DNA from: Modicisalibacter tunisiensis
Lineage (GTDB): Bacteria > Pseudomonadota > Gammaproteobacteria > Pseudomonadales > Halomonadaceae
DNA length: 64,000 bases
Direction: 5' to 3'
Assembly: GCF_020148005.1 (NCBI RefSeq)
Contig: NZ_JAGXFD010000001.1
Coordinates: 1,331,337-1,395,336 of the forward strand
The notes under the pieces were generated by a model, which worked only from the letters and a program-made list of their open reading frames with translations, searched no databases and was not told where the DNA came from. The position numbers and the translations under genes were made by a program. Positions 1-64,000 of this stretch are shown here, piece after piece. Position 1 is the first letter of the stretch. Every line of letters begins with the position of its first letter.

Positions 1-80
1 CCGGCCAGGCTCGCCACCAGCAGGGTGGCCAGCACCCGATTGGCGATGCGCCGCGGCTCGTCGTGTGCGTCGAGGCCCAC
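1..80 (-). CDS. ABC transporter permease, YehY/OpuB-like (5' end only)
   Basis: Only the first 26 codons are in the window; the gene runs off the left edge. A GTG start at 80 lies three bases after the stop of the upstream betaine-binding protein gene, so the two are almost certainly co-transcribed. The visible N-terminus is a short charged segment (DEPRR) followed by the beginning of a hydrophobic helix (VLATLLVASLA), as expected for a membrane permease. That it is the permease of the same ABC transporter is inferred from order: in yehZYXW-type operons the binding-protein gene is followed by a permease gene. No other start codon is visible in this frame. Confidence 0.55.
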   Translation of the reverse strand, partial: MGLDAHDEPRRIANRVLATLLVASLA

Positions 81-83
81 GTG

Positions 84-1001
84 TCAGTCGAGGAAACCGT
101 GGTCTTTCAGGTAGTCATGCGCCACCTGTTTGGCCGGCAGGCCCTGGACCTGGATCTGGCTGTTGAGTGTCTGCAGCGTCTCGCGATCCAGCGAGGCGAA
201 GACCGGTTCGAACAGCCCGGGCAGGTCGGGGTGTTCCTTCAGGACCGCCTCGCGCATCACCACGGCCGGCTCGTAGACCATCTGCACGCCCTTCGTATCG
301 TCCATCACCTTGAGGCCGGCGGGCTGAATGGCGCCGTCGGTGCCGTAGACCATCGCCGCGTTGGTGCCGCTGGTGCCTTCGGCCGCGGCGCGGATGGTCG
401 CGGCGGTGTTGCCCCCCGAGAGCACCAGCAGCTGGTCCTGGGAGAGCGTGAAGTCGTAGGCCTTCTGGAAGCTGGGCAGGGCGGCGGCGCTCTCGACGAA
501 CTCGGCGGAGCCGGCCAGCTTGACGTCGCCGCCGTTGCGCACCCAGCGGCCGAAGTCCGCCATGGTGTCGAGGTCGTTGGCTTCGGCGATTGAGCGCTTC
601 ACGGCGATCGCCCAGGTGTTGTTGGCCGGGGCCGGCTTCAGCCAGACGATGCCGTGGTTCTCGCGGTCCCAGTCGCGCACCTTCTCGTAGCCGGCCTCGG
701 CGTTCTTCCAGGCCGGGTCATCGGTGGTGCCGCTGAAGAAGGCGCCATTGCCGGTGTACTCGGGGTAGAGGTCGATCTCGCCCTCGAGCAGGGCCTTGCG
801 CACGATGTTGGTGGGGCCGAGCTGCAGCTTGTTCTCCACCGGGTAGCCGGCGTCTTCCAGCAGTGCGACCATCATGTTGCCGAGCAGTGCCCCTTCGGTA
901 TCGATCTTCGACGCCACGCGCAGCGGCTCGGCCGCCACGGCCTGACCGGCCGCCAGCAGCGTGCCGGCCACGAGACCCAAGACATTGCCAATCCTGACCA
1001 T
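84..1001 (-). CDS. osmF: glycine betaine/choline-type ABC transporter periplasmic binding protein (OsmF/YehZ-like)
   Basis: 305 residues. It begins with a signal peptide (MVRIGNVLGLVAGTLLAAG, cleavage near AVA-AE) and continues as an OpuAC/ProX-type solute-binding domain; typical family stretches are SKIDTEGALLGNMM near the start and GEIDLYPEYTGNG around residue 100. In this family the protein captures glycine betaine or related quaternary amines in the periplasm and delivers them to a membrane permease, supporting osmoprotection. The frame stays open far upstream, but the ATG at 1001 is chosen because it directly precedes the signal peptide and has an AGAGGA ribosome site about 9 bases upstream. 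It is the first gene of a leftward operon with the partial permease at 1-80. The exact substrate is inferred. Confidence 0.85.
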   Translation of the reverse strand: MVRIGNVLGLVAGTLLAAGQAVAAEPLRVASKIDTEGALLGNMMVALLEDAGYPVENKLQLGPTNIVRKALLEGEIDLYPEYTGNGAFFSGTTDDPAWKNAEAGYEKVRDWDRENHGIVWLKPAPANNTWAIAVKRSIAEANDLDTMADFGRWVRNGGDVKLAGSAEFVESAAALPSFQKAYDFTLSQDQLLVLSGGNTAATIRAAAEGTSGTNAAMVYGTDGAIQPAGLKVMDDTKGVQMVYEPAVVMREAVLKEHPDLPGLFEPVFASLDRETLQTLNSQIQVQGLPAKQVAHDYLKDHGFLD

Positions 1002-1195
1002 GAGCTTCCATCCTCTTGTCGGTGAGGGGGTGCGATGAGCGATATCGTGCCTCAATCCCACTGAGCCTAGCCATCGACGACGGATGGCTCCACATTTCAG
1101 GACCTTATCGAGGGTGCCGTGCGGCGTCCAGCGGTTTGGCCGAGGTGCCGGCCATATGTGGCCGGGGCTGCTGGGACCACGAGGGGGAGACGGGG

Positions 1196-1510
1196 ATGAA
1201 TAGGCGCACCGCGATCGGAATGCTGGTCGCTGGCCTGCTGGGCGGCTGTGCCGGCTCGCCGAGGCACGAACCGGCCTCGGCACCGCCGCCGGTGAGTCAG
1301 GCGGAGGAGGCCTGCAATGCCGATGCCCTGGCCGACTGGGCCGGGCGCGACTACCGGGCCGCGATGACGACACGGGCCCGTGAGCTCGGCGGCGCCGACC
1401 GGGTACGGGTGATCCGTCCGGGGCAGGGCTACACCATGGACTACCGGCCGGATCGTCTGAACCTGCATCTGGACGAACAGGGACGCATCGTGCGCATCGA
1501 CTGCGGCTGA
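1196..1510 (+). CDS. I78-family peptidase inhibitor-like lipoprotein
   Basis: 104 residues. The N-terminus is a lipoprotein-type signal (MNRRTAIGMLVAGLLGGC) with a candidate lipidated Cys at residue 18 in an LGGC context. The second half matches the I78 (potato inhibitor-like) family: a DRVRVIRPGQ segment, then YRPDRLNLHLDEQGRIVRI and a C-terminal CG. Family members are small periplasmic serine-protease inhibitors; inhibition by this protein is inferred. A GGGGGAG ribosome site precedes the ATG. The frame is open from 1016, but nothing before 1196 resembles protein. It stands alone between the leftward betaine operon and the rightward gene at 1602. Confidence 0.75.
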   Translation: MNRRTAIGMLVAGLLGGCAGSPRHEPASAPPPVSQAEEACNADALADWAGRDYRAAMTTRARELGGADRVRVIRPGQGYTMDYRPDRLNLHLDEQGRIVRIDCG

Positions 1511-1601
1511 ACGTGCCCTGGGCTGTCAGGCAACGACGGCTTGCATTGCCGGCACTACGCCTCCACCTAGGGGAGACTACGATTTCGTGAAGGAGGCAGG
1601 C

Positions 1602-2645
1602 ATGACCCGCGCTCGAGTTCTTGCCCATGGCACGCTGCACTGTTTTCCCATCGGCCTGCGGGATGCGCAGGGCAATCCGGTCAACGCCGAGGTCTCGGCG
1701 GTGGTGCATGACGGCGAACGGCTGATCCTGGCCAGCGACAAGCCGATTCCCGGCGAGGAGCGCTCAGCGGTCTTCGCCGTCGATGTCGACGGCGAGGGGC
1801 GGCCCGACGAGGCGTCGCTGGTCTACTTCACCCAGCCGCTGATCAAGCAAGCCACCAAGTACGAGGACTTCGCGCTGACCGCCGATGGCCGCCACGTGCT
1901 GGCGACCACCGGGTTCGACCGCATCGCCGAGGACAGTCACGCACTGAACGCCTACAACCACCTGCTGATCTGGCCGCTGGGCAATCCCGATGCCGTGTCC
2001 GTGGTCGACCCCGACCCGCGCGATGGTGTCGAGGGCTCGCTGGAGCTGCGCGCCAAGCTCGACGCGGCGATCGGCACGCCCTACTACAAGATCGAGGGGC
2101 TGGCGGCGATCCCCGGCGAGCGCGGCGATGGCCTGCTGCTGTTCGGGGTGCGCGAGCAGGGAAAACACCACGACAACTTCGAGTACGTGTGCCGTGTGGT
2201 CGGCGCTCACTACCGTGTCTCGGCGGCGGGAAACCTGACATTCGTCGACGAGCTGCGCAGCCTGTATCGCTTCGATCCGGAGCGTTTCGAGGCGGTACGC
2301 CATGTCTGCGGGCTGTCGAGCCTGGAATACGATCCCTACAATCACCGCCTGTACCTGCTGACCAGCTTCGAGACCGAACAGGACGGTGTCGAGCGCATCG
2401 GCGGCTACCTGTGGGTGATGAGCCTCGACGACTTCACCGCCGGGCGCGAGCCGCAGCTGGTCGGCGACGAGAGCGGCGCGGCGCTGGAATTCGAGCACAA
2501 GGCCGAGGGTCTGGCGGTGCTCGACGCCGCGCGGCTGTTCGTTGCCTATGACAATGACCGCCACCTGGGGCTGGGCGCGATCGACGCGCGCGATGAGCGC
2601 CATGCCAGCGAGGCGCCGTACACGGTGCTGGCCATGGACGCCTGA
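1602..2645 (+). CDS. conserved hypothetical protein, probable beta-propeller
   Basis: 347 residues with no signal peptide or membrane segment, so probably cytoplasmic. The start at 1602 is preferred over the in-frame GTG at 1587 because AGGAGG (1591-1596) sits five bases before it. The sequence alternates short hydrophobic beta-like strands with polar turns (AVVHDGERLILASDKP, EDFALTADGRHVLATTG, SSLEYDPYNHRLYLLTSF, KAEGLAVLDAARLFVAYDND), the pattern of beta-propeller proteins such as the phytase-like esterase and DUF3616 groups. I cannot place it firmly in a family and no catalytic signature is evident. Its stop codon directly abuts the stop of the leftward gene at 2646. Confidence 0.7.
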   Translation: MTRARVLAHGTLHCFPIGLRDAQGNPVNAEVSAVVHDGERLILASDKPIPGEERSAVFAVDVDGEGRPDEASLVYFTQPLIKQATKYEDFALTADGRHVLATTGFDRIAEDSHALNAYNHLLIWPLGNPDAVSVVDPDPRDGVEGSLELRAKLDAAIGTPYYKIEGLAAIPGERGDGLLLFGVREQGKHHDNFEYVCRVVGAHYRVSAAGNLTFVDELRSLYRFDPERFEAVRHVCGLSSLEYDPYNHRLYLLTSFETEQDGVERIGGYLWVMSLDDFTAGREPQLVGDESGAALEFEHKAEGLAVLDAARLFVAYDNDRHLGLGAIDARDERHASEAPYTVLAMDA

Positions 2646-3632
2646 TCAGTCGTATCGGGTCTGCCAGCGCTTGGTGGCAATCTGCTCCTTGAGCAGCTCG
2701 AGCACCTCGATCAGCACCTGCTCGGTGATGCGCTCGCTGCGCCGGTCGGTGACCAGCAGGATGTCCATGCCGCTGTCGGCGGCGCGGCGCAGTAGCTGCG
2801 AGAACTCCGGCGAGCGCAGGCCGCCGACCGCCTCGTGGATCAGCCGGCTGGCCAGGTCGCTGAGCGCCTGGTCCATGGCGCCGGCAACCTGACGGCCCAT
2901 CGGCATGCGGTGCAGGCGCTGGATCTCCGGACTCTCCTGCAGGGTCCGGCCCACCAGGGCACTGACGTATCGGGCGATCAGCGCGCGGTTGTCGGCATAG
3001 AGGCCGTCGATCCCCGTCTCCAGCCGTTCGGCGATCTCCTCCACCAGTTGCGCCTTGCGCGGCGCCACCACCTCATCGGCGAGCCGCTGCGACAGGGTGT
3101 TGCTGTGGCGGACCTCTTCCTGAAGGCTGCCGAGCAGGCGCACCGCGACGCGATCGGAGACCTCCTCGAGCAGGATGTCATAGTACTTGCGCACCGCCTG
3201 GAACAGTGTCCAGCGGCGCACGTCGATCAGGTCCATCCGCTGCAGGCGGTGGAGCAGGGCGAACACGCGCAGCGCACGCAGCCAGCGAAAGCCGGCCAGC
3301 GGAATGCAGCCGAGCACGTCGTACCAGTGCACGAAGGGGTAGAAGAACCAGCGATGGTAGCGGCGCTCGGCGATCGCCACCGTCCAGCCGATCAGCACGT
3401 CGAGCACGTAGACGCTGACGAAGGCCAGATCGATGGTGAAGAAGTGCGCGTGGATGGTGTCGGCGTAGGCGGCCTCGAGGCGCGGGGCGACGGCGGCGAA
3501 GGCGGCGTGCAGCGGCGGCAGCAGGTAGAGGCTGTCGAACAGCAGCAGTGCCAGGTTGACGATGACCAGGGCGATGATCAGGCCGTCCCAGGCCAGGGCG
3601 AGCCGGTCCCGGAGCGATGCGGGCGACGTCAT
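2646..3632 (-). CDS. voltage-sensor-like membrane protein with a cytoplasmic helical domain and no visible pore
   Basis: 328 residues. Four membrane segments are visible: S1 about 13-38 (LIIALVIVNLALLLFDSLYL), S2 about 64-90 (FFTIDLAFVSVYVLDVLIGW), S3 about 97-112 (FVHWYDVLGCIPL) and S4 about 114-133 (FRWLRALRVFALLHRLQRM). S4 carries Arg or His at roughly every third position and S3 has an Asp, as in voltage-sensor domains of the ion transporter superfamily. No pore loop or selectivity filter follows; instead about 190 residues of charged helix, likely coiled coil, run to the C-terminus. Such proteins are often annotated ion transporter; channel activity is not supported here. An AAGGAGG site precedes the ATG. 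It lies 30 bases downstream of the thioesterase gene and may share its transcript. Confidence 0.8.
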   Translation of the reverse strand: MTSPASLRDRLALAWDGLIIALVIVNLALLLFDSLYLLPPLHAAFAAVAPRLEAAYADTIHAHFFTIDLAFVSVYVLDVLIGWTVAIAERRYHRWFFYPFVHWYDVLGCIPLAGFRWLRALRVFALLHRLQRMDLIDVRRWTLFQAVRKYYDILLEEVSDRVAVRLLGSLQEEVRHSNTLSQRLADEVVAPRKAQLVEEIAERLETGIDGLYADNRALIARYVSALVGRTLQESPEIQRLHRMPMGRQVAGAMDQALSDLASRLIHEAVGGLRSPEFSQLLRRAADSGMDILLVTDRRSERITEQVLIEVLELLKEQIATKRWQTRYD

Positions 3633-3662
3633 GCAGCCTCCTTGCGATGACGGGGGTGTCGG

Positions 3663-4172
3663 TCAGGGCGTGCGTTGGGCGTACTGGTGGTCGTGCTCGC
3701 GGGTGGCGCGCTCGGCCTGCTTGCGCATTTCCCGGCGCAGCGTGGCCTTCTCGAAGCGGCGCTTCTGCAACGCCGTGTCAAGACGCAGCGGCGGCACCTC
3801 GACCGGCTGGCCCTGCTTGTCGACCGCCACCATGGTCAGGTAGCAGCTGTTGGTGTGGCGGATCACCTTCTCCTGAATCGATTCGGCAATCACCTTGATG
3901 CCGATCTCCATCGAGGACCGCCCGACATGGTTGACCATGGCGAGGAAGGTGACCAGCTCGCCGACGTGGATCGGCTGCTTGAACAGTACCTGATCGACCG
4001 ACAGGGTCACCACGTAGCTGCCGGAGTAGCGGCTGGCGCAGGCGTAGGCGACCTCGTCGAGCTTCTTGAGGATCGCGCCGCCGTGGACCTTGCCGCTGAA
4101 GTTGGCCATGTCGGGGGTCATCAGCACGGTCATGGTCAACTCGTGCTGGCGGGGCATGTCGTCGGGAGCCAT
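3663..4172 (-). CDS. acyl-CoA thioesterase, hotdog fold (YciA/BACH type)
   Basis: 169 residues. The hotdog thioesterase domain covers about residues 8-120 with the expected signature: NFSGKVHGGAILKKLDEVAY contains the HGG(A/I) turn and the conserved Asp of the central helix, followed by VVTLSVDQVLFKQPIHVGEL and VGRSSMEIGIKV. Enzymes of this group hydrolyse acyl-CoA thioesters in the cytoplasm. The C-terminal 50 residues are basic and helical, as in several bacterial relatives. The frame extends upstream, but the ATG at 4172 has an AAGG ribosome site and opens the recognisable protein. Substrate chain length cannot be read from sequence. Confidence 0.88.
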   Translation of the reverse strand: MAPDDMPRQHELTMTVLMTPDMANFSGKVHGGAILKKLDEVAYACASRYSGSYVVTLSVDQVLFKQPIHVGELVTFLAMVNHVGRSSMEIGIKVIAESIQEKVIRHTNSCYLTMVAVDKQGQPVEVPPLRLDTALQKRRFEKATLRREMRKQAERATREHDHQYAQRTP

Positions 4173-4264
4173 GGGGAGCCTTCGTGTCGCAGGGTTTCCC
4201 TTAGGTGTAACACGTTTTGCCTCGAGACGGGGTGTCCGGGGTACCCGGTCCGGCGGGGAAAGGG

Positions 4265-4287
4265 CCGGGCCGCGGCAGGCGGCCCGG
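4265..4287 (-). terminator. hairpin downstream of the atoE-type gene
   Basis: Nine-base perfect stem (CCGGGCCGC with GCGGCCCGG, loop of five) located just after the stop codon of the leftward transporter gene at 4304. The following bases on that strand are C-rich with one TTT, so this is a weak intrinsic terminator or 3'-end stabiliser. Confidence 0.4.
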
Positions 4288-4303
4288 GGAGGGCGGCAAG
4301 GCG

Positions 4304-5620
4304 TCAGGGGATGAGGCTCAGCCCCAGGGCGATGATCACGCCGGTGATGACCAGCTGGATCAGGCAGAAGCCCATGATGTCCTTGGCCTTGAGCCCGGCG
4401 ATGGCCAGCACCGGCAGCGCCCAGAAGGGCTGCAGAAGGTTGGTCCAGGCGTCGCCCCAGGCCACCGCCATGGCGATGCGCGGAATGTCCGCGCCCAGCG
4501 CCTGGGCCGCCGGCAGCATGACCGGGGCCTGCACCGCCCACTGGCCGCCCCCGGAGGGCACGAAGAGGTTGACCACCCCGGCGCTGATGAACGACCAGAA
4601 CGGCAGGGTGTCGGCGCTGGCGATCGACACGAAGCCCTCGGAGAGCGTCTGGGCCAGGCCCGACTGCACCATGATCGCCATGATCCCGGCATAGAAGGGG
4701 AACTGGATGACGATGCCCGCACCGCCCTTGATGGCCTCGTGGAGGCTGTCGAGCAGGCGGCGCGGCGTGCGGTGCAGCACGATGGCCAGGAACAGGAACA
4801 GGAAGTTGACGATGTTGAGGTTGAGCCCGCCGCCGCGCAGCAGGAAGTGATCGAACAGGAACAGCAGGCCCGGGATGCCCACCAGCCAGGCCAGCGACTT
4901 GCTGTTCTCGAGGTGCTCGGCGGGACGGGTGATCACCGGACGCTCCTCGCCGGCGGACGTGCCGAGCCGCTCGGGGTCGACGTACACGCTCTCGGCCTCG
5001 TCGGGCAGCATCGCCCGGTTGACCAGCGGCACCACGATGAACAGCGCCACGACGATGGCCAGGTTGAACAGCGAGAAGATCGTCTCGCTGGTGGGGACCA
5101 CGCCGATCTGGTCGGCCGTGAAGTGGCCCTCGGTGGCGATCACCAGCGGAATCGAGCCGGCCAGCCCGCCGTGCCAGACGACGAAGCCGGAATAGGCGCT
5201 GGCGATCAGCAGGCGGTAGTCGACACGGATCTGGCGGGCCAGCTCCTTGGCGAACAGCGCGCCCACCACCAGGCCGAAGCCCCAGTTGATCCAGCTGGCG
5301 GCCAGCGAGACCAGCGTGACCAGCACGATGGCCCGGGCGGGGGTGCCCGCTCGGGCGGCGAGACGGGCCAGCTGACGCTGCACGGGCGGCGAGCTGGCGA
5401 GCATGAAGCCGGTGATCAGCACCAGCAGCATCTGCATCGAGAAGGTCAGCAGGTTCCAGAAGCCATCGCCCCAGAAGCGCAGCACGGCCAGCGGCGTCTG
5501 GCGTTCCACGCCGATGGCGGCTGCGGCGGCGATCAGCGTCAGCAGCAGCACGAAGATGTAGGGGTCGGGCAGATAGCGCTCGACCAGTTTCACGGCCGGG
5601 CGTGAGAGTGTCTTGAGCAT
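4304..5620 (-). CDS. atoE: short-chain fatty acid transporter, AtoE family
   Basis: 438 residues with about ten hydrophobic helices. The N-terminus (LVERYLPDPYIFVLLLTLIA), the segment FWNLLTFSMQMLLVLITGF, the ASWINWGFGLVVGALFAKEL stretch and the FVPSGGGQWAVQAPVM motif near residue 355 are characteristic of the AtoE/TIGR00366 family, which takes up short-chain fatty acids such as butyrate or acetoacetate. The ATG at 5620 starts at the usual family position; its ribosome site is weak. It lies between a thioesterase gene and a MATE pump gene on the same strand, but the 131-base and 69-base gaps suggest separate units. Substrate is inferred from the family. Confidence 0.85.
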   Translation of the reverse strand: MLKTLSRPAVKLVERYLPDPYIFVLLLTLIAAAAAIGVERQTPLAVLRFWGDGFWNLLTFSMQMLLVLITGFMLASSPPVQRQLARLAARAGTPARAIVLVTLVSLAASWINWGFGLVVGALFAKELARQIRVDYRLLIASAYSGFVVWHGGLAGSIPLVIATEGHFTADQIGVVPTSETIFSLFNLAIVVALFIVVPLVNRAMLPDEAESVYVDPERLGTSAGEERPVITRPAEHLENSKSLAWLVGIPGLLFLFDHFLLRGGGLNLNIVNFLFLFLAIVLHRTPRRLLDSLHEAIKGGAGIVIQFPFYAGIMAIMVQSGLAQTLSEGFVSIASADTLPFWSFISAGVVNLFVPSGGGQWAVQAPVMLPAAQALGADIPRIAMAVAWGDAWTNLLQPFWALPVLAIAGLKAKDIMGFCLIQLVITGVIIALGLSLIP

Positions 5621-5689
5621 GGGGGTCTCGCTGCTTGTTGGTGTTTTTGCCGCGTCGCGCCTAGCGATAGCGCAACCGGCAGGGCGCGG

Positions 5690-7039
5690 TCAACGCGCCG
5701 CCGTGCGTCTTTGGTCGAGCGGCAGGTGCCAGCGCGTGCGGCGATAGTGCCGGTAGTAGGCGACCAGGGTCGCCGAGCGGGCCAGCGTGAACAGCGTGAA
5801 GGCCAGCCACAGGCCGTGATTGCCGAGCGCCAGCGGGCCGGTGGCCAGCCACCAGGCGGGCAGGTAGACCGCCAGGCCGACGAGGATGCTGTTGCGCATC
5901 TCTCGGGTAGCGGTGGCGCCGATGAACACCCCGTCGAACAGGTAGCTCCATACCGCCAGCACCGGCATCAGCACCATCCAGGGCAGGTAGGTCGCGGCGG
6001 TCTCGCGCACCGCCGGCAGGTCGGTGAGCAGCGCGATCAGGCCATGCCCGCCGAGGGCGAAGACGAGCATGGCCGCGACGCTGGTGAGCAGGGAAAAGCG
6101 CATCGCACCACCCACCGCGTCGCGAAACGCCGCGCCGTCGCCGCGGCCGATGGCCCGGCCGGTGAGCGCCTCGGCGGCGTGGGCGAAGCCGTCCAGGCCG
6201 TAGGAGGTGAGCATGATGAACTGCAGCAGCACGGCATTGGCGGCGAGGATCACGTCACCCTGACTGGCGCCCCGGGCGGTGAAGAAGGCCATGGCGAAGA
6301 GCAGCCCCAGGGTGCGCAGGAACAGCTGGCTGTTGACCTGGAACAGCTCGGCGTAGGCGGTCGGGCGCCACAGGCGTTCGCCGAGGAAATGCCCGCCGAG
6401 CGTGCGCAGCTGGCGCCGGACCAGCCACAGGCCCAGGCCCAGCGCCGTGTAGTCGGCGATCACCGTGGCCCAGGCGACGCCGTCGCTGGTCATCCCCAGG
6501 CCGGCCACGAACACCAGATCGAGAGCGATGTTGACGCTGTTGGTGGTGACCATGATCGTCAGCGTCACGCGGCTGTTCTGCTGGCCGAGGAACCAGCCGA
6601 GGATGGCGTAGTTGGCCAGCACCGCCGGGGCCGAGAGAAAGCGGATGGCGGCGTACTCGCGGGCCAGGGCGGTGGCCTCCTGGCTGCCGTCGAGCAGCCA
6701 CAGGCCCAGCGTGGTCAGCGGCTGCGACAGCGCGATCAGCAGCGTGCCGATCAGCGCCGCCAGTAGCAGCGACTGGCCGAGCAGGTTGCGCACCGCGGTG
6801 TCGTCCTCGCGGCCCACGGCCTGGGAGGTCAGCCCGGTGGTGCCCATGCGCAGGAAGCCGAAGCCCCAGTAGAGAAAGCCGAACAGCGTCGCGCCCAGGG
6901 TTACCCCGGCGAGGAAGCGCGACTCCGGCAGGTGGCCGACCACGGCGGTGTCCACCAGGCCGAGCAGCGGCACGGTGATGTTGGAGAGAATGATCGGCCA
7001 GGCCAGCGTCCAGACGCGACGGGTGGCGGCAGCGCTCAT
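5690..7039 (-). CDS. MATE-family efflux transporter (DinF-like)
   Basis: 449 residues with twelve predicted membrane segments. The opening TLAWPIILSNITVPLLGLVD, then TAVVGHLPESRFLAGVTLG and GTTGLTSQAVGRED, match the DinF branch of the MATE family: the first-half Asp and Gly-rich turn are intact. MATE proteins export cationic drugs or metabolites using Na+ or H+. The start is at the family-typical position; an AGGA element lies 12 bases upstream, which is distant. It is downstream of the ferredoxin and coaD genes on the same strand, separated by about 80 bases. The exported substrate is unknown. Confidence 0.87.
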   Translation of the reverse strand: MSAAATRRVWTLAWPIILSNITVPLLGLVDTAVVGHLPESRFLAGVTLGATLFGFLYWGFGFLRMGTTGLTSQAVGREDDTAVRNLLGQSLLLAALIGTLLIALSQPLTTLGLWLLDGSQEATALAREYAAIRFLSAPAVLANYAILGWFLGQQNSRVTLTIMVTTNSVNIALDLVFVAGLGMTSDGVAWATVIADYTALGLGLWLVRRQLRTLGGHFLGERLWRPTAYAELFQVNSQLFLRTLGLLFAMAFFTARGASQGDVILAANAVLLQFIMLTSYGLDGFAHAAEALTGRAIGRGDGAAFRDAVGGAMRFSLLTSVAAMLVFALGGHGLIALLTDLPAVRETAATYLPWMVLMPVLAVWSYLFDGVFIGATATREMRNSILVGLAVYLPAWWLATGPLALGNHGLWLAFTLFTLARSATLVAYYRHYRRTRWHLPLDQRRTAAR

Positions 7040-7120
7040 GGGCGGGTGCGTTCCTGTGGGCAGACGGGTGGCAGGCGAGCGGGCCGGGGCCGCCCGGCGG
7101 GGCGGCTCCTCAGGGGCGGT

Positions 7121-7372
<252 letters not shown>

Positions 7373-7397
7373 TCATGTCCTCGCTGCGGCGGACGCG

Positions 7398-7973
<576 letters not shown>

Positions 7974-8019
7974 TCAGGGTAGCCGATGGATGCTGCACCG
8001 GCAATCGCCTCCCGGCGCG

Positions 8020-9927
8020 TCAGTCGCCGAGCCGGCCGAAGGGGTTGTCCACCGCCAGCGAGACCGCGCGGGCATAGCCGGGAATATGGATGCCGCCGGA
8101 CTCGACCGTCAGCTCCGGCCCCTCGAGCACGCCCTCGCCGAAGCGGTAGATGACCTCGAAGTCGGCCGCGTCGGCGCGTGCCAGATAGGTGTCGCGGCGG
8201 GTCTGCACGGCGGCGGCACGCTCGTGCCAGGCGTCGACGGCGGCCCGGCCGTGGCGCTGGATGAGCAGGCGTTCGGTGGCGTCCGGCGAGAGCAGCAGCC
8301 CGGTGGCGTTGTTGCCGCCGAAGCCCTTGGCGTTGAGGAAGGCGGCGTCGGCGCGGAAGGGCTGCGACTCGCGGAACAGGCGCAGGCGCTCGCCGTGCAC
8401 GTCGTCGGCCACGGCGTCGAGGGTGGGGATGCCGGGGATGCGCTCATGGGCGAAGCTGCCCAGGGCGCTGGCCAGCTGGTCGCCGGCGGAGCTGCCCTGG
8501 GAGTGGCCGACGAACGCCTTGACGGCGGCCACCGGCCAGTCGTGAATGCCGTTGGCCCGTGCCACGCTGTCGAGGACATGGGACTCGGTCACGCGGTTCT
8601 TGGGCGTGCTGGTGGCGTGGGCGTGAATGAAGGTGCGCTCGCGCAGGCCGCGCTCGCCGAGGATCTCGCGGCCCAGTGATGCCGCCTTGCCCAGGGTGAT
8701 GTAGTTGCCGATGCCGGGGGCCGAGATCGAGCGCTTCCAGCCGTCGGCATTGACGAACACCCCGGGCACCGCGCCGAGGATCTGCGCCCCGGTTTCCAGT
8801 GCCAGGGCGTCGTCCATCAGCAGCACGAACTGCGCCGATTCGGCGATGGTGAAGCCGCAGTTGCGGGCGAAGGGGCGGCAGGCGCGCTGGTAGTCGGCAT
8901 CGGTGAGCAGGCTCAGGGCGTCGAGCGCCTTGAGGCTGTCGTCGTCGGCCAGCGCGCCCATGCTGCGAAAGCCCTCGATGATCTCGGGGGTGATCGGGGC
9001 GTCGCTGGTGCCCACCATCACCACCCGGCGCACGCCGCGGCGGATCTCCTCGATGCCCTGGCGCAGGTTGTAGAGGAAGGTCGCGCAGGCGCCCTGGATC
9101 GCGCCGGTGGCGCCGACGCTGCCCAGCACGTAGGCGTTGAGGAAGTCGGCGGGCATCTGGCCGTAGCCCAGCGGCATCTGCTTGGAGGTGGCGCGGTTGC
9201 CGGAGATGAAGCTCTTGAGCAGCCCGCCCCAGCCCTCGTCGTCGAGCTGGCCGATGGAGTTGCCGGCGTAGACGGCGATCTGGTCCGGGTCGAGGCGATC
9301 GCGCAGCGCCTCCCAGTCCAGGCCGCTCTGGCCCAGGCAGTCGCTGGCGCCGAACACCGCCATCGACAGCCCGCGCGGGTGATGCACGCTGCGATACAGG
9401 CGCTCGGGCGCGAAGCCGCTGGGCAGCTGGCCGGCGGCGCGAACCTGAGCCTGGCGATGGTCCGGAAGCAGTACCTCGAGGGCGCCCGGCGGCACGCTGA
9501 CCTCGACCCGGCGGCTGTCCAGGTCACGCACCTGCCAGGTCTCCGGCAGGACCTCGGGCAGCTGGCGGCGACGCATCTGGAAGGTCAGCGGCGTGTCGAG
9601 GGCCAGCTGGGCGCGGCGGTTGGCGGGGATGCCCTCGGCGTTGAAGGCCTCGTCCTCGATGCGGCGGATCAGGGTATGGTCGAGTACCGTCTGGCGAAAG
9701 CGATCGGCCACGCCAGCCGTGTCGAGGCGGTTACCGTGACTGTCCTGCCAGGAGCCGTCCTCCTGGCGGGCCACCAGGTGCATCATGGCGGCCAGGCCGA
9801 CCACGGTGCGCTGCTGTTCCTCGGCGGACAAGGCATCGAGCACCGTGCGGCGGAACGCCTGGTGGCCCGAGGTTCTGCCGGCGGCATTGACACCGCCCAT
9901 GCCGACAATCACCGGTAACTGTGACAA
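8020..9927 (-). CDS. fabY: beta-ketoacyl-ACP synthase FabY (long-form KAS)
   Basis: 635 residues, far longer than FabB or FabF but equal to the Pseudomonas FabY class. The thiolase-fold active site is complete: Cys281 in IQGACATF, His437 in HAHATST and His475 in KAFVGHSQGSS. In Pseudomonas FabY condenses acetyl-CoA with malonyl-ACP to begin fatty acid synthesis, in place of FabH. The start is taken as TTG at 9927, giving MSQLPVIVGMGG, because GAGGG lies seven bases upstream and the alternative TTG at 9948 adds seven residues not seen in relatives. The N-terminal 180 residues precede the catalytic core and have no clear motif. It is transcribed alone, divergent from the methyltransferase at 10143. 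Confidence 0.9.
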   Translation of the reverse strand: MSQLPVIVGMGGVNAAGRTSGHQAFRRTVLDALSAEEQQRTVVGLAAMMHLVARQEDGSWQDSHGNRLDTAGVADRFRQTVLDHTLIRRIEDEAFNAEGIPANRRAQLALDTPLTFQMRRRQLPEVLPETWQVRDLDSRRVEVSVPPGALEVLLPDHRQAQVRAAGQLPSGFAPERLYRSVHHPRGLSMAVFGASDCLGQSGLDWEALRDRLDPDQIAVYAGNSIGQLDDEGWGGLLKSFISGNRATSKQMPLGYGQMPADFLNAYVLGSVGATGAIQGACATFLYNLRQGIEEIRRGVRRVVMVGTSDAPITPEIIEGFRSMGALADDDSLKALDALSLLTDADYQRACRPFARNCGFTIAESAQFVLLMDDALALETGAQILGAVPGVFVNADGWKRSISAPGIGNYITLGKAASLGREILGERGLRERTFIHAHATSTPKNRVTESHVLDSVARANGIHDWPVAAVKAFVGHSQGSSAGDQLASALGSFAHERIPGIPTLDAVADDVHGERLRLFRESQPFRADAAFLNAKGFGGNNATGLLLSPDATERLLIQRHGRAAVDAWHERAAAVQTRRDTYLARADAADFEVIYRFGEGVLEGPELTVESGGIHIPGYARAVSLAVDNPFGRLGD

Positions 9928-10142
9928 GCCGCATCCCTCGTTGTGCAATGGAGTCTACGAAAAGCTGACAGCAACGGGCCGTCAGGGTTGCATGGGCGCC
10001 GCGGGGGACAGGGGCGGGCACGCCATGCCGGGTCTGGGACGCGATGATAGCACTCGCGTTGCAGCGGCGTCATGCCGGCCGCCTTGGCGGGCAGGCGAGC
10101 CGGCTTGGTAGACTGGGCGCGTTTCTCGACCCAGAGACTGCC

Positions 10143-10823
10143 ATGCACGCCAATTCCCGTATCGTCACCTCCCGTCAGTCCGGCCCGCACGAGGACCTGG
10201 CGCGACGCGTCGCCCGCGCCCTGGATCACCCCTGGCGCAAGCCGATCGCCGATCACACCCGGCACGCCTTCGACCGGGCGCAGGACTGGCTGGCCGCGCA
10301 GGGGCGCCCGCTGCTGCTCGATGCCGGCTGCGGCGTGGGGCTTTCCACCCGGGCACTGGCCGCTCGTCATCCGGACCGGGCGGTGATCGGCGTCGATCGC
10401 AGCGCGGCGCGGCTGGAGCGCGAGCACGGCGCGCTGCCCGACAACGCCCTGCTGGTGCGCGCCGACCTGGTCGACTTCTGGCGTCTGGCGCTGGGGGCCG
10501 GCTGGCAGCCGGAGCGCCATTACCTGCTGTATCCCAATCCCTACCCGAAGGCCTCGCAGCTCAAGCTGCGCTGGCACGGCCATCCGGTCTTCCCGGCGAT
10601 CCTCGCCCTGGGCGGGCGTCTCGAGCTGCGCTCCAACTGGGCACTGTACCTGGAGGAGTTCGCCCTGGCGCTGCAGCACGCCGGCGAGCCGCGGCCGGCG
10701 GTGGTCCGCCATGACCCGCAGGGCGACTACCTGACGCCCTTCGAGCGCAAGTACGCACAAAGCGGGCAGCCGCTCTGGCGGCTGACCGCCACGTTGCCCC
10801 ACGCACCGCAGCGGCTGCCCTGA
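10143..10823 (+). CDS. SAM-dependent methyltransferase, TrmB-like
   Basis: 226 residues. A Rossmann-type SAM site is seen at about 58-66 (LLLDAGCGVGLS) followed by the acidic strand end GVDRSAARLE. The segment YLLYPNPYPKASQLKLRW corresponds to the tRNA m7G46 methyltransferase motif (usually FPDPWPKKRH), so it belongs to the TrmB-like group. The substitution of NPYPK for DPWPK and the shorter C-terminus mean that tRNA methylation is likely but not certain. Its 3' end faces the LysR gene at 10830 with a 6-base gap. Upstream, a TAGACT element is a possible -10 box. Confidence 0.75.
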   Translation: MHANSRIVTSRQSGPHEDLARRVARALDHPWRKPIADHTRHAFDRAQDWLAAQGRPLLLDAGCGVGLSTRALAARHPDRAVIGVDRSAARLEREHGALPDNALLVRADLVDFWRLALGAGWQPERHYLLYPNPYPKASQLKLRWHGHPVFPAILALGGRLELRSNWALYLEEFALALQHAGEPRPAVVRHDPQGDYLTPFERKYAQSGQPLWRLTATLPHAPQRLP

Positions 10824-10829
10824 CCCCGC

Positions 10830-11708
10830 TCAGCGCGACAGCCGCGTGCTGAGTTCCGCCTCGAGCCAGCGGGCGACCGGCCCCTGGCCGGCATCGCGGC
10901 GACGCACCAGCTCCACGCTGACGCCGGGCGGCTCGGGCAGGTCGTCGAGAGTCAGGCGGCGGACCAGCGAGCGGTACATCGGGTAGTCGGCGATGTGGGT
11001 CGGCACCAGCGCCCAGCCGATGCCCTGGGTGACCAGCTCGGCGATCGCGTAGTAGCTGTTGAGCTGCCAGATGCGCGGCGACAGGCGCGCGCTGCGATTG
11101 CCGCCCAGCGGCGAGGCCACCACCAGCTGGCGATGGCGGCTGAGCGTCGACAGCCGCACCGGGGTGGCGGTGGCGAGCGGGTGGTCATGGGCGACGATGG
11201 CGGTCTGCGCCAGGCGGGCGATCTGGCGCACGCCGAGCTGGGGTGGCAGCGAAGGCTGGCTGAACAGCACGCCCAGGTCGGCGGTGCCGTCGGCGACCCA
11301 GCTGGGGATGTCGGCCTGGGCGCCGTTGAGCAGTGACAGTTCCAGGTTCGGCCAGCGCTCGGCCAGCACCAGCAGGGTGTCCATCAGCGGCGGGTAGGGC
11401 AGCGCCTCGTCGACGGCCAGGGTCAGGTGCGACTCCTCGCCGCCGGCCAGAGTGCGGGCGCGGGCCTCGAGCTGGTCGCACTGACGCAGGATCTCGCGGG
11501 CCTCGCGGACCAGCGCCTGCCCCTCGCCGGTCAGCACCGGCGTGCGGCCGCGCCGGTCGAACAGCGTCACGCCCAGGTCGAGTTCGAGATGGGCGACGGC
11601 GGTGCTGACCGCCGACTGGGCACGGCCCAGGTGGCGGGCACCCGCCGAGAAGGAGCCGTGTTCGGCACAGGCGAGGAGCACTTCCAGCTGATCGAGGGTC
11701 CAGCGCAT
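10830..11708 (-). CDS. LysR-family transcriptional regulator, divergent from PACE/SMR efflux genes
   Basis: 292 residues. The N-terminal winged helix-turn-helix (residues 1-62, with HGSFSAGARHLGRAQSAVST) is followed by a LysR substrate-binding domain to residue 285. It is transcribed away from the PACE and SMR transporter genes that begin at 11825, sharing a 116-base intergenic region. In Acinetobacter, the LysR protein AceR activates the PACE gene aceI from the same divergent arrangement; the same role is inferred here. A small palindrome at 11725-11736 in the shared region is a candidate binding site. The ligand is not known. Confidence 0.9.
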   Translation of the reverse strand: MRWTLDQLEVLLACAEHGSFSAGARHLGRAQSAVSTAVAHLELDLGVTLFDRRGRTPVLTGEGQALVREAREILRQCDQLEARARTLAGGEESHLTLAVDEALPYPPLMDTLLVLAERWPNLELSLLNGAQADIPSWVADGTADLGVLFSQPSLPPQLGVRQIARLAQTAIVAHDHPLATATPVRLSTLSRHRQLVVASPLGGNRSARLSPRIWQLNSYYAIAELVTQGIGWALVPTHIADYPMYRSLVRRLTLDDLPEPPGVSVELVRRRDAGQGPVARWLEAELSTRLSR

Positions 11709-11724
11709 GGGCGTCCTATCAGGT

Positions 11725-11736
11725 TTTCAGATGAAA
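11725..11736. promoter_or_regulatory. candidate LysR operator between the regulator and PACE genes
   Basis: Short dyad TTTCA-GA-TGAAA lying 16 bases upstream of the LysR start codon and about 90 bases before the PACE start. With flanking bases it also fits a T-N11-A LysR box. Function is inferred from position only. Confidence 0.4.
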
Positions 11737-11824
11737 TCTAACTCGAATCCATCGCCATGATGCCCAGAATAAGCCCCAGGGTCGAGGCCGTGCGGGCCTC
11801 GCGACAGGATCTCGAGAGGTGAGG

Positions 11825-12238
11825 ATGCGCTCCTGGAGGGAACGAGTGGTGCATACGCTGCTGTTCGAGGCCGGCGGCCTGGTGATGGTGACGCCGCTGG
11901 CCAGCTGGCTGACCGGTCACGGCATGGACGAGATGGGCGCCCTGGCGGTGGGGCTGGCCACGGCGGCGATGGCCTGGAACCTGGTCTGGAATCGCGGCTT
12001 CGATGCGCTGGTGCCGACACGGCGTCGCAGCGTCGGGCAGCGCTTCACCCAGGCCTTCGGCTTCGAGCTCGGACTGCTGGTGATGACCCTGCCGGTGGTG
12101 GCCTGGTGGATGGGCATCAGCCTGGAGGAGGCGTTCTGGCTGGACCTCGGCTTCATGCTGTTCTTCCTGGTCTACGCCATGCTCTTCAATACCCTGTTCG
12201 ATCGGGCGATGCGCCGGCGTCTAGCGGGAGGCGACTGA
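11825..12238 (+). CDS. PACE-family biocide efflux transporter (AceI-like)
   Basis: 137 residues containing two tandem bacterial transmembrane pair domains, each with two helices (about 10-55 and 72-130). The first repeat holds Glu15 in HTLLFEAGG, the position of the essential Glu15 of Acinetobacter AceI, and the second repeat has the matching FGFELGLL. PACE proteins export chlorhexidine and related biocides or short diamines with proton exchange. ATG 11825 is chosen over the GTG at 11819 since AGAGG lies five bases before it. The stop overlaps the start of the next gene by one base, so it is translationally coupled to the SMR gene. Confidence 0.9.
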   Translation: MRSWRERVVHTLLFEAGGLVMVTPLASWLTGHGMDEMGALAVGLATAAMAWNLVWNRGFDALVPTRRRSVGQRFTQAFGFELGLLVMTLPVVAWWMGISLEEAFWLDLGFMLFFLVYAMLFNTLFDRAMRRRLAGGD

Positions 12239-12567
12239 TGGCCTATCTGTACCTGCTGCTGGCGATCGTCGCCGAAGTCCTCGGTACCACCGCGCTCAAG
12301 GCCTCGCGGGAGTTCACCCGGCTGTGGCCCAGCGTGGGGGTGGTGGTCGGCTACGGCCTGGCGTTCTACCTGCTCACCCTGGTGCTGCGCAGCCTGCCCG
12401 TGGGCGTCGCCTATGCCGTCTGGGCCGGGCTGGGCATCGTGCTGGTGTCGCTGCTCGGCGTGGTGTGGTTCGGCGAGCGGCTCGATACGCCGGCGGTAGT
12501 GGGCATGGGCCTGATCATCGCCGGGGTGGTGGTGATTCAGGTATTTTCCCGGGTCTCGGCCCACTAG
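12238..12567 (+). CDS. small multidrug resistance (SMR) transporter, EmrE-like
   Basis: 109 residues with four helices, the standard SMR size. The essential membrane Glu is residue 13 in LLAIVAEVLGTTALKAS, and the GVAYAVWAGLGIVLVSLLG and ERLDTPAVVGMGLIIAGVVV segments are typical of the family. These proteins work as antiparallel dimers that export quaternary cations in exchange for protons. Its ATG overlaps the stop codon of the PACE gene (TGATG), so both efflux systems are made from one message. Other SMR members export guanidinium; the substrate cannot be decided here. Confidence 0.92.
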   Translation: MAYLYLLLAIVAEVLGTTALKASREFTRLWPSVGVVVGYGLAFYLLTLVLRSLPVGVAYAVWAGLGIVLVSLLGVVWFGERLDTPAVVGMGLIIAGVVVIQVFSRVSAH

Positions 12568-12649
12568 GCTTTGCCTGAAAACTGGCTGCGCTCGCCAACT
12601 TTCCGGGCCAACCCTGGGCTGAGTAGCTTTCACCGTTCACGGAGCCGTC

Positions 12650-14092
12650 ATGTCGCGTCGTCTGTCCCTGCTGGTCGTGGTGTTGTGTCTGGTGATGCCG
12701 GGGCCGTTCGCCCGGGCGTCGGGGTTCGAGCATGTCGCGCGGCTGGCCGGGCAGGGGTTTCGCCTCGGCGCCCGGGCCGAGCTGCTGGATTCCGGCCGGG
12801 TGCTGGGCGCCATCGCGCCCCGCCGTGCGCTCTCGCCGGCCTCGGTATCCAAGCTCTACACGGCGGCCGCGGCACTCGACCGCTGGGGACCGCAGCACCG
12901 CTTCACCACCCGGCTGGTGTCGACCGGGACGATCGATGACGACGGCGTGCTGCACGGCGACCTGGTGCTCGAGGGCGGCGGCGATCCGGCGCTGGTCTCC
13001 GAGGACCTGTGGCGGCTGATCCAGCGATTGCGCCAGCGCGGCATCACGGCGGTCCGGGGGCAGCTGGTGGTCAGCCAGTGGCGCTTCGGCCCGGTCGAGT
13101 GCGTGACCACCGACCGCTGCCGGGCCGCCTCGCGGGCCGACAACGCCTACAGCGCGCGGCTCTCCTCGGCGGCGGTCAACTACGCCAGCTGGTGCCTCGA
13201 CGTGCTGCCGGGGCGCGGGGTGGGCGGCGCGGCGCGGATCCTCAGCTGCAACACGGTCGAGCCCGCCACCCGCGTCGACAATCGCGTGACTACCGTCGCC
13301 CGGGGCGGCGAGTCGCGGCTCGATGCCGAACGGGTCACCGACGAGCGGGGCGACGTGCTGGTGGTCAGCGGCACCATCGCCCGGGACTCCCGCCCGCGGG
13401 CGCTCTACCGGGCCAGCTCCGACCCGGCCGAGCAGACCGCCCGGACCCTGCAGTCGATGCTCGAGCGGGCCGGGATCCAGGTCTCCGGCGGCACGGCGGT
13501 GAGCCGCACCCGGCCCCCCGCGGCGGCGACCCCGCTCGCCGAGGTCGACGGCAAGCCGCTGCAGACGCTGCTGCAGCGCATGCTCGACTACTCGAACAAC
13601 TTCATGGCCGACACCCTGAGCCTGGACCTGGCCGACACGCCGCGGGCCACGCTGCCCCAGGCCGGCCAGGCGGTGGCCGGCTTCGCCCGGGGCCTGCCGG
13701 GGCACGGCCCGCTGGTGCTGCACAGCGGCAGCGGCCTGACCCCGGAGAACCGCACCTCGGCGCAGGGCGTGACCACCCTGCTGGCGGCCCTGTACCGGCG
13801 GCCGGCGCTGTTCCCGGCCTTCCTGGCCGGGCTGCAGCTGCCGGTCAACGGGCCGATGCACTTCATCCGCCGTGGCGACCCGCGGTTCCAGGACCACGTG
13901 ATGCTCAAGACCGGCACGCTCAACCGGCCCGTCGCGGTCCGCGCGCTGGGCGGCTACTTCCGCACCGCGAGCGGCCGCTGGGGGGCGTTCAGCGTGCTGA
14001 TCAACGGCACGGCGAGCACGCCCTACCTGGCCTGGTCCACGGTGCTGGATGCGGTTTCCGCGGACCTGGCGGCGATGATTCGCGCGCATTGA
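12650..14092 (+). CDS. dacB: D-alanyl-D-alanine carboxypeptidase/endopeptidase, PBP4 type
   Basis: 480 residues. A signal peptide (residues 1-24) precedes a peptidase S13 domain. All three active-site motifs are present: SVSK at 65-68 (nucleophile Ser65), SNN at 315-317 and KTG at 420-422. The long insertion between the first two motifs, residues about 90-290, is characteristic of PBP4. It trims or cleaves D-Ala cross-links of peptidoglycan in the periplasm. Paired cysteines (151/157 and 182/200) could form disulfides. A GGAG ribosome site precedes the ATG. The gene stands between the SMR gene and dgt with moderate gaps. Confidence 0.93.
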   Translation: MSRRLSLLVVVLCLVMPGPFARASGFEHVARLAGQGFRLGARAELLDSGRVLGAIAPRRALSPASVSKLYTAAAALDRWGPQHRFTTRLVSTGTIDDDGVLHGDLVLEGGGDPALVSEDLWRLIQRLRQRGITAVRGQLVVSQWRFGPVECVTTDRCRAASRADNAYSARLSSAAVNYASWCLDVLPGRGVGGAARILSCNTVEPATRVDNRVTTVARGGESRLDAERVTDERGDVLVVSGTIARDSRPRALYRASSDPAEQTARTLQSMLERAGIQVSGGTAVSRTRPPAAATPLAEVDGKPLQTLLQRMLDYSNNFMADTLSLDLADTPRATLPQAGQAVAGFARGLPGHGPLVLHSGSGLTPENRTSAQGVTTLLAALYRRPALFPAFLAGLQLPVNGPMHFIRRGDPRFQDHVMLKTGTLNRPVAVRALGGYFRTASGRWGAFSVLINGTASTPYLAWSTVLDAVSADLAAMIRAH

Positions 14093-14189
14093 ACCGCCGG
14101 CCGTCCCGCGCTTGACAGGCGCCGGCCGCCGCGGCCAACTCGGCCCATGCTGCCCCGCAGGGGCATCGCGCCACCCTGGAGGACGCCGC

Positions 14190-15524
14190 ATGACGCAGAT
14201 GCAATGGGAACGCCTGCTCGAGCCGGGCCGGCTCAACGACAAGCCGCGTGGCTCGCGCGGCGAGGTCGGCCGCAGCCCGTTCCACAAGGATCACGACCGG
14301 ATCGTCTTCGCCGGCTCGTTCCGGCGCCTGGGCCGCAAGACCCAGGTGCATCCGCTCACCGACAACGACCATATCCATACCCGGCTGACCCACTCGCTGG
14401 AGGTGGGCTGCGTGGGCCGCTCGCTGGGCATGATCGTCGGCGAGCAGCTGCGCGAGCGGCTGCCGGCGTGGATCACCCCGGCCGACCTGGGGGTGATCGT
14501 CCAGGCGGCCTGCCTGGGCCACGACATCGGCAACCCGCCGTTCGGCCATGCCGGCGAGTACGCCATCCGCGACTGGTTCAAGCGCGCCGAGAGCGACGGC
14601 AGCGGGCTGCTCGAGGGGCTCACCGACACCCAGCGCGCCGACCTGCTGACCTACGAGGGCAATGCCCAGGGCTTTCGCATCGTCACCCAGATCGAATACA
14701 ACCAGTTCCGGGGCGGCATGCGCCTGACCGCGGCGACGCTGGGTACCCTGCTCAAGTACCCGTGGACGGTGGAGCACGGCGGCCGCACCGGCAAGTTCGG
14801 GGCCTATCAGTCCGAGCGCGAGCCGCTGGCCGAGGTGGCCGAGACCCTGGGGCTGCGGCGTCGGGCCGAGTGGGCCTGGTGCCGGCATCCGCTGGCCTAT
14901 CTGGTCGAGGCGGCGGACGACATCTGCTACGCGCTGCTGGATCTCGAGGACGGTCTGGAGATGGGCATCCTGCGCTTCGACGAGGTGGCGGGCATCCTGA
15001 TCCAGATCGCCGGCGGCGAGCCCGCCGAGTACGCCGCGCTGGGCGGAGGCGTGTCGCAGCGCCGCCGTATCGCGGCGTTGCGCGGGGCGGCCATGGAGCG
15101 TGCCGTGAACGACGTCGGCGAGGTGTTCGTCCAGCACGAGACGGCGCTTCTCAACGGCGCGCTCACCGAGGACCTGCTCGAGCTCTGTCACCCCGACCTC
15201 GACTGGGGCGTCAAGGCGGCCAAGCAGCTCGCCCGGGAGCGCATCTTCCAGAACGAGCGCAAGGCCAAGCTGGAGATCGGCGCCCACACCACCCTCGGCA
15301 TCCTGCTCGAGGCGTTCATCGGCGCGGCCCACGAGCTGCACCATCAGGGCCGCTCGACCTTCAAGCACCAGCGCGTGCTGGCGCTGATCGGCGAGAACAC
15401 GCCGCGGCCGACCTGGCCGCTCTACGCCAGCTACCGACGCATGCTCGACTTCATCGGCGGCATGACCGACCACTACGCGGTCGAGCTGGCTCAGGAGATG
15501 GGCGGGCGTCTCAAGGGCGAGTAG
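14190..15524 (+). CDS. dgt: deoxyguanosinetriphosphate triphosphohydrolase (Dgt/HD family)
   Basis: 444 residues. The HD-domain metal ligands are visible: His in HTRLTHSLEVG (about residue 66-72), the HD pair in CLGHDIGNPPFGH (about 112) and the later Asp in LVEAADDICYALLD. The opening segment with RSPFHKDHDRIVFAGSFRRL is typical of dGTPases. It hydrolyses dGTP, or dNTPs more broadly, to the nucleoside and triphosphate. The ATG at 14190 has GGAGG seven bases upstream; the frame is open before it but that part is unrelated. Class-level substrate preference is uncertain. Confidence 0.92.
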   Translation: MTQMQWERLLEPGRLNDKPRGSRGEVGRSPFHKDHDRIVFAGSFRRLGRKTQVHPLTDNDHIHTRLTHSLEVGCVGRSLGMIVGEQLRERLPAWITPADLGVIVQAACLGHDIGNPPFGHAGEYAIRDWFKRAESDGSGLLEGLTDTQRADLLTYEGNAQGFRIVTQIEYNQFRGGMRLTAATLGTLLKYPWTVEHGGRTGKFGAYQSEREPLAEVAETLGLRRRAEWAWCRHPLAYLVEAADDICYALLDLEDGLEMGILRFDEVAGILIQIAGGEPAEYAALGGGVSQRRRIAALRGAAMERAVNDVGEVFVQHETALLNGALTEDLLELCHPDLDWGVKAAKQLARERIFQNERKAKLEIGAHTTLGILLEAFIGAAHELHHQGRSTFKHQRVLALIGENTPRPTWPLYASYRRMLDFIGGMTDHYAVELAQEMGGRLKGE

Positions 15525-15623
15525 TCCCGGCGACGGCGTGGTCTGTCAGGCGCCGTGTTGGACCTGTGGGCTACACAAGGGTTTATGCTGGGGCGGAGCC
15601 ATGAGACATCACAGGGAGGCGAT

Positions 15624-16750
<1,127 letters not shown>

Positions 16751-16760
<10 letters not shown>

Positions 16761-17548
16761 ACGCCCGGGGCCGGTGGACGGCCCGGCTCGGCCTGCTGCT
16801 GGCCGGGCTGCTGGCCATCGGCGTGGCCGGGGCGCAGCCTGACGCTCCGCCTTCGGCGTCTGCCGACGCGTTCGATCACTACACCCTGGCGCTGACCTGG
16901 CATCCGGGGTTCTGCGCGAGCCGGCGTTCGCCGCCCCGGGAGTGCCGCGAGCCACGCCTGCGCGAGGCCGCCGGCGAGGGCTTCGTGCTGCACGGGCTGT
17001 GGCCGTCGCGTCCGGAGCGGGTCGCCGAGGCCGGCGTGAGCCGCCGGCAGTGGCGGGCCGAGGGCTGCTTCGGCGAGTCGCCACGGCCCGACGGCGGCTT
17101 CTGTCGGGCGCATGCGCCCTTCGAGCTGCCCGCGTCGCTTGCCGCGCGGCTCGACCGGGCGATGCCGGGGCGGGCGAGCTGTCTCGATCGCCACGAATAC
17201 GCCAAGCACGCCGCCTGCCTGGCGATCGCCCCGACCGACTACTTCGCCACGGCACTCGAGTTGCTGGCGGCGGTCAACGCCAGCGCCTTCGCCGACTTCG
17301 TGGTGATCCACCAGGGCGGTGTCGTGGCGCGCAATGACCTGATCGCGGCCTTCGAGGCGGCCTTCGGCGAGGGAAGGGGCCGGGCGTTGCAGCTGGTCTG
17401 CGCCGGTCGCGGCAACCGGCGGCTGACCGAGGTGCGCATCGGCATCCGGGCGGCGGCACTGGACGGTTTCCCCGCGGCGGGCAGCCTGGTGGCGTTGCGC
17501 CGGGGACGCTGTGCGTCGCGGGTACGGGTGACGGCGGTCCGGGACTGA
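16751..17548 (+). CDS. ribonuclease T2 family protein (RNase I-like)
   Basis: About 265 residues. A signal peptide (RGRWTAR then LGLLLAGLLAIGVAGA) directs it to the periplasm. Both conserved active-site regions are present: CAS I as FVLHGLWPS and CAS II as RHEYAKHAAC, each with its catalytic His, plus LTWHPGFC near the mature N-terminus. It should cleave single-stranded RNA through 2',3'-cyclic products. There is no ATG: the best start is TTG at 16751, inside the last codons of the permease gene, or CTG at 16757, so translation is probably coupled to the permease. Its stop directly abuts that of the leftward NERD gene. Confidence 0.85.
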
Positions 17549-18460
17549 TCAGATCGAGGGGGTCTCGCGGCGGCGGTCGTCGAGCAGGGCGCCACGCCGG
17601 CGCAGGGCCTGGGCGACGCGGTCATGGGTGGCCGGGTCGAGCGGCCCCAGCGGCGTGTCGATCAGCCGCCGGGTCAGGTTCTCGCCGTTGACCACATCCA
17701 GCCCCGGCGGCGCCTTTTCGAGATCGATGCGCCAGCCCGGCAGCACCAGCACGCCGCGTACCGGGATGTCGGCGTTGCACTCTCGCGCCAGCCAGTGGCG
17801 CATCCATTCCGCCGCCTGGCGTGTCTTGCGCAGCGGCTGACGCTCGCTCCACCCGGGGAAGCGCAGGCGCTGGCTCTCCACCGCCACATCGCACTGGGGC
17901 TGGCCGCTGGCGTCCAGCGGAAAGGTGCGGGCCCGGGTCTCGATGACGAAGACGCCGTGGGGCGTCAGCGCCACATGATCGATGGTGAAGGTGTCGCTGG
18001 GGATGTCGTGGAAGACGAAGTAGGGGTGATCCTCCGGGCGAATCAGGCGCTCCAGCTCCTGGCCCACCGCCAGCTCGCAGGCCAGGCCCAGCTTGAGGCG
18101 GCGGATGCGCTGGAAGTCGCGGATCAGCAGCAGGCAGAACAGCAGGACCAGGGCCGAGCAGATCAGGCCGTAGACGGCCCACTCCAGCCAGATCGAGGCG
18201 TCGGTGACGATCATCCGCCCCATGCCGTAGGTCAGCGGGGCGAGAATCACGATCGGCCCCAGTGCCCCGTTGAGGAACAGCCCGGTGAAGGCGTGGTCGA
18301 GGCGATCGCGCAGCGCCTGGCCCGGTTCGCGCAGGGGATGGGCATCGATCGGCGAGCGGATGCGCGCGTCGTGCAGGTTGCGCAGGGCCAGGACGATGGC
18401 CGCGGTGGCGCCCAGCGGCGCGAGGAAGATCAACGGAATCAGGTATTCCAGCCAGGGCAT
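17549..18460 (-). CDS. membrane-anchored NERD-domain protein
   Basis: 303 residues. Three hydrophobic stretches (about 5-30, 65-85 and 92-115) precede a NERD (nuclease-related) domain from about residue 130, recognised by AVGQELERLI, YFVFHDIPSDTFTIDHVAL and the strand HGVFVIETRART, whose D and E-T-R residues fit the restriction-endonuclease-like core. NERD proteins are presumed to act on nucleic acid, but few have been studied. Starts at 18460, 18469 and GTG 18478 are all possible; 18460 has AAGGA eight bases upstream. The convergent RNase T2 gene ends at the adjacent base. Confidence 0.75.
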   Translation of the reverse strand: MPWLEYLIPLIFLAPLGATAAIVLALRNLHDARIRSPIDAHPLREPGQALRDRLDHAFTGLFLNGALGPIVILAPLTYGMGRMIVTDASIWLEWAVYGLICSALVLLFCLLLIRDFQRIRRLKLGLACELAVGQELERLIRPEDHPYFVFHDIPSDTFTIDHVALTPHGVFVIETRARTFPLDASGQPQCDVAVESQRLRFPGWSERQPLRKTRQAAEWMRHWLARECNADIPVRGVLVLPGWRIDLEKAPPGLDVVNGENLTRRLIDTPLGPLDPATHDRVAQALRRRGALLDDRRRETPSI

Positions 18461-18532
18461 CTCAGCCATCCTTGCCACCCGGAAAGACGAGGGCCCATTC
18501 TAGCCAAGCCCGGCGTGGCCGACCATGCGCCG

Positions 18533-19603
18533 CTAGGCGGAACGTGCGGTTCCGCTGTAGGCCACCACCCGGTTGCGCCCCTGCACCCGGGCGCTGTCCA
18601 GCGCCAGCTCGGCCTGCTGCATCCATTCGCCCGGCCGGTTCAGGGTGGTGTGGCATTCGGCCAGGCCGATGCTGAGCGTGCAGGGCAGCAGGCTCTCGCC
18701 CTGGGCCTCGGGCTTGAGGAAGGCCTCGCGCAGCCCGTCGAGCTGCGTGAGCGCCCGGTCCAGGGGCGTCTCGTCCAGCAGCAGGCCGAAGGTCGTGGCG
18801 CCGTGGCGGGCCAGCAGGGCCTCCTCGCCCAGCGTCTCCTGCAGGAAGCGCGCCGTGCGACGCAGGACCTGGTCGCCCATGGCGTGACCGAAGGTGTCGT
18901 TGATGCGCTGGAAGTGGTCGATCTCCAGCAGCGCCAGGCACAGGGGGGGCCGGCCGGTATCGAAATGGCTCTCGATCACCCGCTCCCAGTGGGCACGGTT
19001 GTAGAGGCCGGTGAGGGCGTCGGTGCGCCGCTGGCGGGTTTCGCGGCGCTTCTGCTCGACCAGCTGACAGGCCTGACGGTAGCTGCGCCAGCCGATCATC
19101 AACGGATAGAGCAGCAGCAGCGGCAGGGCGCCCAGCAGGGCGAGCGGCGTGGGCAGCAGCTGCCAGTCGAGTGTCGGCCAGATCAGGGCGCCCACGCCGC
19201 CGCCGGCCAGCCAGGCCAGGGAGCCGGCGGCCAGCAGGCGGGGGCCGCCGACGGCGAGGGTGCCGAGGTTGTAGAGCGCGATCAGCACCGCGCCGGGGAT
19301 CGGCGCGAAGTCGACGGCGGCGACCCAGAAGCCGGTCAGCAGGCCGTCGATCAGCAGGCAGTGACGTTCGGTGCGATGCGGATCGCGCACCCGGGTGGCC
19401 AGGTAGCGGGCCAGATGCGGCCAGCCCAGGCCGTTGAGTGCCAGCAGCATCCACCACGGCCACGCCGGCGGCACCGCCCGCCAGGCGGCGGCCACGGCGA
19501 GCATGCCCAGCGCCAGGCCGACGATCCGGGCCGGGTAGAGGCGTCGGGCAAGCGCCTGACGGGGGTGGCGGGAGGACGCGGTGATGGGGAGCATCGGTGA
19601 CAT
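18533..19603 (-). CDS. MASE2-GGDEF protein with degenerate active site
   Basis: 356 residues. An N-terminal MASE2 membrane sensor (about 15-105, RRLYPARIVGLALGMLAVAA and the PHRTERHCLLIDG segment) and further helices to residue 175 precede a GGDEF domain (about 190-350). The domain keeps DALTGLYNRAHWE and EIDHFQRINDTFGHAMGDQV, but the signature at 268-272 is GATTF instead of GGDEF/GGEEF, and no RxxD inhibitory site precedes it. It is therefore unlikely to make cyclic di-GMP and may instead bind a nucleotide or a partner. The ATG at 19603 is inferred from the family start; its ribosome site is weak. The sirtuin gene diverges from it. Confidence 0.82.
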   Translation of the reverse strand: MSPMLPITASSRHPRQALARRLYPARIVGLALGMLAVAAAWRAVPPAWPWWMLLALNGLGWPHLARYLATRVRDPHRTERHCLLIDGLLTGFWVAAVDFAPIPGAVLIALYNLGTLAVGGPRLLAAGSLAWLAGGGVGALIWPTLDWQLLPTPLALLGALPLLLLYPLMIGWRSYRQACQLVEQKRRETRQRRTDALTGLYNRAHWERVIESHFDTGRPPLCLALLEIDHFQRINDTFGHAMGDQVLRRTARFLQETLGEEALLARHGATTFGLLLDETPLDRALTQLDGLREAFLKPEAQGESLLPCTLSIGLAECHTTLNRPGEWMQQAELALDSARVQGRNRVVAYSGTARSA

Positions 19604-19667
19604 CCGTTCGCGGCGCTGGTACTTGCCATCAGTGTGTGAGACGTTTTTACCTTGACGCAAAAACTCG

Positions 19668-19683
19668 CGACTCGCCAGTCGCC
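19668..19683. promoter_or_regulatory. inverted repeat in the sirtuin leader
   Basis: GCGACT-CGCC-AGTCGC, a perfect six-base dyad located 10 bases before the sirtuin ATG, overlapping three copies of ACTCG. It could form a small hairpin near the ribosome site or bind a regulator. No Shine-Dalgarno is visible there. Confidence 0.35.
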
Positions 19684-19692
19684 ACTCGTCGT

Positions 19693-20568
19693 ATGCCCTT
19701 GCCCGATCATGCTTTCGCGGCCCCTGAGGTCGCCTCTCCTGCACCGGCCGCGCCACTGGCCGCCCTGCGCGCCTTCATCGAGCGCCATCCCCGGCTGATG
19801 GTGCTGACCGGGGCGGGGGTGAGCACCGGCTGCGGCATTCCCGATTACCGTGATGCCAGCGGTGCCTGGAAACGTTCGCCGCCGGTTCGTCACCAGGCGT
19901 TCATGGCCAGCCCGGCGACCCGTCAGCGCTACTGGGCGCGCAGCCTGATCGGCTTTCGTGCCATCCAGCAGGCGCGCCCGGGGCCGGCGCACCGGGCGCT
20001 GGCCGCGCTCGAGGCGCGCGGTCGGGTCACCGCGCTGGTCACCCAGAACGTCGACGGGCTGCACCAGCGCGCCGGATCACGGCGGGTCATCGATCTGCAC
20101 GGCCGGGCCGAGATCGTGCGCTGCATGGGATGCGGTGCGCAGCGCATGCGCCACGACCTGCATGCCGAGCTGGCCGGGGCGAACCCGCACTGGCTGTCGC
20201 TGGAGGCGAAGGTGGGGCCGGACGGCGACGCCGACCTGGACGGGCTCGACTTCTCGACCTTCCGGGGGCCGGCCTGCCCGCGCTGCGGCGACGGCATCTG
20301 GAAGCCCGACGTGGTGTTCTTCGGCGACAGCGTGCCCCGCGCGCGGGTCGCGGCGGCCTTCGCCGCCCTCGAGGCCGCCGATGCGCTGCTCGTGGTCGGC
20401 TCCTCGCTGATGGTCCAGTCGGGCTACCGCTTCGCGCGCCAGGCCGCCCGGGCCGGCCAGCCGATCGCCTGCATCAACCGCGGCCGGACCCGCGCCGATG
20501 ATCTCTACGCCCTGAAGGTCGATGCCCCGGTGGACGCTACCCTGACCGATCTGTTGGCGCCGGGGTGA
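19693..20568 (+). CDS. Sir2-family NAD-dependent protein deacylase
   Basis: 291 residues. The NAD site is intact: LTGAGVSTGCGIPDYRD (about 36-52), TQNVDGLHQRAG and the catalytic His of IDLHGRAEIV. A zinc-binding pair CMGCG and CPRCG is split by a 40-residue insertion, and VVGSSLMVQSGYRF forms the ribose-binding segment. It removes acyl groups from lysines using NAD. The sequence resembles class II (SIRT4-like) bacterial sirtuins. The start at 19693 is the first ATG before the conserved domain; the frame is open to 19597. In acetate-using bacteria sirtuins reactivate acetylated Acs, and an acs gene is in this window, but any link is inference. Confidence 0.9.
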   Translation: MPLPDHAFAAPEVASPAPAAPLAALRAFIERHPRLMVLTGAGVSTGCGIPDYRDASGAWKRSPPVRHQAFMASPATRQRYWARSLIGFRAIQQARPGPAHRALAALEARGRVTALVTQNVDGLHQRAGSRRVIDLHGRAEIVRCMGCGAQRMRHDLHAELAGANPHWLSLEAKVGPDGDADLDGLDFSTFRGPACPRCGDGIWKPDVVFFGDSVPRARVAAAFAALEAADALLVVGSSLMVQSGYRFARQAARAGQPIACINRGRTRADDLYALKVDAPVDATLTDLLAPG

Positions 20569-20602
20569 CGCGGCTCCCTTTGGGGGCGGCCGTCAATGCA
20601 AG

Positions 20603-20627
20603 GCGCCCGTGCCGATGGCACGGGCGC
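20603..20627. terminator. strong hairpin between convergent genes
   Basis: Perfect 11-base stem GCGCCCGTGCC with GGCACGGGCGC and a GAT loop, lying between the convergent sirtuin and aldo/keto reductase genes. It lacks a T-tract on either side but can act for both directions. Confidence 0.6.
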
Positions 20628-20652
20628 GTATCCTGATTCCGCGGTAAACGTC

Positions 20653-21645
20653 TCAGCGGCTCGGCGGGGCCATGAACTCCGGTCCCACCGGATCGGTAAT
20701 ATGGGTCTCGAGGATACGATCGATCTCGGTCAGGTCGTCCCGGCTCAGTTTCCAGCCGTCGATGGCATCGAGCGGGTCCATCTGATCGGGGCGCCGTCCG
20801 CCCCACAGGGCGATGCCGTTGGCGTGGCTGTCGAGCAGCCAGCGCACGGCGAGCTCGAGCACGCGCTTGCCGTGCCGCTCGCGGGCCAGCTCGTCGAGTG
20901 CGGCGACCGCCGCCAGATACTGATCGAAGCGCGGCTGCTGGAACTTGGGATCGGACTGGCGCAGGTCGTCGCCCTGAAAGCGCGACTCGCGGGACATCTT
21001 GCCGCTCAGCAGGCCGCGACACAGCGCGCCATAGGTGAGCATGGCCAGGTTCTCGCGCTCGGCGTAGGGGATGATGTCGCGCTCGGCCTCGCGCTCGAAG
21101 AGGTTGAGCGGCGGCTGAACGGTGTGCAGTGGCGCGACCTCGCGAAATGCCCGGCACTGTTCGGGCGAGAAGTTGCTGACGCCGATGGCGCGGATCTTGC
21201 CGGCCTGATGGAGCCGCTGCAGGGCGCCGGCGGTCTCCTCCATGGGCGTCTTCGGGTCCGGCCAGTGCACCTGATAGATATCGAGGGTGTCGGTGCGCAG
21301 TCGGCGCAGCGAGTCCTCGACCTCCTGCTCGATGCGACGCGCCGTGGCGTTGCGCACCACCCCGTCGATGCCGTCGCCCCATTCCAGCGCCACCTTGGTG
21401 GCGAGCACCACGTCGTTGCGTCGTCCGCCGTCGGCGAGTGCCTTGCCGACGACTTCCTCGGCATGACCGAAGCCATAGGCCGGGGCGGTATCGATCAGCG
21501 TGACGCCCTTGTCGAGCGCGGCATGAATGGTGCGGATCGCCTGGTCATCGTCGGTGCCGCCCCATTGCTTGCCGCCCATCGCCCAGGTGCCGAGGCCGAT
21601 GCGCGTCGGAGTCAGGTCGGTGCCGGGAATGCGGAGGGTTTCCAT
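20653..21645 (-). CDS. aldo/keto reductase
   Basis: 330 residues, a complete (beta/alpha)8 aldo/keto reductase. The catalytic tetrad region is present: Asp and Tyr in TLIDTAPAYGFGHAEEVVG, Lys in DVVLATKVALE and His in DIYQVHWPDPKTP. GVSNFSPEQCRAF and the C-terminal QMDPLDAIDGWKLS fit NADPH-binding members close to the YdjG/general stress groups. It reduces aldehydes or ketones; the substrate is unknown. The ATG is at the family-typical place. It converges on the sirtuin gene with a hairpin between. Confidence 0.9.
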   Translation of the reverse strand: METLRIPGTDLTPTRIGLGTWAMGGKQWGGTDDDQAIRTIHAALDKGVTLIDTAPAYGFGHAEEVVGKALADGGRRNDVVLATKVALEWGDGIDGVVRNATARRIEQEVEDSLRRLRTDTLDIYQVHWPDPKTPMEETAGALQRLHQAGKIRAIGVSNFSPEQCRAFREVAPLHTVQPPLNLFEREAERDIIPYAERENLAMLTYGALCRGLLSGKMSRESRFQGDDLRQSDPKFQQPRFDQYLAAVAALDELARERHGKRVLELAVRWLLDSHANGIALWGGRRPDQMDPLDAIDGWKLSRDDLTEIDRILETHITDPVGPEFMAPPSR

Positions 21646-21732
21646 GCGTGTCTCCCTGTGACGGTGTCCCTGAATGCCCTCAGGCTGGGTCGCGAGGCCG
21701 GGTTTGGCAAGTACCGAGTCGGCCTCGTGACA

Positions 21733-22149
21733 TCAGGGCCGGGAGACGGGGGCCACCGGCACCTCGATACGCCCCGGAGAGGCCGCATCGCCGGTGAGCA
21801 CGGGAACCGGTTTGGGCGAGGTGTAGAGCAGCCGTCCGTCGGCGCGGATCGACGCGCTCAGCACGTAGCGCCGCCCGCCCTCGATGGCGTTGTCGTCGTA
21901 GCGCAGCACCACCGGAATCGGCCCGCCGCCGAGCCGCGTGTAGGTGGCCTCGGCCACTGTGGCCGCCTTGGCGCCGGCCTCGCGCAGGGTAACCGTGAGT
22001 TCGGCATTGCGCGGCAGCGCCAGGGGCTGGTCGCTGACGATGCGGGCCTCGAGGTTGGCGAAGCGCGGTGTCAGGGCGCAGGCGGTCAAGGCGAGCAGCA
22101 CGGCGCCGGTGGCGAGAAGGCGGCACAGCGAGCCGGACGAGCGGGGCAT
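21733..22149 (-). CDS. YbaY-family lipoprotein
   Basis: 138 residues. A lipoprotein signal ends in LLALTAC, giving a lipidated Cys at about residue 24. The mature part fits the YbaY/YscW domain: LPRNAELTVTLREAG, PIPVVLRYDDNAIEGGRRYV and DGRLLYTS are its conserved strands. Such proteins are outer-membrane lipoproteins of uncertain role, related to pilot proteins. Start 22149 is preferred over 22155 because CGGAG then stands six bases upstream. It lies between the aldo/keto reductase and the SUI1 gene on the same strand. Confidence 0.82.
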   Translation of the reverse strand: MPRSSGSLCRLLATGAVLLALTACALTPRFANLEARIVSDQPLALPRNAELTVTLREAGAKAATVAEATYTRLGGGPIPVVLRYDDNAIEGGRRYVLSASIRADGRLLYTSPKPVPVLTGDAASPGRIEVPVAPVSRP

Positions 22150-22198
22150 GGGCATCTCCGAAGGCGGTGGAAACGGCAGTGCGGGGGCGTGGCGGCGC

Positions 22199-22573
22199 TC
22201 AGCCGCCGGCCAGCTTGACGGTATAGCCCCGCGACTCGAGCTCGGCCTTGAGGCTCTGGCGATGATCGCCCTGGATCTCGATCACCCCGTCCTTGACCGC
22301 GCCGCCGGTGCCGCAGCGCTTCTTGAGCGCCTTGGCCAGGGCCTTGAGCTCGTCGTGTACCAGCGGCACACCGCTCACGGTGGTCACGCCCTTGCCCTTG
22401 CGCCCGCTGATCTCGCGGCGGAGGCGCACGACGCCGTCGAGGGTGGCGAGGCGCGCGGCCTCGGCGTCATCGGCACAGCGGCACTCGGCGATGGGCTGGC
22501 GGCAGTCGGGACAGGTCTCGCCATGCTCGGTGGAGTAGACGAGACCGCGCAGCTGGTCCTGAAGGGAGGCCAT
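22199..22573 (-). CDS. yciH: SUI1/YciH-family translation factor
   Basis: 124 residues. Four Cys in CPDCRQPIAECRC (about residues 21-33) form a small zinc-binding-like knuckle, then the SUI1 (eIF1-like) domain runs from residue 48: GRKGKGVTTVSGVP, LKALAKALKKRCGTGGAVKDG and VIEIQGDHRQSLKAELESRG are the signature strands. E. coli YciH affects start-codon fidelity and is non-essential. AGGAG precedes the ATG. It is located 49 bases upstream of the YbaY-like gene in the same direction and may be co-transcribed. Confidence 0.93.
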   Translation of the reverse strand: MASLQDQLRGLVYSTEHGETCPDCRQPIAECRCADDAEAARLATLDGVVRLRREISGRKGKGVTTVSGVPLVHDELKALAKALKKRCGTGGAVKDGVIEIQGDHRQSLKAELESRGYTVKLAGG

Positions 22574-22667
22574 GCGGCGGCTCCTGTTGGCGGCGATGGA
22601 TGAGTCTCGATGATAGCGCATCCCGCGCCGACGCGGCGATCGCCGCGCCGGCAAGGCATGCAGCGCC

Positions 22668-23357
22668 CTACCGGGCCAGGGCCGCCGGCGGCTCGAGGTG
22701 CGCGGCCAGGCCGGCGAGCAGGCCAGGGAGCTCGCGCATGTCGTGCATGGCGATCGCTCCCGGCGGGGTGACTTCGGTGTCCGGGAAGCGGTTGATGTGG
22801 ATGACGTGCATCCCGGCGCTCAGGCCGGCGGCGACCCCCACGGCGGCATCGTCGATGACCACGCACCGCGATGGCGCGTGGCCCATGCCGAGGGCGGCGT
22901 GACGGAACAGGCCCGGGTCGGGCTTCCAGCAGTTCAGGGTATAGCCGCTGTAGAGCCGATCGCCGAAGTGCGGGCGCAGCCGGGTGCTGTCGAGAGCGTT
23001 GCGGATCTTGTGTTCGGGGCCGTTGGAGGCCACGCAGCGCGGATGATGCGCCAGTCGCTCGAGGGTCTCGCGGACGTGGGGGATGGGCTGGAGCTCACTG
23101 GCCATGCGTCGCGCCAGCGTGGCGCGCATCTCGGCCTCCGTGGCGGCGCGGACGCCGGGGTCGAGGGTGCCGTGGCGGCGTTCCAGCTCGGCGACGATGG
23201 TCATGAAGCGGACGCCGCGGAACTCCTCCATGTATTGCCGGGCAACGAAGGGAAGGCCGGCACGGTTGAGTGCGTCGGCCATCACTTCCGCGAGGAGCGG
23301 TTCGCTGTCCACCAGGGTGCCATCGCAGTCAAACAGCAGACAGAAGGGTTGGTGCAT
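22668..23357 (-). CDS. HAD-superfamily phosphatase (beta-phosphoglucomutase-like)
   Basis: 229 residues. All four HAD motifs are visible: FDCDGTLVDSE (nucleophile Asp about residue 10), VASNG, the Lys in CWKPDPGLF and VIDDAAVGV. The cap lies between motifs I and II, so it is subclass IA. These enzymes dephosphorylate small metabolites or isomerise sugar phosphates; the substrate is not predictable. It resembles the YieH/Gph-like group. The ATG at 23357 gives the family start; its ribosome site is weak. The next gene in the same direction is the YciH factor, 94 bases on. Confidence 0.87.
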   Translation of the reverse strand: MHQPFCLLFDCDGTLVDSEPLLAEVMADALNRAGLPFVARQYMEEFRGVRFMTIVAELERRHGTLDPGVRAATEAEMRATLARRMASELQPIPHVRETLERLAHHPRCVASNGPEHKIRNALDSTRLRPHFGDRLYSGYTLNCWKPDPGLFRHAALGMGHAPSRCVVIDDAAVGVAAGLSAGMHVIHINRFPDTEVTPPGAIAMHDMRELPGLLAGLAAHLEPPAALAR

Positions 23358-23478
23358 GGGTCGTGTCTCTTGCGGCCAGCCCTGGCGTGGGGCTCTTGTC
23401 TCCATTTATCGGCAGGGACGGCACGCGGTTGAGCATGATGTTGCGGACTTAAAGAACGCTGTTTCTTAATACTCTAGC

Positions 23479-24720
23479 TCATCGTGGCGAATTTGTCGCC
23501 CGGCGGGCCGCCGACGCCCCGTCGGAGGGCGCGATGCCGTCGCGCGTGGTCTCGTCCGGCGTGTCGCCCGGGTGCAGGACGACCCGGTTGCGGCCCTGGC
23601 GCTTGGCGGTATAGGCCGTGAGATCGGCGTCGTGGATCAGGCGGTCGATGTCCACGGCGCGGTCTTCCGTCGGCAGACAGCTGGCGACACCGATGCTGGC
23701 GGTCAGAGGCAGCGGCGGGACTGCCGCGTCGGGCAGCCGCAGTGGCGTGGCGGCGATCGTCGCGCGGATCCGCTCGGCGACATCGACTGCCTGCGCGGGC
23801 GAGGTCGCCGGCAGCAGGAGCACGAATTCCTCGCCACCGTAGCGGGCGAGCAGGTCGCCGGGGCGGCGACACTGCTGCAGCCGTGCGGCCACCTTGGCGA
23901 TGGCCCGGTCGCCGGCGCGATGCCCGAAGGTGTCGTTGATCCGCTTGAAATGGTCGATGTCGATGAACAGCAGGCTCGCCGGCTGCTTGTGGCGGTGATG
24001 ACGCCTCAGGCTGCGCAGGCCTTCATGGAGGAAATGACGTCGGTTGGCCAGGCCGGTGAGGCTGTCGGTGACGGCCTGGTGTTCCATGCGGCAGCGGTAG
24101 CGATACAGGCGCCAGTAGAGGGACTCGACGAAGCCGCGCAACGCCAGCACGGGGGGCAGGCTGACCAGCATGTAGGCCAGGTAGACCCGGCGATCGAAGT
24201 CGTCGTAGCCGCCCAGCCAGGCGACCAGTAGGGGGAACAGGGTGATCGCCGAGAGCACCAGGGTCGACAGGCGCAGCGACTGGCCGAGCAGCAGGAAGGG
24301 CATGAAGATGAAGAAGTACAGGAAGCCGCCCATGCCGTAGGCCCGGCCGTGCTCGAACAGGCTGAGAACGTCCAGGAAGCTGGCCTCGACGAACAGCGGC
24401 ACCGCCAGGGTGGCGGTGCGCGACCATCGGCTGTGAATGCCGTGGCGCGTGGCCAGTGCCCAGGCCAGCACCGCCCCGGCCTCCGCCACCCGGTGGCCGA
24501 TGGCGTCACCGGCGTGGTCGGCGTCGAGGGCGAAGTCCCAGCTGATGTTGCACAGCACGAAAAGGGCGGTCAGGCACAGCGAGCCGACCGTGAAGCGCGT
24601 GTAGTCGCGTGCCTTGGCCCGGCGGTAGTCGACGTCGCCCTGGGCATGCCAGAGCGCCGCCAGGCGGCGAGTGTAGTCGCCGAGGCGTGCGGTATCGGCC
24701 GACAGCCCGCAAGAGCGCAT
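23479..24720 (-). CDS. membrane diguanylate cyclase
   Basis: 413 residues. Six or so N-terminal helices (residues 45-205) form an uncharacterised membrane sensor, then a GGDEF domain (about 215-385). The active site is intact: GGEEF at 295-299, with the RxxD inhibitory site RPGD at 286-289 exactly five residues before it, and DIDHFKRINDTFGHRAGD. It should make cyclic di-GMP from GTP with product inhibition. The C-terminal 30 residues are polar and disordered. The contrast with the degenerate GGDEF protein at 18533-19603 is clear. A TATACT element at 24802-24807 is a possible -10 box. Confidence 0.92.
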   Translation of the reverse strand: MRSCGLSADTARLGDYTRRLAALWHAQGDVDYRRAKARDYTRFTVGSLCLTALFVLCNISWDFALDADHAGDAIGHRVAEAGAVLAWALATRHGIHSRWSRTATLAVPLFVEASFLDVLSLFEHGRAYGMGGFLYFFIFMPFLLLGQSLRLSTLVLSAITLFPLLVAWLGGYDDFDRRVYLAYMLVSLPPVLALRGFVESLYWRLYRYRCRMEHQAVTDSLTGLANRRHFLHEGLRSLRRHHRHKQPASLLFIDIDHFKRINDTFGHRAGDRAIAKVAARLQQCRRPGDLLARYGGEEFVLLLPATSPAQAVDVAERIRATIAATPLRLPDAAVPPLPLTASIGVASCLPTEDRAVDIDRLIHDADLTAYTAKRQGRNRVVLHPGDTPDETTRDGIAPSDGASAARRATNSPR

Positions 24721-24801
24721 GATCGGTTCCCTGCTGTGGGCCCATGTGAGAAGTCTCCGGGGGCGTTATTGTCGTGGCCACGGCAATGCGTCGCGCTGTC
24801 G

Positions 24802-24807
24802 AGTATA
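24802..24807 (-). promoter_or_regulatory. possible -10 box for the diguanylate cyclase gene
   Basis: TATACT on the minus strand, 81 bases upstream of the cyclase ATG. The -35 region is poor, so this is a tentative call. Confidence 0.3.
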
Positions 24808-24848
24808 GCCCAGGTTATACAGAGCGGACCTCGGCCGAAAGGATGAGG

Positions 24849-25835
24849 TCAGTCGTGCCGAGCGTGCCAGGCGGCCTCGTTGACCAGACTGATCGGTCGC
24901 TCGCCACGCAGCGCCCGGGCGATGTTGTCGACCGCCCGCTGGGCCATGGCGTCGCGGGTCTCGACGGTCGCCGAGCCAATGTGCGGCAGCGCGACCACGT
25001 TGGCCATCCGCGGCAGCGGCGAATCGGCCGGCAGCGGCTCCTGCGCGAAGACGTCCAGGCCCGCGGCGCGAATCTCGCCGGCCTCGAGGGCGGCGATCAG
25101 TGCCGGCTCGTCGACCACCTTGCCGCGGGCGATGTTGACGAAGATCGCGCTCGGCTTCATGCGCGCGAACTGCGCGGCGCCGAACAGGTGGGTGGTCTCG
25201 GCGGTCAGCGGCACGGTGACGCAGACGAAGTCGGCCTCGGCGAGCAGTTCGTCGAGCTCGCGGCGCCGGGCGCCGAGTTCGCGTTCCAGCTCGGGCTTGG
25301 GCGAGGCGTTGGAGTAGAGCACCGGCATGCCGAAGCCCAGGGCGCCGCGACGCGCCACGGCGGCGCCGATGCGTCCCAGGCCGACCATGCCCAGGGTCTT
25401 GCCATGCACGTCGCTGCCGAACTGCGCCTCGCCGATACTCGCCTGCCAGTCGCCGCGCCTGACGAAGTCGGCCAGCTCCACGACCCGTCGGGCGGTGGCC
25501 ATGATCAGCGCGAAGCCGGTGTCGGCGGTGGTCTCGGTGAGCACGTCCGGGGTGTTGCACAGCAGGATGTCGCGACGGGTCAGCTCGTCGATCGGGTAGT
25601 TGTCGACGCCCACCGAGATGCTGGCGATGGCTTCCAGGTGCGGGGCGTCGTCGAGCAGCGCCGGGGTGATCGGCAGGCCGGCGCCGACCAGCCCGTGGGC
25701 CTCGCGCAGCGCCTCGCGGAAGGCCGGGTCGTCGGGCGAGTCGAGCTCGGGGAAGTAGTCGACGCGGAAGTGCTCGCTGAGCTGTTCCAGGTGGTGCTGC
25801 TTGAGACGGCGAAAGGCGGTGATGCGTTTCTTCAT
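24849..25835 (-). CDS. 2-hydroxyacid dehydrogenase, 2-ketogluconate/glyoxylate reductase type (KguD/GhrB-like)
   Basis: 328 residues. The NAD(P) Rossmann motif GLGRIGAAVARRGALGFGM is at about 150-170, catalytic Arg in VNIARGKVV, Glu in DVFAQEPLP and His in LPHIGSATVETRDAM. The stretch ISVGVDNYPIDELTRRDI and LTETTADTGFALIMATARR are typical of the GhrB/TkrA/KguD group, which reduces 2-ketogluconate (or its 6-phosphate), hydroxypyruvate or glyoxylate. Placement two genes from a ketogluconate-type kinase favours a role in ketogluconate use, as with Pseudomonas kguK-kguD, but that is inference. GGAG lies five bases before the ATG. Confidence 0.88.
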   Translation of the reverse strand: MKKRITAFRRLKQHHLEQLSEHFRVDYFPELDSPDDPAFREALREAHGLVGAGLPITPALLDDAPHLEAIASISVGVDNYPIDELTRRDILLCNTPDVLTETTADTGFALIMATARRVVELADFVRRGDWQASIGEAQFGSDVHGKTLGMVGLGRIGAAVARRGALGFGMPVLYSNASPKPELERELGARRRELDELLAEADFVCVTVPLTAETTHLFGAAQFARMKPSAIFVNIARGKVVDEPALIAALEAGEIRAAGLDVFAQEPLPADSPLPRMANVVALPHIGSATVETRDAMAQRAVDNIARALRGERPISLVNEAAWHARHD

Positions 25836-25973
25836 GATGGCTCCGGGTATGGGGTCGGGAGGGGCATTCACGCCGGTGTCGGCAGTGTGGCCGCCGGGCG
25901 GCGCCCCGGCATGCCCTTCAGGGTATCGCATGTTCCGTGTCTGCCGCGCCCGCCCTGTTGCCGGTGGCCGATG

Positions 25974-26002
25974 GCCTGTCGCCTGCCGGGCAGGCGACAG
26001 GC
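25974..26002 (-). terminator. strong hairpin after the 57-residue gene
   Basis: Twelve-base perfect stem (GCCTGTCGCCTG with CAGGCGACAGGC, five-base loop) beginning six bases after the stop codon of the small leftward gene. There is no T-tract. It separates that gene from the reductase gene downstream. Confidence 0.6.
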
Positions 26003-26007
26003 GGGTC

Positions 26008-26181
26008 TCAGGCCTCGACGTCGATGTTATGCCCCAGGGCCCCCTGGGGACGCGGGCTGCGCTGAACACCGTCGTCCTGGTCGCCGTCGTTGTCGGGCCT
26101 GGCGGCCGGCTGGGGCTGGGATGCCGCCTGAGCCTGAGCCGCCTGCTGGAGGAGCGCGTGATTGGCTGCGTTGATATTCAT
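26008..26181 (-). CDS. small hypothetical protein, 57 residues, Gln/Ala then Asp/Pro-rich
   Basis: The protein starts MNINAANHALLQQAAQAQ, continues with a Pro/Gln segment, an acidic DNDGDQDDG patch near residue 31-39, and ends LGHNIDVEA. It has no signal peptide or membrane helix and looks largely disordered after an N-terminal helix. Evidence for a real gene: an AGGA ribosome site eight to nine bases before the ATG, a strong hairpin directly after the stop, and its place in an otherwise empty gap between two related sugar genes. The short ending LGxxIDVxA resembles conserved tails of small proteobacterial proteins, but I cannot name a family. Confidence 0.6.
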   Translation of the reverse strand: MNINAANHALLQQAAQAQAASQPQPAARPDNDGDQDDGVQRSPRPQGALGHNIDVEA

Positions 26182-26199
26182 GAGACTTGTCCTGTGTTG

Positions 26200-26275
26200 C
26201 GTCGTGAATGTTGGCGTTGCCGCCGCCCCTGAGCGTGCTCGTCTTGTCTTAACGCAACATTAGACGTCGTGAATG
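26200..26275. repeat. pair of 11-base direct repeats upstream of the small gene
   Basis: CGTCGTGAATG occurs at 26200-26210 and again at 26265-26275, 65 bases apart (start to start), both in the region upstream of the 57-residue gene. They could be regulator sites for that gene or chance. Confidence 0.45.
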
Positions 26276-26314
26276 GGGACGCCGCCGCCGCGGGGGCGGA
26301 TCGCCGAGGCGCCC

Positions 26315-27286
26315 TCAGTCCAGCGGCGGCAGATCGGCCTCGAGCTCGGTGAGTCGCGCGCGATGGGGCAGGCCTTCCATGTCGCCGCGGACCTGCACCG
26401 CCCGGGCGCCGATCAGGTTGCCGCGGCGTACTGCGGTGCGCGGGGAGAGGCCGTCGAGCAGGGCGCTGACCACCCCCACCGCGAAGCCGTCGCCGGCGCC
26501 TACGGTGTCGATGACCTCGGCGACCGGGAAGCCCTCGATGGTGAAGTGCTGTGTGGCATCGCGATAGTAGCCGCCTTCCGGCCCCAGCTTGATGATCACC
26601 GCCCGGGCGCCGCGATCGAGATAGAAACCGGCGATGTCGTGGGCGGAGTCCAGCCCGGTCAGCCGCCGCCCCTCGGCGAGGCCGGGCAGCACCCAGTCGG
26701 CGCGACTCGCCAGATCGTTGAGCGTATCGCGCATCTCGGCGTCGCTGCCCCACAGGCCGGGTCGCAGGTTGGGGTCGAACGAGATACCGACGCCGGCGGT
26801 GCGGGCCCGCTCGAGCATGTGGAAGGCCAGCTCGCGGGCCGAGGCCGACAGGGCCGGCGGGATGCCGGTGGCATGCAGGTGGCGGGCGGCGGCGAAGTCC
26901 ACCGCCTGCGCGTCCGCGGGCGAGAAAAAGCTGGCGGCGCTGCCGCGGCGCACGTACTCGACATGCGGATCGGAACCGTCGTCGACGCGTGCCTTGAACA
27001 CCAGGCCGGTGGCATGATCCGGATCGCGCGTCAGGTGGCGGCAGTCCAGCCCCTCGGCCTCCAGGGTACGGCGAATATAGGTGCCGAAGCTGTCGTCGCC
27101 GACCCGGCTCAGCCAGCCGACATGGAAGCCCAGCCGCGCCAGGCCGATCGCGACGTTGGTGTCGGCGCCGGCGATGCCGCGCCGGAAGCGCGCCACCTCG
27201 GCCAGGTCGCCGGGCGTCTCGGCGACGAACAGCGTCATCGCCTCGCCGAAGGTGAGAATCTCGGGAGGGGTGGGGCGGGAAGTCAT
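26315..27286 (-). CDS. PfkB-family sugar kinase, 2-ketogluconate/KDG kinase-like
   Basis: 323 residues, ribokinase fold. The N-terminal signature FGEAMTLFVAETPGDLAEV and GADTNVAIGLARLGFHVGW, the substrate segment VEYVRRGSAASFFS, HATGIPPALS, DPNLRPGLW, and the C-terminal active-site motif DTVGAGDGFAVG (catalytic Asp) are all present. Overall it resembles Pseudomonas KguK (2-ketogluconate kinase) as much as KdgK (2-keto-3-deoxygluconate kinase). A reductase gene of KguD type lies two genes downstream. GAGGA precedes the paired ATG codons at 27289 and 27286; the second has the better spacing. A palindrome at 27416-27428 may regulate it. Confidence 0.85.
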   Translation of the reverse strand: MTSRPTPPEILTFGEAMTLFVAETPGDLAEVARFRRGIAGADTNVAIGLARLGFHVGWLSRVGDDSFGTYIRRTLEAEGLDCRHLTRDPDHATGLVFKARVDDGSDPHVEYVRRGSAASFFSPADAQAVDFAAARHLHATGIPPALSASARELAFHMLERARTAGVGISFDPNLRPGLWGSDAEMRDTLNDLASRADWVLPGLAEGRRLTGLDSAHDIAGFYLDRGARAVIIKLGPEGGYYRDATQHFTIEGFPVAEVIDTVGAGDGFAVGVVSALLDGLSPRTAVRRGNLIGARAVQVRGDMEGLPHRARLTELEADLPPLD

Positions 27287-27415
27287 CATGGGTCCTCGGC
27301 GGCCGGCTGCGCTGTGTACGACCCACCGGCACGATCGGGGCCCGCTGCTGGTTCGGGCCACGGGGCGAGGGGCTGGCGTGGAGAAGCGGCGGCACGATGG
27401 CGGCGGTCGTGTGAA

Positions 27416-27428
27416 AACGCTAAGCGTT
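27416..27428. promoter_or_regulatory. palindromic operator upstream of the sugar kinase gene
   Basis: AACGCT-A-AGCGTT, a perfect dyad about 130 bases upstream of the kinase ATG. The preceding TGAAAACGCT is reminiscent of LacI-family sites. No regulator gene is adjacent. Confidence 0.45.
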
Positions 27429-27571
27429 CCCATCGTAGGTGGCGAGGCGCGAAGGCAACAATCCAGCGCCGGTTAGACATTCGTCGCATGTCGGCCCCGG
27501 CCCGGTCGGCGCGAAGCCCGGCATGCAGCGGTTTCCTGGCGATCGTCGGCAAGGCCGGTACCGCGGCTCGT

Positions 27572-27600
27572 TTGACGCCGGTCAACGGCTGACGAATAAT
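27572..27600 (+). promoter_or_regulatory. sigma-70 promoter for cstA
   Basis: TTGACG at 27572-27577, a 17-base spacer, and AATAAT at 27595-27600: five of six matches to each consensus with ideal spacing. Transcription would start near 27607, leaving a leader of about 130 bases before the cstA ATG. Confidence 0.7.
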
Positions 27601-27739
27601 TGCTTAGCCTTCTCAGCTTATGCCTGCTTCAATTGTGACCGGCACGTAACACGGCGGGTCGGCCGGCCGGGCTGAAGGCTGGCGGTGTTCCCTGTCGTGA
27701 ACATCGTCTCCCACCGCTGTCAGCCATCAAGGACACGTC

Positions 27740-29491
27740 ATGAACGCAATCTGGATCGCCGTTTTCGGCGTCGTGTGTTTCGTGATGGGCTTTCGATTCT
27801 ATTCGAAGTTCATCGCCGAACGCATCTATCGCCTCGACCCCGACTTCCAGACGCCCGCGCACACCTATCGCGACGGCGTCGACTACGTGCCCACCAACAA
27901 GTGGATCCTCTGGGGCCACCACTTCACCTCGGTGGCCGGGGCCGCGCCGATCGTCGGCCCCGCCATCGCCATCTACTGGGGCTGGCTGCCGGCCATCCTC
28001 TGGGTGGTACTGGGCACGGTCTTCGCCGCCGGCGTGCACGACTTCGGCGCCATCGTGCTGTCGAGCCGCCACAAGGGCCACTCGATCGGCACCCTGGCCA
28101 ACCGGCTCATCGGTCAGCGGGCCAAGCTGCTGTTCCTGTTCATCATTCTGATTCTGGTGCTGATGATCAACGCGGTCTTCGCGTGGGTCATCGCCAAGCT
28201 GTTCATCACCTTCCCGTCGAGCGTGCTCTCGGTGTTCATCCAGATCCCGCTGGCGGTGTGGATCGGCTATCGCGTCTATCGGCATTCGGGCTCGATGCTG
28301 CTGCCCTCGGTGGTGGCGCTGGTGGTCATGTACGGGGCGGCGCTGCTGGCCAGCGAGGTTCCCGCCCTGCAGATCGACCTGGTGAGCTGGTTCGGCGGCG
28401 CGGATGCGTCGGTCGTCGGCGGCTTCGACGGCACCTCGATGGCCTTCCTGGTGTGGATCGTGGTGCTGATGGTCTACGTCTACGTCGCCTCCACGCTGCC
28501 GGTCTGGAAGCTGCTGCAGCCGCGTGACTACATCAACTCCCACCAGCTGGTCGTCGGCCTGGCGCTGCTCTACCTGGGCCTGCTGTTCGGGGCGCCGGAC
28601 ATGACCGCGCCGGCGGTCAACGGCGAGGCCGACATCGCCTGGTACCCGCTGCTGTTCATCACCATCGCCTGCGGGGCGATCTCCGGGTTCCACGGGCTGG
28701 TCGGCTCGGGGACCACCTCCAAGCAGCTCGACAAGGAAACCGACGCCCGGCTGATCGGCTACGGCGGCGCGCTCGGCGAGGGCATGCTGGCGATGGTGGC
28801 GATCATCGCCGTGGGCACGCTGTTTGCCAGCGGCGCCGACTTCACCGCCACCTATTCCAGCTTCTCGGCGGCCGGCTCCAGCGGCCTGGGCTCGTTCGTC
28901 AAGGGTGCCGGCCAGCTGGCGGCCAACCTGGGCATTCCCACCCAGATGGGCTCGACGCTGGTGGCGGTGATCGTGGTCAGCTTCGCGGCCACCACCCTGG
29001 ACACCGCGGTGCGCCTGATGCGCTACATCATCGCCGAGCTGGGCACCGAGTACGGCATGCCGGTACTGGCCCGCAAGCACGTGGCGACCAGCATCGCCGT
29101 GGTCTCCAGCGCGGCGCTGGTGATCCTGCCGGAAGGCCCCAACGGCTTCGGCTCCGGCGGCTACCTGCTGTGGCCGCTGTTCGGTACCAGCAACCAGCTG
29201 CTGGCGGGCATCACCCTGATGCTGGTGTCGGTATGGCTCAAGCGCCAGGGGCGGCCGGTGGTCTTCACCCTGGCACCGATGCTGTTCCTGCTGGTCATGA
29301 CCCTGTGGGCCATGGGGCAGCAGGTGATCTTCACCTGGTCCGGCTTCGGGGACGCTCCGCGCAACCTGCTGCTGTTCAGCTTCGGCAGCCTGATCCTGGT
29401 CTTCACGCTGTGGATCCTGCTGGAGGCGTCGCGCAGCTTCCGTCAGGGGGCCGGCGAACGTCTGGATGCGTTGAGCGATGAGTCGCGCTGA
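27740..29491 (+). CDS. cstA: carbon starvation protein CstA-family transporter
   Basis: 583 residues with about sixteen hydrophobic helices, shorter than E. coli CstA (about 700) and nearer the short CstA forms. The N-terminus FRFYSKFIAERIYRLDPDF and PTNKWILWGHHFTSVAGAAP, GAIVLSSRHKGHSIG, and GLVGSGTTSKQLDKETDARL are diagnostic of the family. Members import peptides or pyruvate, in some cases during carbon starvation. AAGGA precedes the ATG. The 3' end overlaps the next gene by 14 bases, so this transporter, a Cys-Cys-ending small protein and an ArsA/GET3-like ATPase form one operon driven by the promoter at 27572-27600. Confidence 0.92.
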   Translation: MNAIWIAVFGVVCFVMGFRFYSKFIAERIYRLDPDFQTPAHTYRDGVDYVPTNKWILWGHHFTSVAGAAPIVGPAIAIYWGWLPAILWVVLGTVFAAGVHDFGAIVLSSRHKGHSIGTLANRLIGQRAKLLFLFIILILVLMINAVFAWVIAKLFITFPSSVLSVFIQIPLAVWIGYRVYRHSGSMLLPSVVALVVMYGAALLASEVPALQIDLVSWFGGADASVVGGFDGTSMAFLVWIVVLMVYVYVASTLPVWKLLQPRDYINSHQLVVGLALLYLGLLFGAPDMTAPAVNGEADIAWYPLLFITIACGAISGFHGLVGSGTTSKQLDKETDARLIGYGGALGEGMLAMVAIIAVGTLFASGADFTATYSSFSAAGSSGLGSFVKGAGQLAANLGIPTQMGSTLVAVIVVSFAATTLDTAVRLMRYIIAELGTEYGMPVLARKHVATSIAVVSSAALVILPEGPNGFGSGGYLLWPLFGTSNQLLAGITLMLVSVWLKRQGRPVVFTLAPMLFLLVMTLWAMGQQVIFTWSGFGDAPRNLLLFSFGSLILVFTLWILLEASRSFRQGAGERLDALSDESR

Positions 29492-29774
29492 TCGTGACGG
29501 CGACGCGCCCGCCGGCTGGCGGGCGCGGATCGGCCGGGTCATCCAGGGCTACGATGCGGTGCTGAGCCTGCCGCATCGTCAGGAGATCGCGCGCGAGCTG
29601 CAGGACGAGGAGGACCTGTTCATGTTGCTGTGCTTCTGCGACATGATGGGCATTCCCAACCCCGTCAGCGACATGACGCTCGAGCTCTACCCCTACATGC
29701 TCGAGCGGTTCCACGAGTGGCACCGGCGCCAGGGCATCCCGCGCTCGCCGCTGGACAGCTTCCGCTGCTGCTAG
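29478..29774 (+). CDS. small CC-terminal protein linked to CstA (cory-CC-star type)
   Basis: 98 residues, no signal peptide and no clear membrane helix. It ends in Cys-Cys directly before the stop codon. The central region RQEIARELQDEEDLFMLLCF and CDMMGIPNPVSDMTLEL, then YPYMLERFHEWHRRQGI, is helical and rich in acidic and aromatic residues. I recall a small-protein family named cory-CC-star found beside ArsA-type ATPases, and this fits, though I cannot verify the match. The start lies 14 bases inside the end of cstA, indicating translational coupling, and the ATPase gene follows 28 bases later. Function unknown. Confidence 0.75.
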   Translation: MSRADRDGDAPAGWRARIGRVIQGYDAVLSLPHRQEIARELQDEEDLFMLLCFCDMMGIPNPVSDMTLELYPYMLERFHEWHRRQGIPRSPLDSFRCC

Positions 29775-29802
29775 CCATTCGCCACCCGACGAGGAGTCCG
29801 AC

Positions 29803-30744
29803 ATGGCCAGAAGCCTGTTCTTCGGCGGCAAGGGCGGCGTCGGCAAGACCAGCTGCGCCACCGCCTATGCGCTGAACTGCGCGGCCGCGGGGCAGAAGAC
29901 CCTGCTGGTGTCCACCGACCCCGCCCACAACCTGGCCGATCTGTTCGGCCGGGCGCCGGGGGCCACCCCGACCCGCATGCGCCCCGACCTCGACGTGGTC
30001 GAGCTCGATCCCGACCGCGAGACACAGCGCTATCTCGATCAGGTCAAGGACACGATCCGGCCGCTGGTCAGCGGCGAGCGCAGCACCACGGTGTTCCGTC
30101 AGCTGGATCTGGCGCGTCACGCGCCGGGCACCGAGGAGGCGGCACTGTTCGACGCCCTGGTGGGGCTGTTGCTCGAGACCGGCCGGGACTACGACCGGCT
30201 GATCTTCGATACCGCCCCCGGGGGGCACACCGTGCGCCTGCTGGCGCTGCCCGAGATCATGGGCGCCTGGGTCGACGGCCTGATGCAGCGCCGGCGCAAG
30301 GTGCGCAGCGACTACAAGGCGTGGCTGGGTGATGGCGAGGTGGTCGACGACCCGATCCAGGAGGCCTTGATGCGCCGTCGCGGCCGTCTGGCCGCGGCCC
30401 GCGAGCACCTGACCTGCGGCGCGCATTCGGCGGTGGTGCTGGTCGCCAACCCCGAGCGCCTGCCGACCCTGGAGACGGCGCGCACCCGCGAGCTGCTCGA
30501 GGCCCATGGCCTGCACGTCGGCGCGCTGGTGGTCAACAAGTGCCTGCCGGAAGACGTCGACAGCACCTGGCTGACCAACTGGCGCGACGAACAGCGGCCG
30601 TGGCGCGAGCAGCTCGCCGCCACCTTCGCCGACCGGCCGGTGCTCGAGATCAGCCATCAGCCGCATGCGCCGGCGTCCTGTGACGACCTGCAACCGCTGA
30701 GCGATGCCCTGCGGGGGCTCGACCCCTGGCAGGCCCACGACTGA
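29803..30744 (+). CDS. ArsA/GET3/TRC40-family ATPase
   Basis: 313 residues. A deviant Walker A motif GGKGGVGKTS is at residues 8-17, switch I is STDPAHNLADLF, and switch II is DTAPGGHTVRLLALPE, the layout of ArsA and Get3. Four Cys occur but none in the CxxC pair that holds Get3 dimers by zinc, and no arsenite-type Cys triad is evident. It is a single-unit protein, slightly shorter than Get3. In this family ATP hydrolysis drives targeting of membrane proteins or energises transport. GAGGAG precedes the ATG. It is the last gene of the cstA operon, ended by a strong terminator, so its client is probably the small CC protein or CstA. Confidence 0.88.
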   Translation: MARSLFFGGKGGVGKTSCATAYALNCAAAGQKTLLVSTDPAHNLADLFGRAPGATPTRMRPDLDVVELDPDRETQRYLDQVKDTIRPLVSGERSTTVFRQLDLARHAPGTEEAALFDALVGLLLETGRDYDRLIFDTAPGGHTVRLLALPEIMGAWVDGLMQRRRKVRSDYKAWLGDGEVVDDPIQEALMRRRGRLAAAREHLTCGAHSAVVLVANPERLPTLETARTRELLEAHGLHVGALVVNKCLPEDVDSTWLTNWRDEQRPWREQLAATFADRPVLEISHQPHAPASCDDLQPLSDALRGLDPWQAHD

Positions 30745-30763
30745 GCGAGTGCCCGCGTCCGTG

Positions 30764-30804
30764 AAACAGCGAGGCCCCGCCATCCGGCGGGGCCTCGCTG
30801 TTTT
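30764..30804 (+). terminator. rho-independent terminator of the cstA operon
   Basis: Perfect 18-base stem (30764-30781 with 30786-30803; AAACAGCGAGG to CCTCGCTGTTT at the ends), ATCC loop, ending in TTTT. It is the strongest terminator in the window and may also serve the convergent dehydrogenase gene. Confidence 0.92.
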
Positions 30805-30842
30805 CGGGGCAGGGCGCCGTCATGGCGCGGTATGGCCTTCGT

Positions 30843-32225
30843 TCAGGCGTCGGCCACGTACACCGTGCGCACGTTGAGGAACTCGCCGAAGCCGTACTCG
30901 CTCTGCTCGCGACCGTAGCCGCTGCGCTTGACGCCGCCGAAGGGCAGCTCGTCGAAGGGCGTGGTGGGGCGGTTGACGAAGCTCATGCCCACGTCGAGGC
31001 GACGGGCCACCGCCTCGGCGCGCTCGAGGTCCTGGCCGACCACGGTGCCGCCCAGGCCATAGGGGCTGTGGTTGGCCAGTTCGATGGCGTGCTCGACGTT
31101 GTCGGCGGTGATCACCGCGGCGACCGGGCCGAACAGCTCCTCGTCGAAGGCCGGGTTGCCCGGGGCGACGTTGGTCAGCACGGTGGGCGCGTACCAGGCG
31201 CCGGGGCGCTCGAGAACCTGGCCGCCTGTCTCGATCTGGGCGCCGTGCTGCACCGCGCGCTTGACCTGATCGTGGAGGTCGTCGCGCAGGTCCTTGCGCG
31301 ACATCGGGCCGATGTCGGTGTCCTCGTCGAGCGGGTTGCCGATGCGCAGCTTCTGGACCTGGTCGACGAGGCGCTCGGTGAAGCGCTCGACCATCGACTC
31401 GACCACGATCAGGCGCTTGGAGGCCGCGCAGCTCTGGCCGGTGTTGTCGAAGCGCCCGTTGATGGCAATCTCCACGGCCTTGTCGACATCGGCGTCGTCG
31501 AGCACGATCAGCGGGTCGATGCCGCCGAGCTCGAGCACGCTGGGCTTGATCAGCTCACCAGCCTGCCTGGCCACGGCGCGGCCGGCTTCCTCGCTGCCGG
31601 TCAGCGTGACCCCGCAGACGATCGGGTCGCGCAGGATGCCCTCGATCGCGCTGGAGGAGACCGGCAGCCAGGTGAAGGTGCCTTCCTCGAAGCCGGCATC
31701 GTGGAACAGCTGGGTGATCAGCTTGGCGCTGCCGGGGACGTTGGAGGCGTGCTTGAGCAGGCAGGCGTTGCCGCCGGCGAGGTTGGGCGCGGCGAAGCGC
31801 ACCACCTGATAGAGCGGGTAGTTCCAGGGCATGATGCCGAGCACCGCGCCCATCGGGTCGCGGACCACCTCGGCCTTTTGCGCGCCGGGCACCTGCTTGG
31901 GCTTGGGGGCCATGAATTCCTCGGCATGATCGGCGTAGAAGCGCACGATCGCCGCCGAGATTTTCGTCTCGGCGATCACGCCGGAGAACTTCTTGCCCAT
32001 CTCCCGGCAGATCACCTCGCCGATGTCGGCCTGGCGCTGCTCGATCAGGTCGGCGACGGCATGGAGCTTCCTGGCGCGCTCGGCGACCGTCAGCCGGCGC
32101 AGTTCGTCGTAGCCGCGGCGCGTGGCGTCCAGCTTGTCGCGGACGCCCTGTTCGTCGAGCATCTCGTGCTGCCCGATGACCTCATCGGTGGCCGGGTTGA
32201 CGGCGGTGAGGGTATTGCGGCTCAT
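30843..32225 (-). CDS. NAD(P)-dependent aldehyde dehydrogenase, succinate-semialdehyde type
   Basis: 460 residues. The catalytic Cys266 is in NTGQSCAASKR and the general-base Glu in VLELGGIDPL; the cofactor-binding GIMPWNYPLYQVVRF and TLTGSEEAGRAVA segments are typical. The DxxLPFGGVKRSGYGRE end is conserved across the family. The overall pattern is close to the Sad/SSADH group of succinate-semialdehyde dehydrogenases. The ATG at 32225 has AGGAG six bases upstream. It stands alone, convergent with the cstA operon, so neighbourhood gives no support for a particular substrate. Confidence 0.87.
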   Translation of the reverse strand: MSRNTLTAVNPATDEVIGQHEMLDEQGVRDKLDATRRGYDELRRLTVAERARKLHAVADLIEQRQADIGEVICREMGKKFSGVIAETKISAAIVRFYADHAEEFMAPKPKQVPGAQKAEVVRDPMGAVLGIMPWNYPLYQVVRFAAPNLAGGNACLLKHASNVPGSAKLITQLFHDAGFEEGTFTWLPVSSSAIEGILRDPIVCGVTLTGSEEAGRAVARQAGELIKPSVLELGGIDPLIVLDDADVDKAVEIAINGRFDNTGQSCAASKRLIVVESMVERFTERLVDQVQKLRIGNPLDEDTDIGPMSRKDLRDDLHDQVKRAVQHGAQIETGGQVLERPGAWYAPTVLTNVAPGNPAFDEELFGPVAAVITADNVEHAIELANHSPYGLGGTVVGQDLERAEAVARRLDVGMSFVNRPTTPFDELPFGGVKRSGYGREQSEYGFGEFLNVRTVYVADA

Positions 32226-32395
32226 CACGTTCTCCTTGGTGACGTGCGTGAATGCATCCTTTCTCGCGTCCTCAGTGTAGACAGTGGCGACGGGCCCGAT
32301 AGCCTTCAAGGGCGTGGCAGGCGGGAGCGGTTTCGGGCAAAGTCCGTACACGGGCCCGGCGATCCGGGCGAGGCGACGTATCACAGGGAGGCGTG

Positions 32396-33481
32396 ATGAC
32401 GAGACGATTCGGCGGGCGGCGGTTGGGCGACCTTCTGCTGGGCCTCGGATTGCTGGTGCTGAGCGGGCTGGTGAGCGGTGGCGCGCTGGCGGCGACGGGC
32501 GGTGATGACTGCGATCGGCTGGTGCGCCCCGGGGAAAGCCTGCAGGACGCGATCGACGGGCTGCCCGACAACGGTGCGCCGCAGACCGTGTGCCTGGCGG
32601 CGGGGGACTTCCGCCTGTCGGACATGGTCACGCTCGAGCGCGACCATGTGACCCTGCGCGGCCAGGGCGCACAGGCCACCCGGCTGGGCCTGGCGGAGGG
32701 CGTGGTCAGCCCGGTGCTGGTGCTCGGCGAGGCGCGTCGCCAGGTGCCGGGCAAGCCGATCCACGACGTCACGGTCAGCGACCTGGCGATTCGCGGCAGC
32801 GGTGCCGGCGGTCCGGAGTTCCGCGAGGATCTGTCCTATCTCAGCAACAGTGCGCTGATCGTGCGGCGCGGCGATGGCGTGACCCTGCGTCGGCTGGACA
32901 TCCGCGACTGCCGCAGCGCCTGCCTGCTGACCGAGTACCACAGCCGTGACGTGACCATCGAGGACAATCACCTGGCCGGGGCCCAGTGGGACGGCCTGTC
33001 GCTCAATCGGGCGGGGGCCACGCGGGTCGTCGGCAACACCATCGAGCACAACGTCGCCGCGGGCATTACCGTCGAATACCTGCGCGATGGCGAGGTCATC
33101 GACAACCGGCTCCTCGACAACGGTTCCCACGGGATCTACCTGGCGGATGCCGAACACAATGTGTTCCGTGACAACCTGTTCCGCGGCAATCGCCAGGCCG
33201 GGGTGTTCCTGACCTGCTCGATTCGTCACCGCAACCCGGTGGAGTGCTGGGAGGACAGCTTCAGCCGCGACAACGTCTTCCGCAACAACCGCTTCGTCGA
33301 CAACGGCCACGGCTTCCAGGTCTCGCTGGACGATGCCGCCAACTGCCGCGGCTTCGACACCCCGCCCAATCTCTCGCAGGGCGATACCTTCCACAACAGC
33401 CCCAACGACGAGCCGTCGTGGGAGCGCTATGGGCACTGCATTCGCTACGATGGCAGCCGGGAGGCCGCGCCGGATGGGTGA
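32396..33481 (+). CDS. periplasmic right-handed beta-helix (NosD/CASH-type) protein
   Basis: 361 residues. A signal peptide (about 1-33, LLLGLGLLVLSGLVSGGALA) is followed by a parallel beta-helix: repeated coils of the type DVTIEDNHLAGAQWDGLSL, RVVGNTIEHNVAAGITV, EVIDNRLLDNGSHGIYL and NVFRDNLFRGNRQAGVFL. Such folds bind or cleave polysaccharides, but I see no polysaccharide lyase or pectinase catalytic signature. Seven or more Cys in the mature part suggest disulfides. AGGGAGG at 32385-32391 favours ATG 32396 over the GTG at 32393. Role unknown; the family includes surface and copper-insertion proteins. Confidence 0.8.
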   Translation: MTRRFGGRRLGDLLLGLGLLVLSGLVSGGALAATGGDDCDRLVRPGESLQDAIDGLPDNGAPQTVCLAAGDFRLSDMVTLERDHVTLRGQGAQATRLGLAEGVVSPVLVLGEARRQVPGKPIHDVTVSDLAIRGSGAGGPEFREDLSYLSNSALIVRRGDGVTLRRLDIRDCRSACLLTEYHSRDVTIEDNHLAGAQWDGLSLNRAGATRVVGNTIEHNVAAGITVEYLRDGEVIDNRLLDNGSHGIYLADAEHNVFRDNLFRGNRQAGVFLTCSIRHRNPVECWEDSFSRDNVFRNNRFVDNGHGFQVSLDDAANCRGFDTPPNLSQGDTFHNSPNDEPSWERYGHCIRYDGSREAAPDG

Positions 33482-33499
33482 GGGAGGCCCTCGGACGCG

Positions 33500-33856
33500 T
33501 CAGGAGCGCCGCGGCGGGCGCGCCGTCAGGCGCCGGGAGTTGGCCATGGTGCGTCGGTGCAGCGGGTGCAGGATCCGCTGGCTGGATTCCCACCAGCAGG
33601 GCAGGCGGCCAGTGCAGGCATCCACCCAGGTCTCGTGCCAGACGGCGGCCAGCTCGACCCCGGCCTCCCACTTCTCGGTCACCATGCGCTGGTTCTCGTC
33701 CAGCAACGGCAGGCTGGTCGGTGGCTGGGTCAGCCACAGCTGCTGGCGCAGGGCGATCGTGGCCAGGGCGCTGGCCCAGGTTTCGGCGGCCATGACACCC
33801 GCTCGCCAGGGAGCAAGCGAGGGCGCGCGGTCGATCGGGAACAGGGGGGCTGGCAT
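33500..33856 (-). CDS. hypothetical protein, Trp-rich helical
   Basis: 118 residues, no signal peptide. The middle is amphipathic helix with many Trp and Glu (AAETWASALATIALRQQLWL, ENQRMVTEKWEAGVELAAVW, HETWVDACTGRLPCWW), and the tail is basic. The regular heptad-like pattern recalls phasin-type granule proteins, but no family match is claimed. ATG 33856 has an AGGT site nine bases upstream; the second ATG at 33793 (MAAETWA) is a possible alternative. The frame is open farther upstream but that part reads as antisense to the neighbouring small gene. It diverges from the DUF4235 gene. Confidence 0.6.
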   Translation of the reverse strand: MPAPLFPIDRAPSLAPWRAGVMAAETWASALATIALRQQLWLTQPPTSLPLLDENQRMVTEKWEAGVELAAVWHETWVDACTGRLPCWWESSQRILHPLHRRTMANSRRLTARPPRRS

Positions 33857-34012
33857 GAACGAGTACCTGGTTGGCGGGTGGCCTTTATGGCCGATGATAC
33901 CGCAATGGCCGGCTGCTGGCTGGGGGCATCGCGCAGACTCGGCTAGGCTGGAGGCGGAAACGGCCGCTGCAGTGCGCGGTCGTCGCCCACTGTCACGGAA
34001 GGAGTGAGCGTC

Positions 34013-34339
34013 ATGAGAGAGAGCACCCTGTGGTCGCTGATCAGCGCGGGAACGGCGATCGCCGCCGGTATCGCGGTACGCAACGGGACCCGCAAGGTCT
34101 ACGAACGGAAGGTCGGCAAGGCGCCGCTCGACCCCTACGAGCGCGACGTGCGCTGGCGTGACGCCCTGGTGTGGGGAGCCGCATCCGGCATCCTGGTGGG
34201 GGTGGCGCGGGTGGCGGGGCGTCGGCTGGGCAGCGAGGCGCTGCATCGGGCGCAGCGTCGCCGGCGCTCGCGGTCGCTGCCGCGACGCCCGCTGGACGGC
34301 ACGGCGGGGCCCCTCGGTGGCCGGGGCGGTCGGGACTGA
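34013..34339 (+). CDS. DUF4235-like small membrane protein
   Basis: 108 residues. Two hydrophobic helices (about 6-24 and 50-69) flank the segment RKVYERKVGKAPLDPYERDV, which with RWRDALVWGAASGILVGVARV matches the DUF4235 pattern. The C-terminal 35 residues are strongly basic (RRRRSRSLPRR) and may lie on the cytoplasmic face of the membrane. AAGGAG lies eight bases before the ATG. Function is unknown. It sits between the divergent Trp-rich protein gene and the convergent LysR gene. Confidence 0.7.
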   Translation: MRESTLWSLISAGTAIAAGIAVRNGTRKVYERKVGKAPLDPYERDVRWRDALVWGAASGILVGVARVAGRRLGSEALHRAQRRRRSRSLPRRPLDGTAGPLGGRGGRD

Positions 34340-34356
34340 CGGTCGATCGGGCCGGC

Positions 34357-35247
34357 TCATGGGGCGAACAGCGCCACCAGCCAGTCGATGAAGACCCGCA
34401 GCCGCGGCGTCAGGTGGCGATGGTGGGGGTAGAGGATGGTCATCGGCAGGGGCGGCAGGCGATGGTCGGGCAGCAGTTCCACCAGGGTGCCTGCCGCGAG
34501 CTGGCGCGAGACGTGGTAACGCGGCACCTGGATGATTCCGTAGCCCGCTTCGCAGGCCGCCACATAGGCCTCGCCGTGGTTGACCGCCAGGTCGGCCGGC
34601 AGGTCCAGGGGCTGTTCGCGTCCCGCCACCGGAAAGGCCAGCGGGTCCGGCCGCCCGGTGGTGGGGGACTGGTAGGCGACGCAGCGATGCCCCGCCAGCT
34701 GCTCCAGCGAGGTGGGGCGGCCGTGACGGGCCACGTAGGCGGCACTGGCGCAGGTCACCTGCTCCAGGGGCGGCAGGGGGCGGGCCACCAGCGTCGAATC
34801 CTTGAGCTCACCGATGCGCACCACGCAGTCCACTCCCTCGGCCACCAGGTCGACCCGCCGGTCGCCGCTGCCGACCTCGAGCTGGATCTCCGGGTAGCGG
34901 GCGTGGAAGTCGGGCAGCGCGGGCAGCACCACCAGCCGGCTCAGCGAGGCCGGCAGGTCGATGCGCAGCCGCCCCCGCGGGCGATGCGCCGCCTGGGCGA
35001 GGGCTCCCTCGGCCTCCTCGATCTGGAGCAGGATCTCGCGGCAGTGGCGATAGTAGGAGTCCCCGTCCAGGGTCGGGCTCACCTGACGCGTGGTACGCTG
35101 CAGCAGACGCACCCCGAGATGGCTCTCGAGCCGCTTGATCAGCATGCTGGCCGAGGCGCGGGACATGTCGAGCTGCTCCGCCGCCCGGGTGAAGCTGCCC
35201 AGCTCCACGACCCGGGTGAACAGCTGCATCGCCTGAAGTCGGTCCAT
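34357..35247 (-). CDS. LysR-family transcriptional regulator, divergent from benE
   Basis: 296 residues. Helix-turn-helix at residues 1-60 (ELGSFTRAAEQLDMSRASAS), then a LysR sensor domain to about residue 290. It belongs to the common LTTR branch near DmlR/YhjC. The ATG at 35247 (MDRLQAMQLF) is the family start; a TTG at 35274 could add nine residues. It is divergent from the benE transporter gene, and the large inverted repeat at 35272-35302 lies between them, so regulation of benE and autoregulation are likely. The inducer is unknown. Confidence 0.9.
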   Translation of the reverse strand: MDRLQAMQLFTRVVELGSFTRAAEQLDMSRASASMLIKRLESHLGVRLLQRTTRQVSPTLDGDSYYRHCREILLQIEEAEGALAQAAHRPRGRLRIDLPASLSRLVVLPALPDFHARYPEIQLEVGSGDRRVDLVAEGVDCVVRIGELKDSTLVARPLPPLEQVTCASAAYVARHGRPTSLEQLAGHRCVAYQSPTTGRPDPLAFPVAGREQPLDLPADLAVNHGEAYVAACEAGYGIIQVPRYHVSRQLAAGTLVELLPDHRLPPLPMTILYPHHRHLTPRLRVFIDWLVALFAP

Positions 35248-35271
35248 GACCGGGATCGCCCTCGCTGCATT

Positions 35272-35302
35272 CAATATTGTTCATTGAGGCTGAACAGTAT
35301 TG
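35272..35302. promoter_or_regulatory. large inverted repeat between LysR and benE genes
   Basis: Arms CAATATTGTTCA (35272-35283) and TGAACAGTATTG (35291-35302), one mismatch in twelve, separated by seven bases. It lies 25 bases upstream of the LysR ATG and 109 bases before benE, a typical place for a LysR operator. Confidence 0.65.
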
Positions 35303-35410
35303 TCACGCCAGGGGTATTTATCAACGACAGTGCGCCCAATAGGCTGAGGTCGAACCGCATGGGACCCTCGTGGCCGGCAGGCCGGACTCCCCGATACCTC
35401 GGAGCGCGCG

Positions 35411-36622
35411 ATGTTGCACAAGGACCTTTCCCTGTCGGCCCTGACGGCCGGCTTCCTGGCGGTGCTGGTCTCCTATTCCGGCCCGCTGATCATCTTCTTC
35501 CAGGCCGCCCAGAGCGCCGACATCTCGCCGGCGATGATGACCTCCTGGGTCTGGGCGATCTCGATCGGCGCGGCGATCTCGGGCATCGGGCTGAGCCTGT
35601 GGCTCAAGGTTCCGGTGGTCACCGCCTGGTCGGCGCCGGGTACCGCGCTGCTGGTCACGCTGTTTCCCGGGATCTCCCTCAACGAGGCGGTCGGCGCCTA
35701 TCTCACCGCCGCCGTGCTCCTGCTGCTGATCGGGCTCAGCGGCGGCTTCGACCGGCTGCTGCGGCTCATCCCCCGCGGCCTCGCCGGGGCGATGATGGCC
35801 GGGATCCTGTTCCGCTTCGGGGTCGGCATCTTCGACGCGGTGGCGTCGGCGCCGGCCCTGGCGCTGGGCATGGTCGCTGCCTACCTGGTGCTCAAGCGCC
35901 TGTGCCCGCGTTATTCCCTGGTGCTGCTGCTGGGGGTCGGCATTGCCCTGTCGGCCGCCCTGGAGGGCGCCAGCCTGGACGGCGTGAGCCTGTCGCTGGC
36001 CTCGCCCACGCTGATCGTTCCGGCGTGGTCCTGGCATGCCACCCTGAGCCTGGCGCTGCCGCTGGTGCTGGTCAGTCTCACCGGCCAGTTCCTGCCGGGC
36101 ATGACCATCATGCGCAACGCCGGCTACACTACGCCGGCGCGTCCGATCATCACGGTCACCGGGCTGACCTCGCTGGCCACCGCCTGCTTCGGAGGCATCA
36201 CCACCGTGATCGCGGCGATCACCGCGGCGCTGTGCACCAGCCCGGAGGCCCATGACGACCACGACAAGCGCTATGTGGCCGGGGTCGCCAACGGCGTCTT
36301 CTACCTGATCGGCGGGACCCTGGCGGGCACCATCGTGGCGCTGTTCACCGCGCTGCCCGGCACCTTCATCGCCGTGCTGGCGGGGCTGGCCCTGGTGGGC
36401 GCCATCGGCAGCAATCTCGAGACGGCGGTCACCGCCGGCGACCATCGCGAGGCCTCGCTGCTCACCTTCCTGGCCACCGCCTCGGGGATGTCCTTCCTGG
36501 GGTTGAGCTCGGCCTTCTGGGGCGTGGTGATCGGCGGCGCCGCCTATCTGGTGCTGCACAAGTCCTGGCGGGCCCCGGCTCGCCAGCCCCTGCCCCGGGC
36601 CGAGCGCTCGACAGGCTCATGA
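35411..36622 (+). CDS. benE: BenE-family benzoate/H+ symporter
   Basis: 403 residues with about twelve helices. The motifs AGFLAVLVSYSGPLIIFFQA, VPVVTAWSAPGTALLV, RGLAGAMMAGILFRFG and GQFLPGMTIMRNAGYTTPA are characteristic of BenE transporters. The family takes up benzoate or similar aromatic acids with protons; other substrates are possible since no aromatic-degradation genes are nearby. GGAG lies six bases before the ATG. A divergent LysR gene and an operator-like repeat precede it; the SDR gene follows after 49 bases and may be co-transcribed. Confidence 0.9.
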   Translation: MLHKDLSLSALTAGFLAVLVSYSGPLIIFFQAAQSADISPAMMTSWVWAISIGAAISGIGLSLWLKVPVVTAWSAPGTALLVTLFPGISLNEAVGAYLTAAVLLLLIGLSGGFDRLLRLIPRGLAGAMMAGILFRFGVGIFDAVASAPALALGMVAAYLVLKRLCPRYSLVLLLGVGIALSAALEGASLDGVSLSLASPTLIVPAWSWHATLSLALPLVLVSLTGQFLPGMTIMRNAGYTTPARPIITVTGLTSLATACFGGITTVIAAITAALCTSPEAHDDHDKRYVAGVANGVFYLIGGTLAGTIVALFTALPGTFIAVLAGLALVGAIGSNLETAVTAGDHREASLLTFLATASGMSFLGLSSAFWGVVIGGAAYLVLHKSWRAPARQPLPRAERSTGS

Positions 36623-36632
36623 TTTACGCTGA

Positions 36633-37430
<798 letters not shown>

Positions 37431-37453
37431 GGCAGTGCCGGGCTTGCGCGCGA

Positions 37454-37481
37454 GCGTCTCCCGCTGGGCGGGAGGCGCTTT
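37454..37481 (+). terminator. terminator after the SDR gene
   Basis: Eleven-base stem GCGTCTCCCGC with GCGGGAGGCGC (one G-U pair), TGG loop, ending in TTT. The Ts are the first bases of the palindrome that follows. Confidence 0.65.
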
Positions 37482-37496
37482 AGACTAAAGTCTAAA
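37479..37496. promoter_or_regulatory. palindromic operator overlapping a promoter
   Basis: TTTAGACT-AA-AGTCTAAA, perfect eight-base arms. It covers the candidate -35 (TAGACT, 37481-37486), with CATACT at 37504-37509 as -10 after a 17-base spacer. A protein bound here should block transcription of the 47-residue gene at 37541. Confidence 0.65.
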
Positions 37497-37540
37497 TCTT
37501 TGGCATACTGTCGGCATACATCACCGACAGAGGCTCCTGC

Positions 37541-37684
37541 ATGACCGCCCAGACCGCCACCGCTTCCCGTCCGTCCCTGGCCCGCCGCTTCGGGCGCTCG
37601 GCCTATCGCCTGCTCGAGCGCCTGACCGAGAGCGCCTATGAAGGCTACCGCCGCCAGCTGATGGGCCTCTACGGCATCGACTGA
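37541..37684 (+). CDS. small basic protein, 47 residues
   Basis: The sequence begins MTAQTATASRPSLARR and continues as an amphipathic helix rich in Arg, Tyr and Leu (SAYRLLERLTESAYEGYRRQ), ending LMGLYGID. No signal peptide. It is not in a named family that I recognise; the size and Arg content recall DUF1127-type small regulators without matching them. Evidence that it is a gene: a palindrome-controlled promoter 30-60 bases upstream, AGAGGCT as a possible ribosome site, and an otherwise empty gap between a terminator and the next gene. Confidence 0.55.
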   Translation: MTAQTATASRPSLARRFGRSAYRLLERLTESAYEGYRRQLMGLYGID

Positions 37685-37795
37685 TGCCGGTGCGTCGCGC
37701 CGCTACGGCGGCGCCTGCCTTTCCCCTTCCTGCCTTCTCGCTTTCTTCCTTTTCAGGGCTTTTCCCGACCTGACTCGACACCTTCGTGTCGTTGG

Positions 37796-39193
37796 CTAGA
37801 TCCAGCCCAGCAGCTGCCACCATAGATAATCCAGCGGCCACAGCAGCACCAGGCTGATGGCGGCCATGATCAGGCATACCCGTGCCGCGTCGCGCAGGCG
37901 CAGTCCCGCCGCCAGCAGTCCGACCACCAGCGGCGGCCCCTGGTAGGGCAGCAGCACCGTGGAGAAGCCCACCACCTGGGTCATGGCGACCGCATCCGGC
38001 GACCAGCCGGTGATCGCGGCCAGTTCCGTCGCCATGGGCGTCAGGATCGCCGGCACGCCGGGCAGGGTGACGAAGGTACCCAGCGTCATGGCCAGGCCGC
38101 TGAGCAGGCCGAAGGTCGCGGCATCGCCGGTATCGGACAGCGGCAGCACGGCGAGCAGGTAGTGGGCGACCCGTTCGCCCAGCCCGCTGTGATGGGCCAG
38201 CGCGCCCAGGCTGACGATGCCGGCGACGTAGATCAGCGGCTCGACGTTCAGCGACTTCAGCGGCCTGTCGGCCATCAGGCCACTGCCCGGGAACAGGCAG
38301 ACCAGGGCGATCGCCAGGCCGATCCAGGCCGGCGAGATGCCGTGCCAGGCGTCGCTGAGCCACAGCGTCACGGCCAGCAGCAGCAGCAGGCCCAGGCGGC
38401 GTTCCGGGCGGCTCAGCGGCGTGCGGCCGTTTGTGGCCCTGTCGGGCGCCGCGGCGCTGGGCGCGGGGGCGCGGTCGGGATAGAGCCTGAGCATCACGAT
38501 GACCAGCAGCACGGTCTTCAGGGCGCCGAGCACCGGGAAGTGCAGCAGCAGATAGCTGCTGTAGGTGGGTGGCTCGCCGAGCACCGCCTCGACGGCCCCC
38601 ATCAGCACGTTGTTGGGGACGTTGGCCGGCAGGATGGCATAGGTGGGCAGGAAGGTGCCCAGGATGCCGCCGAGGATGACGCCGGTCCGGCCCGGGCGGC
38701 CTTCCTGATAGCCCAGATGGTCGGCCAGGGTGATCAGGATCGGTACCAGCAGTACCACGCGCCCCATGCCCGAGGGCATGACGAAGGCCATGGCCAGACC
38801 CAGCGCCACCACGCCGCTCACCGCGCCGGCGTAGGACCCCTGCAGATGCGGGCCGACCCGGGCCGCCACGGTGGCGCCCAGGCCGGTGTGCTGGATCGCC
38901 GCGCCGATCGCCAGCCCGGAGAACACCAGCCAGGTCGCCGCCGAGGCGAAACCGGCGAAGACCGTGTCGGGCGGGGCGACGCCGGCGACGGTACACAGCG
39001 TGAAGAAGGCCAGGGCGGTCAGCCACTGCGGCAGCCAGCCGGTTGCCCACAGCGCGATCGCCAGCACGATGACGCTCGCCGCCCGGACCATGTCGGAGGC
39101 GCCGGGCGCCAGCAGCAGGAACGCCCCCACCGCGACGATGGCGGTCAGGCTGACGAGGTGGCGAGGCGACAGGCGGGAGGGCTCGGCGGACAT
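37796..39193 (-). CDS. SLC13/DASS-family anion symporter
   Basis: 465 residues with about twelve helices. Features of the divalent anion:Na+ symporter family include the repeated helical hairpins with FVMPSGMGRVVLLVPILI and LGTFVTLPGVPAIL, and ATGWLPQWLTALAFFTL near the N-terminus. Known relatives carry dicarboxylates, citrate or sulfate; the usual SNT Na-site motifs are altered here (PSG, LPG), so ion and substrate are uncertain. It lies on the strand opposite to the small gene at 37541, with a short hairpin (CGACAC with GTGTCG, 37776-37791) near its 3' end. Confidence 0.82.
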   Translation of the reverse strand: MSAEPSRLSPRHLVSLTAIVAVGAFLLLAPGASDMVRAASVIVLAIALWATGWLPQWLTALAFFTLCTVAGVAPPDTVFAGFASAATWLVFSGLAIGAAIQHTGLGATVAARVGPHLQGSYAGAVSGVVALGLAMAFVMPSGMGRVVLLVPILITLADHLGYQEGRPGRTGVILGGILGTFLPTYAILPANVPNNVLMGAVEAVLGEPPTYSSYLLLHFPVLGALKTVLLVIVMLRLYPDRAPAPSAAAPDRATNGRTPLSRPERRLGLLLLLAVTLWLSDAWHGISPAWIGLAIALVCLFPGSGLMADRPLKSLNVEPLIYVAGIVSLGALAHHSGLGERVAHYLLAVLPLSDTGDAATFGLLSGLAMTLGTFVTLPGVPAILTPMATELAAITGWSPDAVAMTQVVGFSTVLLPYQGPPLVVGLLAAGLRLRDAARVCLIMAAISLVLLWPLDYLWWQLLGWI

Positions 39194-39259
39194 GGCGGCT
39201 CCGGTGGCGGCGATGAAGGGCGCAGAGTCTAGCAGGCGAACCGCCGCCGCGGCACCTCG

Positions 39260-40165
39260 TCAGGGGCGTCGCGCGTCGTGTCCTGTGCGTGGCGCCGGCC
39301 ACAGCTCGAGCAGCGCCGCGGCGATCACCAGCAGCGCCCCCAGACCGGTCCGCAGGCCGAAGGGCTCGCCGGCGAGCAGCGCCGCGGAGAGCACGCCGAT
39401 GAGCACCTCGCTCATCAGCAGGATTCCCAGGCGCGCCGGCTCCAGGCGGCTCGTGGCCCACAGCAGGGCGCTCAGCGACAGCGCCCACCACAGCCCGCCG
39501 GCGGCCAGGGCCCAGCCGATCAGCGCGGGCCATTCGGAGGCCGCCGGGAGGGGCGGCCGGGAGGGCAGCCAGAGCGCCAGCGCCCCGGCGGCCAGCGTCG
39601 CCCCCGCGCAGAACACGGCATTGCCCGCCAGCGCGCCGGTGGTCTCGCCGCGCAGGCGAATGCCGGTCGAGGCGAGCGCCCACAGCAGGCCCGACGCCAG
39701 CCCCAGCCAGTCGCCCACCCCGCGGGGCCACGGCAGCGCGCCGTCGTCGCCGAGCACCAGCACCAGGCCGGCGAGGCCCACGCCGATGGCCGCGTAGCGG
39801 GGCCAGGGCGTCGGCCAGCCCAGCCCCAGCCGCGCGATCAGCGTGCTCCATACCGGCGTCAGGTAGAACAGCAGGATCACGTTGGCGACCCGACCGTGGA
39901 CCAGGCCGATCGAGTACATGACGAAGGCCGCGCCGCCGAGCGCGATCGCCGCCAGCGACAGCGGGTCGGCGGCGCGCAGGCGGCGACGATGGACCACCGC
40001 GAAGGGGGTCAGCAGCAGCGTCGCCAGGGCGACGATCAGCAGCGATCCCCAGGCGCCGGGAAGCAGGCCGTCCAGGCGTCGCACCGGGATCCAGTAGAGC
40101 CCCCAGAGGGCCCCGGTGAGGATGACGATCAGGCTGGCCAGGGCGGTCTGTCGGCGAAGGCTCAT
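39260..40165 (-). CDS. EamA/DMT-superfamily transporter
   Basis: 301 residues with ten helices in two EamA repeats (about 10-140 and 150-290). The first repeat has GALWGLYWIPVRRL and the loop GRVANVILLFYLTPVWS; the second has the matching GGLWWALSLSALLWATSRLE and GILLMSEVLIGVLSA, standard for drug/metabolite transporters. The start at 40165 has GAGG seven bases upstream; a GTG at 40171 is too near to it. Substrate unknown. It is 66 bases upstream of the SLC13-type gene on the same strand. Confidence 0.85.
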   Translation of the reverse strand: MSLRRQTALASLIVILTGALWGLYWIPVRRLDGLLPGAWGSLLIVALATLLLTPFAVVHRRRLRAADPLSLAAIALGGAAFVMYSIGLVHGRVANVILLFYLTPVWSTLIARLGLGWPTPWPRYAAIGVGLAGLVLVLGDDGALPWPRGVGDWLGLASGLLWALASTGIRLRGETTGALAGNAVFCAGATLAAGALALWLPSRPPLPAASEWPALIGWALAAGGLWWALSLSALLWATSRLEPARLGILLMSEVLIGVLSAALLAGEPFGLRTGLGALLVIAAALLELWPAPRTGHDARRP

Positions 40166-40214
40166 CGGCACGCCTCATGACGTTGCGGCGAAAACGGGGC
40201 GGCGGTGTCCGGAC

Positions 40215-40517
40215 TCAGGGCGTCCGGCAGTTGTTGCGGTAGCGGCGGGAGTCGCTGCCCAGGGCCAGGTGCTCGTTGGCCTTGTTGTAGAAGAAGGCGG
40301 CACTCTCGCCGCCGGCCAGGCGGTATGTCCCGCAGATGCCGTAGCCCTTGTTGACCTCGTGCATGGCGGTCACCTCGACGGCGTCCCGGGTATCGAGCGC
40401 GGTGGCGATGGATTCGGCGATATGGTCGTCGAGCCGGCTTTCGTTGAAGGCCTGGCCGCCGAAGATCACGGCCGCGGTGAGCAGGAGAACGAGGGAGGGA
40501 ACGATCAGGTTGTGCAT
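40215..40517 (-). CDS. hypothetical exported protein
   Basis: 100 residues. An N-terminal hydrophobic stretch (LIVPSLVLLLTAAVIFGG, residues 4-21) acts as a signal or anchor, followed by a small soluble domain with two Cys (CGTY and the near-terminal NNCRTP) that could form a disulfide. VTAMHEVNKGYGICGTYRL with GGESAAFFYNKANEHLAL are the most structured parts. GAGG lies six bases before the ATG. I do not recognise the family. It lies between the fba operon end and the EamA gene, all on the same strand. Confidence 0.65.
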   Translation of the reverse strand: MHNLIVPSLVLLLTAAVIFGGQAFNESRLDDHIAESIATALDTRDAVEVTAMHEVNKGYGICGTYRLAGGESAAFFYNKANEHLALGSDSRRYRNNCRTP

Positions 40518-40551
40518 GGCGGGCCTCGATGGCGAGGGGAAGGCGATGGGG

Positions 40552-40573
40552 CGCCGCCGGGTCCCCGGCGGCG
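40552..40573 (-). terminator. hairpin after the fba gene
   Basis: Stem CGCCGCCGGG with CCCGGCGGCG located 17 bases past the fba stop; no T-tract. It probably marks the end of the epd-pgk-fba message. Confidence 0.5.
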
Positions 40574-40589
40574 AGGCGTGGCGGTCGGC

Positions 40590-41654
40590 TCAGTTGACCC
40601 GCGGGTCGAGCTCGCCGCGCGCGTAGCGCTCGAACATCGCTTCCAGGCCGAGCGGCTTGATCTTGCTGGCGTTGCCGGCGGTGCCGAAGGCCTCGAAGCG
40701 GGCCACGCAGACGTCGCGCATCGCCGCGACGGTCTCCTTGAGGTACTTGCGCGGGTCGAACTCGGCCGGATTGTGGGCGAGGAAGCGGCGCACCGCGCCG
40801 GTGGAGGCCAGACGCAGGTCGGTGTCGATGTTGACCTTGCGCACGCCGTGCTTGATGCCCTCGACGATTTCCTCGACCGGCACGCCGTAGGTCTCGGGAA
40901 TCCGGCCACCGTGCTCGTTGATGATCTCCAGCCACTCCTGGGGGACCGAGCTGGAGCCGTGCATCACCAGGTGGGTGTTGGGGATGCGCTCGTGAATCTG
41001 CCGGATGCGGGCGATCGACAGGGTGTCGCCGGTGGGCGGCCGGGTGAACTTGTAGGCACCGTGGCTGGTGCCGATGGCGATCGCCAGGGCGTCGACGTGG
41101 GTCGCGGCGACGAAGGCGGCCGCTTCCTCGGGGTCGGTGAGCAGCTGATCGTGGGACAGCGTGCCCTCGGCGCCGACGCCGTCCTCCTCGCCGGCCTGGC
41201 CGGTCTCCAGGCTGCCCAGGCAGCCCAGCTCGCCCTCGACGGACACGCCGCAGGCATGCGCCATCTCGACGGTGCGCCGGGTGACGTCGACGTTGTAGTC
41301 GTAGTCGGCGGGCGTCTTGCCGTCGTCCTTCAGCGAGCCGTCCATCATCACCGAGGAGAAGCCCAGCTGGATGGAACGCTGGCAGACGGCGGGCGAGGTG
41401 CCGTGGTCCTGGTGCATGACCACCGGGATGTGCGGGAACTCCTCGATCGCGGCCAGGATCAGGTGGCGCAGGAAGGGCGCGCCGGCGTACTTGCGGGCGC
41501 CGGCGGAGGCCTGGACGATCACCGGCGAATCGGTGCGGTCGGCGGCTTCCATGATGGCGCGCATCTGCTCGAGGTTGTTGACGTTGAAGGCCGGCACGCC
41601 GTAGCCGTGCTCGGCGGCATGGTCGAGAAGTTGACGCAGGCTGATCAGGGCCAT
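40590..41654 (-). CDS. fba: fructose-bisphosphate aldolase, class II
   Basis: 354 residues. The metal-binding and catalytic segments of class II aldolases are present: [10 protein letters not shown] (catalytic Asp and zinc His), [23 protein letters not shown] and the [12 protein letters not shown] motif, then [11 protein letters not shown]. It interconverts fructose 1,6-bisphosphate with dihydroxyacetone phosphate and glyceraldehyde 3-phosphate. It is the third gene of an epd-pgk-fba cluster, the E. coli order. The frame stays open upstream across both neighbours, but that is antisense-like shadow; ATG 41654 gives the family start, with a GAGGA element 12 bases before it. Confidence 0.96.
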
Positions 41655-41683
41655 GGGGAGTGTGTTTCCTCGCTGACAGTCGA

Positions 41684-41705
41684 GGGGCGGCCTTTGGGCC
41701 GCCCC
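41684..41705 (-). other. intercistronic hairpin between pgk and fba
   Basis: Perfect nine-base stem GGGGCGGCC with GGCCGCCCC and a four-base loop, between the pgk stop and the fba start. Without a T-tract it may act as a processing or attenuation site that sets different levels of the two enzymes. Confidence 0.5.
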
Positions 41706-41734
41706 GTGATGATGAGTGCAGGGATGCTGCGGGA

Positions 41735-42898
41735 TTAGCGGTCGGCAGCCTCGAGGGCGGCCACGGCGGGCAGCGTCTTGCCTTCCACGTACTCGAGGAA
41801 GGCGCCGCCGCCGGTGGAGATGTACGAGACCCGCTCGGCGATGCCGTACTTGTCGATGGCCGCCAGGGTGTCGCCGCCGCCGGCGATGGAGAAGCCATTG
41901 CTCTCGGCGATCGCCCGGGACAGCGCTTCGGTGCCCTTGCCGAACTGATCGATCTCGAACACGCCCACGGGGCCGTTCCACAGGATGGTGCCGGCGTCCT
42001 TGAGCAGGCCGCCGAAGCGCGCGGCGGTGTCCGGCCCGATGTCGAGGATCATCTCGTCGTCGCGCACCTGGTCGACCGGGCGCACCACGGCCTCGGCGGA
42101 TTCGGAGAACTCGGTGGCGACCACCACGTCGCTGGGCAGCGGGATCTCGACGCGGGCCATCAGCGCCCTGGCCTGGTCGATCAGGTCGGCCTCGTGCAGC
42201 GACTTGCCGACGTTGTGGCCGGCCGCGGCGATGAAGGTGTTGGCGATGCCGCCGCCGACGATCAGCTGGTCGCACTTCTCGGCCAGGGCGTTGAGCACCT
42301 CGAGCTTGGTCGAGACCTTGGAACCGCCGACGATGGCAACCATCGGCCGTGCCGGGGTGGCCAGCGCCTTCTCCAGCGCCTCGAGCTCCTGGGCGAGCAG
42401 CGGCCCGGCGCAGGCGGCGGGGGCGAAGCGCGCCACGCCGTGGGTGGAGGCCTGGGCGCGGTGGGCGGTGCCGAAGGCGTCCATGACGTAGACGTCGCAC
42501 AGCGCGGCGTAGGCCCGGGCCAGGGTCTCGTCGTCCTTCTTCTCGCCGGCGTTGAAGCGCACGTTCTCGAGCAGCACTACCTCGCCCTCGGCCACGTCGA
42601 CCGGATCGTCGAGGTAGTCGCTGACCAGGCGCACCGGCTGGCCGAGCAGCTGGCCGAGATGGGCGGCGACCGGCGCCAGCGAGAACTCGTCGGCGGGCTC
42701 GCCCTCGGTGGGGCGTCCCAGGTGACTCATCAGCATCACCCGGGCGCCGGCGTCGCGGGCGGCCTGGATGGTCGGCAGGCAGGCGCGGATACGGGCATCC
42801 GAGGTGACGCTGCCCTGTTTGACCGGCACGTTGAGGTCCTCTCGGATCAGCACTCGCTGGCCGGCGAGAGGGAGGTCGGTCATCTTGCGCACGTTCAT
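41735..42898 (-). CDS. pgk: phosphoglycerate kinase
   Basis: 387 residues, the typical bacterial size. It carries the N-domain signature [15 protein letters not shown], the [12 protein letters not shown] segment, [14 protein letters not shown], the ATP-site [12 protein letters not shown] and the C-domain [11 protein letters not shown] with [14 protein letters not shown]. It makes ATP from 1,3-bisphosphoglycerate. AGAGGA lies nine bases before the ATG. It is 69 bases downstream of epd and 80 bases upstream of fba on the same strand. Confidence 0.97.
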
Positions 42899-42967
42899 GT
42901 GGCGTATCCTCTGTTGACGAATCCAGAATGTCCGGTGTCCATCGCGTTCGGCGGGTCGGGCGCGGTA

Positions 42968-43990
42968 TCAGTGCCGCGCGTCGAGCTCGGCCAGGCGTCC
43001 GGCGACATCGAGCATGCGGTTGGCGAAGCCCCACTCGTTGTCGAACCAGCCGAGCATCTTGATCAGGTGGCCGCCGGCGACCCGTGTCTGGGTGGCGTCC
43101 ACGATACCCGAGCGCGGATCGTGGTTGAAGTCGACCGAGGCCATGGGCTCCTCGGTGTAGCCGAGCCGCCCGGCGAGCCGCGCGTGGCTGGCGTCGTGGA
43201 GCAGGGCGTTGACCGCCGAGGCGGTGGTGGCCCGGCGCACCGAGATGGCCATGTCCATGGCCGAGACGTTGATGGTCGGCACCCGCACGTGCAGGCACTC
43301 GAAGCGACCGGCGAGGTGCGGCATCAGGCGCTCGATGCCGCGCGCCAGGCCGGTATCCACGGGGATGATCGACTGCATCGCCGAGCGGGTCAGGCGCAGG
43401 TCCGACTTGTGGTAGGCGTCGATCACCGGCTGGTCGTTCATCGCCGAGTGGATGGTGGTGGTGACGCCGTGCTCGATGCCCAGCGCCTCGTCGAGCACGG
43501 TGAGAATCGGAATCAGGCAGTTGGTGGTGCAGGAGGCCGCCGAGATCACCCGCATGTCGGCGGCGAGCAGGTGCTCGTTGATGCCGCCGACCACGGTCAG
43601 GTCGACGTCGGATTCGGCGGGCTGGGAGAACAGCAGGCGCCGCGCACCGGCGACCAGATGGCGCTCGGCCGTGGCGCGGTCCCTGAAGCTGCCGGAGCAT
43701 TCCAGCACCAGGTCGATGCCCAGCGCCGCCCAGGGCAGGTTCGCGGGGTCTTCCTCGCAGAGCAGGGCGATCGCGTGGCCGTTGATGCGCAGCCGGTCGT
43801 CCTCGACGCGCACCTCGCCGGGAAAGCGCCCGTGGGTGGTGTCGTAGCGGGTCAGGTAGGCGACGGTGGCGAGATCCGAGAGCTCGTTGATCGCCACCAC
43901 CTCGATATCCAGTTCCGGGCGCTCGACCAGCGCCCGCAGGACGCACTGGCCGATGCGGCCGTAACCGTTGATGGCGATGCGATGGGGCAT
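42968..43990 (-). CDS. epd: erythrose-4-phosphate/glyceraldehyde-3-phosphate dehydrogenase (Epd type)
   Basis: 340 residues, GAPDH fold. NAD motif [16 protein letters not shown] at residues 5-20; catalytic Cys154 in [11 protein letters not shown]; His in [11 protein letters not shown]. The segments [27 protein letters not shown] and [20 protein letters not shown] match Epd (erythrose-4-phosphate dehydrogenase) better than GapA, and the epd-pgk-fba order agrees. Epd makes 4-phosphoerythronate for pyridoxal phosphate synthesis; glycolytic GAPDH activity cannot be ruled out. It is the first gene of the cluster. The ATG at 43990 has only a weak ribosome site. Confidence 0.9.
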
Positions 43991-44086
43991 GGGCGGCTCG
44001 ACGACGGTGGTGGCGTTCGAAGGCGGTGATTCTAGCGCAAAGCGCCCTTTGCCCCAACTGTGCTGTTGCTGCCCCTGGGGTAGGGC

Positions 44087-45064
44087 TCAGTCCAGGCTCG
44101 GGTCGATCAGCAGCCGGCCGTGGATGTCGCCGTTGATCATCGCCTCGGCGCGCTCGGCGATCATCTCCAGGCCGATTGCCTCGTGGTGCATGTTATCGCG
44201 CATCGCCCGGGGCAGCTCGGCGATGCGCTGCCAGACGTCGCGGCGCCGCGGCAGGGGGACCCGGGCGCTCTCCACGCCGAGCAGCGACACGCCACGCAGG
44301 ATGAACGGCATCACCGAGGCGGGCAGGGCGCTGCCGCCGGCCAGGCCCACGGCGGCGACCCGGCCATGGGGCTCCATCTGGGCGAGCACATTGGCCAGGG
44401 TGGTGTCGCCGACCGTGTCGATGGCCCCGGCCCAGCGGGCCTTGTCGAGCAGCCGCGGTTCGCCCTCGAACTCGGTGCGGTCGTGCACCTCGGCGGCGCC
44501 CAGGCTGCGCAGCCAGCGCTCCTGATCCGGCTTGCCGGTGACGGCGTGCACCTCGTAGCCGTAGTGGGCCAGCATCTGCACCGCCCAGCTGCCCACGCCG
44601 CCGGTGGCCCCGGTGACCAGCACGGCAGTGCCGCGGGCCAGGCCGGCCTCCTCGAGGCGTTCCACGCAGAGCATGGCGCTCAGCCCGGCGGTGCCGAACA
44701 GCATCGCCTCGCGGGTGGACAGCGTCTCGGGGCAGGGCACCAGCCAGTCGGCGTCGACCCGCATGCGCTCGGCGAAACCGCCCCAGTAGCGCTCGCCGAC
44801 GCCCCAGCCGGTGAGAATCACCTTGTCGTCCGGGGCGTATTGGTCGCTCTCGCTGTCGCGTACCGTGCCGGCGAAGTCGATGCCCGGCACGAAGGGGTAT
44901 TCGCGGACGATCTTGCCCTTGCCGGTGACCGCCAGCGCGTCCTTGTAGTTGAGATCGGAATAGTCGATGTCGACGGTGACGGCGCGCTCGGGCAGGCGGT
45001 CGTCGTCGATGGTCTCGACCCGGGCGCGAGGATCTTCGTCCTTGAGCATCAGCACGCGGGGCAT
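44087..45064 (-). CDS. acuI: acrylyl-CoA reductase-type quinone oxidoreductase (AcuI/YhdH)
   Basis: 325 residues, zinc-independent medium-chain dehydrogenase. [18 protein letters not shown] and [35 protein letters not shown] and the cofactor loop [19 protein letters not shown] identify the AcuI/YhdH subfamily, which reduces acrylyl-CoA to propionyl-CoA with NADPH. In marine bacteria this detoxifies acrylate from DMSP breakdown; no DMSP genes are adjacent. GGAGG lies five bases before the ATG. It is divergent from dgkA and upstream of the epd cluster on the same strand with a 96-base gap. Confidence 0.9.
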
Positions 45065-45238
45065 GGGTCCCTCCAGAAAAGTAGCCTGTCACGGTCATTC
45101 CAGACTAGCCCGCTCGCCGGGGCCGGGCAATCGTGCGAGGCTTGCCTGCCCCGGGGCCTCTGCTACCATCGGCCCCTTGATTCGACCGGCCCGCTATCGC
45201 CTGCGCGGCGCGGTCGGCGTAGGCGACGAGGCAGCGGC

Positions 45239-45607
45239 ATGAAACCAAGCGAGACCGGCTGGCGGCATCTGATCCATTCGACCCGTTATTCCCTCAAGGG
45301 CTTCAAGGCGGCCTTTCTCAACGAGGCGGCCTTCCGCCAGGAACTCCTGCTGTGCGTGCTGCTGCTGCCACTGGCCTGGTGGATCGCCCGTACACCGGTC
45401 GAATGGCTGCTGCTGGTGGGCAGCTGTGTCTGGGTGCTGGTGGTCGAGCTGCTCAACAGCGCCGTGGAGACCGTGGTCGATCGCATCGGCCCGGAGCATC
45501 ATGTGCTTTCGGGACGCGCCAAGGACATCGGTTCGGCGGCGGTGATGCTGTCGCTGATCATGGCCGGGCTGACCTGGGGCGTGCTGCTCTGGCAGCGGCT
45601 GGCCTGA
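45239..45607 (+). CDS. dgkA: diacylglycerol kinase
   Basis: 122 residues with three membrane helices. RYSLKGFKAAFLNEAAFRQE, then VVELLNSAVETVVDRIG (the catalytic Glu-containing motif) and HHVLSGRAKDIGSAAVML are diagnostic of prokaryotic DgkA. It rephosphorylates diacylglycerol to phosphatidic acid in the inner membrane, recycling lipid from membrane-derived glycan synthesis. The frame is open for over 1 kb upstream, but the ATG at 45239 gives the standard start with a GAGGCAGCGGC leader. Confidence 0.95.
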   Translation: MKPSETGWRHLIHSTRYSLKGFKAAFLNEAAFRQELLLCVLLLPLAWWIARTPVEWLLLVGSCVWVLVVELLNSAVETVVDRIGPEHHVLSGRAKDIGSAAVMLSLIMAGLTWGVLLWQRLA

Positions 45608-45635
45608 GCGTGAGTCGCGGGCTGCGACATCATGA

Positions 45636-46442
<807 letters not shown>

Positions 46443-46468
46443 GACCTCGCCTGCCCTTCGATTATCCG

Positions 46469-46500
46469 CAGCCCGGCACCTCGCCGGGCTGTTGCGTTGT
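46469..46500 (+). terminator. terminator after adk
   Basis: Nine-base stem CAGCCCGGC with GCCGGGCTG, five-base loop, followed by a T-rich tail TTGCGTTGTT. Confidence 0.65.
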
Positions 46501-46518
46501 TGGCCTCGTGGCCGGCGC

Positions 46519-46547
46519 TTTTGCCGGGCCCGCCCCGGTCGTATAAT
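46519..46547 (+). promoter_or_regulatory. promoter for tsaB
   Basis: A perfect TATAAT at 46542-46547, 30 bases before the tsaB ATG. The -35 is weak (TTTTGC at 46519-46524 with a 17-base spacer). Confidence 0.55.
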
Positions 46548-46577
46548 GCCCGCGCCATTCATAACCCCGTGATTCCC

Positions 46578-47276
46578 ATGTCGACCCTGCTGGCCCTGGA
46601 CGCCTCCTCGAGCGCCTGTTCCTGCGCCCTCTGGCACGAGGGAGAGGTGGTCTCGCGCTTCGCGCTGACCCCCCGCGAGCACACCCGCCGCCTGATGCCG
46701 ATGATCGATGACGTGCTCGCCGAGGCCGGGCTGGTGCTCGCCGATCTCGATGCCCTGGCCTACGGGCGTGGCCCCGGCTCCTTCACCGGCCTGCGCATTG
46801 CCGCCGGGGTCGCCCAGGGGCTGGCGTTCGGCCTCGACAGGCCGCTGATCGGCGTCTCGACCCTCGAGGCGCTGGCCCTGGCGGTGCACCGTGAGCGTCA
46901 CGTGCGCTTCGTGGTGCCGGCGCTGGACGCCCGCATGGGCGAGATCTACGTCGCCGCCTACCACTGCCGGGACGGTCGCCTCACGCCGCTGCTCGACGAG
47001 GCGGTAATGCCGCCCGCGCGCCTGGCCCTGCCCGAGGCGCATCGCGAGGCCGACTGGTGCGGCGTGGGCTCGGGCTGGGCGCTGTGGGCGTCGATGCCCG
47101 TCGAGGTCCAGAGCGCCCTGTATCAGCGCCTGCCGGATCTCGACCCGGCCGCCGAATCGATGGTGCGCCTGGCCGCCGAGGCGTTCGCCCGCGGCGAGGG
47201 CCGCCCGCCCCACGAGGCGGTACCGGTCTACCTGCGCAACGAGGTCGCCTGGAAGAAGCCCGGGCCCGGCGCCTGA
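46578..47276 (+). CDS. tsaB: tRNA threonylcarbamoyladenosine synthesis protein TsaB
   Basis: 232 residues, ASKHA-type fold. LLALDASSSACSCALW, EHTRRLMPMIDDVLAEAG, AYGRGPGSFTGLRIAAGVAQ and ALDARMGEIYVAAY are the family signature. TsaB is the non-catalytic partner of TsaD and TsaE in making t6A37 of tRNA. No strong ribosome site is visible before the ATG at 46578, but it gives the family start. A TATAAT box precedes it. uppP follows after 55 bases. Confidence 0.94.
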   Translation: MSTLLALDASSSACSCALWHEGEVVSRFALTPREHTRRLMPMIDDVLAEAGLVLADLDALAYGRGPGSFTGLRIAAGVAQGLAFGLDRPLIGVSTLEALALAVHRERHVRFVVPALDARMGEIYVAAYHCRDGRLTPLLDEAVMPPARLALPEAHREADWCGVGSGWALWASMPVEVQSALYQRLPDLDPAAESMVRLAAEAFARGEGRPPHEAVPVYLRNEVAWKKPGPGA

Positions 47277-47331
47277 ACCCTCTCCCGCGCCGCACCCCGG
47301 CGTCGTCTCTCGCTGAACAAGGACCTTCCGC

Positions 47332-48147
47332 ATGGACTGGTTGCAACTCGTCGCGCTGTCGGTGATCCAGGGGCTCACCGAGTTCCTGCCCATCTCCTCG
47401 TCGGCGCACCTGATCCTGCCCTCCCAGGTGCTGGGCTGGCCCGACCAGGGGCTGGCCTTCGACGTCGCCGTGCACATCGGCACCCTGGCGGCGGTGCTGC
47501 TGGCCTTTCGCCGCGAGGTGGTGGCGATCCTGGGCGGCTGGTTCGGCCAGTTCGCCGGCGCCGGCCCGCTGGGCGCACGCCAGACGCCGGAAAGTCGGCT
47601 GGGGTGGATGGTCATCCTGGCGACGATTCCGGCGGTGATCGTCGGTGGGCTGTTCAACGGCGCGATCGAGGACTCGCTGCGCTCGTCGCTGGTGATCGCC
47701 CTGGCGACCCTGGTCTTCGGCGTGCTGCTGGGCTGGGCGGACTGGCGCGGCAGCCGCAGCCGCGGCCTGGCCAGCCTGACCTTCAGGGCGGCGTTGATCA
47801 TCGGGCTGTTCCAGGCGCTGGCGCTGATTCCCGGTACCTCGCGTTCCGGCATCACCATCACCGCGGCCCTGCTGCTGGGCTTCGACCGCCAGAGTTCGGC
47901 GCGCTTCTCGTTCCTGCTGTCGATCCCGCTGATCATCGCCGCCGGCTCGCTCAAGGGCCTGGAGCTGATGCAGACCGGCAGCGATGCGGCGATCCACGAC
48001 GTGCTGGTGGGCATCGGCCTGTCGTTCGTCGCCGCGCTGGTCTGCATCAAGCTGTTCCTGGCGGCGCTGGATCGCATCGGCATGTGGCCGTTCGTCGCCT
48101 ATCGCCTGCTGCTGGGGGTGGCGTTGCTGTGGCTGTGGGCGGCATGA
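47332..48147 (+). CDS. uppP: undecaprenyl-diphosphatase
   Basis: 271 residues with about eight membrane helices. The two catalytic regions are present: [16 protein letters not shown] (residues 15-30) and [18 protein letters not shown] (about 164-181), each with its conserved polar residues. It dephosphorylates undecaprenyl diphosphate so that the lipid carrier for peptidoglycan can be reused; this BacA family also gives bacitracin resistance. AAGGA lies nine bases before the ATG. The stop codon overlaps the start of rsmJ by four bases (ATGA). Confidence 0.96.
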
Positions 48148-48905
48148 CGCCCCCGGTGGTGGTGGGCGAGGCGCTGCGCGAGCTGGCCGGGCAGCTGGGG
48201 CTGCCCTGGGCTTCGGTGCCGCCCGCCGAGGGGCTGGCGCTGATCGCCACCGAGGTGGGTCTGGCGCTGGCCGGCGATCCTGCCCGTTACGGCAAGCCGC
48301 TGCGGGTGGACTTCCTCGCCGGCAAGGTCGATCACCGGCGCCGCTTCGGCGGCGGGCGCGGCCAGCTCGTGGCCAAGGCCTGCGGGCTGGCGAAGGGCGT
48401 CACGCCGAGCGTGGTGGACGCCACCGCCGGCCTCGGACGCGATGCCTTCGTGCTGGCGAGCCTGGGAGCCGAGGTGCTGATGCTCGAGCGGGTGCCGGCG
48501 ATCGCCGCGCTGCTGGGCGACGGCCTGGCCCGGGCCCGTGACGATGCCGACGTCGCGCCGATCGTCGCGCGGCTGACGCTGCACCGGGCGGATGCCGCCG
48601 AGGTCCTGGCGGCGACGGTCGCCGCGGCCGACTTTCCGGCACAAGTCATCCACCTCGATCCCATGTTTCCCCACCGCGACAAGTCGGCGCTGGTCAAGAA
48701 GGAGATGCGCGTGTTCCGCGAGCTGGCCGGCGACGATGCCGATGCGCCGCGCCTGCTGGAAGCGGCGCTCGACGTGGCGACGCACCGCGTGGCGGTCAAG
48801 CGCCCGCGCAAGGCGCCGCCCATCGCGGGCCCGACGCCGTCGCATCAGCTCGAGGCCAAGACCAGCCGTTACGATTTGTACGTGCACCGCTCGTTGCGGG
48901 CCTGA
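48144..48905 (+). CDS. rsmJ: 16S rRNA (guanine1516-N2)-methyltransferase
   Basis: 253 residues. The central SAM site [19 protein letters not shown] and [11 protein letters not shown] are followed by the catalytic motif [17 protein letters not shown] (DPMFP, the RsmJ version of NPPY) and [11 protein letters not shown] near the end. It methylates G1516 of 16S rRNA. The ATG overlaps the uppP stop by four bases, so translation is coupled. Its last 37 bases overlap the 3' end of plsB on the opposite strand. Confidence 0.94.
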
Positions 48906-51379
48906 GCCGAGGCACGGGCGGCGTCCCCGGCGGCGGGCTGGGCGGTCTGCCACAGGCGCCGGCGCAGGGCCGGGTCGAAGAGGCTGCGGCTGCGCGCCAG
49001 CGCCTCGCCGAGCAGCGCATCGAAGGCCAGCCGCCCCTGTGGCGTCTCCCAGATCCAGCCCTCGGCCAGCAGGGCGTCGAGCAGGCCGCTGAACAGCCGG
49101 CGGTCGAAGAACTCCGGGGCGTTGAGGCCCGACAGCAGGGTCAGCCGCTCGGCCAGGGCGCGGCTGCGCTCCTCGAGGTCATCGCGAGTCAGGCTGCCGC
49201 TGGGCTGGGCCAGCAACGCCGCCAGCAGCAGGAAGCCGCGCTCGAGGGTCGGCTGGATCAGGCTGCCCAGCAGCTGCAGCTGCTCGCGGGCCAGGGTATG
49301 GCCGGGCGGGCGCTGCCAGCCGTCGGCGCGGGCCTCGAGCAGGCCCTGCTCGACCAGCGTTGCCAGGGTCGCCTCCAGGGCGCTGCGGAAGTCGGCGGCG
49401 GGCAGGGCGATGAACTGTTCCTGGGCGATCGACGGCCAGGCCGCGGCGAGGCGGGCATCGAGGGTGGCCAGATCGTTGTGGGCGCTGTTGCGGAAGGCGA
49501 AGGCCACCAGCGCCGGCAGGGCGAAGCGGTGCTGGACGTTGTTGCGATACCAGGTGAGCAAGGTGGCGCGCTCGCCGTCGGCCAGCACCAGCTCGCCGAG
49601 CGCCTGGGCCCGACGCTCGATGAAGCCCAGCTCGGCGACTTCGGCCAGCCAGTCCTCGGGCGTGCCGGCCGGGGGACTCGCCGTGTCCGGAGCCAGGGCC
49701 ACGAGCAGGGCCATCTGACGCTTGAGCAATTCCGACTCGATGGCGCGATGCGGTGTGGCCAGCAGGGTCAGGGCGACCAGGTTGACCGGGTTGAGGGTCG
49801 CTGCCGCGTTGATGCGTCGCGCCAGTTCGCGGCCCAGCTCGGGAACGGCGCGCGTCAGCCAGGGCGGGCGCGCGTCGTGGCGGCTCTCCTGCCAGTCGGG
49901 CACGCGGCGGGTCAGGAAGGCGTCTAGGTCCAGCGGCTCGCCGATGGCCACCTGGACCCGGCCGAAGGGCTGGCGCAGCCGACCGAGCACGCGCAGCAGG
50001 TCCAGCGGCGACTCCTTGCGCTTGCGTGCGCCACGCAGTTCCCGGAGGTAGCTGGTGCTTTCCAGCACCTTCTCGTAGCCGATGTAGACCGGCACGAAGG
50101 TGACCCCGCGAGAGGTGCCGCGCAGGCAGGAGCGCAGGGTCATCGCCAGCATGCCCGGACGCGGCATCAGCATCCGTCCGCTGCGCGAGCGGCCGCCCTC
50201 GATGAAGTACTCGATCGGGTGCCCGCGGGACAGCAGGCGATGCAGGTAGGCGTTGAACACCGCGCCGTAGAGCCGGTTGTCGCGGAAGCTGCGGCGCAGG
50301 AAGAAGGCGCCGCCGCGGCGCAGCAGCGGACCGATCAACGGCATGTCGAGGTTGCGCCCGGCGGCGATGTGCGGCGGCATCAGTCCTTCGCGGAACAGCA
50401 CGTAGGAGAGCAGCAGGTAGTCGATGTGGCTGCGGTGGCAGGGCACGTAGATCAGGGTGCGATCGCCGGCCAGGCGCTTGACGCGTTCCAGCCCGTGCAC
50501 GTCCACCCCGGCATAGAGCCGGTTCCACAGCCGGTGGAGCAGCCGGTCGAGCAGGCGCAGCACCGGATAGCTCATGTGCGAGGCGATCTCGCGACCGTAG
50601 CGCCGGGCCCGACGCTCGACGCGGCGCCGCGACACGTTCTGGGCGCGGGCCGTTTCGTCGATGATGCGCTGGATCTCGGGTTCCTGCAGCAGGCCGTGGA
50701 TCAGCGTGCGCCGGTGCGACAGGTCGGGGCCCAGCACGCGGGTGCGGATGCGCCGGAAGTGCACCCGCAGCACCCGGGCGACCCGGCGCCGCGCCAGTTC
50801 CGGACCACGCTCGTCAAGCTGGCCGCGCAGCGACAGCGCCTCCCCCCAGTAGAGCTCGATGTTGCGGGCATTGACCAGCATCGACACCGCGCGGCGCAGG
50901 CGACCGGTGAGCTGCCAGCTGTCCGCGGCGAGCAGCTTCCAGAAGCCGAACTCCTTGCCCGGCGCGCGGCCCCAGAACACGCTGACCGGCACCAGCTGGA
51001 CGTCGGCGCCGGGGTGCTGGCCCAGGGCCTCGATCGGCGGGGCGAAGGGCGCGTCATCCGGACGCCGCCGCGGCCACAGGTGGCGCTTGTGGTCGGGCAG
51101 TGCCACGCAGCCGTGATGGCGCAGCGAGCCCGGTCGCCAGCGCGGCGAGGGCACGGGCAGGCCGTGGCGTCGGCAGACGATCTCCAGCAGCAGGCGGTCG
51201 GACAGCGACGGCCGCGGCAGCACGTAGAGCGTGGGGCGCTCGGGGTCGAGGGCGAGCCGCTCGGGGGCGGGCTCGCTCAGGCGCAGCTCGACCCAGCCGG
51301 CCAGCAGGCGGCGCAGCAGCGGGCGCAGGGGGGACAACAGCGACGGGAACAGGGCCATCCGGATGCCGATTCGGGACAT
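48869..51379 (-). CDS. plsB: glycerol-3-phosphate 1-O-acyltransferase
   Basis: 836 residues, the length of gammaproteobacterial PlsB. The catalytic HX4D motif is H315-RSHI-D320 in [13 protein letters not shown], followed by the [10 protein letters not shown] block, [13 protein letters not shown] and [13 protein letters not shown], the other conserved acyltransferase blocks. It transfers an acyl chain to position 1 of glycerol-3-phosphate at the inner membrane. The ATG at 51379 is only eight bases from a TATAAT box; a second ATG at 51358 is possible. The 3' end overlaps convergent rsmJ by 37 bases. Confidence 0.94.
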
Positions 51380-51387
51380 GTTGGGGC

Positions 51388-51393
51388 ATTATA
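51388..51393 (-). promoter_or_regulatory. -10 box very close to the plsB start
   Basis: TATAAT on the minus strand, eight bases from the plsB ATG. If active, transcription would begin at or near the first codon, giving a nearly leaderless message or use of the second ATG at 51358. No good -35 is visible. Confidence 0.4.
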
Positions 51394-51444
51394 GCGATTC
51401 GACCCCCGGTCGGGGGATGGCCCAACGGGACACAGGGAGGTGTG

Positions 51445-52566
51445 ATGCGGGGAGTCTGGCGAGACGGCAACCGCTTCGTCCTGCTGCCGGAGAGCCGCTG
51501 TTTCCTGCCGGCCATGACCGAGGCGGTGACCGCGGCGCGCGAGTCGATCCTGCTCGAGCTGTATCTCATGGAGTCGGGCGCGCTGGCCGCGCAGTTGATC
51601 GATGCCCTGCTGGCCGCGGCGGCGCGGGGCGTGACGGTGCTGATGCTGCTCGACGGTTACGGCGCCATGAAGCTGTCGAGCGCGGATCGCCGGCGGCTCG
51701 AGGCCGGCGGCGTGGCGATGCGCTTCTTCAATCCGCTGGTCTGGTACCGGCTGGGCAAGAACCTGACCCGCGACCATCGCAAGCTGTTGCTGATCGACGG
51801 CCGGGTGGCCTTCACCGGCGGCTTCGGTGCCAGCGACGAATTCCTCGACGCCTGGTTCGACGTGGCGGTGCGCATCGAGGGGCCGGTGGTGGCGGACTGG
51901 GTACGGCTGTTCTCGCGGCTGTGGGATTCACCGCTGTCGCGGGGCAGTGGCGACCCGCGCCTGGTGCAGCGGCTCAGGCTGGACGTCACGCGGGTGGCCG
52001 ACTATCAGGGCATGCGCGGGCGGGTGGTCTGGGGACAGGGCTACCGCTACCAGGCGATCCGCCTGTCGCTGCACCAGCAGCTCGGCCACGCCCAGCGGCG
52101 CATCTGGCTGTGCACGCCCTACTTCGTGCCCACCCTGAGCCTCCGGCGGCGGCTGGTCAGGGCGGCGCGGCGCGGCGTCGACGTGCGCCTGCTGCTGCCC
52201 GGCGACGCCCATGACCATCCCGGCATCCGCTATGCCGGGCAGCGCTTCTACGGCCGGCTGCTGCGCGCCGGAGTGCGCATCTTCGAGTTCCAGCCGCGCT
52301 TCATCCACGCCAAGTTCTCGCTGGCCGACGACTGGGCCAGCATCGGCTCGTGCAACTTCGACCACTGGAGCCTGCAGTGGAATCTGGAGGCCAATCAGGA
52401 GATCGTCGACCCGCGTTTCGCCGGGGCGCTGGCGGCGCTGTTCGAGCGCAGCTTCGCGCAGAGTGTCGAGATCCGCCCCGCGCAGTGGGCGCGGCGTTCG
52501 CGACGCCAGCGCCTGCGCGAGTGGGTCTACGGGACGCTGGATGCCTGGGTGACGCGGCTCAGGTAG
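51445..52566 (+). CDS. phospholipase D-family cardiolipin synthase (ClsB-like)
   Basis: 373 residues with two HKD motifs: His111 in RDHRKLLLIDGRVAFTGG and His288 in FIHAKFSLADDWASIGSCN. RESILLELYLMESG near the N-terminus and TPYFVPTLSLRRRL are typical. There is no N-terminal membrane helix pair, so it resembles ClsB/YbhO rather than ClsA. It should make cardiolipin or a related phospholipid by transphosphatidylation. GGGAGG at 51435-51440 supports the ATG at 51445. It diverges from plsB, another phospholipid gene, across 65 bases. Confidence 0.9.
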   Translation: MRGVWRDGNRFVLLPESRCFLPAMTEAVTAARESILLELYLMESGALAAQLIDALLAAAARGVTVLMLLDGYGAMKLSSADRRRLEAGGVAMRFFNPLVWYRLGKNLTRDHRKLLLIDGRVAFTGGFGASDEFLDAWFDVAVRIEGPVVADWVRLFSRLWDSPLSRGSGDPRLVQRLRLDVTRVADYQGMRGRVVWGQGYRYQAIRLSLHQQLGHAQRRIWLCTPYFVPTLSLRRRLVRAARRGVDVRLLLPGDAHDHPGIRYAGQRFYGRLLRAGVRIFEFQPRFIHAKFSLADDWASIGSCNFDHWSLQWNLEANQEIVDPRFAGALAALFERSFAQSVEIRPAQWARRSRRQRLREWVYGTLDAWVTRLR

Positions 52567-52588
52567 TCCCCGAAGAGTGGTTGCGCTC

Positions 52589-52690
52589 GACCATACGGCG
52601 TTAAAAATCGGCTCAAAGTACTCATTTACTCCAGTAAACTCCGTCTTCTCGCCGATTTTTGCCTTGTCTGGTCATCGCTCGCCGACTTTT
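52589..52690. repeat. AT-rich imperfect palindromic element between convergent genes
   Basis: Outer arms AAAAATCGGC (52603-52612) and GCCGATTTTT (52651-52660) are perfect; they extend imperfectly to GACCA and TGGTC at the ends. Inside, TTTACT-CC-AGTAAA (52625-52638) forms a second dyad. The composition is much more AT-rich than the surroundings. The right part TTGCCT...CGCTCGCCGACTTTT resembles 12571-12603. It may be a small repetitive intergenic element (REP or MITE-like) or a two-way terminator. Confidence 0.6.
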
Positions 52691-52738
52691 CTTACTCTTA
52701 CGGCGTCAGTTCTTACTCAGGGTGGAAATAGGCAGGAC

Positions 52739-53386
52739 TCAGCGGCGCCGCTTGCCGCCACGCCCGGCGGGCTTCTTGGGGCGCGGCTTGGGCTTGGGCG
52801 TCTCGGGCGGCACGCGGTAGTGCAGGTAGAGGTCGAGCACCAGCTCGGGCAGCTGGGCCACCAGGCGTTCGGCGTCGGCCGGGCGGCCGGCGAAGTCGGC
52901 CATGTCGGGCTCGTCATCGAACAGCCCGGACAGCGCCATGAACGGCAGCAGCAGGGTGGCCGCGGCTTCCTCGTCGCCCTCGAACCAGGCGCTCTCGTCG
53001 AGGAACACGCCTTCCATGAAGCCGGCACACCAGTCGCCGATGGGCGTCTCCTCCGGGGCGATGCCGTCGAGGGTCAGCTCGAAGGGCAGCTCCGGCAGCT
53101 GGCCGCGCTCGAGGGCGGCCATGGCGTTGTCGCGCAGGCGCTCGAGCAGGCCGAGGAGGGTGTCGCGCTCCGCGGCATCGGCGAAGGCGGGCTCGCCGTG
53201 GAACAGCTCGCCGACCCAGCGGGTCGCCGGAACCTCGCGCGGGGCCACGGCCAGGGCGACCAGGAAGCCGTGGGCGCCGATGACATCGAGGGCATCCTCG
53301 CCGGCGCGCTCGGAATCGAGGAAGTCATCGAGCAGGTCCAGTTCATCGTCGTCGAGCAGGGGGGTGGGCGGCAGCGCTTCGGGCAT
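52739..53386 (-). CDS. UPF0149 family protein (YecA/YgfB-like)
   Basis: 215 residues, acidic and all-helical. LDDDELDLLDDFLDSE opens the protein; DALDVIGAHGFLVALAVAP, IGDWCAGFMEGVFLDESAW and LLPFMALSGLFDDE are the UPF0149 signature. The C-terminal 30 residues are strongly basic (PKPKPRPKKPAGRGGKRRR), which could bind nucleic acid; YecA relatives carry a SecC-type zinc motif at this place, absent here. Function is unknown. It converges on the ClsB-like gene across the AT-rich palindromic element. Confidence 0.85.
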   Translation of the reverse strand: MPEALPPTPLLDDDELDLLDDFLDSERAGEDALDVIGAHGFLVALAVAPREVPATRWVGELFHGEPAFADAAERDTLLGLLERLRDNAMAALERGQLPELPFELTLDGIAPEETPIGDWCAGFMEGVFLDESAWFEGDEEAAATLLLPFMALSGLFDDEPDMADFAGRPADAERLVAQLPELVLDLYLHYRVPPETPKPKPRPKKPAGRGGKRRR

Positions 53387-53453
53387 CGGGTCGTTTCCTC
53401 CAGTCGGGCGGCGTGCTGGACGCGCGCGGGCGTGGACGGCATTCTAGCATCCC

Positions 53454-54002
53454 ATGTCCCGTCCGACGCTCCCCGCTCCCGATGCCGCCTGGCTCGATTC
53501 GCTGTCGCATGCGGCCCTCGAGGCGGCCGCCGCCGAACGCGTCGAGGCCGCCTGGCGGCTGGCCCGGGAGGTCTACCCCGGCCTGCCGCGCCCGGCGCTG
53601 TGGTTCGATCTGCGCGGCCAGAGTGCCGGCCAGGCGCATTTCGGCCGTGGCGGGCTGCGGCTCAACCGGGTGCTGCTCGCCGAGAATCGCCGGGCGTTCT
53701 TCGTCGAGATCATCCCCCACGAGATGGCGCACTGGCTGGTGCGTCACCTGGACGAGGGCCACCGGGTGCGCCCCCACGGCCACGAGTGGCGCACGGTGAT
53801 GCGCGACCTCTACGGCCTCGCGCCGCGCGTCACCCACGGCTTCGATACCCGCCGGGCCAGTCCGGCGCCCTACCGCTACACTTGCGACTGTCGCGAGCAC
53901 CATCTCGGGGCGCGACGCCATGCCCGGATCGCCGCCGGTCAGCGCTATTATTGTCGACACTGTCGACAGTGGTTGCGGCCGGTCGCGGAGGCGAGCGTTT
54001 AA
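53454..54002 (+). CDS. SprT-family zinc-dependent protease-like protein
   Basis: 182 residues. The zincin motif is present as IPHEMAHWLVRHL (HExxH at about residues 87-91) and a third ligand in HGHEWRTVMRDLYG. The C-terminus has a Cys/His cluster (YTCDCREH and YYCRHCRQW) forming a zinc ribbon, as in SprT and the eukaryotic Spartan family. The bacterial role is unclear. The start at 53454 is the first ATG; only 67 bases separate it from the divergent UPF0149 gene. acs follows after 180 bases. Confidence 0.9.
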   Translation: MSRPTLPAPDAAWLDSLSHAALEAAAAERVEAAWRLAREVYPGLPRPALWFDLRGQSAGQAHFGRGGLRLNRVLLAENRRAFFVEIIPHEMAHWLVRHLDEGHRVRPHGHEWRTVMRDLYGLAPRVTHGFDTRRASPAPYRYTCDCREHHLGARRHARIAAGQRYYCRHCRQWLRPVAEASV

Positions 54003-54055
54003 GTGGCAGGTAAGTTTCTGAAATGGCAATGAAAATTGCTGCTACCAATGTCTAA

Positions 54056-54084
54056 TTGGGAGCCCTGCCTGCTGTGGGTATATG
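54056..54084 (+). promoter_or_regulatory. candidate promoter for acs
   Basis: TTGGGA at 54056-54061, 17-base spacer, TATATG at 54079-54084. Four of six matches in each box. It would give a leader of about 90 bases. Weak boxes fit a promoter that needs an activator such as the CrbR-type regulator encoded downstream. Confidence 0.45.
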
Positions 54085-54182
54085 CTGAAAGAACCGTTTT
54101 ATTCGCCGATCTCGGGTCGCCGGCCACGTGGCCGCCAGGGTCCGGATCACGACCATCGCAGTTTCCAGGACAGGGGGTCGAC

Positions 54183-56135
<1,953 letters not shown>

Positions 56136-56228
56136 TCGTCCCGCCGGTGGTGGTGTTCTTCCCGTCCGTCCGCCTGTCTCGGCGGGCGGGAGCGCACGCC
56201 AGCCGCACGCCACCCCCGGCGTTTTATG

Positions 56229-56251
56229 CCGGCCCGCAGGGCCGGTTTTTT
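56229..56251 (+). terminator. rho-independent terminator after acs
   Basis: Stem CCGGCCC with GGGCCGG, GCA loop, followed by six Ts. It ends the acs message before the regulator gene. Confidence 0.9.
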
Positions 56252-56409
56252 CTTGGTATCAACGGTATTTGACTCAGGGGATGACGGCGCTTGGGAAACG
56301 GCATGGGCATGGGGTAACATGCCAGACACGAAAAGGCGACAAGCCTGGCGCCGTTGGGGTCGACCCGCCGGCGCGGCAGCTCGCTGCAGGAGGATCCGGA
56401 GGAGACTCA

Positions 56410-57072
56410 ATGGCCTTTGCCCAGAAATTCATCGTCGCCGATGATCACCCGCTGTTCCGAGCAGCCCTGACCCAGGCGTTGCGACAGGTTGCCCCGCAGG
56501 CCGAGATTGTCGAATCCGATACCATGGCGGCGACCACCGAGGTGGTGACGCGGCATCCCGATGCCGACCTGATCCTGCTCGATCTGCACATGCCGGGCGC
56601 GCATGGCTTTTCGGGACTGATCCAGCTGCGTGGTCAGACCCCGGAAATCCCCGTGGCGGTGATCTCCGGCAGCGACGAGCCGCATGTGGTGCGGCGCGCC
56701 ATCGATTACGGCGCCTCGGGCTTCATTCCCAAGTCGGCCTCGCTGACGGTCATCGCCGAGGCGGTCGGCGAGATCCTCGACGGCGAGATCTGGCTGCCCG
56801 AAGACCTCGCCAAGGCGATCGGCGAGTCCGACGAGGAGGACACCCGCTTCGCCGAGGCGATCGCGTCGCTGACCCCGCAGCAGTTCCGGGTGCTCAACAT
56901 GCTCACCGAGGGGCTGCTCAACAAGCAGATCGCCTTCGAGCTCAACGTCAGCGAGGCGACCATCAAGGCGCACGTCACGGCCATCCTCCGCAAGCTGGGG
57001 GTCCACTCGCGCACCCAGGCGGTGATCGCCGCCCAGAAGCTCGAGGTGGAGCCGCCCAAGGTCGAGTCCTGA
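56410..57072 (+). CDS. crbR: LuxR-type response regulator, CrbR/ErdR-like
   Basis: 220 residues. Receiver domain about 6-125 with the acidic pocket VADDHPLF, phospho-acceptor Asp58 in LILLDLHMPG and Lys108 in GFIPKSAS; LuxR helix-turn-helix about 150-210 (LTPQQFRVLNMLTEGLLNKQ and ATIKAHVTAILRKLGVHSR). In Vibrio and Pseudomonas, the CrbR/ErdR regulator activates acs together with a transporter-kinase hybrid. Here acs is directly upstream and the hybrid kinase gene is 1.4 kb downstream, so the same role is well supported by context. GGAGGAG precedes the ATG at 56410. Confidence 0.9.
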   Translation: MAFAQKFIVADDHPLFRAALTQALRQVAPQAEIVESDTMAATTEVVTRHPDADLILLDLHMPGAHGFSGLIQLRGQTPEIPVAVISGSDEPHVVRRAIDYGASGFIPKSASLTVIAEAVGEILDGEIWLPEDLAKAIGESDEEDTRFAEAIASLTPQQFRVLNMLTEGLLNKQIAFELNVSEATIKAHVTAILRKLGVHSRTQAVIAAQKLEVEPPKVES

Positions 57073-57101
57073 CGCCTCGCCATCGGTTCGTCGTCCTGCG
57101 C

Positions 57102-57123
57102 ACGCCGCCCTCCGGGGCGGCGT
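57102..57123 (+). terminator. hairpin between crbR-like and mntH genes
   Basis: Nine-base stem ACGCCGCCC with GGGCGGCGT, four-base loop, then CGTCGTTT. It lies between convergent genes. Confidence 0.6.
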
Positions 57124-57156
57124 CGTCGTTTGTGGCCCGGGGGTGACGGCGTCGTG

Positions 57157-58431
57157 TCAGTGCGGCAGCAGGGAAAAGACCAGTACATAGCCGTTCAGGG
57201 CAATGATCAGCGCACAGACCAGGCCACCGATCAGGGTGATCGCCCGCGAGTTGACCAGGTTGCCCATCAGCCGGCGGTCGGCGGTGAAGGTCAGCAGCGG
57301 AATCAGCGCGAAGGGGATGCCGAAGCTCAGGATCACCTGGCTGGCCACCAGGGCGCGCTGCTCCGAGATGCCGAGCAGGATCACCGCGATCGCCGGGGCC
57401 ATGGTGACAACGCGCCGCAGCCACAGCGGGATGGTGAAGCGCACGAACCCCTGCATGATCACCTGGCCGGAGAGGGTGCCGACCACCGACGAGGAGAGGC
57501 CGGCCAGCAGCAGGGCGGCGCCGAACAGGTGGCTGGCCAGCTCCCGGCCGAGCATCGGGGCCAGCAGCTGGTAGCTGTCGCGGATGGTGGCGACGCCGGT
57601 GCGCCCCTGGGCATGAAAGGCCGCCGCGGCCAGCGCCAGGATGCTCAGGTTGATCAGCCCGGCGATGGCCATGCCGACGATGACATCGAGCCGGGAATAG
57701 CGCATCAGGCGACGGCGCTGGTCGTCGTCGTCGGCCGGGATGCGCCGCTGCAGCAGCGCCGAGTGCAGGTAGATGACGTGGGGCATCACCGTGGCGCCGA
57801 GGATGCCGGCCGCCAGGTAGAGGGCATAGCCGTCGGGGAAGCCGGGAATCAGCAGGCCCTCGAGGAAGGGGCGCGGCGCCGGCCGGCCGAGCAGCATCTC
57901 CAGCAGGAAGCCGCTGGCCACGGCCAGGATCATGGCGCCGATGATCAGCTCCATGAGGCGGAAGCCGTAGCGGTAGAGCAGCAGCGTCAGGTAGGTGATG
58001 ACACCGGTGAGCAGGGCGCCCTCGAGCAGGGTCAGGCCGAAGAGCAGGTGGAAGGCCAGCGCCGCGCCCAGGAACTCGGCCAGGTCGGTGGCGATGGCGA
58101 CGATCTCCGCCTGGATCCAGTAGAACCAGACCAGCGGGCGCGGGTAGCGCTCGCGGATCATCTCGGGAAGATTCCTGCCCGTCGCCAGCCCCAGGCGTGC
58201 CGACAGTGACTGGATCAGCATCGCCATCAGGTTGGCGGCGAGCACCACCCACAGCAGCGCATAGCCGTAGCGCGAGCCGGCCTCGATGTTGGTGGCGAAG
58301 TTGCCGGGGTCGATGTAGGCGACCGCGGCGATCAGCGCCGGGCCGAAGAAGACCGTCCAGCCCCGGGGCCGGCCGGCCAGTGCGCGACGCGCCCTGGCGC
58401 GCAGGCTGTCGTCGGAAAGCGTGGTACCCAT
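57157..58431 (-). CDS. mntH: Nramp-family divalent metal transporter MntH
   Basis: 424 residues with eleven helices. The metal-site motifs are intact: AYIDPGNFATNIEAGS in helix 1 and TVMPHVIYLHSALLQ in helix 6, plus AEIVAIATDLAEFLGAA. It imports Mn2+ (or Fe2+) with protons. It lies between the CrbR-like regulator and the CrbS-like kinase, splitting that pair. The start ATG at 58431 follows a GGGGCGGCGGC leader with no clear Shine-Dalgarno. A manganese-riboswitch or MntR site was not seen. Confidence 0.94.
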   Translation of the reverse strand: MGTTLSDDSLRARARRALAGRPRGWTVFFGPALIAAVAYIDPGNFATNIEAGSRYGYALLWVVLAANLMAMLIQSLSARLGLATGRNLPEMIRERYPRPLVWFYWIQAEIVAIATDLAEFLGAALAFHLLFGLTLLEGALLTGVITYLTLLLYRYGFRLMELIIGAMILAVASGFLLEMLLGRPAPRPFLEGLLIPGFPDGYALYLAAGILGATVMPHVIYLHSALLQRRIPADDDDQRRRLMRYSRLDVIVGMAIAGLINLSILALAAAAFHAQGRTGVATIRDSYQLLAPMLGRELASHLFGAALLLAGLSSSVVGTLSGQVIMQGFVRFTIPLWLRRVVTMAPAIAVILLGISEQRALVASQVILSFGIPFALIPLLTFTADRRLMGNLVNSRAITLIGGLVCALIIALNGYVLVFSLLPH

Positions 58432-58505
58432 GCCGCCGCCCCGGTTGACCGTGAGTCTTCAGGGTAACCGGGGTCTCGCGCCCTGCCCAATCGGACCGAT
58501 GGCCG

Positions 58506-62459
<3,954 letters not shown>

Positions 62460-62555
62460 GGACACTCCCCCTTGGTTTGCCGCCATTCTAGGGGAATGCC
62501 CGGCACGAGGGCAGTCATGGCCGTGCCGGGTTCGCGGTATGCGTGGAGAAGCGCC

Positions 62556-63071
62556 TCAGCTGCCGGCGCAGAGGGCCCGGTAGAGCGGTGCCGAGGTCTC
62601 GAGGTGACGCATCGACTGCGTCTGCGGCTGCTGTGTCTTGTCGGCCAGCGGCACCAGGTCCCGGGCGTCGCAGTTGAGCAGGTAGCCATGGTGCGAGACC
62701 TGGTCGGCAGGCTGGCGCTCGAAGTGGTAGAGAATGAACTCGACGAGGCGCTCGCCGTCTGCATGCCGGGTGACGAGATTGTCGCGGTCGATGACGTCGA
62801 AGCCGGTGGTCAGGGGGGCGATGTAGGTCCAGGGGCGCCAGAACATCCGCTCCTTCTGCTTCGAGACCACCTGTGCGGATGCCGGCAGTCGGGCCTGCTT
62901 GTTGTCGAACCAGGTGTATTCGTAGTGGATCTGGTAGGCGAGCATCCCCAGCCCGCCCAGCGCCGGCACGATCCAGCGCGGCAGGCGCTTGCCGCTGAGT
63001 TGTCGCAGGATCAGGCCGATCCCCGCGGCGCCGAGACCGGCGAAGATCGCCGCGATCAGTTGCCAAAGCAT
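62556..63071 (-). CDS. hypothetical two-helix membrane protein in the acetate locus
   Basis: 171 residues. Two N-terminal helices (about 2-22 and 31-46) are followed by a soluble domain with WFDNKQARLPASAQVVSKQK, MFWRPWTYIAPLTTGFDVID and HHGYLLNCDARDLVPLADK. Small conserved membrane proteins occur at this place beside acetate symporter genes in Halomonas-like genomes, but I cannot name a family. AAGGGA precedes the ATG. It lies between the terminator of the symporter operon and the crbS-like gene, all on one strand. Confidence 0.7.
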   Translation of the reverse strand: MLWQLIAAIFAGLGAAGIGLILRQLSGKRLPRWIVPALGGLGMLAYQIHYEYTWFDNKQARLPASAQVVSKQKERMFWRPWTYIAPLTTGFDVIDRDNLVTRHADGERLVEFILYHFERQPADQVSHHGYLLNCDARDLVPLADKTQQPQTQSMRHLETSAPLYRALCAGS

Positions 63072-63090
63072 GTCGTTCCCTTGTCAAGAC

Positions 63091-63117
63091 GCAAACGGGC
63101 TTCCCGCAGGAAGCCCG
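63091..63117 (-). terminator. terminator after the acetate-type symporter gene
   Basis: Nine-base stem CGGGCTTCC with GGAAGCCCG (63096-63104 with 63109-63117); on the minus strand it is followed by TTTGCGTC. Confidence 0.75.
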
Positions 63118-63168
63118 ATGAAGTGTGATCCCGCGGCCCGGGCCAGCCGGGCCGAAGGCCATTATGGC

Positions 63169-64000
63169 TCAGTGGTCGACGGCACCACCAGCACCCTTGG
63201 GATAGCGCACGCTTTCCACCAGGTCCTGGATCTCCTGTGGCGGTTGCTCGCTCGCGTTGGAGACGATGTAGGCCACGGCGAAGTTGATGATCGCGCCCAC
63301 GGCACCGATCGACAGCGGCGAGATGCCCAGCACCCAGTTGGCCGGGGTATCCGCCAGGTTGTTGGTGCCCGGAATGAAGAACCAGCCCTTGTAGACGAAG
63401 ATGTACACCAGAGTGAAGAGCAGGCCGGAGAGCATCCCGGCGATGGCGCCCTTGTTGTTCACCCGCTTGGAGAAGATCCCCATCATCAGCACCGGGAACA
63501 GCGAGGCGGCGGCGATGCCGAAGGCCAGGGCCACGACCTGGGCGGCGAACCCCGGCGGGTTGGCACCCAGATAGGTCGCGACGACGATGGCCACCGACAT
63601 CGAGATGCGCGCCGCCAGCAGTTCCCCCTTCTCGGTGATATGCGGATTGAGGGCCCCCTTGATCAGGTCGTGACTGATCGCCGAGGAGATCGCCAGCAGC
63701 AGGCCGGCGGCGGTGGACAGCGCCGCCGCCAGGCCGCCCGCGGCGATCAGGCCGATCACCCAGCCGGGCAGGTTGGCGATTTCCGGGTTGGCCAGCACCA
63801 GGATGTCGTTGTTGACGGTCAGCTCGTTGCCCTTCCAGCCGCGATCGGAGAAGTCGGCGGACGGGTTGTAGAACTGGATCTTGCCGTCGTTGTTCTTGTC
63901 CTCGAAGGTGATCAGCCCGGTCTCCTCCCAGGTGCGGATCCAGTTGGGGCGATCCGCGTAGGCGATGGAGTCGGCGGCTGCGGCGTCGTAGTTCTCGACC
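63169..64000 (-). CDS. sodium/solute symporter, VC_2705/ActP-like acetate type (3' part)
   Basis: The gene enters from the right edge; 276 C-terminal residues are visible. The frame is open to base 64000, so the ATG/GTG inside it is not the start. Helical segments include NLPGWVIGLIAAGGLAAALS and TAAGLLLAISSAISHDLIKG, then EKGELLAARISMSVAIVVAT; a long polar loop with DKNNDGKIQFYNPSADFS precedes them. This loop and the end IQDLVESVRYPKG are typical of the VC_2705 subfamily, which works with a DUF4212 subunit. Together with acs and the CrbS/CrbR pair, it likely carries acetate. Confidence 0.88.
   Translation of the reverse strand, partial: VENYDAAAADSIAYADRPNWIRTWEETGLITFEDKNNDGKIQFYNPSADFSDRGWKGNELTVNNDILVLANPEIANLPGWVIGLIAAGGLAAALSTAAGLLLAISSAISHDLIKGALNPHITEKGELLAARISMSVAIVVATYLGANPPGFAAQVVALAFGIAAASLFPVLMMGIFSKRVNNKGAIAGMLSGLLFTLVYIFVYKGWFFIPGTNNLADTPANWVLGISPLSIGAVGAIINFAVAYIVSNASEQPPQEIQDLVESVRYPKGAGGAVDH

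Follow-up and report, generated by a model that had tools for sequence, protein, structure and literature searches.

In Modicisalibacter tunisiensis, cstA, which encodes a nutrient transporter of the carbon-starvation type, is followed by the genes of a small CC-ended protein and of a chaperone-like, single-domain ATPase. This three-gene locus belongs to the CstA-CstX-ArsA operons, a family already known. Comparison with related genomes gives good support to the view that the small protein (cory-CC-star, here Cory) and the Get3-fold single-domain ATPase are conserved genetic partners of CstA. In our best explanation, to which we assign a probability of roughly 50%, the Get3-like ATPase and a Cory adapter act as an accessory module on a proton-driven CstA, and the CC tail of Cory is an active thiol pair.

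RESULTS

Gene arrangement and regulatory sites

The locus lies in a 64,000-nt stretch of DNA, referred to as the window, and includes the following features.

27572-27600, plus strand: sigma-70-like promoter site TTGACG-17-AATAAT, matching 10 of 12 consensus positions and assigned by consensus match alone
27740-29491, plus strand: cstA, ATG start, 583 aa
29478-29774, plus strand: cory-CC-star gene, 98 aa, ends FRCC, stop TAG
29766-29771, plus strand: C-terminal Cys codons of Cory (TGC TGC), followed by the stop TAG
29803-30744, plus strand: gene of the single-domain ArsA/Get3-type P-loop ATPase, 313 aa
30764-30803, strand unassigned ("."): hairpin, probable terminator, from inverted repeat and folding

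The cory gene shares its first 14 nt with the 3' end of cstA, in agreement with an earlier note on this DNA that placed it inside cstA, and a spacing of 28 nt separates cory from the ATPase gene. The sigma-70-like site lies about 140 nt upstream of the cstA start and is the only one in a 4.5-kb region, against 0.2 expected in shuffles, so the near-consensus promoter named in that note stands. The 18-base stem of its terminator was also confirmed: the two arms, 30764-30781 and 30786-30803, are perfect inverted copies of 18 nt around a 4-nt loop. The segment 30745-30815 folds with a minimum free energy of -57.1 kcal/mol (z -6.9), a stability equaled by 0 of 200 shuffles. The T run at the end of the hairpin is short and partly within the stem, and the hairpin is absent from the output of a simple terminator scan; a role as terminator is probable. 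As the hairpin sits between convergent genes, it may serve both. Gene order and strand were kept in 86 of the 86 loci with all three genes, all nearest relatives from Pseudomonadota and Bacillota, which places the arrangement beyond chance. Judged from the sequence, the trio has the appearance of a genuine operon, and the claim that it forms one conserved unit is borne out by its linkage across related loci.

Family assignment of the three proteins

The window CstA, a protein of the short kind (583 aa), matches Pfam PF02554 at 500.1 bits versus a gathering score of 27, and it scores 253.1 bits against NF011590, the equivalog for the E. coli-type pyruvate/proton symporter, for which the cut-off is 1188. 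A PDB sequence search with CstA returned no match. The E. coli CstA takes up pyruvate by means of the proton gradient (PMC7730263). The family match and this published biochemistry give good support to CstA as a member of a secondary transporter family. It probably carries either peptides or a small carboxylate, pyruvate being one candidate.

The small protein matches NCBIfam NF041419 (cory-CC-star) at 117.6 bits (cut-off 80), with residues 20-98 aligned on profile positions 2-80 of 80; the match thus reaches the last position, the tail reads RCC, and no difference from the family was found. A C-terminal CC is present in 88 of the 88 related loci (nearest relatives), and on this ground selenocysteine was rejected for Cory; in one locus (L234), the CC is followed by two TGA codons, taken as stops. 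Cory gave no Pfam match at E 0.01 and only chance-level hits in a PDB sequence search, and its structure model is all helical (pLDDT 60.6). No clear transmembrane stretch was seen, the top 19-residue hydropathy being 1.13 in the window and 0.87-1.45 across 89 sequences, while the usual limit for a membrane segment is 1.6. Cory-like proteins of 6 of 12 Bacillota genomes have a tail without CC, and five of these six genomes have two tandem ATPases; thus, the tail is not essential everywhere. In 10 Bacillota genomes, including the six without CC, the Cory relatives score solely below the NF041419 cut-off.

The ATPase belongs to the TRC40/GET3/ArsA family (TIGR00345, 242.6 bits, cut-off 135) and falls well below the equivalog cut-off of the arsenical pump ATPase ArsA (TIGR04291, 141.3 bits versus 650). 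It has one domain and one P-loop in 313 aa, whereas ArsA has two ATPase domains. Its structure model (pLDDT 85.1) finds archaeal Get3 (3zq6) as the best PDB fold match, with a TM score of 0.82 and an E value of 5.5e-25, and 3zq6 is also the nearest solved sequence. An alignment of 88 ATPases was built from that of the window and 87 of 88 others, one broken ATPase being dropped by length. The P-loop GGKGGVGK is invariant in 88/88, and the ATPases share with Get3/TRC40 proteins (archaeal 3zq6 and 3ug7) the fold, the single domain, the P-loop signature lysine, and the DTAP motif. They differ in the CXXC zinc motif, found in 0 of 88, although it is missing from some true Get3 proteins too (PMC10248533). 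Aligned to 1f48, positions 113 and 172 of the ATPase are not cysteine and there is no second domain for 422; these are the arsenic-binding cysteines C113, C172, and C422 of ArsA in the numbering of PMC2963123. No alignment column has cysteine in more than 18 of the 88 ATPases, and 52 are Cys-free. An expected shift of the Get3 client region toward more polar residues was rejected, its mean fraction of large hydrophobic residues being no lower than in 3zq6 (0.319, n = 88, versus 0.311).

Cory and the ATPase form the tightest pair

The genome loci studied are the best 80 of at least 553 confirmed and therefore represent nearest relatives. Among 88 related loci, the ATPase is present in 88 and CstA in 86, and a contig end truncates each of the two loci without CstA. 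Of 398 genomes sampled from Pseudomonadota, 7 carry Cory; 18 of 396 have any PF02374 match, and an unbroken single-domain ATPase occurs in 7, exactly the Cory-bearing 7. Twelve Bacillota genomes encode Cory-like proteins, with the ATPase adjoining in 12/12 and CstA in 8/12. A tighter association of Cory with the ATPase than of either with CstA is therefore well supported. In the remaining 4 of the 12, the Cory-ATPase pair has no adjoining CstA, and at one such locus (L277) an ArsR/SmtB regulator gene follows. The window contains no ars gene and no arsR among the four flanking genes scanned. The co-occurrence that the earlier note proposed to look for is thus strong. Its refuting condition, an ATPase and a small protein found mostly without cstA, does not apply to the near relatives (CstA adjoining in 86 of 88), while in the wider Bacillota sample CstA adjoins in only 8 of 12.

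The operon was described in 2010

The same note took such a three-part system to be undescribed, which is wrong: Castillo and Saier reported CstA-CstX-ArsA operons in 2010 (PMC2963123). They proposed that the ATPase energizes CstA with CstX as a linker and preferred ATP-driven transport. Their CstA-linked cluster 17 has 12 ATPases, including several from Bacillota and the 313-aa ATPase of Chromohalobacter salexigens, and the nine in their database were all accompanied by cstA and cstX; its organism groups match our nearest relatives. The window operon agrees in its three kinds of genes, in a single-domain ATPase of about 300-340 residues, and in the lack of ars genes and arsR, and by inference its small protein is CstX. 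In contrast to the CstX of archaeal cluster 14, which has one membrane segment in PMC2963123, the Cory here has no predicted segment (maximum hydropathy, 1.13). A CC tail does not figure in the passages of that account considered here, and YbdD has 0 occurrences in PMC2963123. A search of open-license papers found no experiment on a CstA-CstX-ArsA operon.

Gain, loss, and transfer of the partners

Some related CstA genes, taken from 30 chosen places, lack both Cory and the ATPase. In the CstA tree, 25 Cory-linked rows form one clade (99/96) together with four partner-less rows of one family, whose genomes are not among the Cory or PF02374 matches listed. The partner-less group can be read from the tree as a joint loss of Cory and the ATPase. 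Since its place within its 10-row branch is not settled, the root is a midpoint root, and long branches meet there, the tree accommodates two separate acquisitions of the pair no less well than a single gain plus a single loss. The copies from Halomonadaceae cluster with those of Bacillota for both CstA (100/99) and Cory (100/99), groupings that we count as a putative joint transfer of the two genes between these taxa. Support for uniting Bacillota with Halomonadaceae is weak in the ATPase tree (73/18), and there the five arsenical ArsA N-halves are set apart (100/100).

Comparison with YbdD

A small CC-ended protein is likewise encoded just 3' of cstA in E. coli, namely YbdD, but there CstA is long (about 700 residues) and no ATPase gene adjoins cstA. 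YbdD is encoded directly after cstA in 69 of 72 YbdD hits (with CstA among the matches listed), and its tail is CC in 31 of the 31 sequences read, the loci of 30 of the 72 hits being examined. We take DUF466 to be the YbdD family (PF04328), named KCU-star when Sec-ended. In some Epsilonproteobacteria, DUF466 ends in C-Sec (PMC4607533). Removal of ybdD from E. coli lowers pyruvate uptake about as much as removal of cstA (PMC5847655), and ybdD has 0 occurrences in the E. coli CstA transport study (PMC7730263).

The window genome has no PF04328 match, and Cory has no match to the YbdD profile. Comparison of small Cory and YbdD profiles gave a 0.4% probability of homology; larger profiles scored 18.1 (E 0.009) with a collinear-looking alignment. 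When all columns were shuffled, 2 of 200 shuffles reached the real score, and when the last three columns were kept, 22 of 200 did; the match was therefore rejected as a sign of shared ancestry. The score was 13.8 without the last three columns, and a reversed profile gave 13.5. Candidate CstA-YbdD fusions, represented by seven YbdD hits in frames of more than 600 residues, were also rejected: CstA lies in a different frame in the three tested (L117, L119, and L120). A PDB sequence search with YbdD stayed at chance level, and the CC/C-Sec parallel between Cory and YbdD was not found in the open-license literature searched.

DISCUSSION

The proton-driven E. coli CstA and the related CstA genes without both partners favor an accessory module over a pump. 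The ATPase would work as a Get3-like homodimer with Cory as its dedicated partner, and Cory may connect it with CstA on the cytosolic face of the transporter. The ATP cycle would then load, assemble, or switch the transporter, while uptake itself would be powered by the proton gradient. The CC tail of Cory may be the active thiol pair of the adapter, redox active or a metal ligand, and would then serve short CstA proteins in the way that YbdD, with its CC or C-Sec end, may serve long ones. Cory-like tails without CC, the weak grouping in the ATPase tree, and the lack of Cory-YbdD homology beyond the tail stand against the accessory-module reading. So do the equal standing of two gains in the CstA tree, the absence of ybdD from the E. 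coli transport study, and the preference of Castillo and Saier for ATP-driven transport.

Arguing from the gene neighborhood and from trees that run in parallel, Castillo and Saier (PMC2963123) proposed that the ATPase energizes CstA directly, with Cory (CstX) coupling hydrolysis to transport as ArsA serves ArsB. The three-gene linkage, extended here to further genomes, and the invariant P-loop of the 88 aligned ATPases speak for this, but we consider it unlikely: the E. coli relative uses the proton gradient for pyruvate (PMC7730263), one related CstA group lacks both partners, and Cory-ATPase pairs occur without an adjoining CstA in a third of the Bacillota genomes. The closeness to archaeal Get3 in both fold and solved sequence would suit an insertion or assembly factor that delivers Cory or aids CstA insertion outside the transport cycle. 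Cory, however, has no clear transmembrane stretch to be delivered, CXXC is missing from every aligned ATPase (a point softened by the true Get3 proteins that lack it, PMC10248533), and E. coli cstA has no such ATPase gene beside it; this account, too, we consider unlikely.

We regard a disguised arsenic-type system for metals or metalloids, with Cory as ArsD and the ATPase as ArsA, as highly improbable. ArsA-ArsD-ArsB shares with the operon the ATPase superfamily, a small and often CC-ended partner, and a membrane transporter; the proteins next to two-domain ArsA that we take to be ArsD-like by motif and place end in CC in 6 of 9 distinct sequences, and the ArsR/SmtB gene beside the CstA-less pair at L277 points the same way. 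The ATPase here, in contrast, has one domain rather than two, lacks the arsenic-binding cysteines, scores far below the arsenical ATPase cut-off, and belongs to a set in which most members are Cys-free, and no ars gene was found in the four flanking genes scanned. ArsD homology of Cory, or of an extra Halobacillus protein, was not detected by comparison.

A broader idea, which we hold to be quite unlikely, is that CstA-type transporters at least twice gained a small partner with a C-terminal vicinal thiol or selenol pair (CC in Cory, CC or C-Sec in YbdD), a shared reactive site that arms or gates the transporter. Among the short CstA proteins, a Get3-fold ATPase would be dedicated to charging or placing the tail. 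As YbdD is needed for CstA function in E. coli (PMC5847655) and DUF466 can end in selenocysteine (PMC4607533), the parallel makes a shared thiol role testable. The operon ties a widespread nutrient transporter family to Get3/ArsA ATPases, whose more familiar roles lie in the targeting of membrane proteins and the export of arsenic.

Organization and identity of the gene set

In the window, cstA, cory and an ATPase gene were found head to tail on the + strand, flanked on the opposite strand by a pfkB-type kinase gene upstream and an aldehyde dehydrogenase gene downstream.

Features of the gene set
27572-27600, + strand: promoter-like site, 10/12 positions matching (0.2 expected in the scanned region)
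27740-29491, + strand: cstA, 583 aa
29478-29774, + strand: cory, 98 residues, C-terminal RCC, start codon within cstA
29803-30744, + strand: ATPase gene, 313 residues, 28 nt beyond cory
30764-30803: hairpin 3' of the ATPase gene, perfect 18-nt stem, 4-nt loop

The stretch 30745-30815, which contains the hairpin, has an MFE of -57.1 kcal/mol (z -6.9). These coordinates bear out the three-gene run, with a promoter-like site 5' and an 18-nt hairpin 3', described in the earlier note. Divergent genes upstream (24849-27433, - strand) encode a 2-hydroxyacid dehydrogenase and the pfkB-type kinase; they may serve sugar-acid use yielding pyruvate, and any tie to cstA is only a guess.

The profile scores place the transporter among the short members of the CstA family: it reached 500 bits against PF02554, and its 253 bits against the E. 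coli CstA equivalog fell so far short of the cut-off of 1188 that a substrate is not to be inferred from the name. The small protein matched NCBIfam NF041419, cory-CC-star (117.6 bits, cut-off 80). The ATPase passed TIGR00345 (242.6 bits, cut-off 135) and did not satisfy the arsenical pump ATPase model (141 bits versus a cut-off of 650); its AlphaFold2 model (pLDDT 85.1) was closest to archaeal Get3 (3zq6, TM 0.82). When the window's ATPase was aligned with 87 of the 88 from the comparison loci below, one broken ATPase being excluded, the P-loop GGKGGVGK was invariant across all 88 sequences. CXXC occurred in none of them, no cysteine column was occupied in more than 18, and 52 were cysteine-free; thus, neither the zinc site of Get3 nor the arsenic-site cysteines of ArsA are conserved in these sequences. 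The window's ATPase does have cysteines, yet elsewhere than at these sites.

Linkage of Cory, the ATPase and CstA

Cory relatives were scanned in one genome per species across 84,980 species, and at least 553 were confirmed. The best 80 of these, together with six Pseudomonadota loci and two plasmid loci, made up 88 comparison loci. Both Cory and the ATPase were present in 88/88 (the ATPase of L070 is split in two pieces), and CstA in 86/88, the two exceptions having <740 and <200 nt of contig upstream of Cory; the co-occurrence expected in the earlier note is thus upheld among near relatives. The order cstA, cory, ATPase on a single strand was kept in all 86 complete loci, and every small protein ended in CC (88/88). 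The cstA frame is interrupted in two loci, L012 and L070. In Salinicola peritrichatus, a gene read as an MFS efflux transporter (L019 6401-7672) is inserted between cory and the ATPase gene.

Pseudomonadota, sampled evenly, yielded Cory in 7/398 genomes, the window's own counted, spanning six families. PF02374 matches with E up to 1e-20 occurred in 18/396 genomes, and the unbroken single-domain ATPases were confined to exactly the seven Cory genomes. Ten others carried a double-domain ATPase (open frames of 579-600 residues, one of 918), and the two fragments on separate contigs of the remaining genome, G184, were taken for a broken double-domain gene.

Among 179 Bacillota genomes, Cory-like proteins were detected in 12, only 2 exceeding the curated cut-off. 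An ATPase adjoined the Cory-like gene in 12/12 (eleven via PF02374, G504 only via a custom profile), and CstA in 8/12 (G436, locus L077, and G605, G485, G444, G530, G491, G577 and G504). In G604, G457, G501 and G481, whose Cory-like proteins end in WCC, CstA was absent from the examined 8-12 kb around the gene. CstA genes lie elsewhere in G457, G501 and G481, and G604 shows partial matches only; this says little, since CstA is commonplace among comparison genomes as well (13/15 in all). At loci L274-L277, where such WCC-ended proteins are paired with an ATPase away from CstA, an ArsR/SmtB regulator gene follows the pair in L277, and the gene preceding it in L274 matches DUF2284-type models weakly, below cut-off.

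The CC tail was missing in six Bacillota genomes (G485, G444, G530, G491, G577 and G504), the first five of which carry two tandem ATPase genes; tail loss seems to accompany ATPase doubling. Loci L278, L279, L280, L281 and L282 comprise CstA, 1-2 CC-less Cory-like proteins and two tandem single-domain ATPases. Ten further Bacillota genomes carry a single-domain ATPase without Cory, and custom profiles detected neither CstA nor Cory in the surrounding regions (L284-L293); hence, the ATPase kind alone fails to predict the operon in Bacillota. Taken together, the Bacillota results weaken both a fixed three-part system and a universal CC tail: the Cory-ATPase pair is tighter than the trio.

History of the genes

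The window's nearest relatives are members of Halomonadaceae. Halomonadaceae grouped with Bacillota, apart from other sampled Gammaproteobacteria, in the CstA tree (100/99) and the Cory tree (100/99), and the ATPase tree agreed with weak support (73/18). These topologies suggest that the three genes probably moved together. In the CstA tree of 41 proteins, one clade (99/96) holds the 25 Cory-linked entries plus four partner-less proteins, which come from one family (100/100 among themselves; L194, L195, L196 and L199) and whose genomes are absent from the Cory and PF02374 matches listed. On one reading of the tree, the pair may have been jointly lost while CstA was retained; two gains of the pair are as cheap as a gain and a loss in this midpoint-rooted tree, which does not resolve the branching order in this part.

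Other CC-ended small proteins

In E. coli, the next same-strand gene after cstA encodes YbdD (65 residues). Available sections of PMC5847655 report that ybdD removal reduces pyruvate uptake about as much as cstA removal. Among the CstA matches listed for the Pseudomonadota sample, 69/72 YbdD matches lay within 3 kb downstream of CstA on the same strand, and all 31 YbdD proteins inspected, E. coli's included, ended in CC. DUF466 is presumably the YbdD family. DUF466 proteins of some Epsilonproteobacteria end in selenocysteine, taken as a sign of redox activity in the part of PMC4607533 consulted, and an excerpt of the review PMC13188914 names this selenoprotein KCU-star. Cory and YbdD showed no detectable homology beyond the tail; thus, CstA has two partners that look unrelated yet share one reactive C-terminal pair.

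Judged from gene neighborhoods, many CstA genes have no CC-ended neighbor of either type. Of 30 chosen CstA loci lacking both YbdD and Cory, 8 had an open frame of 35-249 residues ending in CC within the stretch examined. In three cases this frame overlaps cstA out of register, and visual inspection showed no resemblance to YbdD or Cory in any of the 8. Next to two-domain ArsA lie proteins classed as ArsD-like by motif and position (L217 3226-3612, L218 4724-5101 and loci L156-L180); 6/9 distinct sequences end in CC, so that this ATPase superfamily is accompanied by a CC-ended small protein in a second setting.

Some Bacillota have a fourth small gene between cstA and cory, with a DPRN motif and 11 invariant columns (12 aligned); nothing scored above cut-off in Pfam (8 scanned) or NCBIfam (6 scanned).

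Fourth small gene
Halobacillus forms: L023 1255-1638, L032 5591-5974, L051 5596-5970, L061 5587-5958
Shorter forms: L009 5829-6116, L029, L037, L039, L040, L044, L057, L068, L074

The four Halobacillus forms have MGCCGG(V/I)C in their N-terminal part, a stretch that recalls ArsD, though no ArsD homology was detectable.

Relation to published operons and a possible mechanism

The earlier note supposed that a three-part system of this kind had not been described. That claim fails: CstA-CstX-ArsA operons have been in print since 2010, and the three-gene system is already known. According to the sections of Castillo and Saier (PMC2963123) available to us, CstA occurred with an ArsA homologue in 26 cases, 24 of them with the small protein CstX; CstX was never found without CstA, and the trees were parallel. 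The CstA-linked ATPases there are single-domain proteins of ~330 residues, and the arsenic cysteines are unconserved among single-domain ArsA homologues. Chromohalobacter salexigens (313 aa) and Bacillota are both represented in cluster 17 of that study, and its nine members in the authors' database, possibly not counting Chromohalobacter, all stood alongside cstA and cstX. From position, size and shared organisms, we infer that CstX is the present-day cory-CC-star.

In the same sections, CstX was proposed to link the ATPase to CstA, with transport energized by the ATPase. ATP-driven transport by CstA may still be the mechanism. For E. coli CstA, the part of PMC7730263 consulted shows that the proton gradient powers transport; the ybdD state of that strain does not appear there. 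Short CstA, too, would be a secondary transporter. Cory and the ATPase would bind each other, Cory would dock the ATPase onto CstA, and ATP binding and hydrolysis would determine how much active transporter there is, how it is assembled or what state it is in. We give such an accessory role roughly even odds. The CC tail, where present, might provide a thiol site on the Cory adapter, a role we rate as less likely than not. That the Cory-ATPase pair forms the core is fairly likely, and we consider it highly probable (about 0.85) that cstA, cory and the ATPase gene constitute a functional unit.
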